Shown here: positions 1-64,000 of the stretch, piece by piece
How positions within the stretch are numbered: position 1 is the first letter of the stretch
Layout: every line of letters starts with the position of its first letter
Source: Cymodocea nodosa
Taxonomy: Eukaryota; Streptophyta; Magnoliopsida; Alismatales; Cymodoceaceae
Direction: 5' to 3'
DNA: 64,000 nucleotides
Assembly: GCA_036874045.1 (NCBI GenBank)
Contig: CM072345.1
Span: 11,704,501-11,768,500 of the forward strand
Position numbers and translations under genes: made by a program
Notes under the pieces: generated by a model
Told to the model about the DNA's origin: nothing
What the model saw: only the letters and a program-made list of their open reading frames with translations
Databases searched by the model: none

Positions 1-157
1 TGGGGTAGGAGAAATGGCAAGTGTCGATCAGGGGAAGGGGGATCTTCTACTGAGGAGGAAAAGAGATATTGTGCGGTTGGACTTGAAGATTGGCATACAT
101 GGGGAACATGACTTGGGTGAAGACCTGGACCTAGAGCTTCGACTTGGGTATGCTTAG
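1..157 (+). CDS. SUPERMAN-like C2H2 zinc-finger protein, C-terminal end only
   Basis: The frame starting at base 2 is open for 51 codons to a TAG at 155-157. It contains RRKRDIVRLDLKIG and ends GEDLDLELRLGYA. The terminal DLDLELRLG is the EAR repression motif that closes SUPERMAN, RABBIT EARS and ZFP10/11-type single-zinc-finger repressors, and the final residues closely match the SUPERMAN tail. These nuclear proteins bind DNA through one QALGGH zinc finger and recruit TOPLESS-type corepressors through the EAR motif to limit cell division in flowers and other organs. The finger itself lies before the window, so the exact member cannot be named. The tail is intact with no frameshift. The family call is firm for an EAR-type C2H2 protein and less firm for SUPERMAN rather than ZFP11. 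Confidence 0.8.
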   Translation, partial: GVGEMASVDQGKGDLLLRRKRDIVRLDLKIGIHGEHDLGEDLDLELRLGYA

Positions 158-2212
158 CTACATGCATTTGTTGTGTTCTGAACGTCACAGTATCGATCCC
201 ATCTCTTGATTTCTTCAACTTGTTGAGACAAAATCACCTTCAACTTGCACCAATCTTATGTACTTCAAGCGTTGTGAGCGTTCGTGTGCTTGGTTTAAGA
301 GGGTACATATGGATCAGGCAAAGATCAAGCAGCTCTAGCTATGGACATAGCTCTGTTTGGTTTTACACATTGTTAAGTCCATTTTTTCTTGTTGGAAGTG
401 GAAGAATATATGTTATGGTTAATTTGTCTCATCATCACCTCTCTTGCATGTAATATATATGTTTCAGTTACTTTTTGTTGATTTAGTTATGATGTGGCCT
501 TTACACATGTTCACCTTCTCATTGAAAAAGGAATTCCTTGTCTTCTTGTCAATCATAACTAAAATCCCAATCAAATTAATATCGCCTAAAGAGGGGAACG
601 AGCCTCTTTTTCGCATATCTGTTTGATCTACGAAATGGATTCAGAACTGAAGAGTGAAGAACAAGCGTTAAATTTCAAACACATCATTTCAATAAAAAAG
701 ATGCCGACACGCATTGTTTTCATTATATGCTTTTTAGTTAAGAATTCCAGGAATATATGTAAGAATAATAAACCGCGCTAATGGCTGTATAAAATATAGC
801 TAGAAGAATATATTATATTATATTATATTATATTATAAGATGATGCCGCTGGCAGTACTGATTCTTGTTCTGTAAGAAACAACATTATAGTATAGTAGAA
901 AAGAAATTAAAACTTTCTAATTTTTTGTTATTTATTGGATTCACGATCTCTACTTGGGATTACTGTTATTTTTCAATGTTCTGTGAATGGCACACAGCAT
1001 ATATATCGTATCCTCTCCATTTCACCATCCTATTCTTACATTGAACTCCTTAATTAATACACCTTGTTCGGTGAGATTTTAAGTAACTTAATTTTTTAGT
1101 AAAAAAAAAACAATTTACTACAAGAAATTCAATTATTTATATATTAATCAATGACCTAAATTCATAAAATTAGAGAGGATCTCAACTCAAAGAACCTAGT
1201 GTTCTGCTGACCTTCATTACCTAGTAGATGTAAAAATACTCGACATCAACATCTAACAAGAAGTGTTGAAAGCATTAACAAATGTTTTTGTACTTGTACA
1301 GGAATTATAAGTAATGGATATGCAAGAAAATGTTATGATCGATGCTTGCATATCGACGGCATTAGACAAATAGCATGTCAAATTTTGCCGACGATCCCAT
1401 AATGGTATGTCCATGGATTTAAGCTTTAGTGCCTACGAAAGTATTGACGTTTGATTAATTCCTAGCTAGTTTTATTGTATTGGCCTGTTAAGTTTGATTA
1501 GTTAGTTCTCGTTGACAGGCATAGACGCAGACCCCCGGCTTCAATACTGTTACCATTGAGAAGTATAAATCCAATCGAATCCAAAGGAGGAGGAGGAGAA
1601 GAAGAGAGAAATATAAAATAGCTGGTGGTAATTGATTCCGGTCGGCAGCGTGTGATATGATGGCCACTTCCATAGATGGAAAGGAGGGAGTAGTTCTCGT
1701 CAGCGAGAGAAAGCAACTTGTCCTTACCCAGATTAGGGTTTCTCTCCCCGACACTGTGACAAACAAAATAAATACTCTCAGTAATCGACGATAATTGCCT
1801 TACACCTGCCTGCGGGGGGTTCAAGTTCCTACGATGGAAGACAAGGCAAAGCCCTAAGAACAATACCCAGTGGATGTTTGTAGCCAGCAGATGGAGTACA
1901 CCAGTGCTAGATACATTTCGAAGTACAAGGATTACTTGAAGGGACTCCCGTTGACTGGAGATCGAGGGGAAGGAGATGTCGAAGACCAATCAATTATTTA
2001 TCGGCGGGAGGAAGGCGATCATGACGACGAAGCTGGGCTTCATGTGCTAGTATATATAGTTACAGGAAGCGGGGTGATGAAAAGGCATGGATCATTGAAG
2101 TCGCCACTTATTAATTAATTCTGTCGGAAACAAGGCGAGATGAATCGAGATTAGACAAAAATAACACTTTGAGTCTTTGACGTGCCAAGTGCATTACTAC
2201 CCCGATGGAGGT
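158..2212. other. Intergenic, no gene seen
   Basis: AT-rich DNA following the SUPERMAN-like gene. It holds a pure TTATA repeat at about 809-836. Open frames on both strands at 1.49-2.12 kb carry no motif I recognise. The stretch next to 2,213 may be the eroded end of the kinase fragment described separately. Confidence 0.6.
809..836. repeat. (TTATA)n microsatellite
   Basis: Five to six perfect pentamers, read directly. Confidence 0.9.
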
Positions 2213-2405
2213 AGTCCCCATCACGCAGGTCGAAACGTGGGACTTCGCCAGCCCCAAGTCCGACAGCTTTGGGTTGTAGTTCTCGTCTACTAGTATTATC
2301 CTAGACGGCTTGAAGTCGCGGAAGACGACCCAAGGGAAGGATTTGTGATGCTCCAATCCTTCGGCGATCTTCGCGTCCTTGTCGTCCAGAATATAAGGTT
2401 GGTTC
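2213..2405 (-). pseudogene. Receptor-like cytoplasmic kinase (RLCK VII/PBL type) fragment
   Basis: On the minus strand one open frame reads KIAEGLE, then [29 protein letters not shown] and HVSTCVMGT. This follows kinase subdomains VIb to VIII of PBS1-like cytoplasmic kinases, whose consensus has YRDFKPSNILLDE, PKLSDFGLAK and HVSTRVMGTYGY. Three departures suggest decay: the Asn of KPSN is Arg, an extra Val sits in ILLDE, and DFG is DLG. The helix normally reading LEYLHD is scrambled, and after MGT the similarity stops at once. No glycine loop, catalytic Lys or C-lobe is found nearby, so this is a relic about 65 codons long. Plant genomes hold many such fragments of this large immune-kinase family. 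It could only be functional as part of an unseen spliced gene, which I consider unlikely. Confidence 0.6.
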
Positions 2406-5400
2406 TTCCCCCCTCCACCCTTTGTATGAAGTAATGAAACAAGAGTTATTGTTGTCGCTGCGGATTGAGTTCTTTCTGATTCTTAAAAATCGAGGAGAGT
2501 TCAATTCATTTCACTCGTAGTAGAATAGAAGACGAACCAATCTGGACTTGTTCACACATGATAAATAAGTTTTTTGCAAGGACACCCTGTTGGATTATGT
2601 GATCGATCGTATACCGTCACAAATAAGGCTGACGTAGTGCATTGGTACCATAAAATCTGCATCTGTATGTCATCTGCTCTGTGCCACCACTCGTAGTTGG
2701 TAGGATTGCGTCAACACAGGAGGCGACTGTGCGCGTTCCGTCCGGCAACAAGTGGATTGGATGGGATGATGGGTTACCATAATTGGTCCAAGGAGGACGT
2801 CAACGTCGATATCATGCATTAATAATAATAATAATAATGTCATTCGTAGAATATACTAGTCCTGGGTTTGGTATATTTTTCTTTTCTAATATATCAATTT
2901 TCTTTTCAAGAACCACCATTGCTATGTTACAGTGGTTGGAGCTGAAACTTGGTTCTAAAATTTGGACTTTAATTGGACAATATATGCCAGTCGAAGTTTT
3001 ATAGGCAAGAGTGAGAAGTTCATAATAAAATACATGATACAGAGTTTTTGGTGAAAAAAATAATGCAAATGAGAATGAAACCAAATTAATAAAAAATATG
3101 CATCTAGTAGATAGATAGCTAGAGAGAGAGAGAGAGATGTATCAAGGGTAAGTCGCGTTTTTCTATAAGGGTTTGTGCTTCAATAAACTAAGATGAAAAG
3201 GAAAATATGTTCTTTCTACCATAAAAGGCTCAAAATCAAAGACTTGTGCCTATTTTCCATCAAAAAGTAATTAAATTCCTTTGATTTCCACCACAATTAA
3301 GCTTCAACTGGGTTTTTTATTTATTCCATATTCATTGGATTTGGGGTGGAATTTGAAAGGAAATTATTTTCCTTTCCTTTCCATGCATACACAGAGATAC
3401 ACTTTGATGAAGTCAAACGGAAAATAAACTCCCACGAATTTATTTTCTTTAGGTTTCTTTTTGACTTATATATGTTTAGGCACAAAAGTGGGATTTAACA
3501 TAATAAACGACAACGATATATCTATACTTGTACATAGCAATATGACTAAAGGACCATTGGAAAGGCTACATTAACTGGACTGCATGCATGACGAGGCCCA
3601 TTAAGCCCAATACAAGAACGGAGTTCGGCTTATCAATACATACCTGGACCGGGTCTTCTGGTGATCAAGAAGGCTCATGGCCCAGGTGTGTTAAATGACT
3701 TTGCTGATTTTAGTTGTTGCATTTTTGATAATATCATAAATTAAATTGAAAGCTAAGATATATTTGGTGCTTAGAATTGAAAATCTCAGTATAGGTCTTC
3801 AGATTGATAGTCTAAATACACTAAATTGTATGGTTTTATAATAATCGCAAGTCATATAGTATGGTGTTGTAGCAATATCTACTCATTTTTTAAAAATTTA
3901 TAGCTAGTATATATTATTTTGTATGGTGTCAAGCTTAAACATTACTGACAGTGACTCGTTTGACTCTATTATCATCTTGACCCCGATTCGTATTAATTTC
4001 GTGTCGAATACCATAACATGAAAATTCAAGCTTGCGAATTAGTCAATGAGCAGCACAATAATATATGTTTATTGCTCTGCTGCGAGTCAAAGTTGCTTAG
4101 CGCACAAGTTTATATTGTTGAAGGTGCGTTTCTCTCGAGCACCATGGGTAGTCTCAGATCATTAGATTTTGTTCATCATGTGTGGTCTTTAATTTTATCT
4201 GCACTTGTTAGTATGGAATATCTCTGAACTTGCACCGGTTCAAATGGGAGACAAGGTGGAGAAAATCACGGAACCCACATCGTTGTGTTTTTCCATTCCC
4301 CCTTTCTCCTTTCTCCAACCCCACATCCACATCCAACAACAGATCGATGCAAGTCATAATCGGAGATTCAGAGATAATGCTGTTTTCTGCCCACGCGTCT
4401 TTCTTTGAAAGGAAGGACTAATGTTCTGCTAAATGAGCACAGACAAGACCGGGAAACCACCAACCACACACCGTTTTCCAAAGACTGGTAGAGTCGATCG
4501 GTCGGAATCCGGTTATAATCTATTTTCAAGATTTTGTAAATTTCAAACAAATTTTATACAATAACGCGATCAAACCTATAGTTTTTATTACATTTTGTAT
4601 TGTGGTTGAATAATAATTTTTAAAAAATTTATTACTTATCAATCAAACACACCCTGTGCCGATATTTCTCCGTGAATCAATCACGAAGGTGCCTTTCGTG
4701 TCAAGTAACATCAGGATCATATTCATATCCCACGACATTTCTTTCTTTGGCTGCTGCGGATGTGACGGAGATTAACAAGTCGGAGGATCGACGCCGCAGC
4801 AACGACAACGTCAAAGCCGCAAGCTCCTCCCTACGTCATTGTTTGGAAATTCATGCATGGGGTACACCACCACGGGAACTACGACACGTCCTGAAGCTCA
4901 GAAAACAAGCAGAAGCTCTCCCATTCCACTCGTCCTCCACTGTAGAGAGAGAGAAAAAGGAAGGAGAGAGATAGATAGAGAGAAAGAAACGAGGTGTGAG
5001 ATGCGCGCGCCAATGCAAGGGAGAATGATACAAGTTATGCAAGGGTTTTAGGGTTTTTTTATTATTATTTTATTTACATTTTTGCTTAAATTTAAATCTA
5101 AAATTGTATAAAGTCAAATATGACTAGATTGCATGATTGTACTGTTTCTTTTCTGAACAGGGAATAGTTCATGTTTTCACAGATTTAAGTCTAAAAGAGA
5201 TCATTGTCTCCAATCACACATTACAAGCTGCACTGTAACGAGAAAAACAACCTTCACTGCTAATGCAGATAGGTATTATGCTCCTCACTTAGAGATCATC
5301 GTAGCAAGCTTCTATATATAATATTGACCGTACTGGATTAGGAGTCGCTATTTTAATGTTTTCGATGGACGGTTATTATCCTTTTACCAGAATCTAAATA

Positions 5401-6949
5401 TACATAGAACATGATCTTTGGCTACGACGATCTGTTGGTGATGATCATGCCATCCTGACGCCGATACCGAAAAGTTGAGGTGACGACAGGGGAACATGCA
5501 CGGTGGTCCGTGGCAACCTTTTCGTGTATTTTTAGGAAAGAAGGAAACAAACAAGGAGATGACATCTAACCCCCGGTTTTTCCGGTGGAAAATGGCGGAA
5601 TCATCGGGTGGACACGTGGGACAGGGTGTATGTAGTTCATCGATCGGAGAGCGGGACTTTCGTCCCCAACCCACGGTGTTCTTCTTCGCTGATGTTACTG
5701 TTTTTTTCCCTGAGGTCGGCACACACCTCTGTATTTTCAAATGACAAGGTGATTTTTTTATCAATTACAACATTACAGATTCGTATACATGCGAACATAA
5801 TTTCGAATCGACCGAGTACGCCTCCCTTGTTGTTGGGTCCTTTCTTTACGACGCATTGATGTGAGTAGGGTGCGTGTCTCTCTCGTCTTCCCTTCTACCT
5901 TTCCGTGTGAGATCGACTACCAATTGTTTGCTTCCCTTCGGATGTTGTGGTCGTGAGTCCTTTGCTTTTCTTTTTCCGGCGAGTGTCCTCTCAGCCACTC
6001 CCCGATGTTCCCTTCTGATGCCACCAGCTAGAACTGCCGTGCCCTTGTTTGTGGTTCTCGACTTGCCCAGCTTTTTAATTGCATGGTTCTATGATAACAG
6101 CCTTCGACAAAATGATCGACAGCACCATCAATCCATCATCCTAGCTAGCTACGTCTGGAAAAAATATTTAACGGATGAGAATGATGAATGATTTCTGTGG
6201 TTTTTACAATTAGTGATACGGTATCTTTACCTAAATTTAAATGTAGCATTTCTTCTCTCATAACGAGGTACAAGATTAATCTGCATGTATACTGTTATTG
6301 ATATAAATGACTTCCATGTTATGTGTGTACGCCAGGTCATAGGGTTTGTTAGAAAGTGCATATCTGACTAGTTATGGCAAAATAATCTTCTTCATCAAAA
6401 TAACCCTAGGTCCACGCTTCTTTCTGATGCTTTTTTTTATGCTACCGTAAAGAACTGAACAGTTAAAATCTGGGTTCTATATGCTTGGAAGCAACATCAC
6501 ATGGAAAATTCTCTATATTAAAAATGCAAGTCAACTACATATTCTATTTGATTTGATACCTTTTGTTTCTTCGACTCAATTCCAACACATGTAAACAGGT
6601 TATCGATGATTTTGCGGTGCGCTAGTATTTTAGCAGATAAGGGCAATGTCCTACACTTAAATTGATGGATGATAATTATTATAAAAATGCATGTTAAACT
6701 CGAGTAGAATATTCCTAAGTGAATAATTTACAATTAAACAAAGCTGCGAACCAGCTTTAGGAATTAGTTCTCCAAAGCTGGTTATTCATTGGATAGATTC
6801 AGGGTTTGGACAAGCCCATGCACCCCCAAAAGACTGGATATATCTGCTACGGTACCATTTTAAAATTGAAGAATAGCAGTTGCATTTCTCATGGAAGAAT
6901 TCGGTCACTAATATTCCGCTCCACTTAATGGCTCTTTATCTATCTCTTT

Positions 6950-6987
<38 letters not shown>

Positions 6988-9943
6988 CAATCAATCAATC
7001 AATTCTTTAAATCACATCATTAGTTCACTTACTCAAAAGTTTTCCAAATCGATCGGGAAAAAGCTTTCCGTTACGTTCCTCATACAGTTGCAAGTATTTA
7101 TTACTCCATATGCATGCATTAATAGTACAAAATTAGGTGGAACCATTCCTTTCCATCCGTCTACTTGAAAAACCAATGCGTCCATGTGTACACAGATTAA
7201 ACAATGTGAATGGATATACTTGTAATAATATTTTTTATTAGAGTTGTTTAAAAATAGTACACCAAATTTATTTTTAACATGTTATTTTACTTTTCTTATG
7301 AATCTTGTCTCGTCGTTTTTGTTTGCGTCATTATTTCTTTTATAAAATGTACATTTACCGTTACAAAATAATATATATATGTAGAAGATACACATAAAAC
7401 ACAGCTTTCGTTAATTGTGCCTGGAATCCTATGCCTCTTGCATATTTTGACCTAGTAAAGAGGCATGCCTCCCCACTAAGACAGCATGATTAGCCATTTA
7501 TTAATACTAAGCTCGATAATGGGGATGGTCCACACTTCATTCATTGAAGAAAACGGAGGATTCCCACACTTGATGCTTTTGTCTTTGGCTGGCTGGCCTC
7601 CTTTACCCTCAAATGCTCAAAAGTTCTTTTTAATTGATATCGTGAGTATGTTGTGTGACAAGGATTCAGATCTTAATAAGATATGAAATCATACAACTTT
7701 CCTCAACTTACCATTTGGAATTGAGTGCCAATGCTTCAAAGTTAGTGACAAGGCAGCTGAAAGCATATGTGAAAGACAGCTGAGACGAGAGGAAGGTGGG
7801 TGATAATCAATACGTATGGGTGGGGCTCGGAGCTAATTAAGCTCGTTACACAGGGAGAGGATTTGATCATGAGCGCGGGATTAAGCATGGGTCCCAAGTG
7901 GCCTTCACCATTGTTGGAGCGTTGTGTGCAAGTTGTTGGATTGTTCTTTTTAACATAATTATTAAAAGACTCCAGCTACGAAATCATAATCAGGGAAAAT
8001 TTTTGAATTCTAGACATCAGCGTTGAAACAAAGAGAACAAAAGAAAAAAAGAAAGAAAGCTGCGACAATATATAACATTCAAGCATTTAAAGGAGAATAA
8101 GCTAAAACATACATAACACAAGGAAAAACCAAACAGACAGCAGTAGTTACTTTCTACTACCACCATCAACTTCGGTTAGCTCATCTTCTTGAAGTAGCAA
8201 AGTTAGAGTTTGATCCATAACTAGCGAACAACCCAAGTTGTTGAATTGTTAACCAACCATACCTCATCATGCAAAGCGGTATACCTTCCCGAGAAGCAAA
8301 TTAAGGCCTCCTCCATTAATTAACAGAAGCATCAACAATTCTTTGATTGATTATAAGTAAACCATTTCCTTTGGGGCGTGTAAAAGGCATGGGGCTTGTG
8401 ATAAGGTTTCGACATGAGCGCGGCGTGGGAAATATGTGTAAGTATTACATATACGCATCAACAAATTAACTAAGAAGAATATATTAGGAGTGCTCTATTG
8501 CTATTGTTACGATCGATATACCATGAGCCGTAGAATTTATTAAATGATAGAATAAATTAAAACAATCACACTTCGAACAAGCAATTAATCCACATTAATT
8601 GGTTCATCATTTTGCCCGTATCTCAGGAGCCCTTTCATTAAACACTTTCTTCTTCAGGTAAACCCTCTACACCAAACCCTCCTTCGACACTTAAATTCTT
8701 ACCGAAATATTAAAAACACATTTAATCAAACAAGATTCTTAATAATGCAATCTAACAAAATTCTCAATACTCAAAAGCGGCCAATAAATGATTATTCATT
8801 CACGTATCAAACATTTTGAAGTTTTGGAATTCAAAACTTCTTTCCAACATTATTTGAGTAGTTAGTTATAAATTTTTTTTAAAAACTCAAACTCTCTCTA
8901 ATTAGATCATCGCTAGAGACAACATCACGGAAATCAACAAAATTTTCACAATATCTAATTCAATTTTCATCGATCTAAAAAACTATAATAAAATCTCGAA
9001 CGGCTATTATTATAAGAATAGTGCCGTTAACATTGTGGATTAATAAAAGCAATACTGTTATCATTACTACTTTTGTTTACCACACCAACAACAGATAGGG
9101 TATTCCCTTGTCTTGTAAGTTCCACAAGAAAGAAAGTCTTGGGTGCAAACTCAAGCAAAAGCAATATTCATAACAAAAAAGAACTATTATTGCTTTACCC
9201 TTCTTTCTTTAAACTAGGATTTAATAAAACAAAGGCATCGTAGTATAATCTATAACGAAAAAGAACATATTCAAGGGGTGCCTGTATTAAAGAAATTGAA
9301 GAAAATGAAAAATGTAATGAAATAGAAACCAAAGGAAAATGAAACCACTAGACTTTATTTTCCATGTTCGACACCTCCAAAGAAGCGTGGATATGTGCTT
9401 GACAACGAAATAAATCGCCATTTAGCGTAGGTTTGTGCTTCTTAATATATCCAGTTCAACATCATCAATTAGTAGTAGCACTATCAAAAATATTGTATTA
9501 ATTTTAAGATTTATTTGAAAATCTTTAGTAATATTTTCTAGGATACTTACAACAGATTTACTAATCAAATGTTCTAAGAGCTACATATATATTATTCGTT
9601 TTTGCAAACAACACATTCAACTCTTCATTCAGTTTACAATACACAGCTTAATAATGTACCACTACACTAGGTTAATTACCAAGGCATATAAGACAACATG
9701 GGCATTGTCGTGTGTCTATGTATATACACACACACCAAGCACCTCAAACTTATATAATAAGAAATTGAAAGTTTCATCCCATGGTATTCCCCAAGCACAT
9801 AATTTAACATAGTTCTCACAGAAATCCACAAGGAAAAACTAAATAATTCAAGATTGATGGGCTTCTTACTCTTGATATGTGGCATCCTGTGATGGTGCAA
9901 ATTAAGGTTTTATTATGCCGTAGTTCCTTTGCTGATTTCTTCT
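2406..9943. other. Long intergenic stretch without a recognisable gene
   Basis: About 7.5 kb of AT-rich DNA. Short open frames at 4.0-5.0 kb, 5.4-6.2 kb and 7.5-7.7 kb show no domain, signal or conserved pattern. Simple repeats are (AAT)n at 2,819-2,837, (GA)n at 3,119-3,137 and a TC/AATC tract at 6,952-7,003. No tRNA-like fold or retroelement domain was recognised. Confidence 0.5.
6952..7003. repeat. Compound (TC)n-(AATC)n microsatellite
   Basis: Seventeen TC units followed by about five AATC units, read directly. Confidence 0.9.
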
Positions 9944-10801
9944 CTAATCCCTAGAAAGGTGGGCGAGCATGAGCCCATGCATCATCGCATACGCGTCCTG
10001 ACCCGGTTGTGGTCCGTTCGGCAGCAGATTCGGTGGCAGATTGTAGATTGGCAGCGTCGATGGACCGGGAAGACCTGGGTTGCCTCCCATCGTCGTCGGT
10101 GAGTCGCCGGCCACCGCTCCTTGCCCGTCTGAGGGACCTTCCTCCTCTTCCTCCAGCGGTAGCCGCTCGTATGTAGCATTCGCGAACGTGGCTGCCACCA
10201 CCATGACAGGCCCAGCCGCCACCAGCGGTCCGACCACGCTCCCTCCCACCACCTGCCCCTGCCCACCCGCCAGGTAGGCCGCGAGCCCCGTCGATCCCGG
10301 CGGGGCGGGCCCCGGGAGGAAAGCCCCGGTTAGCGAGAGGACGTCAAAGCGGCCGTGGAGTGCAACCACGGCGCTAGGTGCTGCAGGTTGCCGAAGAGTG
10401 ACGTTGGCGACGGCCCCTGCGCCGCTGAGGACGCACACGCCACGCTGCCGGCGGCGTGCGAACTGAGCGATACATTCGGCTATATCGGCACCGGCGGCGA
10501 CCTCCATGATGTGGCTGCGGAGCGCGTTGGGGGAGTCGCGTGTGACGAAGATGGGGGGCTTGGGCTTGTTCTTGGACCCCGGGGGCCGCCCTCGGGGGCG
10601 ACGGGCGCCAACCTCGACAGCTCCCTCCTTGGGCTCGTCGACGTTATCTTTGTCGTCGTCTTTGTTGTCTTGACCACCACAGTTGTTGGTGGCCTTGGGT
10701 GTGACCTCCGGGCTTGGTTTGCTGGGACCGGAGGAGCCTGCGGGCTGCGCCGGTTCGACACCCGGCAGGCCCAAGTGGCCAGTCCACCATGGGTTCGCCA
10801 G
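9944..10801 (-). CDS. AT-hook motif nuclear-localised (AHL) DNA-binding protein, probable CTG start
   Basis: A single-exon gene of 285 codons plus stop if translation begins at the CTG at 10,799-10,801. Residues 69-81 are a type I AT-hook ([14 protein letters not shown]) that binds the minor groove of AT-rich DNA. Residues 83-217 are the PPC/DUF296 domain ([57 protein letters not shown]) that forms trimers and recruits partners. An acidic stretch and a PNLLPNG tail are typical of clade A. AHL proteins act in the nucleus on growth, flowering time and chromatin at matrix attachment regions. The family normally begins MANPWW; here the same place reads LANPWW with a CTG codon, A at -3 and G at +4. 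An in-frame TGA lies 25 codons upstream of the CTG and no ATG occurs between them. An unseen upstream exon or a sequencing error is the alternative. Confidence 0.85.
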
Positions 10802-10905
10802 CGTGCCGTCTGGTATTTGTTTCCTGTGCCTTCTTCTGCTGTTTCTTGAACTGAACAATCCTGCAGACACCAGTCACCACCACTCGGGCCCTAATAGATA
10901 CCTCT

Positions 10906-10953
10906 CTAGCTAGCTAGCTAGCTAGCTAGCATGGTCTCTCTCTCTCTCTCTCT
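10906..10953. repeat. (CTAG)n and (TC)n tracts upstream of AHL
   Basis: About six CTAG units, a short spacer containing ATG, then about ten TC units. They are located 105-155 bases upstream of the AHL CTG codon, so probably in the transcribed leader. Confidence 0.85.
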
Positions 10954-11545
10954 CCCCTTTCGATGATCAGGTGTAGAGCATAGAACGGAACGAAGCGATC
11001 GGATTTTCGACTTAATTATCTCTATACAATCGAGGCACTGCGTACGTGCAACAGAGGACCCTGGAGTTTCTCGTTCCTTTTCCTTCTTCAGGCGGCAAGA
11101 AAGAGAGAGATCAAAGGGAGATCGAAGAAGAGGTACAAGAGGGATGGGGTGGCCAGTGGGAAGAAGATGGAGATGTTTTGGGACGCAGGAATAAAATAAT
11201 ATACGAACCAGTTTTGTTTCTCTGCAGGTGCAGGTGGTGCATTGGTTTCGTCGGCCTTGATGTTGGGTGGGGATTAGATTACTGTAACAGATGCCGATAG
11301 ATGGTATTCCTGATTTTTACCATGAATAAAATTTCGATGAAGAGAAATCAAATCACCGGAGAATAGAAAGAAGGCGGCCAGGGCGCTCTCTGCTTTGTGG
11401 GTCAGCGTGCGCGTGGGCAGGTGGGGAGCACGTCCCTTTCTCAATCCCCAACGAGCCGACGAAGACAGAGAAAGAAAGAGAGAGAGACCCAGAAGCTAAG
11501 AACCACGACTTGACGGCGAGAGAGCGAAACGATGATATCAAAGGC

Positions 11546-11586
11546 GGAAGGAGGAGGAGGAGGTGGAGGAGGAGGAGGAGGAGGAG
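11546..11586. repeat. GGA-rich trinucleotide tract
   Basis: About twelve GGA units with one interruption. On the opposite strand it reads CTC/TCC and makes spurious proline- or leucine-rich frames. Confidence 0.85.
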
Positions 11587-13948
11587 GTTTTGATTTCTTC
11601 CTCTTTGACGATTCATGGGTCATCAGACCTTAATTTTTTTAACCATGTTATATTATTATATTTAGCGTTTAATTAATTAAGAAATACCCCAGCTGTGGGT
11701 CTACACAAAGATGACATAATCGTTTTGTTGGTGTTTATCTGAGGTCGCTGGCTCCTGTAGGATCGATGAATGATGTGATCCACTTTATTAACAAACTACA
11801 CATGCATAATCGAAGCCCACGGGATAAGGATTGCTCACTTTGCATATGTTTTTCTGCAGGCCGCTTTACGCTCTTATTAATGGTGAATTAATATATATGA
11901 TAGCATCTCTTCATCTGCTAAAAACTATTATTATTAGTGACGAATATATTATGGTTTTGAATATGATTTTTGGCTCATTTTAATACGTGGATGTACAAAT
12001 TTCCTGCCAACATTCTAAGAAATGCCATCAACATGCATATACGCGCGTGCATGAATAATTGAAATAGGTGAAGTCCTGAAAGTTAATTTGCCAGGGTCTT
12101 GGCGTACATATTAATAATAATCACCGTTTCACATCAAATTAAAGAAGCAGACATGCATTGATCCATGCATGTATATGTGGAGATTCCAACATCGCTAACT
12201 TTGTGATTATTTTCTTATATGAATAATGTCTGGTTCCAAGTAGGACTAACTTACTAATTTATATATAAAGTAGATAAATATTTAATAACTCAATTTACCA
12301 TTTATTTGATAAATTTAGTTTTTTCACAAGCTTACTTTTTAAAACAAATTAAAACTCAGCAAATATTTCTAAACGATGCCTTGCATACAAGAGTTTGTTT
12401 TTTTGATAATAATGATTACTAATGAAAATTGTTAGTAAGGCGTTCTACGATGGTGGTAAATCCAATGTATAGTTATGATCATAATGATTATAGGATGAGA
12501 CATGAACTATTTATTTGGAAATTGATGCCAACACCCGGGCTTGTGTCGACACATATATTGGGTCGAATAGGTAAATTCCAAATAACTTTAGTAGTCTTTT
12601 AGATCATTTAAGACATTTTATATAGTAACGTAGACTAAATTAAACAAAAATATGGAAGTAGGAATTTCTTTTGTTTCGTACATTTACCGATCAATAGTAA
12701 AGACACTATTTTATTGACAAATATATATTTATTAATAAAATAATATATTATATAAGTAATCATTCAAAATTATCACATCTAGCCCATCCAAATACTAGAT
12801 GATATCTATAAAATTAATTTTTGATTGTATTAAATAAATGTACGTCGTGCTTTAAAGAATATTATGTAATGACTTGGAACTCATACTGAGAGAAGTATTT
12901 TTTTTTTTTTTATATTTTCAAATTCTCACATCGGAATGTTCTGAATACACTCAGGCTTGGCAAAAACAACCTAAGAAAATGGTAACAGTGATTTTCCTTA
13001 AAGTACCGGAATAGCTATTATTCTAATATGTGAAATATACCTGTACAAGGAGAGAGGAAATAAATATACGACGGTTGCTGGTACAGCGTATCCTAACCGC
13101 ATCATTTGGTCATCGTCTACATTTTTTTTCTGCGTATGGCTTTCACCTGGAAGTTCAAGAAATATCTTGCAAAGAACCAGCTCATATCTACTTCTTACAT
13201 AAAGTCGCAACAAAGATAATGATCGAGTTGAAATAGAAAACAACTTTCATGTAATATTTTGTATTACTTTTATGTATTTTGATAACAATTTATCGTCACG
13301 ATCCTGTCTATAATTTCTAGGAAGGAATAGGTGATCGTGACCATTACATCTACCAAAGGAAAACAAATCCATGTGAAGACGTCGGTGTCCGCCGTTTGAA
13401 ATCCGTGGCCACAGACAAGAAACCCGTTGACAAATCACCTAGAAAAAAAGATGTGCAGGGATGGACCAAGCCTTCAAGAATATCTCCACCGCATGTACCT
13501 TGTTTCCTTCGATTTCATTTGAACGCTTCATCTTTTTCCTTCCACAGACCCGAAGAAGACGTCCTAATGGGGCTTTTCTTTAAAAATATATTTAATTGCC
13601 AACGACCCATTCATAGACTACATGCATTATAATAGACAAAAAAAAAATACCAAGCATGCATATCATCTGTTTTTTCCCTTTCCCGGTCCACTCTATTGTT
13701 ACTGAGGGTCTTCTTGTCGGGTCTTGTAATTTCTTTTCTTTCCTTTTTTTAAGACCTTTTATGATATTTGTTTAAGCCCATTGTGCGTATCTCCTTTTTC
13801 TTTTCTTTAATGAAACATTTCTCTCATTCTTCTTCTTCGCGCGTTCCTCTCTCTCAACAAACTCTAGCAAATCTTCTCCATCTCCTTATTGCATGTCCAT
13901 GAATGGTGATCTGCTAAAGTTTTAGTACTCAAATTTTTGTTCTCTACA

Positions 13949-13960
13949 TCGTATCAGAGC
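13949..13960 (+). other. Copia primer-binding site
   Basis: TCGTATCAGAGC, one mismatch from the TGGTATCAGAGC complement of the plant initiator methionine tRNA 3' end. Confidence 0.7.
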
Positions 13961-14321
13961 ATTGACAATAGATGTGTCCTTCAATTTCCTGGTTCATCGT
14001 CCTTCTTTCTGTAGTTCCGACAAACTCATTTGGTGATCTTGCTTCCTTATCTTCCATTTTCTTCTCCCTGTTCCTTTGTTTTCACTTTGACTTTGATCTT
14101 TTTTTATTTCTTGTTCATGCATGTGCAGTTTCTTTTTCGGATTCATTTTTTTTATTATTCTTTTTAGATGGATCTATAATTTTACCCAAATCTATATTGT
14201 AATGATGATTCTTTATGAGTCTTTTTATACAACTTACCCAATATAATGATCTTAATTGGATCTTAGTTTAGTTTATAACATTTCTTTTATTTTCTTTTAG
14301 ATCTTTTTCCTCCCTCCAGCC

Positions 14322-15828
14322 ATGGCAACCAGTAGTAGCACAATAACTTCGAACACAATCTAAGATGTGAATCCTATTGGCCCTTATTTTCTACATCCAT
14401 CTGATAATCCAGGAACACCCATCGTTACACAACTCCTTAACTTTGACAACTATGACACATGGAGTATTGCCATACTTATGACCTTGGAGGTTAAAAACAA
14501 GCTTCGATGGGTCTCTGCCTCTACCTAATCATTATACACACCTTTTGAATCATTCAATATGACATAGATGCAATATTATGATAAAATCTTGGCTATATCA
14601 TGTCATTGAACCTGACATTGCTAACAACATTCTCTTCTTTAAAACTGCTTTCGAGATTTGAAAAGAATTAAAGGACAGATATTCACAAAAGAATGTTGCT
14701 ACTGATTTTGCCATTTCTAAGGAACTGTTTGACCTCCAACAAGCTCATAACTCGGTTATAACTTATTTTACTCAATTGAAAAGTTTATGGGAAAAACTTG
14801 ATCATAATAATCTCATTGAACAATGTGGTTGTGGCACTGTCTGCCCTGTTTATAAAACTCTCATTGCCAAAACTGAAAAGGAAACCTTATTTTATTTTCT
14901 GATGGGACTTAATGACAAATTCAGTGTTATCCATAGTCAAATTCTTGTCATGACACCTATGTCCAATATTAGCTATGCCTACTCTCTTGTTTTACAAGAA
15001 GAGAAGCAACAAGAGATTACTGCTCTTCTTATTACAGAGAATGTTACTCTTAATGTGAGAAAAACAAAACAGACCAATGGAAAGAAAGAAACGTTGTACT
15101 GGACTAATTGTAAAAATACAGGCCATACAAAAGAAAAGTGCTTCTGGTTAATAGGGTTTCCACCAAGGCATCAACTACAGAATAAGGTCATTCCTAGGAA
15201 GAATAATCAAAATAAATTTGTCAATAGTGCTGTAATTTCTAAGGAAAACAAGAACACCATTGTTGCCATAAATGAAGGAACCAAAAACAACTTCAATGAT
15301 TTTACCCCTGAGCAGATTGAACTACACAAAATTTTAGCAAAATCTAAAGTCACAGATGCTATTACTTCTAATGTGACAGGTGATTTTTCTTGTTTATCAA
15401 AATTTTTTGATTCTAATGTTTGGATGGCAGATACTAATGCTACACACCATATGACTAATGATAGAAATCTTTTATCCAACATTGCTTCAGTCTCTGATAA
15501 TTCTGGTGTGAAGTTTCTAGAACAATGCAAAGCTGATATTACTGACTTTGGTGATGTAAAATTAACTGATTTTATCACTATGCATGATGTTTTATTAATT
15601 TCCAGTTTTCATGTCAACCTCATGTCAGTAGCTAAAATTACTAAAGAACTTAATTACAATGTCAAGTTTCTATCCAATTATTGTGTTTTTCAGGAACTTA
15701 GCAGCCAACAAACGATTAAGATTACTAAATAGGAGAGAGACTTGTACCTGTTCACTTCAAAATATTCGAAGGATTTGGAACTTCCGGCCTTTAATGCTTC
15801 ATACAATCCTGATTTCACTCTCTAGTGT
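14322..15828 (+). pseudogene. Copia gag-protease polyprotein remnant
   Basis: The reading begins MATSSSTITSNTI, then a TAA, then NPIGPYFLHPSDNPG, the usual N-terminus of Copia gag (DUF4219/UBN2). Further stops interrupt it near 14,528 and 14,660. From about 14,665 the frame is open to a TAG at 15,730-15,732 (YFTQLKSLWEKLDHNN is typical gag), and similarity runs on past it to about 15,825. The zinc knuckle reads YWTNCKNTGHTKEKC, with Trp where the first Cys should be. The protease active site, normally DSGA, reads ADTNATHHMT, so the catalytic Asp is present but the Ser-Gly is lost. The protein would be inactive even without the stops. Confidence 0.75.
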
Positions 15829-17953
15829 TAGGGAGATTTTTGATTTCTTAAAAATACTATAAGTACACAACTGTTTATAATTAACTGACAAGTATAAGTC
15901 GATCCCTTAGAGAGTAAATTCAATTATCAACAAATTGATTGGAATTGCAATTTAATTTAGAGAAATCTCAAATTCAATCCAAACTCATTTCAGTTCTTAC
16001 GTCAATTTAAAGTAATTAAATTTAAGTTCAGAAAGTAGGGATGAAGCATTAAATCTAGAAATGATTCAATGCATAAAATCTAACTTGAGAAGCTGCAATA
16101 CAAAATTTATATTATGATGAATTGATTAATTTTCCAACTATTAAATCTCAAAACACAAATCTACCATGAATCACTCAAATCCTCAATGGAAAATACAAAT
16201 TCAGGTTCAACAAACAAGGGAGTGAAGTTTACTCTATAATGCAGGAATCTTTTTAGCACATTTGTGGGAATTTCCTTTGTACTGTTTATAAATTTAAGCT
16301 ACTCAGATATGCAACTTAAAGTGTTTTCCTGAGATGGTTAATTTGACATATCATCCCTATTATCAATGGGTCATCTAAATAAACTTGCGGTATGAGAATG
16401 TTGATTATTCATTTTTTTTTCTTGGTGAAGAAGGAATAATTGGCCATTGACTACTGATAGCAGCATGCATACTAGTACTGGATTATTTATAAAACTAATT
16501 TTTAAATTATTGCTTAATGCTGAATATTGATGATTGTTTGTAAAATGGTCCTTGAATATTGATGATTTCATTTGGCTAGCCTCAATGATTTATCCTTTTT
16601 TTTTATGGATAGTTGAAAGTTCTTTCCTATATCTCCTTCCTCAAACTCATTCTTAGAGAAATCCTTGTGAACCATCCCCTATTGATTTTTCCCAGGCTTT
16701 AGTGCAAATTTGATGCACTTATGCTTCTTTTGTGAAAATTTAAAGGAAGATCAATAGCATCTTTTTTTCTTGGGAGTTTTTCTATTGCTTTATGGTGGCA
16801 TAATGTGATTGGTTGTCCTTACCATAAATTAGAGTCTTTCTAGGCTCGGTAGATTAAGGTTGGATGGGTGGACCATCCATCCAACAATTGGTTGATGATT
16901 TCTCATGCTATCTGATGGCTTTGATGCTTTGAATACAACTGGTTGTTTCTTGAAGTTAGGTGTTTGGAACTCTTCAAATGAAAGATGTTGATTTTCTGTA
17001 AGGTGATCAAGTAATCCTCATCTTTCTGTTGCTCATTTATTCTCTTGAATAGATCCATCTCAACAAGGTTCAACGTGCTAGTAAGATTATTATTGCATCA
17101 CCATGTTTCTATGTAATTGATTGTCTTTCATTTTTAGCTTGATCACTAGTTCTTCCCATATTTATTAAGGCAGACACCTAGGCACTTGCATATCTTGCCT
17201 TGTTTTGTTATAATTGGATCCCGATCAGATTTGATACCAATTCTAGTAAAAATTCATGTATTTTTAGATGCTAATATTTTTTAAAGGAAAATAAGCTTAA
17301 TTTTTTAATATATTTAGATGTTACTGTGATCTTATTACATTTTATTGTTATCTTATTATTTTAGTTATATTTCAAGGTTATATGGTGTTGAGTAATAAGA
17401 AATATATATATGCTTAAATTGCATTTAATAATATATAATATAAATAACAAAAAAGCAAGAATAAAAAACAAAATTTCCTGAATGGCACCTAGGGACCTAG
17501 GCTCCCAAGGCATTGGAGGTGCCTGGATACCTTAAAGTATGGTTCTTCCACAGTTCCACCGTAGACCATTGTATTCCCTCCTTTTTCCTGATTTTATCAT
17601 GATTTCTTTACCATCACTCAAAAAATGCAAATGCTTTTATAAATGGCCCACTCTTGTTTGATATATGAGAAAATACGATCAGCATTTTTCTTTCCTAAAA
17701 AAAGCTTTTCCTTGGGTAAAAAGTGGACTAAAATTTCTTGCACCATAAATGCAAAATATTCATGGAATGTACAACAGTGGTATGTTATGGAATGAATGGT
17801 ATGGAAAATCAAACATAATGTAATTCTGAACCTTATGAATGTTAATACGTGGAAATGATTTTGTGTGGCAAGAAACTCTACAGGCATTCAGATTTCAAAA
17901 GAGAAAAAGGAGATTGAAAAACCAACACATTTACTGCATTCGGCAATGTTTAC
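15829..17953. other. Intergenic or old repeat, no gene seen
   Basis: AT-rich. The start (about 15,850-15,910, containing AAGTCGATCCCTTAGAGAG) resembles the leader region common in plant LTR elements, but no coding domain follows. I see nothing further I can name. Confidence 0.4.
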
Positions 17954-19450
17954 TCTTTTCAAAATATTGACTCTATCTTGCAGTCCATAAACAGCTGTCA
18001 TTTTTCTATTCATCAATTTCATGAGAATTGTGGGATGACAAAGCATGGACTCCACCCTCCTCGATGCCATCAAACAGTGCAGCTCTATTGCTTCAGTAAT
18101 GTCTGCATTCCTGGAAGCAAACATTTAAAATTTCATAATGCATAATACAAAACAAGATGAAGCAGTGACATACGATATATAGAAATCAAACTTTGCAGAG
18201 TAATTCATTCCTCTACAGAAACTACAGATGGCTAGAGAATCATAAAGTGGGGAGACGTGTGCCCATGCTAGAAACTTGGAGAAACTTCAACTTAAAGTCT
18301 AAAATGTGAATGTCTTTCATCTTTTTGTTATGAAAAATGGTTTAATAGAAACTTAGACTAGCAATTACTTGCCTCCTCGCTATAGTTACTATGTCAATTT
18401 CTAAAGACTTTGTATGGATTGCTATTTTCTTGTCATGTCTTCAATTTCTACACAATCTTATTCATATAGATTAAATCCTCATAATTTGCATCTACTTGTA
18501 AATTTACCAAACATTTAAGCTCAATATATTATTAAAAATAAACCAAAAGAAAAACAAAATAACACAAAAGAAATTTGTTCTTTTGTGATTCTAGCATATG
18601 ATTATGCATGTGAAATTAAAATATTCAATTAATTTATTTAGTTTGTGTCACCATTGAATAGGAAATCTACCTTCTACATTCTAGATCATCAAGAAATCAT
18701 AAAGGCATAAGTCTTATGTTTACACTTGCATAAATGCTCATCTCATAACATGATGAAATTTATCTTGTCAAAAGTGATTTTCTTCTCTTGCTTAAAATCC
18801 ATGCTAAAATTGATAATGAGTAAAATTGCAAATGGATTTTTATCAATTACCATAATAAAGAAAAACTAGACCAATGATTAAAGAAAAAGTAGACCGTAAT
18901 TGAAAATTTTCATCTGCATGCAACATTAAAAAGTAGTTATAGACAAGAATGTGCTTTAAGGTCTAAAGGCCATTGCTCTAATCTTGATAAAATATGAGGC
19001 AGATTATTATCTTCAAATGATACTATTTCTACTAGATTATTACATGAAAGATCAAACCGTGCAAAGCACGTGTTTATTGTCTATTTCCACAAAACATCTG
19101 GATTATTTTCCCGTGCACGAATATGGCACACGGAGAGGTCTTAAGCAAGTTGTACTGGAAGCTGCATTCAAAGCTTCACTTCCTTAAATCACCACTTCGC
19201 AAACTACAATTATTCATATACTGCGAAATGAATAGGGTCGATCAAAACGCACAACATATAAATGCGAAATACTTCCACCGCTTCTCAGCTCTGACGAAAG
19301 CCTCGGATTTACATCACACACAAAATAAATAAATAAATAAATAAACCTCAAGGAAACTGTTTGCAATTCTCAGAAAACAAAGGAAATAGAACACATACAA
19401 GAGATAACGAGAAAAGGGAAAGATCACAAGAAGGAGAAATTCCTTGTCCT
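17880..19450 (-). pseudogene. Decayed second copy of the Bet1-like SNARE 5' exons
   Basis: The minus strand at 17,954-18,102 is a recognisable copy of the Bet1 exon found intact at 24,804-24,957. It reads NRAALFDGIEEGG, then HNSHEIDE followed by a TAG, then, after a frameshift, LQDRVNILKR. An early TGA also lies next to the splice acceptor. Homology to the other copy continues through flanking intron DNA (17,880-18,370 against 24,730-25,170) and through the 5' region (19,090-19,430 against 25,350-25,640), with about 700 bases of unrelated DNA at 18,371-19,085. Where the other copy has ATGAAGTCGAGGAG followed by GT, this one reads AAAGAGGACAAGGAA, so both start codon and donor site are lost. 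It is a non-functional tandem duplicate; no copy of later exons was found. Confidence 0.75.
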
Positions 19451-21390
19451 CTTTCCCCTCCCTTCCGTCGGGATCTCCCCGAGTTTGAGAAGTTCCTCTG
19501 CGAGCTTCCGCCGAATCAGAAACAAACAATATCCGAAAGTTTCAGAGCTCTGTGCTCCATTCGTAAACGCCAGCGTACCAGGTACTCGGCTTTGCGCTCC
19601 ATTCAGCCATCGTCATTAGTCCTGCTCGTTTCTCGCATTATTCAAAGCGCTTTGGTTTTGCCAGTTTTTTATAATGGTAGTTTCATTGGAAGCCATTGTG
19701 GAGAATTTCTTGAACTTATTTTTTATTTTACTTATACATACGTGAGAAAGTAAAAAAAAACTATATAGAATGACTTATTAACTATAATTACATAATAGAA
19801 TATTCATTTTAATCAAGTAAATTTCATTCTTTAATGTAGAGGTTTAAAACTTCTCATTTTGTTAAATTTCATCCATTAAATTTGTACTTGAAATAACTTA
19901 AAGAATATAACTTAGATTGAATTAAAATTTTAATACATATTAGATTGTATCTTAGATTCACTAATCATATAATCAAATTTAAACCTTAAAAATAATAAAA
20001 TAATACTTTCAAACCTAATAAAAGTATGTTTTAACTTATTCCTTACATTTGAATCTTTTCAATATTAATTTTTTACATGTAACAAAATTTGCATCCCAAC
20101 ATCTAAAACCATAAAGCATGATTGAGAGAACAATTTTATAGAATTTAAACCATTTATGAACTTTAAAGAAATGTTTAAGACATTTTATTAACTGGTTTAC
20201 TAACCGATAATGACAATTAAATCACTTTGAAACATCTATCAAACTATTTTAAATCAAAGTGTACATTTAATTCAATTTCAAAAACCTTTATCATGCCAAC
20301 CAACTCCGCAACAAATAACTTTGGAAGTGAGACACAAGACGACCATGACATGGATTGAAGCTTTTTTTTGACAACGGAAGTAATTTTACACTTATCAAAT
20401 ACGGTTACAGTTGGTTGCATGGACTGAAGCTTTGGCACAAAAAGATCATGCCAGCAATGATGCTGAACTAAAACTTAGGAACACGTAAGAAAAATCGACA
20501 CAAGGATGTTGGTCATTTCATGTCGCCCTTCCAGGTTAAATTCATGGAGTCCTGTTGCCTATTGGATTCCCTCGACCACTGAAACTGTTGAAAAAAAGAC
20601 ATGGCATTTTAAAAATCATCTGTCTGAAATGATATTAAGTTGGAAGACTGGTATATATAAAACCAATAAACTTCAAAAATTTTACTATAAGATATGATAT
20701 TGTAAACTTTAAAATTTAGTTATAAGACATTAAATTCTTTGAAACATCACTTAACCGACTAAACATAATTTAAATGATAAATTTGATTCCTTATATAATC
20801 TTATAATTAATTTACATTTAATTATCAAATACTATAATTTAATTATATTACATTTAATAAGATTATAATCAACCAAAAGAGACCTATGTGTGCTCAAATT
20901 ACCAACAATTCTCAGGGTTTGGTTATTCAAAGACTAAGCCCTTATTTACGACTTTAGGATCATCATTTGAAGGCTACAATTTAAACAAGAATCTATCATA
21001 AGAATAAAAAAATAGTACACCAGTAACAAAATTGGGTTACCAACATGGTGGCACTCCACGTAACATCATCCCTAACAACATTTTTCCTAGCTAAAGGTAT
21101 GTGGCCCTACGTATCTCTTCAGGGTCCGCAGGGGAATAAAAACACAAGCAAGTCTCCTCTAACTTTGATGTTCATTAACAGCTACTAAAATTATATAACA
21201 TGACAATGTGATAATGTGACATTCAGAGAACTTCTCACATGATAGCAAATTATGTACAACATAGTGTAGGACTTACATACCTTCCATTCACAGTAATCGT
21301 CAACCGTGCTATACGAATTGATTAAAATAAGGAAATTCCAGAATCAGATGGACTTTCTTTACTGTTAACCATGGACCACAAAACTTGATG
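19451..21390. other. Intergenic, 3' of the chimeric gene
   Basis: AT-rich DNA with no domain seen. The final few hundred bases before 21,391 should hold the 3' UTR of the minus-strand gene. An (AAAT)n tract lies at about 19,323-19,345, just inside the duplicated block. Confidence 0.5.
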
Positions 21391-22989
21391 CTACAACTGC
21401 CAGTCCACGCATTCATCAAAATCTACACTACTGCTACAATCCAACAGGGCAGTTCGCTGGTGCTCATACCTACATATATAGTTTAAGCCAACTAGTAGCT
21501 TACAAATTTCTGCCTCCGTCTTCTCCTTGTCGGCAAAATATAAAGTCTGGAGAAGTAGAATATTCGTTTTCAAAACAATTCGTTGTTGCTCAAAATTTTG
21601 TTCTGTTTGCCATCGGATCATGTTATGTGCCATAGGAGCAAGCCAAGTCAAGAGATTATCTAGTGTTAACCTCCAATCATGAGCTAGAGGTGCATCATAA
21701 ATTGCCAAATTCTTAACATAGGACTTGAGACTTTTCCTCAGAGACAATCTCAAGCTCATTGGTAACATTTGATAGAGATCATCTCTAGCTTCCTCTCCAA
21801 CCAAATGGGGATATCGAAGGAACTTCTCTATAATAATTATAATATTTGAATAATGGAGAGCTAATGACGAACCCCCGAGAGTGGAGTGTGCAGCATACAT
21901 CGTCACTCTACTTTTTGGTCCAAATTGAAACAATCCACATCGGCCAAACCTTGATTGTTTCTGTTCTCCATTAGAGGACAAGCTTATAGGAGACTGGCTC
22001 ATGTGATTCTCACTTTCAAAATGTTCATCACCATCCTCCCAGGAAGTAGAGCTGCTCGAACTAAGGCATCCCATAAAAATCCTTCCAGGACTAGCACCAC
22101 AAGGGAATCTGAGATTGTCATCAGACATGTTAACAACAGGTCTTTTTGGTTGAACCCAACCTGATTTACGATCACTGACTTCTGTGTACAATGATCCTGA
22201 AACAGGCAAACAATTATGATTTGGAACAAACTTACGAGACAGTTGTCTGCTCTCATCTGGGGAATAATGAGGTATTAGAGCAGAATTCCCAAACACAACA
22301 TGGATCCTGTCATATATGGTACATACTACCCTGGCCATCAGCCCCACAATCTTATCATAGGTCTGATTCCACAATGATGTTTCCCTAAGATGCCTCACAT
22401 CATGATGCTGCCACTGAATCTTCTGTCGGAATGCCTGACGAGTCTCCTCATGATATTGGGCCAAGTGGGATTTTTTCACCCCCTGCTCCAACTCATTCAA
22501 AACACCAAGTTCACCATAGAGGCTAGCTGTTGAGCTCACATACCTCTCCATCTTTCTAATCGTTCTGTCCATGTCCTTAATGAGGAACCTCAATTTCCCA
22601 ATCTCAATGCGACCTTTCAAAAGATCAGTATATACATGCTCAAACCCCAGCAGAGCCTGCTCAGTGCACCTCTTTCCTAATCTTGATACCAGAGCAGCAA
22701 CACTGTTTAAATCATCAAGCTTTTCAGCAAGCACAAGCTCTAAGAGATAGGATTCATCTGTAGAGACTAGAGTTCTAATAGCATGGGACTTTAGCACGTC
22801 ATTGTGGAGGGCAGAAATTTCAGTCTCAGAAAGAGACTTGTGAAGCTGAATGGTTTTGGACATGGCATTTGCAACCTCAAAAGACAGTATGCCAATTATA
22901 TCATCCTTTGGACTGGAGGCAGATTGAGATTTTGGATCCTTTGGTAAAACATGCTTGAAATAATTGTGGTGTGACTTAGTTTCAAACAC
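21391..22989 (-). CDS. DUF3475 + DUF668 exon of the chimera
   Basis: One uninterrupted 532-codon frame. After the six Bet1-derived residues come DUF3475, a coiled-coil-like middle with KDMDRTIRKMERYV and NELEQGVKK, the family signature SLWNQTYDKIVGLMARVVCTIYDRI, a Ser-rich linker and the DUF668 domain, ending VDFDECVDWQL. The order and the absence of introns agree with the At5g04550-type members of the family. The N-terminal myristoylation-type leader those proteins often carry (MGNQV...) is not here: the family position just before LKHAL is occupied by VFETKSHH. The first in-frame ATG lies about 42 codons into the exon, inside DUF3475, so a protein started there would lack part of that domain. 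Confidence 0.9.
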   Translation of the reverse strand: MFETKSHHNYFKHVLPKDPKSQSASSPKDDIIGILSFEVANAMSKTIQLHKSLSETEISALHNDVLKSHAIRTLVSTDESYLLELVLAEKLDDLNSVAALVSRLGKRCTEQALLGFEHVYTDLLKGRIEIGKLRFLIKDMDRTIRKMERYVSSTASLYGELGVLNELEQGVKKSHLAQYHEETRQAFRQKIQWQHHDVRHLRETSLWNQTYDKIVGLMARVVCTIYDRIHVVFGNSALIPHYSPDESRQLSRKFVPNHNCLPVSGSLYTEVSDRKSGWVQPKRPVVNMSDDNLRFPCGASPGRIFMGCLSSSSSTSWEDGDEHFESENHMSQSPISLSSNGEQKQSRFGRCGLFQFGPKSRVTMYAAHSTLGGSSLALHYSNIIIIIEKFLRYPHLVGEEARDDLYQMLPMSLRLSLRKSLKSYVKNLAIYDAPLAHDWRLTLDNLLTWLAPMAHNMIRWQTEQNFEQQRIVLKTNILLLQTLYFADKEKTEAEICKLLVGLNYICRYEHQRTALLDCSSSVDFDECVDWQL

Positions 22990-25661
22990 CTAGCAAGAGA
23001 CTTTCTTGTCATCACTAGCATAGAAAAAGAGGTATTCAAGAAATAAGTCAATGAAATTACCATCTTAAAGCGATCCATGGTTCCAGAAAGCATTCCCTTG
23101 GAAGCATCCATCACATTAAGCTGTGATTAGAAGTTCAGGATAAGAAAATTAGATAGCTATTTTTAAATGATATTTTTGTTGAAAGAAAAAAGTGTAACAT
23201 ATTATCACGGTACCATTCTATCTGGTGCACAGTTATGAGTCTACACCTCGTAATACTAAAGCAGGAAAGTGGTCACACCGTCACAGTTTGTTTGAACTTT
23301 AGAAGGATTATACAATATATGGTAAATTAGAGAACCACTCAAGCTGGTAATGGGTCTATATTGCATCTAGGAAGGCTAAAACAGTATAAAATCAATTATG
23401 AAACATGATCAACACGTCCACACACAAAACATCTTTTTACTATTGGAGCAAAAAATACAAGGATTGAAGAGCTAATGTCAAGGGAACCTATTTCAAACGC
23501 CATTACATCATATTTCCCTGTTACTTCTTAAATGCATTGACAGGGTCCAAGCAAAGTTGGCATTAATACTAACCATCCACGTTCTTTCTTTTTTCAATTT
23601 TCATTGGTATTGATATAAGCAGAAGCAAATATTGTTGCTAGACTACACCACACAAAAAGGAAAATATCCACAAGATCCAGCCAAAATGATATTATGGATA
23701 TCAACAACAGGTTAAAAGACTCTAATTGTTTCACTGAGACAAAATAGTACAACAATTATAAATTTCTAATGGTGGTTTTGCAAGCTACATACGGCTTCCT
23801 ATACCAACAGCTGTATTCCATATCTGCCAAAAATATCAAGAATTTTGAAAAAATATAGGAAATTCCACCCACTAGTACTAAAATTATCTGTTTATTTTCT
23901 TGGAGAAAATGCAGCATTTAAAACCTATTAAATAATTTGGTGTTAATAAAGAAAACTTGAGCATCATGTCGTTGGCAAAAAAAAGGTCACAAAAATGACT
24001 ACTGGCTTATTCAAACAAACAGCAACGGATATTTACATTATAAAATGTGAACTGCTTGTGCAAGACTCTGGATACAATTCAATTAGTGACTAAGCACAAG
24101 TAAAGGTTAATTGGATGAGTGTGTAAAAGTTCATAGAAACACAGGGTGACAATTGATACCGGAAAATATCTAACTCCACAATGACCTCTTATGGATGCCA
24201 CAATATATTACTATAATATAGAATCATTATTTGAATAAATGAACAAAATGGCATGAACCAGAAAAGGAACTGCACTAACGACATGAAAGAAATGAATTGG
24301 CACGACAAGGAGAAGATGTAACAGAAACTAGTAGAAAAGAACTTCAGCAAAACTGACCATGTACATGTCCATACAGCTACTAGCAGAACTACCTTTTTAA
24401 AGCATTCATGCTTCCCCGAGGGTGTGATTGTTTTCTAGGTATAATCTTACATCATAACAGATTCCAAAGATCCTTGGGGAGGCAAGTAAAATTTCAGGAG
24501 GAAATACTTTTAAAAGCAAAGTATGAGCATTTCTGGCATGTAAGTTGATGAATAGGTCAAAATAAGTAGTTGTGCAATAAGTAGTAGGAAATGAAAGAAG
24601 CCGTTTTATTCCAAGTGTTAGTTTTCAGTTTCCAGAATATGGAGAATCAACTAATAAAGTATAATTCAGAACCACGCAGAGGCTAATATATGGATGTTAC
24701 ATTGCAGAAAACCTAACCCAGAAGACGTTAAGGGCATTCAGATTTCTAAAAAGAAAAATTAGATTTAAAAACTAAAACGTCAACTGCAGTTCGCAGTGCT
24801 TACTTTCTTCAAAACGTTGACTCTATCTTGCAGTTCACCAAGAGCTCTATCATTTTCGTTTTCATCAATTTCTTGAGAATTATAGTTTGAGCACGTGCGG
24901 ATTCCATCCTCCTCGATGCCATCAAACACCGCACCTCTATTGTTGCTTCGGTAATCTCTGAAAGCAGACAGCTAAACACTTGTGATAAACAACATAAAAT
25001 AAGATGAGACGGTTAAGGACAACATATAGAAATTAGAATTTGTAAAGTAATCGAGTTCTGCACAGAAACTACGTATGTCTAGAAAATCACGAGGCGTGGA
25101 TATAAGTGTCCACGCTTGAAAACTTGGAGAAACTTTTAGTTAATGCCCGAAATATGGAAATACTTGCAGATACTATGAGCTATAATACGTGAAAAATATT
25201 GCAGATACTATGAGCTATAATACGTGAAAAATATTGCAGATACTCTGAGCTATGATACGTGAAGAACATGATATGTCTTCCAAGTTTTAATGTACACCTT
25301 ATTCCAATAGAGATTTAGATTAGTAATCACCATACATCAGGATTACCGTCATGTGCACGGGAGGGCACATGAAGAGGTTTTAAGCAAAGCTCAACTAAAA
25401 GATCTTCCGCAACCGAAGCATTACTTGCTTAGTTAGCACTTCACAAACTACAATCATTCATGCGAAGTGAATGGAAGGACTGATCAAAATGAGCAACATA
25501 AAAACGCAAGAAACATTTTCCTCCGCTACTCAACTCTGCCGAAAATCCTGAAAAAAAGAGAGAGAGGTTTTTTCCAATTCTCAGATCTTACGGGAAATGG
25601 AACACACAGAAGAAATCAGAGGAAAGGAGAGAGATCCGGCAACGAACCTCCTCGACTTCAT
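21391..25661 (-). CDS. Chimeric gene: Bet1-like SNARE exons fused to a DUF3475/DUF668 (PSI1-like) exon
   Basis: My model has exons 25,648-25,661, 24,804-24,957, 23,061-23,120 and 21,391-22,989. All have GT-AG introns and all stay in frame, giving 608 residues. Exon 1 starts MKSRR. Exon 2 (DYRSNNRGAVFDGIEEDGIR ... LGELQDRVNVLKK) and exon 3 (MDASKGMLSGTMDRFKM) are those of Bet1-like SNAREs such as BS14a, which act in ER-Golgi vesicle fusion. Exon 4 begins VFETKS, the start of the usual last Bet1 exon, but instead of the membrane anchor it runs into NYFKHVLPKD and then DUF3475 (residues about 105-165, IGILSFEVANAMSK). DUF668 follows (about 448-545, LALHYSNIIIIIEKF, LPMSLRLSLRKSLKSY). DUF668 proteins include the phytosulfokine-pathway PSI1 group. 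The DUF668 part has no ATG of its own before MSK. The exon for the middle of the SNARE helix is not found. Two separate genes or an aberrant pseudogene are alternatives. Confidence 0.75.
25164..25268. repeat. 35-bp minisatellite, three copies
   Basis: The unit TTGCAGATACTATGAGCTAT plus 15 more bases occurs three times at 25,164, 25,199 and 25,234, the last copy with a few substitutions. It lies in intron 1 of the chimeric gene and is absent from the duplicated copy near 18.3 kb, so it arose after the duplication or was lost there. Confidence 0.9.
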
Positions 25662-28600
25662 CTCCCCTTTCCGAAAATCACCGGGGATCAAGCGCGGTGG
25701 GTGACGAAGCAGAGGGAGGAATTCCCTCTCCGGTTATCCTTCCCTCCGGTCGACGATCTCCCGGAGAAATGGACGAATGGTATCCGAACAACCGTGCGAA
25801 AGACAATTCAGTCCTCGCTCAATACACTACTAGTTTAAGGGACCCTCACGGTGGGGAAGAACTTACGGAAAACTTGCCGTTTTTGTTGGAGACGACACCA
25901 TAAAGTCTTATTTTGCGCCGTTGGAAGCTTCGAATGGTATTTTCAGTTGATCTCACTCCTGCCAATACCTTGTGAAACCCTCGCTCTCGTCCATTTCGCG
26001 ACGTTTCTCACTCTCCGTTCTGCGGCTCGTCACGGTTGGGAGGCGTCGCTGCTCCGAACTCCCGTTCCTTCCTCCTCTGCCGTGACGTCCTGCAGATAAC
26101 GGGCCCAGAGACGACGCCGTTCCTTCCCTTGCGGTGGAGAGTTGGCGCACCAAAAGGTGGCCACCGAGAGAACAGCCTGTTTTTCGGTTCCTTCGGTCTC
26201 GACAACGGAGACGCTCTCGGCTCGCACACAAAGCCAGTCTTGAAGGGATCCCCTTCTGACCTGGGAAAGTGGGGTCCTGGATTGCAATCTTCGCCGTTAA
26301 TTTCTATTACGGTTGAAGAAAGATAGATGGACTACCCGATTAAACTCCGAGAACATAACCTGGAGACGACACCACAAACGATAATTGTTGTCTCGAGTTT
26401 AAAGAGACGACTTTTCAAAGACCTCCGTTGACGAGTCGACCTCGTCATTTTTAAAGATGGACAAATCGTAGCTGAAAGGAATGGAACGGGTGGTGGTGGT
26501 GGTGGCGGTGGCGGTGGTGGATTTGATGAGAATGGTTTAACAACTTCACTTTCCAACCGCCGAGTTTTCATTTTACCAACGACATTTCCATCCGAATCTT
26601 TAATCATTATTATTAGCTCGACGATAAAGTGAGCTCCCGTAACCGCACCACTTTGAAGATCATGACATCACCGAGGGAGCGTTGATTAAACACGTTGAAG
26701 ATTGTGATATCTACGGCGCAAGCAACACGACATTTCAACGACGTACCCAGGCTCACATGTGGGGATGTTCCCGTGGACTGAATCGGTCAGACTGGTATAA
26801 ATGTTCATGTGGGGTTTTACTTGGAAGTATATATGACCATTTAATTTAAGCTGCACTTTTAGCTTGATTTTTTGTTAGATTTCTACGATATATTCAACCT
26901 GCTTTGCATTTTAATTCCCATCTTACGCATCATACGGCTTGCACTGTGTTATTCTAGATTCAAATGCCGCCATTGCCTGACTACTTACTTTTAGGTGTCG
27001 AGGTTGGTGAGGTGTTGATTTCCAACCACTAACAAGGGCACAAGCCTACCCCATCAAAGGTGGCAAAAGGTTAGATACAACAATTAAATTATAAGGTCAA
27101 CTTTACTTTATTAAGGTGGGAAAAAGATATTCCGACAAAGACTTCAATGCACTGCACATATATAATAAAAAAAATAACATACACTTAAAACTAGTTTTAT
27201 CTACCTGATCTTTCGTAATATTATAATTATAACAGATATGATTTCAAAAGTTATATCTATTTTTTTAAATGGTATCTTTTTTGTAATGTAACATAGTTGT
27301 ATTTGATGAGTTTTTTAATACTTGTGAAAATATTTTGAAATTGTAAATGATTTTATATAATTAAATAATCTTTTGAAAATAATATTTTCAACAAATATGT
27401 GGAAATTAATTTTCAATATTTTATTTGAATAATCTCTAGATAAAATAGGTAATGTTTTAAATTACATGATAAAATATATTATGTTAGAACATAATAAGTT
27501 CATATTAAAAATTATTACGTTAGAAAATTTTTTATTTATAATAATTTACGTAATATTTTAAATTACATAATATGCTGTAGAAATTATTACATTAGAACAT
27601 GATAAAATAACTATAGAATTTTACTTGTACACATATTTTAAAAATAATATATGCAAAGAATTTTCCAATGGCCTGACAAATTTTAGAAGTAATTTCGTCC
27701 TTTTATTCTTGAATATCAACTAAAAGTTCTAAAAGCTGTCTCAAAATCGCTCTTCAAATTCTTACATTTTTTAACTTCAGCTGAAATAATTTAGAATAAC
27801 GAAGAATAATGAAAAGAAGTATTTATTAAACTCTCTCGATTACTCTTCGTCTAATGCACAGGTAAAATAAATTGAAGCATTTAATAAATGAATAGACGAC
27901 TGCTTGAGTATCAATTAGTTATTCTATTGTCAATTGTTTAATCTTACCTTATCCAAGGGTGATCTCTGTTTCCTTAGAATAATGACTGTAGGCAATGTTC
28001 GGTCGGTCTAATGAATGTTTGATCGGTGATATGCCATAAATCTGCACAACGAAACCAATAAATTCAGCTCATATTCTCGTAATGAACGTGACCTCATATG
28101 ACGCTGACAATACAATCGAAGTTATTATTTCTCTCTGGTTTCTCAATAAAATTTGATACTTTTTTTTTTTTTTCCACTTGAAAATCATAACCACATTAAT
28201 ATCCTTTCATAGACCCATCAAACACACGCAAAGGGAATTTCAAACAAAATGTTCAACACCTTATTGTACACATAAAAACCTTATTAATTTTAATCATGCT
28301 TTGCAAGAAATGGTCTTCTTTGAAAATCCATGCACAAACGTTACAACTATAAATGCAACTTTAAGTTTAAAACATAGGATCACGGCTAAAGATTAGTGAA
28401 AATCCATGTACGACCTATATACGAAATAATTAACTGATTTCAATGAAATGCTTAGAAATTAACATATTAAGCTACGCGCTTAAATGGATAAGGATAACCT
28501 GCCGATCCGATTGGACTCTATTAATTAAAAATAGATAAGGACAGACATTTTGAACGACCTATTACTCGTTAGCTTGCTACAAATTGGCTATTTATCATCT

Positions 28601-28988
28601 TAGTAGATAATTAAGGATAAGGTAGAATATTTGAAGTCACTCGTCAACTTGTTAGTTCGTAAATATTTAGGTACGTCGTTTATTCACTTCTGCAGATTGG
28701 AACATATGATTAATCATATAATTACCAAATGTCCGTTACATTTGTTGTTTGTTTGCACGGTCACATCTAATTAATTGTTTCCAAGCTAATAATATATAAC
28801 AAATAACATCTACGTGGAACACAACACTCAAAATACATATATGGTCTAACTAAACCCATACAAGCATATCCATAATGTTTATAGGACCGACTTAAGTGGA
28901 CAAGCGATGGAAGCGAAGAAGGATTCTTTCTAGCCACGCCACTCTTACAAATATAACAAGGACTCGATCTGATCTCCTAGGAACATGT
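25662..28988. other. Promoter side of the chimeric gene and AT-rich intergenic DNA
   Basis: The 25.66-26.7 kb part is more GC-rich than its surroundings, as expected for a 5' UTR and promoter of the minus-strand gene. It has short open frames on both strands that look like chance. A (GGT/GGC)n tract lies at about 26,489-26,520. From 26.8 to 28.9 kb the DNA is very AT-rich with no recognisable gene. Confidence 0.5.
26489..26520. repeat. (GGT)n/(GGC) trinucleotide tract
   Basis: About ten GGT or GGC units, read directly. Its complement makes a spurious polyproline frame. Confidence 0.85.
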
Positions 28989-29467
28989 TCATAACGCGTT
29001 GACGGCGAGCCTCATCCCCATGCCGCAGTGGAGAGGGAAGGTGCATATGAAGAAGTTGTCCCCTCTTTCCAAGGTGATCGTGTCCGTCCCCGACTGGAGC
29101 ACCGTGGCCGTCGCCGGCGCCGTGCATGAGTTGTACTCCGCGGCGTTCACCTTCACCACGTTGTGGAACGGTGGGTAGTAGTTGAATGCTGCGAATAGAA
29201 AAAAAATTAAAAACGAACACCATCGACGGAATCAAAGCGAGCAAAACCAATATGGTGAAACTATATATATATGTGCGATGATGAGGGCTAAGAGGTTTCA
29301 TGGACACTACTTAGGTTATCCCCTGCCACGAATGTCTTGTTTCTGGACCAGCTGTTGGCGCCGAAGGACCAGCCGGCGCCGTCTCCCACAGTGTAGGACA
29401 CAGTGTCGACGGTGCCGTGGAAGTGAAAGAGGAGGAGGAGCACCAGTAGAGGGACCTTGAAGTGCAT
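28989..29467 (-). CDS. Plantacyanin (basic blue copper protein)
   Basis: Two exons, 29,311-29,467 and 28,989-29,188, separated by a 122-base GT-AG intron at the usual phytocyanin position, give 118 residues. Residues 1-22 are a signal peptide (MHFKVPLLVLLLLFHFHG), so the product is secreted to the cell wall. The mature cupredoxin domain starts VSYTVGDGAGW. The four type I copper ligands are present: His in FNYYPPFHNVV, Cys in NFFICTF, His in PLHC and Met in GMGMRLAV. The disulfide cysteines (EYNSC and LHC) are also present. The ending AVNAL is that of plantacyanins, with no GPI-anchor tail. Plantacyanins are small extracellular redox proteins linked to pollen tube guidance and anther development. 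The gene is intact. Its 5' end faces the next gene, 993 bases away. Confidence 0.92.
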
Positions 29468-30459
29468 GGTGGCGCGCCGCCTGGCTTTGCTTTGCGTACT
29501 TCTTCTTTCTTTTCCCCGGGGTCTTCCAAATGGTGCAGGAAGCTTGCAAACAGTATACCGTGCATATATTAAGAAGGCGAGGAGGAGTGAGAGTTCTTCC
29601 AAGTAGGTGTGATGAAGGTGGGAGCATTGAGTGCACGCCAGTGGCAAATTAAATTGGAAATGCACAGGGATCCAAGCTGCATGTGTTCCTGCCATTGCAT
29701 TCAAATTCCATTATTTATGGCTGTCCCAGGCATCCGCGTTTTCATCTACTAAATCAAAATTTAGTATCGAACGTTAATTCATTGCGTAACCTTTAATTAA
29801 TAAAAAAATTATATTATCTATAACTTAATTAGATAATTTACATTATCCAAATGAAGACTACGTGTGACCTAAGCATTCTTTCATCAGATTTGAATCCTTC
29901 TTTCCTTTTAATTCTCGTAGAAATTAATCAAAGGAAGACTAATTATATTATCTGATTACTGTTGGTTTACTAAGATGGTGTATGGAGCCAGAGCGAGTGC
30001 ATGCGCGTTGCCCCCAACTTATTAATTAGACAAGAAAGCCATGGGTTGCCGCGGAAATTAATCTAGAGCATGCATGCATTTATACATGCTGATCTCAAAT
30101 ATATATAGTTATGAACAGATAGATCTCATGCCATACCATGCAGGGTTTGTTCGATCGGTAACTTCTTGACCAGTGAAATTTGCATGATTTTATAGAATAT
30201 GATGCGTGTGAATTCAGAGCTTTCATTTCCTTCCATTTTGAAGTGAAATTGAGTGGTTTTACTTTTGAAAGGTCAACTTTGTAGCCCGGCTCACTAAAAA
30301 GGTCCTTTGTTTTACATTCGGCCCATAGAGCCGGACTTCTAGATAGGCCCATGAAAAAGGCCCGGTCTGAAAATGCTCACAAACAAACAGCTGCGAAGGC
30401 TTCGGTTTTGAGCTCCAATTTCCTTCCTCTTCTTCGTCTGAGAGGCGGTCGCGCTGTCC
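29468..30459. promoter_or_regulatory. Shared upstream region of two divergent genes
   Basis: The 992 bases between the plantacyanin ATG (minus) and the next gene's ATG (plus) must hold both promoters. I see no repeat or open frame of note. Which elements are used cannot be told from sequence alone. Confidence 0.5.
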
Positions 30460-33400
30460 ATGGCGGACAATCTTTTCGAAGGACTACCGCCTCCTTCAGA
30501 AGCCGCCCCTCCTCCTACTCCTGCCGAGCAACCGTCTTCATCCATCCGAAAAGATGCATCTACTGCTCCACCCCCGCCGGCTCTCAAGAGCGCCCTCAAG
30601 CGAGGAAAGCCACCAGAGTCGCAATCGGAAGGTATGACGCCCTGTTTCTTAAAATTTGAATGTTTTTGTTTGATTATTGTTCTTTTTTTCTTATTTAATG
30701 CTCAGATGATAGTCGCTTCATTGTTTGGTGCTGCTCGAATTGGTTTCGTTGGCCTTCTTCGGGCGGTCATTTTCGGTTTCAATTGATCCTATTTAAGTTC
30801 AATTACAAGAAAAGCGCTAATCTGAAAGGAATTTCCCCCTTTTCTTCTAATATTTTGGGAAGCAATGATTTGTGAATAAGGAAGAAGAACATGGCTTCGT
30901 GGTGAAATGTTGCAACTTATGGCCGTTGCGTGATTATTTTCCCCATCTCGTGACGGTGTGTTTCGTAAAAATGCCAAGGATCTCATTTGCAACAATTATG
31001 ATATATTTGCTTGTTATATTTTAATATAAGATTCATGTACAACTTGCTTTTGATAAATCTTAGTTCTATGGTGCCCCTGCATTGTCGGCAAGGCCTCCGT
31101 TCATTGTCTACACAGAGATATTTGATCTTTCATGATTATAAAGAGAGATTCTTGATGTGACAAAGCTGACATTAATAATATAGACATTATAGCTTGAGAA
31201 GGCCTTTTCTATCTACCTTGTAATTGACGTTCTGCCATCTTGGTTTATCTAGTTGGTGGAAGTCAGAAGCGTCTGAGGTTCAAAACAACCACTGATGCCA
31301 CTACAGCACAAGTTATTGAAGCAATGCAAAAGATTGCATCACATATCAAGAATCCTTCAAAGTTCAACAAGGCATCAAAATTAGCTATACAACTTATTCA
31401 GTCTAGAAGTGTTAAAGAGGGGACAAGCGATCTCTTCTTCTCTATACTAGAAGCTGCATTATCTGCTCCCGAGACTTGTGCTCGTCCTTCACTCAGAGCT
31501 GATTATCAGGCACTGTTTTCTGCAGCAGAAGGCATTAAGGAGGTCGGAATGTTCATTGCTAACCAAATTAGTATTAGGTGTTTCAGTGAGAATTTAACAA
31601 GTTGGAGTAATATTCATCTGCAATGCGAGTATTTTAAATATCTATTTGTATTAACTTTTTGTTCTTTTGATATTCTTTGTAAAGAATTTAACCTTATCGT
31701 GTTGTCCTTCATTATTGTAGTCTTTCAGTGAACAACAAAAGAACCAGTTGATTGCATGGAACATAAGGGTGGTGGTTGGAAATGACTTGTACACAGATGA
31801 CAGCTTTGTGGTAAGAGTCTTATTTCTCAAATATCCCCATTTGAACTTATTTTATTACTGTGTATATGTCTTTTATGATGTTTAGTGTGATATGAAATCT
31901 TTTGTCTTTAGCTAGTTTTTAATATACATGACCTTGCATATATACTTATGAGCGCCTTTGTTTTTATGGAATTTTGAATATATTGGTAAATTTCTAGATT
32001 TTTCTATGCAGGAAATATATGCCTTAAACAGTGTGCATAACTCTAGGCATTCTTTGAAAGCACGTCACCTTTCAGCATCACATATGAAAGTGCAATAAGA
32101 ATGCATGATAATATACATTATTACCTTTGGTACATGAGAATTTGTCTAATAAATACGAATATCATAGTAAAAAAATAGTAGATTATATATCTATAATAAT
32201 CATGAACTACTATATTGTTATCTTTGTGTGCTAATGTGGAATGTGCAATAAATTACATTACTCACCTTCCTAAAGTGAGTGAAACTTCATCAAACACTCT
32301 TTAAGGATTTCCCTCATGAAATTGTTTTCTGCTCAAGCAGTAATGACCCTTTCCTCAAAGAAAAAGGCCTAGGCAAGGACAAAGGGATAGCAAATAAAAT
32401 ATAACCTGCAACAAGATAATGTTGGACAACACCAGTGGATTTTTTTTTCTTTGTAGATTTATCTTGGTAATTCAGTAAACTAGAGAACACCATTAGAAAG
32501 AAGAGAAGAGAAGGAAAAGAGTAACAATACAAGCCAACATATGGTGTGCTACCAGTTTGATAATATACATTATTTTTTAGGGCAATTCGGAAGTATTCCT
32601 GAAGGAAGAGAACAGAGCTGGAGAGGGCATGTTCTAGCCAAATTAGATGGTTAATCATCCAGCCAGTTAGTGTAAAACTGATTAGGTTGCTTTGGACAGG
32701 AAAAATTGGCCTTGGAGAGAAGTAGCATTTTGCATGGCCCGATTGTGAAAGTCAATAGAAAGATTTAATCAATGTATTCTATTCTGAATTTTAACTAATT
32801 GACTTTTACTTTCAATAAAACATAATAATAATAATTTAGTCAATGAATCACACACACAAACACAGAGAAAAGGTAATAGCACAAAATTTTGTCATGTTTA
32901 GCATGTACAATAGCATCAAAAGTTCTATAATTGTTTTTTCTTTGAAATTATTATATAAATGTTGCATGAATTTGAATTGAGTTTGTTGGAAAATTAACCT
33001 TCTTTTTTAAACTTTAAATGACCAATAAATGTAAGTGTCTTCATTGTTTGAACCATATACACCTGAAATGCTAGTATGTCTTGGAATTATTCAAAACTCA
33101 AATCATCTCCCCTGAGCACTACAAAACATGTTCTAGATGAATGTTAGTCAAAAGTTGGAAAGATGAATGTTGAATTATTTTGGATTGGAGGTGCCTTGTG
33201 CTCCTTGGGGACAATTTGGTAGTCCCTTAGACACTAAGAGCTTTGGGGATTTGACCATTAAAGTCTATTTGTGTAGTTGGAATTGAATCCAATAGAAATA
33301 GAATTTTGTCTAAAAATGGAATTAAACAAAATTTAAATTTTAGGTGTTGTGTACATTCAGAAATTAGACAAAAATTGAAATTTAAATATTTATCTATATG

Positions 33401-36400
33401 TAAAAAAGTGATGAAATTAAAAATTAATATATTTGTGTATGTCAATAATGTAATATAGATTTGCAAATACAATGACAAAACACATTTAACTACTATGAAA
33501 TCTATGAAACTAGACTAATAACTTCTAGAAACAATGATCTATTATTGATTAACAAGAAAGAAATTACAATAGTGCACATAACAAGAGATTAACAACATAA
33601 CTTTTGATTTAATAACACAAACCTAATACAATCCAATGAGATCATCTATATACAAGTTCAGCTAGACACTACCAAATGTCATTTTCACAAATGAAGCAAT
33701 TCTCATTTTACTTAGGTGAAGTATAGTGCAGTTTGGGTGAGGATGAGGACAACTTACCTAAGACAAAGATGGACGAACAAAAATTGTAGTCATTTGGCAA
33801 AAGAGATGTGTGACTAGTAGAGAGCGTCTTGCACAGAATCTAGACAAGTGACACATAATCAGAAGAGATGTGGTGATTGACAAAGAACGTCAAAATAGGT
33901 AGGGCAAAAAAATCTATTGGAGAGGAGTGTGCGACCTAGATAGTGCATAGATGAGTAGATTGGTTATTCATCAAGTAGAGAGTTAGTAGAGTGCGACTAG
34001 ATGATGGAAAAGGAGAGGAGCATGCAACCCAAGTGACAGAAGAGGAGAGGAGTGCACAACCTAGGTGATGGATGTGCAATGGAGAAGCTACTCGATGATG
34101 GGATGGGCTACACAAGATGGCTTGAAGGGTTGAAAGAGATGAGTCGAAGGGGGGACAAAATGATTTTTCAAATGGGTGAAGGTTGATTTCTAAATTCCAA
34201 ATGAGTGTATATACCTTCAAAATAGGTCAGAATTTGGTTTCATTTCACCTACATGCATAAACACCCCTACCTAGAATTAAGAAATTCAAATTTCTTTCTA
34301 TTCAATTCCAAATGTACAAACCCCTCTTTAGATTCATTCAACAAGTTCTTTGTAAAATAGAGATTGAGATAGAAAAGAAAGAAAGTGGCATTGTAGGTCA
34401 ATGTCATTGACTGCAAATATGGGAGAGCTATTGATGATACTGATCCTAAAGCCAATTCATCTTATTTCTAGCATAGTATTAGATTTTTAAATTGCTCCTC
34501 AATCAAAATATAGCCTTGAAACTGCAGTATAGGGATAGGAGCATCAAATTGTCAGATAGCCTCTTTAGACATTGAGAAATGATTTGGAAGGCCTGTTTGT
34601 GTATGTCGAAAAATTCAAAAATAGAAGAAATGGAAAGTTTAAAATCTTGGAAAATAAAAAATCTAGAATCTTAGGAAAAATTGAGGTGTTTGTGCATGTA
34701 ATGGAAAGTCATGAATCTCAAGAAAAATATGTATATTAATATGATTAAATAAATTGATAATATTTTAAATTTATCATTATGTAATAATAAAACTTGATCT
34801 ATTAATATAATTAATATGCTTTAATTATATAATGCAAAAGAAATTATATAAACTTGAATTTCATCTCTCATAATTATTATTATAAAAAGAAATATTGACA
34901 TGGTAGCCTAAATAATTTTATATAAATAGACTTTTATAAATTCAAATACATCACCTTTTATAAGGTGCAATAATCTACAATATTACATTATAATTAGTAA
35001 TAAATATACAATAATCAATAAAAATTAACTATAATATTCCTAAAAAATCTCTCATCCTTATTCCTCTTCATTGTGTAGTTCTTCCTCCATCACCCAAATT
35101 GATTGGAGGTAAGAACAAAGATGGGCAGTGGCAAGGATGAAACTTGAGTGTAGGCAGTAGGCAGTGAGGTTGTGGTTGGGGCGAAGAGGTTGGGCAGGCC
35201 AAGGAGCTCACAATCGGGTGGAGAGGTTGCACATAGGCGAGCAAGAAGTTCGTAGTTGGGGTGGGGAGGTTGCATGTAGGCAGACAGGGGGGTTGTGAGT
35301 GGGGAGATCGCACTTAGGGTAGGGGAGGTCATGCGTGGGTAGGTAAGGAGGTCACGCACATAGTTGGATTTCTTATGATTCGGAGGAGGAAGGGTGCTTA
35401 TCTTGGAAATTCTGACCCTTTTATATGTGGGAATTTTTTTTTACTTTCCCAAGATTCTGATATGCACAAACAAGTATAAAGTTTTCCCTACTTTCTTTTT
35501 CTTGGGATTCCTAAGATTTTAGGCAGCACAAACCCCCCTTTATTATATTTCTTTCTTTGTCCTTTATGTTTATGTTTGGAGGCTGACCACCTTTATCTAT
35601 CTCTTTTTTTTCTCCTTTCTTTTGTTCTCTCTAGAGATCTCCTAGACCCATCAATTGAAAATGGTGGGTGCTGGTTCCAAATTTGGTGTTCATGTACATG
35701 ACCTCCATTAGATTTTCCCCTAAATTTGTTTCCATATGCCTAAGGAGGGGTGTTTTGTGCTTGGCAGAATCTCCAAGAAAGAAAGTTTAGAAAGGGAATT
35801 TTGAAAGATGAGACATTTGTGCACATTGAAATTTATGGAATGGAAAGTTAAACTTTCCCCTCATATAAACGAATAGACAAAATGTCTATTCCCTCCACCC
35901 TTAGAAACCCTTTGAACAAACAAAAAGTCACCCTTTCCCAATCGAAATCCCTCACATCTCATCTCGTCCAAACTCCCTTGCACTTGCATTGTCAATCTCT
36001 TGCAGTTTCATCATTGGTGGTGTCATCATTGTCCTTTGTACAATATGTGCAACCCCATAACTATCTTTCATCATCATTGATCATTCTCTATTGATCTCTC
36101 TGTAATCATCGTTGTAGCCCCCTTTTCTACTATGTTCCAGCTCCCTTTTCATAATTGCGTTTTTGTGATGTGAGTTTGGAAAAATGATGTGAACAATTAG
36201 GTGTGATCAATTCAGACATTGATTAGGGAAGGGCAGCGAATGATTAGGGCATATGGTTTCTTGTTATTAATGAAAATATTAAGGATTTGGGAGTTATAAT
36301 TGTTTATGAATATGATTTTAGAGATGAAGGATTTGGTAATATGAAGGAAATTTTACATGTGACTTCTTTACTTGTGTTTTATTATTATCTAGAAGTCTCC

Positions 36401-38117
36401 TCTTCGTAGACCTACATTTTACTGATGTCCTATTTTACCTTTTGAAGTATAAAAACTAAAATTTCAAATTCCTTTCTAATTAGAATGTAATACATATTTT
36501 ATATAATAATTAGAATTTTCATAAAATGTTTGTTTATTGATTAATAATAATTTCGTATGACATATTCCTCTTCCTCACATTTTATTAAATACAAATCCTT
36601 TCTTCAATTATGACTTTCCTGATTTTTTCTCATTTACATAAACATCTTTTTTTCTTTTTGGATTTTTCGTTTTTGATTATTTTGAACTTTCTATTTCTTA
36701 TATTTTCTAATTTTCCATTATACATAAATGGACCTTAAAATTCAAACATGGATCTCTTATATGTCCTTTTTCTGTCTTTGATGGAACTTATAATGATTGA
36801 TGACGTGCACTTGCACAATATCATGTTGATAAAATTGTTTGCCTGCTTCCAATCTCTCATGGAGAGTCTGTCAAATGTCTTGAAAGGTTTGACATCATTT
36901 AATTAGATGTATCGTTTATTTTATATTCAGAGAGGCTTTTTTAACTACGAACATATAGTGAAGTTGGTATCATGCCTAGCCGATAGAATTTCCAACTTCC
37001 AACTGCGCCGTCTATCATATGTGAAGTTCGATTAAATTTCCCTGATGAGAATTTGTTTTTTTATATATTTTTTTTTTCCGTAAAAAACCTTCATATTTAC
37101 TGCTTAATGAAAAGCTTGTGCTGACTTCCTAGTTTATTAGAAACTGTACTCTGAGTTGGAATTTAGGTTCTACGATTTAAGATAACACTGCTAGTATGTT
37201 TGTGCAAGTTGCACCTCTCAAAATGGAATGTCATGAATTTTTTTCAAAGATGAACTGTGTAGATGACATTTTGGTGATTTTTTTGAGATGTGTATTAGGT
37301 GAATCTTTGATTGTTTTTCATCTCAACAAAGACACAATCAGACTGCTTTTGTTATATGTTACTAATTTTTCCCAAATTCGTCTGACAAATTTAAATTTAG
37401 TTTTCAAAAGCAGCTGGGAAAATTAAAGAAGCAATATCCAGCCTACCTTTTGCCACAGTGGTTGATGATGCTGAGGAAGCAGGATCGTTTGAGAAGGCCG
37501 AGAAGCACATGACAGATGCTTCCGCAGAGGATTCAAAAAGCAGTTCAAGTGATCAATTGCCTCAGACAAATGTTGAAACGTGTGATCCTTTTGGATTAGA
37601 TGCTCTGCTTCCAGAAAAATCCAGGGATGAAAAGACAAAGGCAAGGAAGGAGGCTTTAGCTTCAAAGCAGGACAATAAAGAAGAGTTGAAGAGATTTCTG
37701 AAGTCGAAGAGGGAATCTGTGATCCTATGCCTAGAGACTGCAGCTCGGCGCTACAAAACGCCTTGGTGTGTCTTCTCAATTCTTGCGTATTGCATTCCAA
37801 CACACATCGCCATACTTCGTCGATGCTAATAGATGTGCTATGAATATGGCAGGGCGCAGACAGTTATAGATATTTTAGCCAAGCATGCCTCTGACAACAT
37901 GAATAGGTTTACTTCACGTCAGAGAGACGCCATCCAGAAGCTGTGGAATTCCATTAGAGAGCAGCAAACCAGAAGAAGGCAAGGGAAATCTGTGGCAGGG
38001 AAGCTGGACATGAATGCCTTTGAGTATCTTCAGGAGAAATATGCCAATGAGAAGATAAGCATACGCCACGCTGTTGGAGGTGGGGGAGAGCGCCGTGCCG
38101 AGCAATGGCTTGGGTAA
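30460..38117 (+). CDS. Conserved plant protein of unknown function, five exons
   Basis: Exons 30,460-30,631, 31,253-31,542, 31,721-31,810, 37,401-37,765 and 37,853-38,117 join with correct phase to a 393-residue protein. All introns are GT-AG. I recognise the overall pattern as a family present across flowering plants but know no function for it. The N-terminus (MADNLFEGLPPP) is Pro- and Ser-rich and leads to ALKSALKR. Next comes a helical block (KRLRFKTTTDATTAQVIEAM ... SKLAIQLIQ), an acidic Ser-rich linker, and a basic helical C-terminus (RFTSRQRDAIQKLWNSIREQ, NAFEYLQEKYANEKISIRHA) ending AEQWLG. There is no signal peptide or membrane segment; the basic tracts would fit a nuclear or RNA-associated role, which is inference only. 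Intron 3 is 5.6 kb, the others 87 to 621 bases. Confidence 0.88.
33258..34331. mobile_element. Inverted-repeat DNA transposon-like element 1 (in intron 3)
   Basis: The left end (TTTGTGTAGTTGGAATTGAA) and the reverse complement of the right end (TTTGTACATTTGGAATTGAA) match over about 45 bases with gaps. A second, subterminal motif (GTGTTGTGTACATTC inside left, GTGTTTATGCATG inside right) is also inverted. No transposase frame is visible, so it would be non-autonomous. Exact ends and target-site duplication are uncertain. Confidence 0.55.
34588..35540. mobile_element. Inverted-repeat element 2 (in intron 3)
   Basis: The left end reads GCCTGTTTGTGTATGTCG, followed by AAAATCTTGG and a subterminal GAGGTGTTTGTGCATG. 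The right end in reverse complement reads GGGGTTTGTGCTGCC, followed by AAAATCTTAGG and a subterminal CTTGTTTGTGCATATC. The terminal-plus-subterminal plan matches element 1. No coding capacity is seen. Boundaries are approximate. Confidence 0.5.
35741..36735. mobile_element. Inverted-repeat element 3 (in intron 3)
   Basis: Left end AGGGGTGTTTTGTGCTTGG with subterminal GACATTTGTGCACATTG. Right end in reverse complement GGTCCATTTATGTATAATGG with subterminal GATGTTTATGTAAATGAG. The same architecture as elements 1 and 2 but more diverged, hence lower confidence. Confidence 0.4.
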
Positions 38118-38429
38118 ATTTATTACAACTACTAAATCAATCATGTTAAATGTCCATGTCAAAATAGTTGTACGAAAATGATGGATTAGGTACATGATTT
38201 TCGTCTTTTGCAAATTAGAAACCTGTACTAATAACCTGCCTAAAAGCTGTTCAAATGTAACTCAATTTGGGCATACTTGCGGAAATTTTTATATATTTAC
38301 GTGTTTAAACATTAAAAATCTTATGCGATTAGCATTCAGAATGCTCTATTCGATAAAACTAAAAATTTTTCAGTTAAATCACGAATAATCCATTAAGACA
38401 GGCGATAACAAAAAAGCGATTATTGACAG

Positions 38430-38725
38430 AGCCAGCGGTAGAAAACGATCTCAAGACGGTAAGTAGAGACGGTATCTTTATGGAAACGGTAAACGATCAC
38501 TGCTTTTGCACCTCCGAAAGCAGCAAGTGGTAAACACTAAAACAGCAATAGAGATCGATATCAGAATGGTAGTGGTATCAGTAATCAGCAATAAAATAGT
38601 ATTTCGTACAATCATTGCTTTTGCAACTTCGATAAGTAGCAAGTAGTGAACACTTTAAGAACAGTAGAAATCACTATCAAGATGTAGAGGCATTAGTGAT
38701 CAGCGATAAAACGGCATTCTGTAGG
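38430..38725. repeat. Degenerate tandem repeat, period about 115 bp
   Basis: The segment starting GATCACTGCTTTTGCACCTC near 38,495 recurs as AATCATTGCTTTTGCAACTT near 38,610. Both are followed by AGCAAGTRGTRAACACT-like text, an ATCRMTATCARRATG block and an ATCAGYRATAAAA block. A partial third unit precedes them. Confidence 0.65.
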
Positions 38726-39931
38726 GTCCTTCGTATCTTTTCTTTTTGTTTAGAGTTTTTGTAACAGAACTAGAATTAGTAATAGTATAATAGCTGTTGG
38801 TACGACACTTCATAGCCTTGAGCCTAAGAAAATCAATCCTCTATCCTTATTTATTAGTCTACTTTTCCTGTTTGGACAGAAACAACAATATCAGTGGTAA
38901 AACATGCAGAAAAAATCGAAACCAAATTTGGCAAACGATTACAATATGGTAAATAGAAATCCATCTTTCTAGTTAATCGAAAAGAACTATTTATATCATA
39001 GAGTTTTGAATCTTTTAATAACGAAGGGGCTATCCAATCCGTAGACTACGCATTCGAGTGACGGGACTTAGTTAATATTTGTCTGATGTTAACTTCGTCA
39101 AATCAATCGGTAAAACTACGGTAATCATTTTGTCATGTATCTTATATATATAAACAGCAAGGTGGACAATGACAATTGTATGGGGGCAAGAGAATAGCCG
39201 ATAAAACCAATCAGTAATTATAACAATTTAGAATAAAATCAGTGGAACGATCCATTAAGAATCAGTGGAATCGATAGAGTCGTTACCATAGCAGTACGTC
39301 CAACAAATCAATTAGTAAAACATTCAAGTCAAATCTAGACTCCAGGTACGACAGCAATTTTACAAGGAAATCATCCAACCAACTCAACTCATCACCTAAT
39401 CATCAAGAAAAATATATTGAAATAGATCTAAAACTAATATTGATCCCAACCACAAAATAATTGGTCAATTCATGAAACAATGACTTATTGATAACCCTAT
39501 TTCAAATTGTTTGCAAAAAAATCAAGTAATCAATCCTTGAGTTTATTGATAATAATGATTATAAATAATATTACTGTTTTAACCAACTAAAACTATTACT
39601 ACAGTACTAATCAGTCCATCCACAGCCGTGTCATTCCGTACTCGCTTTCTGCTTGGAAACCGAGACGAGACTTGCCAAGTCGTGAGGTGATTACCCACAT
39701 GAACGCTGCAATCAAGAGATTCAGGTTTCACTTTCTTTCTCCTCTCTCCATTAAAAGCAGAGGGAAAGAGAAAGGCTTTCTTTCTCCGCGTTTCGTGACT
39801 TTCAAACCCGAACAAACAAACAGACAGTAGTTAAATCAGAAAAGACGTGAGCTCATAAATAAATCTCATCACTAACATACATCAATCAATGATCATCTCC
39901 CTTCGACTACTCCCGCGCCTGGAGTTTCACA

Positions 39932-39951
39932 CCCCCCCCCCCCCCCCCCCC
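39932..39951. repeat. Poly-C run (20)
   Basis: Twenty consecutive C on the plus strand. The length may be unreliable, as homopolymers are prone to sequencing error. Confidence 0.8.
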
Positions 39952-41779
39952 TCCTCCCTCTTCTCGTCTAGTCGTCTTGTCTTCATGCACACACCCAGAC
40001 TCTCTCTCTCTCTCTCTCTTGCATGACCCATCACCAACTCTTCCTTCCAGCCGCACCCATCCTTGTCGTTGGCGCCACACGATCATCTTAATTAACCGAC
40101 GGAGGGCCCTGGGTTGGAAAAACTGCCCCCGAATCAAACGGCACGTCTACGGCGTAAACCACATCTTCCATTCAAACAGGAGCCAAAGAATCCGAGACGT
40201 GCGGGAATGAAAGCGAAGGCATCCCACTGTGTCCGACGACCGCAAGGCAACGTTGCTCGTGTGTACTCCCCTGTCTCCATGGGTTAGGGTTTACACGTTA
40301 GAGCCGATGCTTAACCACGTCACGTGCAAATGTGAACCAGTTGAGTTGGCCAGAAAATGACTCCATACCAAAGCTAGGGTTTTCTAGCCTGAGTATGCAT
40401 GACTCATGCAGGCAAGCGAGCATATTTACGCGAACAAATTAAACTCCACGTACATCGGTTAAGAACACACCCAGCAAACTCACTTGTTACTACTTAATTT
40501 TAAATTAAAATTTCAGATTGAAATGCTTGTCGATGGATAAAGAATCCTCAATGATTGTGGTTTTTGTTCGCAGAATTGAACGATCGATGGTTGATTGATA
40601 TATATATATATATATATGCATTCACATGATCAGCAACAACATGAAGAGATCGAGAACAGGAAAAACCCTATAATCTGGTAAGACTAATACACGTGTGGTG
40701 GTGCCACCGGCAAATCATATATAAATCCGCTGTCCGTTTGACGGGTCTACGACGACCGTTCGTCGTCGTTAATTTAAAAGCGAACTTTGTCGGGTTCCAA
40801 CAGCACTGCCAAATTTGTCCAATCCGAAGCTAAATAAATCGGTTTCGACGACGTCCCCGACGGAATGAATCCTTTGCTTCGCAAGAAATTAATTAAAATC
40901 CCTCCATCTTTTCGAGGTGCATGACAACAAGGACATGAATGCATGCATTGAAAACTATACCAAGGAGGATAAAGTGTACCTCCTAGGGTTTAGGCCGGTC
41001 GTTGCTTCGACGACTTCTTCGCGGCCAGCTGCAGCATAGCTTTCGTTTTGAAATTTAGAGTTTATTGAGTTGGATCCACGTGAATCCGTAGGAGACAGTA
41101 TACTGGAGATACGTGTATCCTAGGATTTGGTCAAACTCTCTTGTATATCCTGGGTTACACTTACAGCAGCTGCTTCATTTTCTATATATGGTCCGAACGA
41201 GGTTTGCAGCTCATGACCGACTCTGGGTTTTCGAAGATTGCTTACTTTCTTTCTTTTTTCTTGAGTACATACAAAGTAAAGAAAGATTACTCGTGCAAAT
41301 CAGCACCCGTCGTTCCTGTATTCATCTCTTGACCCAGAAGCTACCTAGCTTCCCAGTCTACATCTTCTGATAAAGTTGGAATAGCATGGCCTTCTAAATT
41401 AAATGTTTGCGTGTGGGGGCCAGATTTCTACTTAATCTTTAGGTAAGTCGCATCGGAATCAATGACCACTTAAATCTTTTCGCCAACTACTCAAGTGTCA
41501 ACTGGCAGAGCTCTGTGACGTACCCCATGTATATGATTGATTATAAATGCACGATAAAACTTTTATCTAATTTAAACAATGGGATCTTTGATCTTTCGTC
41601 CAAAGATAAGATATCAAATTTGTCTATTCCTATTAAATTTCAGTCAGATATTCAAATTGAAAATTCTTAATGAAGCTCAAATTTTAATGCATCCTAGATT
41701 ATACTGTAGATTAAAATATTCATGTAATTATTGTCCGTTTAAGTAAATAATCAAATATATCAACAACTTATTCAAGAAA

Positions 41780-42030
41780 GGGCCCCGCCATTCTTGACCG
41801 TCAAATAACTTCAAAAAAAAAAGAAGGGTTAAAGACTTTAACCATTGAATAACAATGGGCAGGAGAAGATTGCCCCCTAACCATCGATAACTTCACGTGA
41901 GAGGTTCAAAACATCAACTCTTGAACGACATTGCGGAAGGGGCCAACTGCCCCTGACGTCGAAGGCTTTGGACATCCAGTAATGATCAATCGCCCCTTAA
42001 CTATCATTAACTTCAGCTAAAGGGGTAGTT
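41780..42030. repeat. Degenerate repeats with a CCCCNNAACNATCNATAACTTC core
   Basis: Three related blocks occur near 41,781 (GGCCCCGCCATTCTTGACCG), 41,870 (GCCCCCTAACCATCGATAAC) and 41,989 (GCCCCTTAACTATCATTAAC). They are probably pieces of an old LTR or satellite-like sequence. Confidence 0.4.
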
Positions 42031-44558
42031 AGTAGAACTTTTGCCGTAATTTGCCTTCAGTGGCATGACAAAGGGGAGCGAGTTTACTGGCTATGAGAGA
42101 GCGCACCAAAGGATAAACCTATTCGATAAACGAGACAACAATTTTAGGGCTTTTTGCTAGGGTTACCTTGAGTTCTAAGGCTCCATCGTTCACATAAAGG
42201 AAGAGGCGAATGACCAGTTATGCAAGGCCGGTTTACCATATATATTTCCACTTATAAATCTTGCGTCACTTATGTCTAGCTACTGCATGCCCCATCTTTA
42301 ATTACTTACTTGAAAGCATGGTTGATGATGTGTGTACTGTGGCAGCTGGTTAAATAAGCAAACTATATGTACTTCAAGGTAGTCAAGACCATATTGTTGT
42401 GTGAAGCCTTGTGCCACATGACATGCTTTAAAGCATTGGATGAATTCATCTGCATCTTCGTTAACTCGAAATATTCATTTGTTACTAACAAAATCGGATA
42501 TTGGTACGTGGTGTTGGAACCAATCAGCCTTCAATTCTCATTATGTATAAGGGCATCATATTCTGAATTAGTGGCTATTGAGGCCACTAATTGGAGTTCG
42601 CAATGGCTGATCTATTTTGTGGTCATCAGTGTGGTGAAATGTTAGTGGGACAAGTGAAAAATAAAGCTAAAGTGTATAAAATTGCAAAAATAAAATGAAA
42701 ATAGTGTCAACAAACTTAAAACAAAAAATAAAATAAAATTTATTAATGTGATTCTAACATAAACTTTAACTATTTTTAAGGTTTTTTGAAAATAAAACAT
42801 ACCCTTGAAATTTTAGATCATCAAGAAACTATGACTTTTAACTAATACGAATTCAGGCATTTCTCATGTGATTATAAGCATGTTAAAGTCTTTCATTCAT
42901 TCCAATTTAGATTATAATTTATTACAAGTAAAATTTAAATGGATTTTAGTTTTTGGATGGATGTGGGCATGCAAGCATAAAGGTACCCCCCCTGAGTGCA
43001 TTGTTTAAGCTAATAATATTAATCCTAGCTAATAGAGTAGAAATTAATCAAGCGATACACATATATATATATATAGATTAGCGGTCTGATCAGTCTCGAT
43101 CAAATGCATGTAATGATACCTTGGAAGATCATCGACAATCTCCCAAACAAGTTTCTTAGGAGCCATCAAACCAAAATGTGTGCGTTTTCCCACGCCAGAA
43201 CAGTTGTCCCTCCTCCAGCGTACCGAGACGACACAAGCACTTCACATCTCATTTGGTCTCTTGTGCTGGGCAACTTCTACACCCATACGTCGGAACTGTA
43301 GGGCAAATTAAGTTATCGGTGCTGGTGGGTTCCATTCCTGCTGCATGCATTTAGAATATTGGGTCTGGTGAGTCTCACATTCACAGGTCAGGGGGCACGT
43401 GGGCCTCTGATTTGAAGGATGTGTACCTCATCCTCTCGGATTTTGTGGAGGACGCCAGAGGAAGGGAATGTCAATTTGTACCGTGTGCATGGTAAATTGT
43501 TCCTCCTCCATCTCGGGTTTACCCACGTCAATCTTTCAGAAATCAGAATCTACTGGAAAACCAACACACTGGTGAAAATCCATCCAACCAATTGCATTCT
43601 GCGACTGACCACTTATTTTAATAGTCTGTTCCAATTCACTTCTCACGTCAACTTCTGTAGTGTCATATCTTCGTCTTATATCAAATTTCCTAAATTATCG
43701 TCCATATATATACTTATAATTTTATTTCTGATCATGGTTCGGGGTATTTTCTGATGTTACAACACCAAGCATCTATTCTTTTGCATGAAAGATTTTAGAT
43801 TTATCCTGACTAATAACTTGATAAAATTTCTATGCGGTAGAAGTTATTACTGAACATATATGGACCGTAAAATTAGAACTTCAAAAGATTTGCATACAAA
43901 GGTCACCAAAGTTCTTAAGCCATCCATACCAAACGAGATTCTCAAATTTCTGAAAAGTTCGTTAGTTTCTCCCACAAACAACTAAAGTTAAATTCTGCAG
44001 AAGAATATGTAATAGTCATAGTTTCTTTTAAAATTAAAATTTCAAAAAACTAACATAAAAAATATTATCGTGATGGAAGAATATTGAGAGGGAACGCAGC
44101 AGAACCGACGAGAAGGCAGGAGCCACAGAAAATGAGAGGAACGACACCTTAGCAGCGTAGCAGGAGTACTGGAAGGATTTTTCACGGATGAGAGGTTGAT
44201 GAGACCTTGCAAAGTTATTTATTTATTTGTAACGAGACCTCGCAAAGTTGTGGATCACTGTTTAGGGTAACCTGATTCCTTACGGAAGAATGTGAAAGTT
44301 GCGCGAACAGTACAGCACGGAGTGGTAGCCGCAGCAGTGGGTGATATCTGGGATTGAAACTTGTGCACCACCGGCCGGTTGGTCACCACAGTTAGCTTCC
44401 GATCAAAGCAATTTCTTTTTTTTAAAAATAGGAGATGTGTTAGATTAAAAACAACCCAATTGCGCGACCACATGCACAAGGTAAGTTCAAACAAATTTAA
44501 TTAATACAAAGAGAAACATAAGACAGCTTCTAAAATAAGACAACATTCTAAATAGATT

Positions 44559-45187
44559 AAGAGGGTTGTTTGTACAATTGGGAATAATAAAATATCATAA
44601 AAAATAATAGAAAGTAATGAAAAGTTAATAAAAAATTAAGATATTTGTACACAGAATAGAAAATGATGAAATACATGTGTTTGTACATAAAATAGAAAAT
44701 GATGAAAAATTATAAAATATAATATATATATATTTATAAAATAAAAATATTAAAATTAATAAATCAAATATTTTTTATATTTATCTACAAAATAGAAAAT
44801 AACAAAATTTGTTATACATAATATAAGATAGAGTCATTTGTGACAATAGTTATAACATAAAATACATTTTACACATCTTTATTGTTACACATATCTCTTA
44901 CAATATTAATTCTTATCTACTATGGATATAAACAATTTTTATATCAAAATTATATATTGTTAATATATTTTGTGATAATTTACATTTTCTTTTTCTTCAT
45001 TTTTTATTAGTTTCAGAGATCAACAGGTTAGAAAATGAAAAAAAAAATTTCTTATATATTATGAAAAAATGTCAAAATTCTTCGAAAACTCATTTGGTAC
45101 ATAAACATTTAGAAAATGATAATAAAAAAATTCATTATTTTCTTTTCCAACATTTTCTACCATTTTCTAGATGCACAAATACCTCTT
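44559..45187. mobile_element. Inverted-repeat element 4
   Basis: Left end AAGAGGGTTGTTTGTACAATTG, followed at once by two ATTTGTACACAGAATAGAAA-type repeats. Right end in reverse complement AAGAGGTATTTGTGCATCTAG, with AGAAAATGG following. It follows the architecture of elements 1-3 (outer motif plus repeated GTTTGTRCA motif) and has a very AT-rich core without coding capacity. Confidence 0.5.
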
Positions 45188-47099
45188 GAATTTCCAAAGG
45201 TTTTTCTTTACTTAAAGATAAGTTATCTAATTACAAAGAAGTCAAATCAATAATAGATTGAAATATTGAGTTTATATTGGAGGAGGAGTTTTTAAACAAG
45301 GCCAATCAAAGCAATTGGATAATCAATTCACGTCTATCTTTTTTTTTTGAAAGATAATAAAGTAGATATATTAAAGTCATAGAGAACTTAGTGAAATCAG
45401 AGCTAGAATAGAAGTTTGAAGTACAAATTAAAAGAAGAGGCATAACATTCTTAAATTGAGGTCACCTCTTTAGCAATATCATCATCCGCACTTGAAAAAG
45501 AATGTCTGATAAAAAAATGACGGTATCAAAAATATTATAAAATATCCATTAATAATATAGTTATTTTGATCTATACGACCGATTCATATCTATCTGACCA
45601 AATTCTTTGCTAGATATGCTAATTCTGGAGGGGGGAAAAGAAATGATGATTCTAAAGTCGTCTTTAATTGACTCCATCAGGACGAAAAGAAGTTTTAATA
45701 TCTTTCACGTTAGTTTAGTTTCGTTGAAAAACCACAATTAAATAAACATTTTTTAAACATGATCAGAATGAGGAGCATTTTTATAAAAAATAAAAGGCAT
45801 TTCTTAATATTATTTATGCAAACTTATTTTAAAATAAACTACATATGTTTTAATAAGTATTTTCAAACACGATTTAAATAAGCACTTATTACCGTTAATA
45901 GCCGATCAACACTTAACAATTCATCTTATCGCTTGCTCAATAAGTTGTTGTATTTTTAAAGAATGCATTTTTCATATAGGCATTCATAGTATTTTTTTTG
46001 CATTAAATATTTAGAATGATATGTCAAATTTAAATTATATATATATTATTTTATAACATTAAACGTGCGATTCACAAGAAAAGTAATAATATAATTAAAA
46101 GTAGTGAACAATTCATAAAAGTAAAAGCAAAATGACACATTGAAAACAAAATTGATATACTATTTGAAGAGAACCATACCAAAAAATGTTATAAATGTAT
46201 ATATTTATATTTTTTAAAATAAGTGTTTAATCAATGAGCGTTTAACAATTCTTTTGTAGTTTATTAGATGAGGTATACTCAGGCCACTTGTTAAATAAGC
46301 TATGCTTTTATTAAAAATGCTTATTCAATAAGCATTAGTTCTTCCTTAATTAGAATCAAATCTAGTTAAAACGCAAGAGAAGATAAGTGACGGGTAGTGC
46401 TTGGTAGCTAGATTAAGGGCCCCTTATTATGATAATAAAAGGGAAAGGATGTGCAGTCCAACAGTTGGTGGTTTAAAATAAGACTGAAAAGGAATTGGAG
46501 GGAACATGTTACTTGCTTCCACTACGTTAAGAGACAAGACAGTACATTAACACGTAATTAGGGCATAATTAAATGTGAAAGATGAGGTCGAAGTGTCTCT
46601 CAATTTATTATACTAATACATGTCACACGCACAAGCACGGGTTTAAAATACCTGAGACATTGGACTACTCGCGGAGAGTTGGTTCACCTGCAGAACAAAA
46701 AACATTAAGGGAGACTACATGCTTATGCGCGCTCATGGAATATTTTTTTTATGTCGATAATGCTGTTTGTGTTCATTGATAATGGAATATTTTGTTATGC
46801 TTACAATGTATTTGCACACAAGTATACAGATTTGTGGGAACTTCATTTATGCTGGCAGAGGTAGTTTAATTTAATTAATAATTATAAGATACCGATAAAA
46901 TCATTCCATCCATTAAATTATACGTAGTGAGCCTCTGAAATATATTTTGAGATCTGTCTGTTGATGAACAGCATACTTGTATGATCTGCAACAATTGAAG
47001 AAGAGGTTTCATTTTCATTATTCTCCATATAAAATGTTAGGAAATTTAAGAAACAATGTGGCTAGTGGGTGGTTGGATTCCATGAGTGCCCATGTTTAT

Positions 47100-47145
<46 letters not shown>

Positions 47146-47996
47146 TCAGGATGAGGCCATTTAATTAAAACCAGTAAGCTCAAATATCCTTGTTCATGCA
47201 TGTACTCTAGCTTGGAGGTTTCTCCCAACATCTCCACTATTACATTTGAAGGGCAAGGTGCTTCTTAATTAAGAGGGGTGGCTTTGCCTTGTTAGCATCT
47301 TATTTCCCAACCGTGTTGAGTGGCCAACAAGAAGACATGACTGAAACCATGGCAAAGGTAGAAGGAACTGCTTGCCAGTTTCTCGTGCCGGTAGCCATTT
47401 CCCACGTCTAGTCTCCCCGGCCGCCTTCATTCAAATAATTAAATCCCACATTTAGCTTTCATAAGCAACAGGTTCCAGACACCTAATCCATGGTCACTGG
47501 TAATTCTCTTATTGCAAAATTAAAGCTCAGGCTTGTAGTCACGTTTCCAATTAGTGATGGTCTTTTGGCTCGCTCATAACATATATATATAATTGCTGTA
47601 TTTAGGATTGGGCGTCAAAAAAAACCACCACATATATGAAAGGGATGAATCCAATTATAAAGAGGACACAGATGGAGTGGGTTTGTGTACGCTTCTTTGT
47701 CGTTTGAGGCGTATTGAGTGGAATCTCAAACAAGTATAAAAAGAAGAAAAGAAACTGTTGTTGAAGTGAGAGGAGGGGGCCCAATTCAAAAGGAAAAATA
47801 TTCTAATATGCATGCCATCTAGGAGACCGATTGGGATTAATTATTCACCAAAATTATGTTTATAAGGTCAGGTGGTGGCTAGTGCTTTCCCTCAAGCAAT
47901 ACCAATACTTGTACTAGCTACTTACTACTTCTGCTGCTGCTCCCAAGCGATTAACCCTACCACTCACCCCCAATCCCTTGCCCATCGTCCACCAAA
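45188..47996. other. Intergenic and upstream region of the LBD29-like gene
   Basis: AT-rich. It holds a (CA)n-(TA)n microsatellite at 47,101-47,143. Two GAGACA auxin-response-type hexamers lie at 46,531 and 46,654, about 1.3-1.5 kb before the LBD start, and a TATA-like TTTATAAGG near 47,860 lies about 140 bases before the ATG. The hexamers are short enough to be chance. No other gene is seen. Confidence 0.45.
47101..47143. repeat. (CA)n-(TA)n microsatellite
   Basis: About seventeen CA units followed by five TA units, 0.85 kb upstream of the LBD29-like ATG. Confidence 0.9.
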
Positions 47997-49064
47997 ATGA
48001 CAGGTTTCGGTTCTCCCTGCGGTGCTTGCAAGTTCCTGAGGAGGAAGTGCGTCAAGGGTTGTGTCTTCGCTCCCTACTTCTGTCACGAGCAAGGTGCAAC
48101 CCATTTCGCCGCAATTCACAAGGTGTTTGGGGCGAGCAACGTCTCCAAGCTCCTCATGCACCTCCCGGTGCCGGACCGCTGCGAGGCCGCCGTCACGATT
48201 TCCTATGAGGCCCAAGCCAGGCTTCAAGATCCCATCTACGGATGTGTGTCTCACATCTTTGCCCTCCAACAGCAAGTGAGGATTTATAAATATCCCATCC
48301 ATACCCCAACTTATTAACTACATACATATATATCTGTGTGTGTGTGTGTATGTATACATATATATATTAGAGCGCGTCAACAAATTAAAGTCGGTAATAA
48401 TCAGCATGCCATCATTGTTGGCAAGTACAGTGTTTAACAGATACTAGTCATTCATGTCTTGGACCATATATTTCCGTTTGGTACAAGTCACATCCTTGTG
48501 GATGCATGGGTTGAGATGACTGTGAACTAATTTCTCTCTGATATTAATCATAACTATTATTTGTATTTATGGTTCAATTGATCTCTTATTCCGATGCAGG
48601 TCGTCAATTTACAAGCACAGCTGGCCACGCTCAAGCAGGCACAGGCGGCTCAAATAATGGCCAACGGTTCTACTTCCAACACCTCATTCGCCCAGGAAGA
48701 CAAGCCGTCCCACGGGAAATTCCAGAACTACCAAGAAAATTTGATGGGGATTTACGTTAACCACGATGAATTGAAGAACATTCAGGCGATTCTGCCGGCC
48801 AACCCGTCGATGAATTCCGATAACAACACTTCCTCCTACAATGGCGGATGCACACCTGACTCAAACTGCAGTTATGCTCAAGCTTCTCAGGGGTATTGCT
48901 CCAACGTAACTGCTGACCATGGGTTCGTCGACCCATTTGGTACCGAGGACAATGCTACTTCTTGCGCCATGGATTCTTTTGATTCGCAGATGAATATTAG
49001 GAAATCTGCATACCAAGACTATGGGGATCTCCATTCCGTAACATATGGGTACCTTCGCCATTGA
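47997..49064 (+). CDS. LBD29: LOB-domain transcription factor, LBD29/CRL1-like (class I)
   Basis: Exons 47,997-48,275 and 48,600-49,064 join after the codons for ALQQQ, the intron position typical of class I LBD genes, giving 247 residues. The LOB domain spans about residues 7-107. It includes the zinc-finger-like C block ([12 protein letters not shown]-x2-C-x6-C-x3-C), the GAS block ([17 protein letters not shown]) and the Leu-rich coil continuing [29 protein letters not shown] and [11 protein letters not shown] are characteristic of the LBD29/CRL1 branch, and the tail [10 protein letters not shown] with a final YGYL resembles rice CRL1/ARL1. These nuclear factors are induced by auxin through ARF proteins and start lateral or adventitious (crown) root formation. 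The gene is intact and points towards the LBD16-like gene. Whether it is strictly the LBD29 orthologue needs a tree. Confidence 0.95.
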
Positions 49065-51034
49065 TGAACTAAGGGAGGAGGAGGAGGAGAAGAAGAACAA
49101 GAAGAAGGCGCTATCATTGTACACAAGCTATTATTCCTCAAATTTTGAACTTTTTACTGCCGTTTAGCTAGAAGAAGCTAGTAGACATCCACGCATCAGT
49201 AACTCGTATCAATAATAAGGGTTGCACATTGATGGCTTGGTGTGATTGATGAGTTTATTACCATATATGATCCTTGGCAATGCATTAGACGTTCTTATTA
49301 TATTAGATCTGTTGGTCACGCACCTGTTCATAGTTAACGTGTTAATCGGTGATTAATGTTCTAGTTATTAATGGTAATACCATTCATTTCAAATGTCAAT
49401 GTTCGTAATCGTGCTCAACATGCATGCTTATGGAATAGAATCATGTGTTGCGGCACAGCTAGCTAGCTAGCGCTAGCTAGCTTGGCCTTCGCTGGAACCG
49501 CATGGAACATTGGTGATTGCAGGAGACCAGTGCCTCGCCTCCATCACCGTTCCGCCATGGACGGGTAACTTCAAATCCGCCATCGCTGCAGCAAAAGTAC
49601 TGTGATATATTACTTAACATGAGCTTTCCTAGCTATTTGTAATTAATATTCAGCGTCTTTCTTCCACATATATTTTACTCGGGATTTTGTAGAATCATTT
49701 TTTAAAATATCTTATCCGTGGAATCTGCTGTCAAATGCGAGAAAACTGTGTTGAATTGATTAGTCATTTAGTTGTTAGGAATCAAGCACGGGATGAAACT
49801 CTGAAACTTCTGTCGGAGTGATCCTCTGCAGACATAGAAGGGTGGGTATCATTCTTTTCTTGTTTTTATATTGCCAGTGTTCGTGCTTCATCTTTGTGGC
49901 TCAGAAGGCCTTTATTAAAGCCACAGGTCCTGAAACCCTAACCCTAAAAGAAGGAACCAACACATCAAAAGGAGAAGAAAGAACTGTTCTCTCAAACGAA
50001 CGAGCTAGCCTGCCCTACACCAACTAATCATAAAGGCTCCTTTACTTGATTTATATGATAAAACATGCTTCAAGGGCTTTCCTAGCTACTACGCGGTTTA
50101 ATCTTATAAGTTTCAAAGAGCCTATTTTCTTGGGGTAAAGAATGTGCTTCCAGTTCATAAAGGACGACAAATGACCGCCTCCATCCAATCATTGAAGCCA
50201 GAGAGAGGGAGACATTGGATGATATGAACTTCTATATTGATGAGTTGGAATTAACTCTGAATGGAAACATATGATGAGAGAGAACTTTCCCTTCAATAAA
50301 AAAAATGGACAATGTTTTTAGAGAAAATATAAAAATGTTCCATTCAAAACATGGAATGACTGGTCACTTATTCTAAAATGGCAAAAATGGATCACTTGGG
50401 TTTTTCTTTCTGTTTTTACTCTCGTCTATGAAAATAACCTTTTTACCCCTACTCTGTCCTTTCCCAAGCAAAAAAGAACTACCCTTGCTTCTCTCCCTCC
50501 ATTGGTACGCTTCAGCCATGGTTCTCTCTCCTCTCATTCGTCGCCCACACAATTAAGCACCCTCTACTGGCCTAGCATTAGTTGGTCAAGGGCACTTATT
50601 TATAGTATTTTGCACAATGTTTTGTGAAATAATTGCTAATGTCTCATGAAATGATTTACCCTACTTAATTTGTGCAATGAATATTCATGTTTTGTGAAAT
50701 TATTTACCATTATGTTTTGTGTAATGATCACTGTTGTTCCGTGAAATGATTAACAATTAATATTTTATACAATGATTTACTTTGTCTCGCGTAGTCATTT
50801 ATCCTCCAATTTATATATATACTTATATGATGTATTGTAGGATAACTTAAGTAGCATGCCCTTATATTGTATTCTAGATGATGGCCTAGCAGCTACAAAG
50901 CAAATGGGTTGTAGAGATGGCCAATCCAATGTGCCCCCGGCCTCAAGTTATGATTGTTCTGTTAGAAATGGGTTAAGATCGTCTCGAATTGGCTAATTAA
51001 TTAATTGTTGGTAGAAAGCGAATAAGTATTTGAA
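49065..51034. other. Intergenic, 3' of LBD29-like
   Basis: It contains a palindromic AGCTAGCTAGCGCTAGCTAGCT stretch near 49,458-49,480 and a telomere-like AAACCCTAACCCTAAA at 49,933-49,948. No gene is seen. Confidence 0.5.
49933..49948. repeat. Telomere-like motif (telobox)
   Basis: AAACCCTAACCCTAAA, two plant telomere units. It may be a telobox or an old interstitial telomeric scrap; alone it says little. Confidence 0.5.
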
Positions 51035-51575
51035 TTATCCAAACTTGATCACGATCAATGTGAAAGTCAATCTTGATACACTCAATGTGAGCACAAAAGA
51101 TTAGATTTGCTATTACATATGTTGTGTCAAAATTGTTAGACCAAAGCATAGGACCTTGGGCTTGTGACACAAGAAGCTTGATGAGTAGAGATCAAAGTCA
51201 AGTGAGTTTGGTGATTGCATTCACAATCACACAACACTCGGATTTTGTGGATGAGCATGAAATGGTGAATCATTTCTGCAATTTCCACAATATGAGATTT
51301 GGACCAAGGTAGATGAGGTAGGTGGTGGTGGTGGTGGTGGAGTTATGATCATCAAGGTAGTTTGCCCAATTAGCATCAGAATAAGCTTGAAGATAAAGGT
51401 CTGAAGTGGCATGGAAGTACAGAGTAAGGTCAATGGTGCTTTTGAGATACTATTGTATGCGCTTGATGGCTTGCTAATGAAAAATAGTTGGAGTGATGGT
51501 ACCAGCGAACTTTGTTGATGGCATACATGATATAGGATCAATCAATGATGAGATATTAGAGAGCTCCAACCATAA
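51035..51575 (-). pseudogene. Ty1/Copia reverse transcriptase-RNase H remnant
   Basis: On the minus strand broken frames read SNISSLIDPISCMPSTKFAG, then QAIKRIQ, stop, YLKSTIDLTLYFHATSD, YSDANWANYLDD and YLGPNLILWK. Further on comes GPMLWSNNFDTTYVIANLIF, then HIECIKIDFHIDRDQV. These follow, in order, the end of Copia reverse transcriptase (LTRPDISFAVNKVCQF), HWxAVKRILRYLKGT, the RNase H YSDADWAG block and the final ARTKHIEIDFHFVRD. Stops and frameshifts throughout, and a missing 3' LTR, make it a relic. Confidence 0.75.
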
Positions 51576-51619
51576 GAAATTATAATTTATTTCCACCATC
51601 CATGTGTCCAAAGTCTTTA

Positions 51620-51841
51620 TATCTACCATTCTTCTGTGTTTTTGTTGTAATTGGCAGTTAAGTCTTTCTCTTCCAACGATGTAAATCATTATGTGTATTG
51701 CATATAAAAAATTTTCTTGTTGAATAAAGTAAACAAACAAAAAAAATCCATTTCCTTCCTTTCTCCTTACACATCCAAGAGTATGTTGTGTAACTTCGTT
51801 CTCAACCTTTGACTTCATCGTCAAGTATAGTATCAGAGTGA
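51620..51841 (+). mobile_element. Possible Copia LTR end with primer-binding site
   Basis: TAGTATCAGAGTG at 51,829-51,841 resembles the Copia primer-binding site with mismatches. It is preceded by TTCATCGTCAAG and, further left, CTTGTTGAATAAAG, as in the R/U5 part of Copia LTRs. It is in plus orientation, opposite to the adjoining RT remnant, so two insertions are probably involved. Confidence 0.4.
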
Positions 51842-54225
51842 ATGGAGTGAGATCTTGGCTCAATGTAAGTTGGGGTCCCTTTAAAGGAGGCAATCATTCC
51901 TAGCCTCCTCTATTTGTAGTGGTTTTGCGCAATCTCCTTAAAGGATGACCCAATGCAAGCCTGAAGGCGTAGAGGATCTTCAATTATATATTTCATTGAA
52001 ACTTTAACTATCCTCTTAAAAGTAGGTGTGTCTGTTCTAATTAAACCATTTCTTGTCAAAATGCAACTTCAAAGATAGCTTGTAATTTCTTCTTGGATGA
52101 TTCTTTGTGCATGCACATCCTCTCCTGATCTTCGTGTTCGGAAATAACAAAGCCTTTAATGTACCAAACAAAAGTTTCTATCATCATCTGATAACCCAAA
52201 TACACCTCTGTTCATGACATTGTGTACTACCGATAATTACCATCTACCTTGTTGTAGGGCTATAAAAATTGATCACAAAGTTGTCTAATGTTATATTTCA
52301 AAAATCTAATAAAACAAAAATTACAACCATTAGAGATTCTATTGGAATTATTTTATGACGACTTTTGAACGTCTACGAAGTAATTTGTAGAATCAATTTA
52401 CAATTTAATTAAAAGATTTTTGAATTTTTTAATATATAGATAACATGTATCTAATATTATTATTATTATTATTATTATCAGATATATATAACACGAACAT
52501 TGCATAAAAATTCAAAACATTTTTTATATTTGTGTACCATGTACAATTCATATTGTTAAAAACACGGATCGATCCTTTGCCACCATGCGATGCTCATCAT
52601 CCATTCCAATGGTTGGCACATATAAACAACAAGCTTTTATCTCGATTATTGTTTTAACAGTTTATATTGATCTTTTAGTTTTTTGCTTATGCTTAAATTT
52701 GACTGTAAGTTCAATGCAATGAAATTAAATTACAGCACTTGATAATCAAATATAAATTAATAAGAAAATACATAAAGGATCAATTTTATCATTTAAATTC
52801 ATATTAGTTAACAAATAACTTAATTTCTTACGATCAAATTTCAAATCTTATAATTATAAGATCATAAATATTGTAATCTGATTAAATAATATAATTTAAT
52901 CATATTAAAATAAGTTACCGAGCATGATTTTCTTGAAGAGAGTAATCAAGGTTTGATATCCAATTAAATCAAAAAAAGGCAATGATGGTTTGGATAGGAG
53001 TTGCTGCGTTGAAGTAGCCGTAATACCATAGATAGAACCCTAATCTACAACACAGGCGTGTGAGGAGACCTGTGCACGTTCCTCGTGTGCGATGATGTTG
53101 AACTTGAAACTTCTAAGGCGGTGAACTGCAAGGAAATATAAATTCCATTGCCTGAGTAGAGAGACCTTCACTCGTGCAGGACTGGTGAAGATCATCCCAT
53201 CATCTGTACTTGTGCCACTTTCGGATGTGCATGTGTTAGACTCCAGGAAAGGTAAGGTAGTGTTAATAGTAAGCAAGAGTGGTGACAGATTGATCCGGTC
53301 ATTACCTTGGTCACCAAGGAAAGAGAGGTAGGTCCCAATCTTCATAGACCAGAAACATACCATTATCAAAGCAGTGGTAATATATGGAACGATAGGATGG
53401 ACCTTGGGAGCCCTAGATTCAGTGCCCTTAGCCTTTCCCCGTTATCAATGTAGCAAAAATCAAGCATGTGAACGGTGTATTCATTTCTTTTTTCTATGGT
53501 GTTGACTTGAAGAGCCTCTGCTACCATATTTTTAAAAAAATATTTTAGCCTACAGATGTAGATTGGGAATGTGCACAAATCTTATTGTACAACTTTCAGT
53601 ACATCTAGCCCCCCTAAAATAAATCACTCCTACCATTCTTTACATCGATCATGGGTACAGAAATTAATTATCGAGTAGAGTGCATAAAGGGTTTATGGTT
53701 TTACTTCCACATTGCAGAGGAATTTAACATAGCCAGCCCTAATTTTAACATTTGGCGGATAAATGGTGATGCTCAAACAACAAAGAACGTTTCGGTTCTT
53801 GTACATTAATATGTAGCAGCTTCCAAAGAAAGCCGGATCTTAATCAAATGTTGGTAATAGCATGGTCATCTTGGTCTTTGTCTCTACGTATACTTTTTCC
53901 AAGTGGTATTGTTGTTAGAATTCCAAGGGAGTCTTCTTATTAATTTCTCCGTTTGCGGTAGGGAAATATAATTGCACAGAGAAGTAGTACATGGGTATTG
54001 CATATAAAACTGAGTTGAGTGGAGTGATGCCTTTCAAACGTCCAATCTCGAAATTTTCCTTTTATGCATAGTACGTGGGTAGAGTAGTTTTTTTTCTTTC
54101 TTTTTTGATAATGCAGTGAATATTCATCTTCGTTCTATAAATTAAAAAGGAAGAAGAAGACTTAGATTCATTAACAGTACTACCATTATCCCAAAAACAT
54201 GCATTCATATATTCTACAGGGTTGA
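51842..54225. other. Intergenic, no gene recognised
   Basis: AT-rich, with (ATT)n at 52,454-52,479. A 109-codon minus-strand frame at 53,040-53,369 has no recognisable domain; it may come from an LTR. Confidence 0.45.
52454..52479. repeat. (ATT)n microsatellite
   Basis: About eight ATT units, read directly. Confidence 0.9.
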
Positions 54226-55093
54226 TCATCGGTTTCTCATCATCCTCAGAGCCAAATCCTCCAGCTCTCCGAGGCCACTCCCCTGAGCTCTCTTCTTGAA
54301 GCACGGTGGTGGCGGCAAAGGAACCCCCTCCTCTTTCACAATCATCTCCTGCGTCAGTGACGCGACGCCACCGTGGTCTAGGGAGCTTTGCTGATGACTG
54401 GGCTGATGACCATAATGTGCACAAAACTGAGACATGTGACCTTCATGGGGTCCGGTGCTCTGTTGCCAGTGTGGGCCGTAAGCCCACTGTGCCTTAAGCT
54501 GCATCAGCTGTGACTGCAAGCTTGCCACCTGCACATGTCCAACGAAGGAATGTACCACAACACCAATTGACAAATATCACAGAAAGAAGTTCCTTTGCTG
54601 GCTATAGAATTAATTAGCATGCGCGGCATTGGTCTAGCGTATTCATCAAACCAAATCACATGATTTCCTTCCTTCCTTCCTTCCTTCTTCTATACTTGAG
54701 GAGTTCAAACATGTATGCGTCGGATCTTGTAACAACAAATTAAACAAAAGTAGCAACAAGTGGAATACGACACACACACATGCTAGAGAAAGGTGATGGA
54801 GGTTTAATTACCTGCTGCTGTAAAGCGAAGATATGAGCGACGCAACCGTAGACGGGATCCCGGATTCTGGCCTGAGCCTCGTAGGCGATGGTGACCACGG
54901 CCTCGCACCGGTAATGGTGGGGTACATGCAGAAGAAGCTTTGACACGTTGCTGGCGCCGAACACCTTGTGGATCGCGGCGAACCGGGCGGGTCCCTGGTC
55001 GGAGCAGAAGTAGGGAGCGAAGACGCAGTCTTCCGTGCACTTGCGTCTCAGGAACTTGCACGCCCCACATGGCGATCCCGCTCCACTCGCCAT
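54226..55093 (-). CDS. LBD16: LOB-domain transcription factor, LBD16-like (class I)
   Basis: Exons 54,812-55,093 and 54,226-54,528 join after ALQQQ, at the same place and phase as the other LBD gene, giving 194 residues. The C block [20 protein letters not shown], the GAS block [20 protein letters not shown] and the coil [14 protein letters not shown] are complete. [26 protein letters not shown] and [12 protein letters not shown] point to the LBD16/LBD17 side of the family, which works with LBD18 and LBD29 downstream of ARF7/ARF19 in lateral root founder cells. The C-terminal part is His- and Gln-rich with an acidic end. It is convergent with the LBD29-like gene, 5.2 kb apart, which suggests an old tandem duplication. 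A TTCC repeat lies in the intron and a GGA repeat just upstream of the ATG. Confidence 0.93.
54664..54686. repeat. (TTCC)n microsatellite in the LBD16-like intron
   Basis: Nearly six TTCC units inside the 283-base intron. Confidence 0.9.
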
Positions 55094-55129
55094 GGTCGGA
55101 AAGCAAAACGTAGATGATGATCACCACCA

Positions 55130-55172
55130 AAGAAGAAGAAGAAGGAGGAGGAGGAGGAGGAGGAGGAGGAGG
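55130..55172. repeat. AGA/GGA tract in the LBD16-like 5' leader
   Basis: AAG and GGA trinucleotides starting about 40 bases upstream of the ATG, so C/T-rich in the transcript. Confidence 0.85.
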
Positions 55173-57397
55173 AATGATGTGGTGTGTGTGAGAGAGTTGA
55201 AGGGAGGAATGGGTTTATTATACAAGAGAAGAAAGACCTTGGGATTTGGGGACGTGGATGGTAAGATGTGTAGGGTTTGAAGGGGGCAAGTATTAATGGT
55301 AAAGAGCCAAAAAGGTCTACGCTTGGGGTCCTTAAGACATTTTCAATGAGGTTCGGTCGAGAACTTGATAGTAAACTAATGAGTGTGGAACTGCAACTCC
55401 TTTTCTCCGCCGAACGCCGCACTTCCTTTTTCTTTGTCACGAAGGCTAATCGTTTATTTTGTTTGCGACCCACGTACGTAACAAGGGGATTTTATCAGTA
55501 CTCAATATGGTTGAGTGATCTAGCAAGCTTGTGTGTCGATCGTCTGTGAAGAAGAAGAAACGAAAATTACCGGAGAGAACCACCCGTAATGCCATCGGTG
55601 GTCCTCAGCGTTCTGTTTATTTCTTTTCCACGTTTCTTTTTCTTGAATGGATCACGGTTGGAATCCAACAAGTCGATCGTTCATTAGGAGTTGATTTCTT
55701 GCGTGGTCCAGGGGCTTTTGGGCTGACACTACTCTAGTGAGGAAAAAAATAAAAATAAAAATAAAAATAAAAATAGATTATCTCAAAAGAGTCAACAGAC
55801 GCTTGTACCCTTCTGGGCGTTGGTGGAAAACGAGACCAGGCAATTTCTAGTTTTTCGGGTTTGCCCATGGTGTAAATGGACGCAAAGAAGAAGAAAAGAA
55901 AGCATAATTCTTCAACAAGTGTTCAATTTATACCATGCATCGGAATTATTCAAAGGAAATTGGTGAATCACAGACACACCAAAATGGCATTACAATGATG
56001 ATACATGAAAATTAACACCCGACCTTATTGATGGAATACCCTTCTGTGATATACTGAGATGACTTCCAGTACGTCTACGAAAAATTTTAATAAAAATTTA
56101 GTGTACGAAGAAAAATTTAGATAAAAATTTTGATGAAAAATTAGTATTTATTAATAAAATCAAAATATGAGATTGTTAACATCATGAGGTATTACAGTAG
56201 TTAAAGTATACAATTGCTAATAGATTTTTCTTTATTACAAAATAATATTGTTATAAAAAGAATTGCAGGACTATTTCTATTCCTTTAGAATGAACAATTA
56301 CATACTCTGAGTCTCGATCTGGATAAGATAAAATCAATTGTGAAAATGACCATTTGATTGCTGAAGAGAATTCTAGATACGAATATAATAAAAACACTTG
56401 TATTGAAGAAATTAATCATCATGACAATGTGAATAGAACTTAACAACAGCAAAAGCAAGCAAAAGCAAAAGTCATGAGTAGAAGTCTAACAATGAGACAA
56501 GTGGACAGAAGTCGCAATCGAAAGTCAAACAACGAGAAGAGTAAGCAATGGAAGCAAACAAAAGTCACAAGCAAAAGTCAAATAACAAGAGCAAACAAGG
56601 TCGAGAGTGACAATTGATTAGGAGGTCAAAAATTTTCTAATGATAAAGGTAAATTTTGATTTTTATAGTCCAAAAATTTATCCTTTTACTTTCCTTCAAA
56701 ATATCTACACCCTAATGACTTTCTAACAAAATTTAATAATTTTCCTTTTCGTTGATTGAATTCCGACTGAGCCCCCTCTCAAAGAGACTCTAGTACGGTA
56801 TGCATGGCTTCAAGAGGAACTCTCACCTGTGTAGATTATAGTCAACTCTTAAACGTTTTACCTTTCCATTGTTCTCAGAATATTGATTCTCTAATTTTCC
56901 CCTTTCACATTTTTAACGCCCTCTTTATTTTTTCCATTCTTTAGTTAATAGATTTGGCTTTGAAAAACACCATGCACATAGCACAAGCATTTCTTTAACT
57001 TCCCGTCAACCACGGGCGGTTCTTTCCTAGTTCGAATCCATGCCGTGGCACTGAGTTAAATCAGGTAAAGATCCATAAAGATTTTTTCCTTATAATGATA
57101 AACACGCTACCCTATTTTTCATGGTAAAGATCCACGAAGTCCATAGAAACAACAAGACGGAATAGGCACATGAAGACAGATATACCAAGAAGGATAGGCA
57201 CATATACGTCAGAGCAACGGCAATGGATTCTTCAACGAGAAATTCGATTGCACAACAAAATTGCATCTTTACAAAGTTTCGGATGCCTTTCTCCAAAAGG
57301 TCAAAAAGAGCGCCTTGTCAACAACATTGCCATCACACAGTTCAGCACCACTATGTACAAAAACGGCAGCCCATAGGGAAAAGAGGCAAAACAGGAG
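55173..57397. other. LBD16-like upstream region and intergenic DNA
   Basis: An (AAAAT)n tract lies at 55,744-55,774. At 56,440-56,620 there are imperfect AGTC-AAGCAAAAGTCAAA-type repeats, probably an old element. The last few hundred bases before 57,398 are the likely 3' UTR of PARP1. No other gene is seen. Confidence 0.5.
55744..55774. repeat. (AAAAT)n microsatellite
   Basis: Six AAAAT-type units, read directly. Confidence 0.85.
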
Positions 57398-60300
57398 TTA
57401 CCTCTTGTGATGAAATCTCACCTTCAACAGGAATTGCATCTTAACCTGACCAAGACGAAAAGAGAAACGAGCAAACACATTAAGTAGTGCAAAAGGTTCC
57501 TACACGAACGTCTTTTTATTCATATTTCGTAGGCACCATTGCTTCGTCTTTTTTTTCTCAAAGAAATAAGCTTAATTTTATAATAAATCAGTATATAAGA
57601 TAATCTACTTTGTAAAATGCTAATTCTAACATGAATCATATTACTAATAAGTTTTATCAAGAGTCAACAAAACATGTTAGAATTTTATGACCTTTAGAAA
57701 AGCATTAATAATTGTTTAATTTTAAGTGTGTAATCCGCACAATCTATACACAGGCATCTAAGAAACTAACAAAAAACTCTATATGAGGTTTTCCTCCCAT
57801 GTATTTATTGTAAAAGAAAATATATGCCTACAACTGTGTTAAGTATGGACACATGCAGGCCGCAGCAAATATGAACACTTATGTAATAATGTATAATTTC
57901 TTTAAAAGAATGCTCTTTTATCGATTATGTGCCATTTGATTGTAGACACCAGACACAGAACTTCTTGATAAAATGTAAAGACCGTCTGATTTACAAACCT
58001 GAGCCGTGTCATAAACTATATACTCGTTGTACAATAACTCCGAAGCCCGAACAGAGGAAGACACCGGTTTCCCACATGGAACTACTACTTCATCCTTCCA
58101 TTTCACGTACTCCGACTCCAAGGGCATTGTCTTGCCAAGTCCCTTGGTCGAGTGCTTCCCTGTTGGAGGCTTATCCATATACTGCATAAAGAAAAGGGTT
58201 GTCTTGCATGATAGCAAACAAGGACTTGATCATGCAACGTTTGGTATTGAATAACAAAAAACATGAATAAGAAAATCTTAAGACGAAATTTTGTCGCTTT
58301 TGAAGCACTGATTTATCAGGGAAAAAAAAGACAACCTTAGAAAATGCAACGGTACCATGAGACAGAAATTTCAGAGAATTAAAAGACTCACTGAGGATTT
58401 CTTAAGCTCAAACGTCTTCCCTAGTGCAACTTCACTAAGCAACAGCAGTCCAACTGGATTTTTTTTGTCCACGAAGCAATATTGTGCACTTTTACTCACC
58501 AAATCAGCGAAGTAAATGCCTTTACCAAACTATTAATCAAAGAATATCACTGGTATCAGCTAAAGAAAATCAATTTAAATAAAAAGAAAAGGGTGGACCA
58601 TGTAGCCAGTTGCTGGAGCTTCAGGTGGTGCTATTCTAAGTCCTCGACTGAGAATGCCTACAAAATTTGTCAATCTGGATCCTGCCGAACATAGGAATAA
58701 GAAAGTTTATATCAATGTATTTTTTGAAAAGGACTGACTGATCTTAGACAACTCTCTTTGTTGCATTCTTGGCAGTAGTAAATGCCCTTGAATAGGAAAA
58801 ATAGTCTAAACAAACAATTAAACAGACAAAATAGCCAATCAAAATATGCTACATTTGCATTATTTGAGATGCAATAAAAATAGGAAAATTGAAAACAAGA
58901 CAATATATATCCACTTTCCGAGATCCATAAATGCAATAATTACTTGTAATTTTTTCGGAATAAACTTATAGAATGATATATATTATGTGAACTAGATTGT
59001 AGATCTCCCACACAGTAATTATAAATAAATGTCCTTGGAGTTTTGAGTATAAAACACGCAGTTATAACTTGTAATTACAGTTCCACTCATTAATTTGGAT
59101 AGCAAATAAAATCATTGTGCGGCAATTTCAAAGGAAAAGTGACTTATATTCTAATTCCTTTTAATAAGGAAACATCCTTGTACTGAATATGCAAGCAGGA
59201 TATTTATAAAAGAACCAAGTAAAACCACCACGTGAGTTTATACACTAGTCTTTCTTCATTCCATCTTGATTTTCACGTGAAAACGCTCTGATTGATATGA
59301 TCGCTCTCTCTCTCGAAAAATGAGAGCCAAAGTGACGAGGTTATCCCATCAAGAAGATCAGGGTCAATGGGGGAGGAGCATGGCCTCTCCCTAAACAAAA
59401 AAACTGCCATATATTATAACAAAATAATAAAGTTCCATCAATAAATGAATGAGGTGATATAAGTTCCTTCAAGGATATAATATTGGAAGCCTTTTTTCGA
59501 GCAGCAATATAATATGGAAGCATGCACACAACTAACAACACGCCTTGCAACTAAGAATCTAACTTTTTATTGAACAAAGAAACATCCTATCAAATACCAA
59601 GCATCACATACTTCCATAATGAACAAACTACTCCTGGTATACTACTGCAAAATACATGTCAATATATCTTTTAGGTAATTGATACCCATGAACACGGCAT
59701 AATAAAGTGTAAATAAATATAAATTTATGGATAATGAAAAAGATGTTTACCATGCCATAAAAGCATCTTATTCTGAAGCTTTGCTCTGTATTTTGTATAT
59801 CTATCAGATTCTCCTTTTCTTTCAAGAGTAAAAACATCTTCTAATTCAAGGCTCCATTCCTGCCACAACAACAGTTCAGAAATCATAGTAACCGTACGGG
59901 ACTGAAGAATATATTAAACTTCAAATTAAAAAAAAAACCTTGTGTGTCGGTGCATGAGTAGTGAGCAGATAATGCTCCACTAACTTGTAGTCCTCGGACT
60001 CATGAGGCAATGGAACAACATCACAGTTGAGTTTTTGATACTTATCATCAAGAGAATCACTAGTTTCACAATCAAAACCAACAAGTCTAGAAGCAATTTC
60101 AATGTCCTGAAGAGCCTCCAACATTTTTACCTGCCAAGGAAGGCCAACACTTGTCCATATTAGTACAAAAATATGCATCATAAAAATCCATGCAAGACAA
60201 ATAAAATTATATACCATGTTACCATCGATTTCCAAGTGATGTAAATTTGTTCCAAGTAAGCTAAACAGACAAACCAACTTACAAAACACATCAAACTATC

Positions 60301-63170
60301 AAAGCACATTTTTAAGACATAAAATTAACACTTGATCACAAAAATATCATTGTTAAAGAAAAATTTTCACATGCATGCGTCTAGGTTTTCAACATCAATG
60401 TTGTGTAAGACTTCTTTGAAAAATTGACACATGTTGGACTTCGGAGGAAATGTCACTGAAGTTTATCAAAAACATGAAAGTTCACAAAAATACCCAAATA
60501 CATATGAATTTCGGTATGAAAATTTATGACAAGCTAAAGTACTCAATCATGCACATCCATAAATATGTCATTAAAACACACCAAAGATTGATACTAGCAT
60601 GCCGGACAAGAAGAAATTATTTGAAAAACAATGATCCAAAAATTATGAAAAATGTAGAATTAACCATACAATGCAGCCTAAATCTATCTTCATCACAATT
60701 CTGAAAATGTTTTGAAAAACAGAAATTAAATAAATAAACATTTGCATCTGCAGATTTTATCTTGGATGCATGTAATACAATGTTATTTATGCTTTTACAT
60801 AAAATCTGCCATTTAAAATTAATTTCATTAAATTTCTGAAAATATTTTAAACATAGAAAATAAGGTGTTTCTCTCTAAGGTGTCAAACAAGTGCTCACTC
60901 AATTGTGGCAAGATGGTAATCCTAATTTTGTTGATTTAATATTTGACAAAGTAGGGGGTTTATGCACTTGGAATCTAAGGAAAAGGAATTTGAGGGAATC
61001 AAATTCCCTTTTACTAAGCAAAATATAAGAGAGTGTACATTTCATACGAGGAAAGTAAGAGAAAGTAATTCCTTTACTTTCCTAAGTATAAAAAAGTCCA
61101 AGAATTGAATTCCAATCCTTCTACTTGAGAATTGGATGGAATTCACCACACCATCAACATTCCTTACACATGCAATATCAGCACAACTACAACACCACCA
61201 CAAAGACCACTCGAGCAATGCGACCATACCTCCATTTGATGGAGCAACAGCTCATCCATGAGGTCGCCCAATAGCTTTTGGGCAAACAATGGAGGGACCA
61301 TCTTGTCATAATGTGAGACCAGTGTATAATGTTAGAGAGTCATTAAGGTACAAGTGTATTTGAAAGATCAAGAAACAAGTTTACCATGGTGTTATCCTTA
61401 AAAGGTTAAAGAATGCACCAATTAGGAAAGAAGAATTAATTAGGATAGAAGAACTAAAAGAATTAGAGAAAGGCCTAAGTTAGAAATTGTGAAAAAAGAT
61501 TTAAATTTATGTAATTTAATCAAAGATTTAACCACAGATAGAAATAGGTGCGAAAAAAAGGACTTATGTGAATGACCCCACGTAATGCAATTATAGCTCA
61601 AATTGTTATTGTTGTTGAGGAAATATGTTTACTATGGTGACTTATGTGATTGGCCTTTTTTGACATTCAAACAAGCTCCCACAAGACAGCATTCACAAAA
61701 GGCATCCCATGAAAAGCAACTCATCCCAAAAAAGCACCACCAAAAAGGACTACACTACCAAAAAAATATTTGATGAATCCTCTGAAGCTAAGACAATTGA
61801 CAAAAATATCTGCAAACAAGGCTGACCCATGTCTCAACATGACATCTACACACAAAATCCTCTACATGAAACCCATTAACTACAAACACACACAAAAAAC
61901 CATTCATAGTGTTATTTCAATATGAAAGTAGAAGCCCAAAAATCTCTACCAGATGCAGTTTTCTTTTAATTTGATTATTTTTTCATGTTTATTATTTTTA
62001 ACAAAGACATGTTAGAAATAGCAATCAACATACACGACCAACTGGGGGCACATGCATGCGACAATATTGAAAGTTGAATCAATACAATAACAATTAGTGA
62101 AGAAACGAGAGGCATAAAGTAGTATTATTATGAAGAAAAAATCTAAAACAATAATTAGAAATAACCAGTGGGAACAAATTTACCTTCATTTTAAAATCAT
62201 CCTCGTCCTTTATAATGTGAGGATGGATGGAAGGAATTAATGTGAAGAAACGGTTACTGGCATTGATGATCAAACTTTCTTTTTCAGTACAGGAATACTT
62301 AATTTTATCATTTAAAATGTTCTGTATCTCTGTAAGCGCTTCAAAACCTATGAGATGAAAAGAAAAATTAAAGAATGATTATAATACATGATATAGCCAA
62401 GGCATCAAGCTTTCCTTCTTGAATGAAGAGTACAACTTAATATTATTTTCTGTATATGGAAGTAAAAAAAGAACTACCATATTGTGTTCTAAATAATCTA
62501 CAATAAACATGACTGATCTCTTTTCAGCAGGAGATTAACTGGAGGGGAAAAAAGGTGTCAACATTGGGAATATTCTCACAAAACCAGCATACCTTTCTGA
62601 ATATTCTGCTTGCTTAATTTTCCAAGTGGCATTTCAGACATATTAATTTCGAATTCCATCATAGCAGCTCTGAGTAACAGGAAATCAGTCAAGAAATTTC
62701 TAAAATTAAAGTTCAAAAATCATTCAAAATCAACACCTGTATGTTTCAACATTGAAAAGCATTTTCATCAAATCTGCTAATTTTGGAGCCAATGTGCTCT
62801 TCTCATTACTTCTGTCTTGCTTCTTAGGCATTTGTTTGACCCCATAGTCCTAGAATCCATAAGACACTGTCAGTCCATAGATACCAAAATGGATACTAGC
62901 AACAAAATTGGAAACACCGCAGCAGAACATACAATATCTAGTGGAAAGAATCTTCCAGGTTGTTTCTCAAAGTTTTGCCTCTGTTCCCATGCTTCCCATG
63001 GATTACCTGTCTTCTCAAGAAATAAATGTTTGAATTGTCGTATTGCATCAGATTTTGACATCTCTTCCAGTTTAATTCCACCAATCCTATCATTTCCCAC
63101 ACGCCCCCACTTCCGGAATACATAGCAATCAGATCCCTTATCCTCCTCAATAACTTGAAGTATGTAATAG
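57398..63170 (-). CDS. PARP1: Poly(ADP-ribose) polymerase 1, C-terminal ten exons (partial)
   Basis: Exons 62,933-63,170, 62,737-62,849, 62,593-62,669, 62,184-62,347, 59,939-60,130, 59,751-59,859, 58,599-58,681, 58,392-58,529, 57,999-58,181 and 57,398-57,445 join in frame to 447 residues. The first exon carries the WGR domain ([27 protein letters not shown]). The helical regulatory domain follows ([34 protein letters not shown]). The catalytic domain has the H-Y-E set: His in LLWHGS (split between two exons), Tyr in [16 protein letters not shown] and Glu in [10 protein letters not shown]. The ending [12 protein letters not shown] and the block [17 protein letters not shown] are those of PARP1, not PARP2. 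The enzyme uses NAD+ to build poly(ADP-ribose) on nuclear proteins at DNA breaks. The zinc fingers and BRCT domain lie past the window end. Intron sizes run from 67 to 2,053 bases. No defect is seen. Confidence 0.93.
60131..62183 (-). other. PARP1 2.05-kb intron
   Basis: The largest complete intron in view. A segment starting GGGGGTTTATGCACTTGGAATC near 60,954 resembles the left end of the inverted-repeat elements in the 33-36 kb intron, but I found no matching right end. Confidence 0.5.
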
Positions 63171-64000
63171 CTTCATAAATTTAAGTATATATGTCATAAG
63201 ACTTGGAAATTACAGAGTAACAACATTACAGATAAAACTTTAAACTGGCACCAAACAAGTCAATTTCAAATGCAGGCTAACAACTAGATAAAATAAGCAC
63301 GAGATGAAATAAAAAAACACAGGTTTCAACCACCCTTTCTCAAAAAAATCAGACACAATGAAATTATGGCATTTTGTCATTTTTCTGTACTGAAAATGAA
63401 AACATGATCAATCCAGAGTTGCAATTTGCAAGAGGATTTGGCATTTGAAAAGAGCATAATGATAAACCAATACAAAAGCAATTCTAAAACAATCATATTA
63501 CAAAGACATGATTTTTTATTAATTTCAGTATGTAGCAAACCATAGGCAACTGAGAAACTTACTGTCCACAAACTATCAAAAGAACCATATCACTGTTAGG
63601 AACGAATGACTTCACCAGAGGAGGGGTGAATGGAGAATAGTGTGAATTTATGTCTATTTTTCACTTTACTAACTAATTTGATTAATCAGTTTGCACAAGT
63701 AATAATTAAATAAAAATATCATGCACAACGAAAATAAAGGTAAGAAATACAAGAGAATTTAAGGTGGTTCACCAACTCGACTAGTCCACCTCCAATGGTC
63801 ACTTGGGCTTTACTAAGTGTCTCAACACTTATACATTTGTTTTCAGGTCGAAGCAATAACCAACCACACAGAAGTTTTCCGGTATAAATTCCAGAAAGCC
63901 AACACTCAGAAGTTTTCAGGTATAAACTCCAGAAAACTAACTTCTTGAGTTTTCAGGTCAAAACTCAAACCAACAACGGAATTTAACTTTCAGGTTAAAG
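63171..64000. repeat. PARP1 intron with repetitive DNA
   Basis: No upstream PARP1 exon is recognisable here, so the intron continues past the window end. From about 63,595 the text (AGAGGAGGGGTGAATGG, later AAGGTGGTTCACCAACTCGA and AGTCCACCTCC) matches a repeat type common in plant genomes. It ends in roughly 40-base direct repeats beginning AGTTTTCAGGT at about 63,871, 63,910 and 63,948. Confidence 0.5.

Follow-up and report, generated by a model that had tools for sequence, protein, structure and literature searches.

Structure of the chimeric locus

Bet1 is a vesicle-transport gene, while the DUF668 gene is conserved and of unknown function. At a locus of Cymodocea nodosa, sequences of the two are joined in a single reading frame. 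The window analysed, that is, the whole stretch of DNA under study, comprises 64,000 nucleotides (C17:11704501-11768500), and searches of the genome covered 374.6 Mb in 28 contigs. The features on which the analysis rests are listed below, where C13 refers to the contig that carries the intact Bet1 gene of the same genome and copy B to a second, ruined Bet1 copy.

25661..25648, minus strand: exon 1, Bet1 exon 1 (MKSRR; start codon), from alignment to its C13 counterpart
24957..24804, minus strand: exon 2, Bet1 exon 2 (DYRSNN...VNVLKK), from C13 DNA and 80 Bet1 homologues
23255..23214, minus strand: 42-nt remnant of the dead Bet1 middle exon, from a profile scan and the C13 alignment
23120..23061, minus strand: exon 3', Bet1 exon 3' (LNVMDASKGMLSGTMDRFKM), with four in-frame AUGs, from the C13 alignment and AUG contexts
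22989..22972, minus strand: opening 18 bases of exon 4, encoding VFETKS and derived from the last exon of Bet1, with C13 similarity running to 22972
22971..21391, minus strand: body of exon 4, DUF3475/DUF668, one open frame with its stop, from Pfam, homologues and compared leaders
19478..19588, minus strand: upstream region of copy B, 81% DNA identity to the C13 Bet1 upstream region
17786..18186, minus strand: exon 2 region of copy B, 74.3% DNA identity to C13

Splicing of exons 1, 2, 3' and 4 at GT-AG sites produces an open, in-frame chimera of 608 residues on the minus strand, which bears out the in-frame Bet1-DUF668 joint of the original prediction. Exon 4 as a whole spans 22989..21391, stop included, and encodes 532 residues. 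Pfam recognized both DUF3475 (E 1.2e-22) and DUF668 (E 5e-32) in the fusion, each above the cut-off. In the Bet1 part it found no SNARE model, and three unrelated matches there fell below the cut-off. The four exons of the predicted model do join in frame; the model had left out the middle-exon remnant, however, and the 608-residue frame is open solely when this remnant is skipped, as its inclusion stops translation at codon 61.

Copy B, at about 17.8-19.6 kb, had been overlooked together with the dead middle exon; its exon 2 region contains one TGA and one TAG. Searched against the genome, the 3' flank of the fusion matched 39 places besides itself, in two repeat-like stretches (40 of 566 candidates scored).

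Bet1 origin of the front exons and of the joint

A protein search with residues 1-82 returned 80 candidates, all of them homologues (E 6.9e-25 to 5.2e-16), many of which are named Bet1-like SNARE or t-SNARE in their source. The genome contains one intact Bet1 gene, on C13, with 123 residues encoded in five exons of 14, 151, 57, 60 and 90 nt. The Bet1 part of the fusion, copy A, resembles this gene at the exon 1 region, exon 2 (75.7% DNA identity over 300 aligned bases of the exon 2 region), parts of intron 2, the middle exon, exon 3' and intron 3, and in the 18 bases that open exon 4. The identity of the front exons as Bet1 follows from the 80 homologues and from this alignment to the intact gene. 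Relative to C13, the N-terminal Bet1 exons and their splice phases are kept in the fusion. The neighbour gene behind Bet1, which we take to be an AT-hook/AHL gene, is also alike at both places (83% DNA identity over 873 columns), so that the window and C13 regions look like duplicates. Upstream of exon 1 the similarity to the C13 upstream region is weak (61% over 283 columns), which leaves a Bet1-derived promoter of the fusion putative.

The residues VFETKS at the start of exon 4 are inherited Bet1 DNA, as had been proposed, because similarity to C13 runs through these codons and stops at 22972. VFETKS occurs in 74 of the 80 Bet1 proteins. Derivation of these residues from a DUF668 leader (MVAET...) was considered and rejected: the C13 similarity spans the intron, the acceptor and all six codons, and VFETK occurs in none of the 120 DUF668 proteins listed. 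Both breakpoints could be placed to about one codon.

Damage in the Bet1 part

When the intron was scanned with a profile, the middle-exon remnant reached a score of 19.5, whereas none of 300 shuffles exceeded 11.0. The C13 counterpart of the remnant is 57 nt long; the remnant itself has lost 15 nt and carries a TAG in frame, and 12 of its 42 bases differ from C13. Both of its splice sites are kept, with the acceptor TTTAG and the donor GTACCG (GTACCA in C13). The same exon is absent from two Musa Bet1 records, so skipping has a parallel in annotation. The C13 middle exon aligns weakly (E 0.04) with the SNAP-25 stretch TQNRQIDRI, including its glutamine, which is presumably the residue of the SNARE central layer. 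With the exon aligned to this stretch dead, the fusion lacks the central layer of a SNARE motif.

A profile scan of the window, run without a shuffle control, found no convincing Bet1 transmembrane tail; the best score was 5.0, for a stop-bearing match on the plus strand at 60883. In a genome-wide search the sole tail found belongs to the C13 gene, and no C-terminal anchor was found for the fusion. A separate Bet1 last exon, which the original prediction had named as the alternative destination of the upstream exons, thus has no convincing candidate in the window.

Of 75 Bet1 residues compared, 20 differ between the fusion and C13. When polarized by 78 Bet1 proteins, 16 of these changes are assigned to the fusion and 4 to C13. 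Conserved Bet1 positions are kept at 27 of 35 in the fusion and at 33 of 35 in C13, and their comparison gives a dN of 0.145 and a dS of 0.37, or a dN/dS of 0.39.

The DUF668 body and its missing leader

A search of about 5.8 billion proteins with the DUF668 body yielded 614 homologues at E <= 0.001 among 7827 candidates; 120 of the 614 were listed, and the comparisons made here rest on these. The nearest proteins among the matches listed are 62-64% identical to the body. We refer to the subfamily as AT3G23160-like, a label taken from the name of protein P0103 ("like AT3G23160"). The fusion groups with protein P0004 with a support of 0.998 in a 121-sequence tree and of 0.999 in a 26-sequence tree, for which 21 of the 120 listed homologues were used. 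A wider clade with four aroid/duckweed proteins from Colocasia, Anthurium and Spirodela received 0.853 in the 26-sequence tree and 0.479 in the 121-sequence tree. P0004 has its own start, MVAEQSW, so that the fusion is probably younger than its split from P0004.

Two queries of the genome, one with exon 4 and one with the Colocasia protein P0002, turned up no further AT3G23160-like gene. Other clear DUF668 loci lie on C11, C6 and C18 (two); their identity is 35-55%, and they do not belong to the subfamily. A few further weak and short matches were seen on C13, C5, C2 and C11.

A leader typical of the family, bearing a start of its own (MV.[ED]), is present in 106 of the 120 homologues listed and missing from the fusion, where about 14 leader codons and the start are gone from the 5' end of the DUF668 exon. 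This comparison of leaders agrees with the earlier claim that the DUF668 part lacks its own ATG and family leader, as far as the start and the first part of the leader are concerned. Behind VFETKS the protein continues with HHNYFKHVL, which is like the later DUF668 leader; the leader of the fusion begins at NYFKHVL, and the pattern [LF]KH[AV]L was found in 54 of the 115 DUF668 leaders read. A TAG stands directly before exon 4 in its own frame, and the first internal in-frame AUG is residue 119, after the conserved GILSFEVA. An intact domain therefore needs a start in Bet1 sequence, as had been argued originally.

GILSFEVA is kept, with 8 of 8 conserved columns intact ahead of residue 119. Overall the fusion keeps 128 of the 137 columns that are at least 98% invariant in the 120 homologues listed, and two of the nine misses are lost leader residues. 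This share, 0.934, is the lowest of the 121 sequences, the others reaching at least 0.942; it is 0.948 when the two leader columns are left out. The tip branch of the fusion measures 0.236.

Probable start and promoter capture and its alternatives

We estimate a probability of about 0.6 that the locus is a chimeric gene that arose through capture of a start and promoter, in which a broken Bet1 duplicate heads a DUF668 body. A duplicate of a Bet1-like Qc-SNARE gene breaks off within its last exon, behind VFETKS, and the body of an AT3G23160-like DUF3475/DUF668 gene, cut about 14 codons into its leader, is joined to the Bet1 stub. The old Bet1 promoter would drive transcription of the locus, and the dead middle exon would be skipped in at least some transcripts. 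Initiation at the Bet1 ATG or at one of the AUGs in exon 3' would yield a functional DUF668 protein whose leader, about 7 to 82 residues long, derives from Bet1; the exon 3' AUGs, one of them in ACCATGG, may be reachable via a downstream promoter or reinitiation. That GILSFEVA is intact, though it can be included solely from a Bet1-derived AUG, was counted in favor of capture, as were the in-frame joint, the C13 similarity through VFETKS, the 128 invariant columns kept and the result that two queries gave no second AT3G23160-like gene. The splice sites retained by the remnant, the low share of invariant columns and the weak upstream similarity count against it. A stronger version, in which the DUF668 gene would depend wholly on the captured SNARE promoter and start and the middle exon would act as a poison cassette, with splicing setting the protein level, we regard as doubtful.

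Two origins of the joint were considered. One is a retrocopy inserted into the Bet1 last exon. Exon 4 is not followed by any convincing Bet1 tail, and words of at least 9 bases shared between 22900-23130 and 20000-21390 number just two, each 9 bases long. About 1 kb past the exon 4 stop there is one A8 run. The DUF668 paralogue on C11 is one open frame too, so the intronless body does not favor retroposition. The other, a deletion between neighbouring Bet1 and DUF668 genes, is a lead only: DUF668 and Bet1 matches fall on equal-sized contigs in Macleaya (2,100,833), Magnolia sinica (73,752,208) and Linum tenue (72,476,498), but not in some 15 further species present in both listings, which were read by eye and whose assemblies differ.

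The main rival to capture is that the locus is a recently orphaned pseudogene, the last copy of this particular DUF668 gene stranded behind a dead Bet1 with its start, and perhaps its promoter, lost and its decay pending. The decay of the Bet1 part (dead middle exon, missing tail, surplus of changes on the fusion side) and the lowest invariant-column share of all sequences compared are consistent with this, and the intact frame may reflect a recent joint rather than selection. All 532 codons are free of stops, however. Under neutrality, exon 4 would be expected to contain 3.3 stops at 0.05 substitutions per site and 5.6 at 0.09, and the chance of a stop-free exon is 0.25 at 0.02, 0.04 at 0.05 and 0.005 at 0.09. 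The tip branch ranks 11th in length among 121 and is not extreme. We consider the pseudogene unlikely on balance, though a serious competitor. As evidence of selection, the intact frame bears mainly on the DUF668 half: in the neutral stop simulation, the earlier view of the undamaged frame as a sign of selection holds for the DUF668 exon, and only weakly for the 76 Bet1 codons.

That simulation also bears on whether the locus could be a working SNARE-DUF668 fusion, with a Bet1 segment that targets or regulates the protein as originally suggested. The Bet1 exons are in frame and 59 of 75 residues are kept, which exceeds the neutral expectation at branch lengths of 0.18 (P 0.008) and 0.24 (P 0.00005) but not at 0.12 (P 0.29), the verdict on neutrality depending on the branch length assumed. 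An open Bet1 frame is nevertheless likely by chance at 0.09, where the neutral probability of no stop is 0.50 (0.12 with frameshifts counted), and less likely at 0.18, where it is 0.31 (0.015 with frameshifts counted). The loss of the central-layer exon, of the anchor and of 8 of 35 conserved positions (2 of 35 in C13) further speaks against a targeting or regulatory SNARE segment, and we find such a fusion improbable. Judged from its sequence, this copy of Bet1 has been disrupted as a SNARE and should not act as one; the segment is probably a passive leader, and RNA evidence would be required before a functional fusion is claimed for the SNARE part.

Misassembly of two unrelated genes is very improbable, for although the joint rests on one assembly, frame and splice phase are kept across it inside a 16-Mb contig, and the two queries found no other AT3G23160-like copy elsewhere in the genome. 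Start and promoter capture is the most likely account.

Relation to known genes and significance

The fusion shares exons 1, 2 and 3', splice phases and VFETKS with Bet1-like Qc-SNARE genes, the class to which BET11 and BET12 of Arabidopsis are assigned in the available text of PMC5430320, and differs from them in its dead middle exon, in the lack of a tail in our searches and in the conserved positions lost. Like AT3G23160-like proteins, which belong to the wider PSK SIMULATOR family, it has both the DUF3475 and DUF668 domains at 62-64% identity; unlike them, its start and about 14 leader residues are replaced by Bet1 sequence. Wheat Sr43, described in the portion of the source available as a kinase fused to DUF3475 and DUF668 (PMC10260397), likewise places this unit behind the coding sequence of another gene. 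There the partner is a kinase and was tested by mutants, whereas here it is a broken SNARE front predicted from sequence. New genes of plants often arise by fusion, with 310 fusion genes reported in four Oryza species in the accessible part of PMC9199173. Those genes likewise combine two parental coding sequences in one frame, but in the present genome the unfused DUF668 parent was not found with two queries.

The Bet1-DUF668 combination was not found in the database of about 5.8 billion proteins, within reach of the word filter. A search with residues 1-91 among proteins of about fusion length gave one match among 11 candidates, a Linum protein that combines Bet1 with PF05024, which we take to be Gpi1, and that is perhaps a merged gene model. 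No Bet1-DUF668 fusion appeared among the matches listed in the literature on DUF668, PSK SIMULATOR and chimeric genes, and the available main text of the rice DUF668 paper contains neither "fusion" nor "chimeric" (PMC6969926). Gene fusions being common in plants, the novelty here lies mainly in the pairing.

The intact Bet1 gene in the same genome provides a comparison. If the locus is not expressed, it would represent gene loss caught early. If it is expressed, a conserved and apparently single-copy gene would have outlived the loss of its start by means of the front of a spare duplicate, and the locus would be a natural case of a DUF3475/DUF668 protein with a new N-terminus.

Leader stretch of the DUF668 half and the second Bet1 front end

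An MG..VS stretch was found within the first 80 residues in 91 of the 120 AT3G23160-like proteins whose leaders were compared (P0001-P0120, among the matches listed), and it is absent from the fusion, where it has been lost. The stretch resembles the consensus of an N-myristoylation start.

A second Bet1 front end (copy B) and other features lie in the same region:

17786-19588, minus strand: copy B, ruined, behind the fusion
19650-20005: repeat-like stretch, many partial copies across the genome
20700-20890: repeat-like stretch, many partial copies across the genome
14662-15732, plus strand: 356-aa open frame, with copy B on one side and the AT-hook-like gene on the other

Upstream of copy B, positions 19478-19588 share 81% identity with the upstream region of the intact Bet1 gene on contig C13, a greater similarity than anything found for copy A, the Bet1 part of the fusion. 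In appearance, the 356-aa frame resembles part of a copia-type element.

Two further genes, each with a 14-residue stretch (not shown), resemble one another in opposite orientation (72% identity over 269 bases); both are putative LBD transcription factor genes:

47955-49064, plus strand: LBD-like gene
54740-55120, minus strand: LBD-like gene

DUF668 and Bet1 genes in other plants

In Linum grandiflorum, the 834-residue P0121 consists of a PF05024 protein followed by a complete Bet1 as its C-terminal end, and is perhaps a merged gene model. Among the matches listed, DUF668 and Bet1 homologues lie on contigs of equal size in Macleaya (P0105 and P0180), Magnolia sinica (P0016 and P0140) and Linum tenue (P0017 and P0188), which points to a possible ancient adjacency of the two genes.
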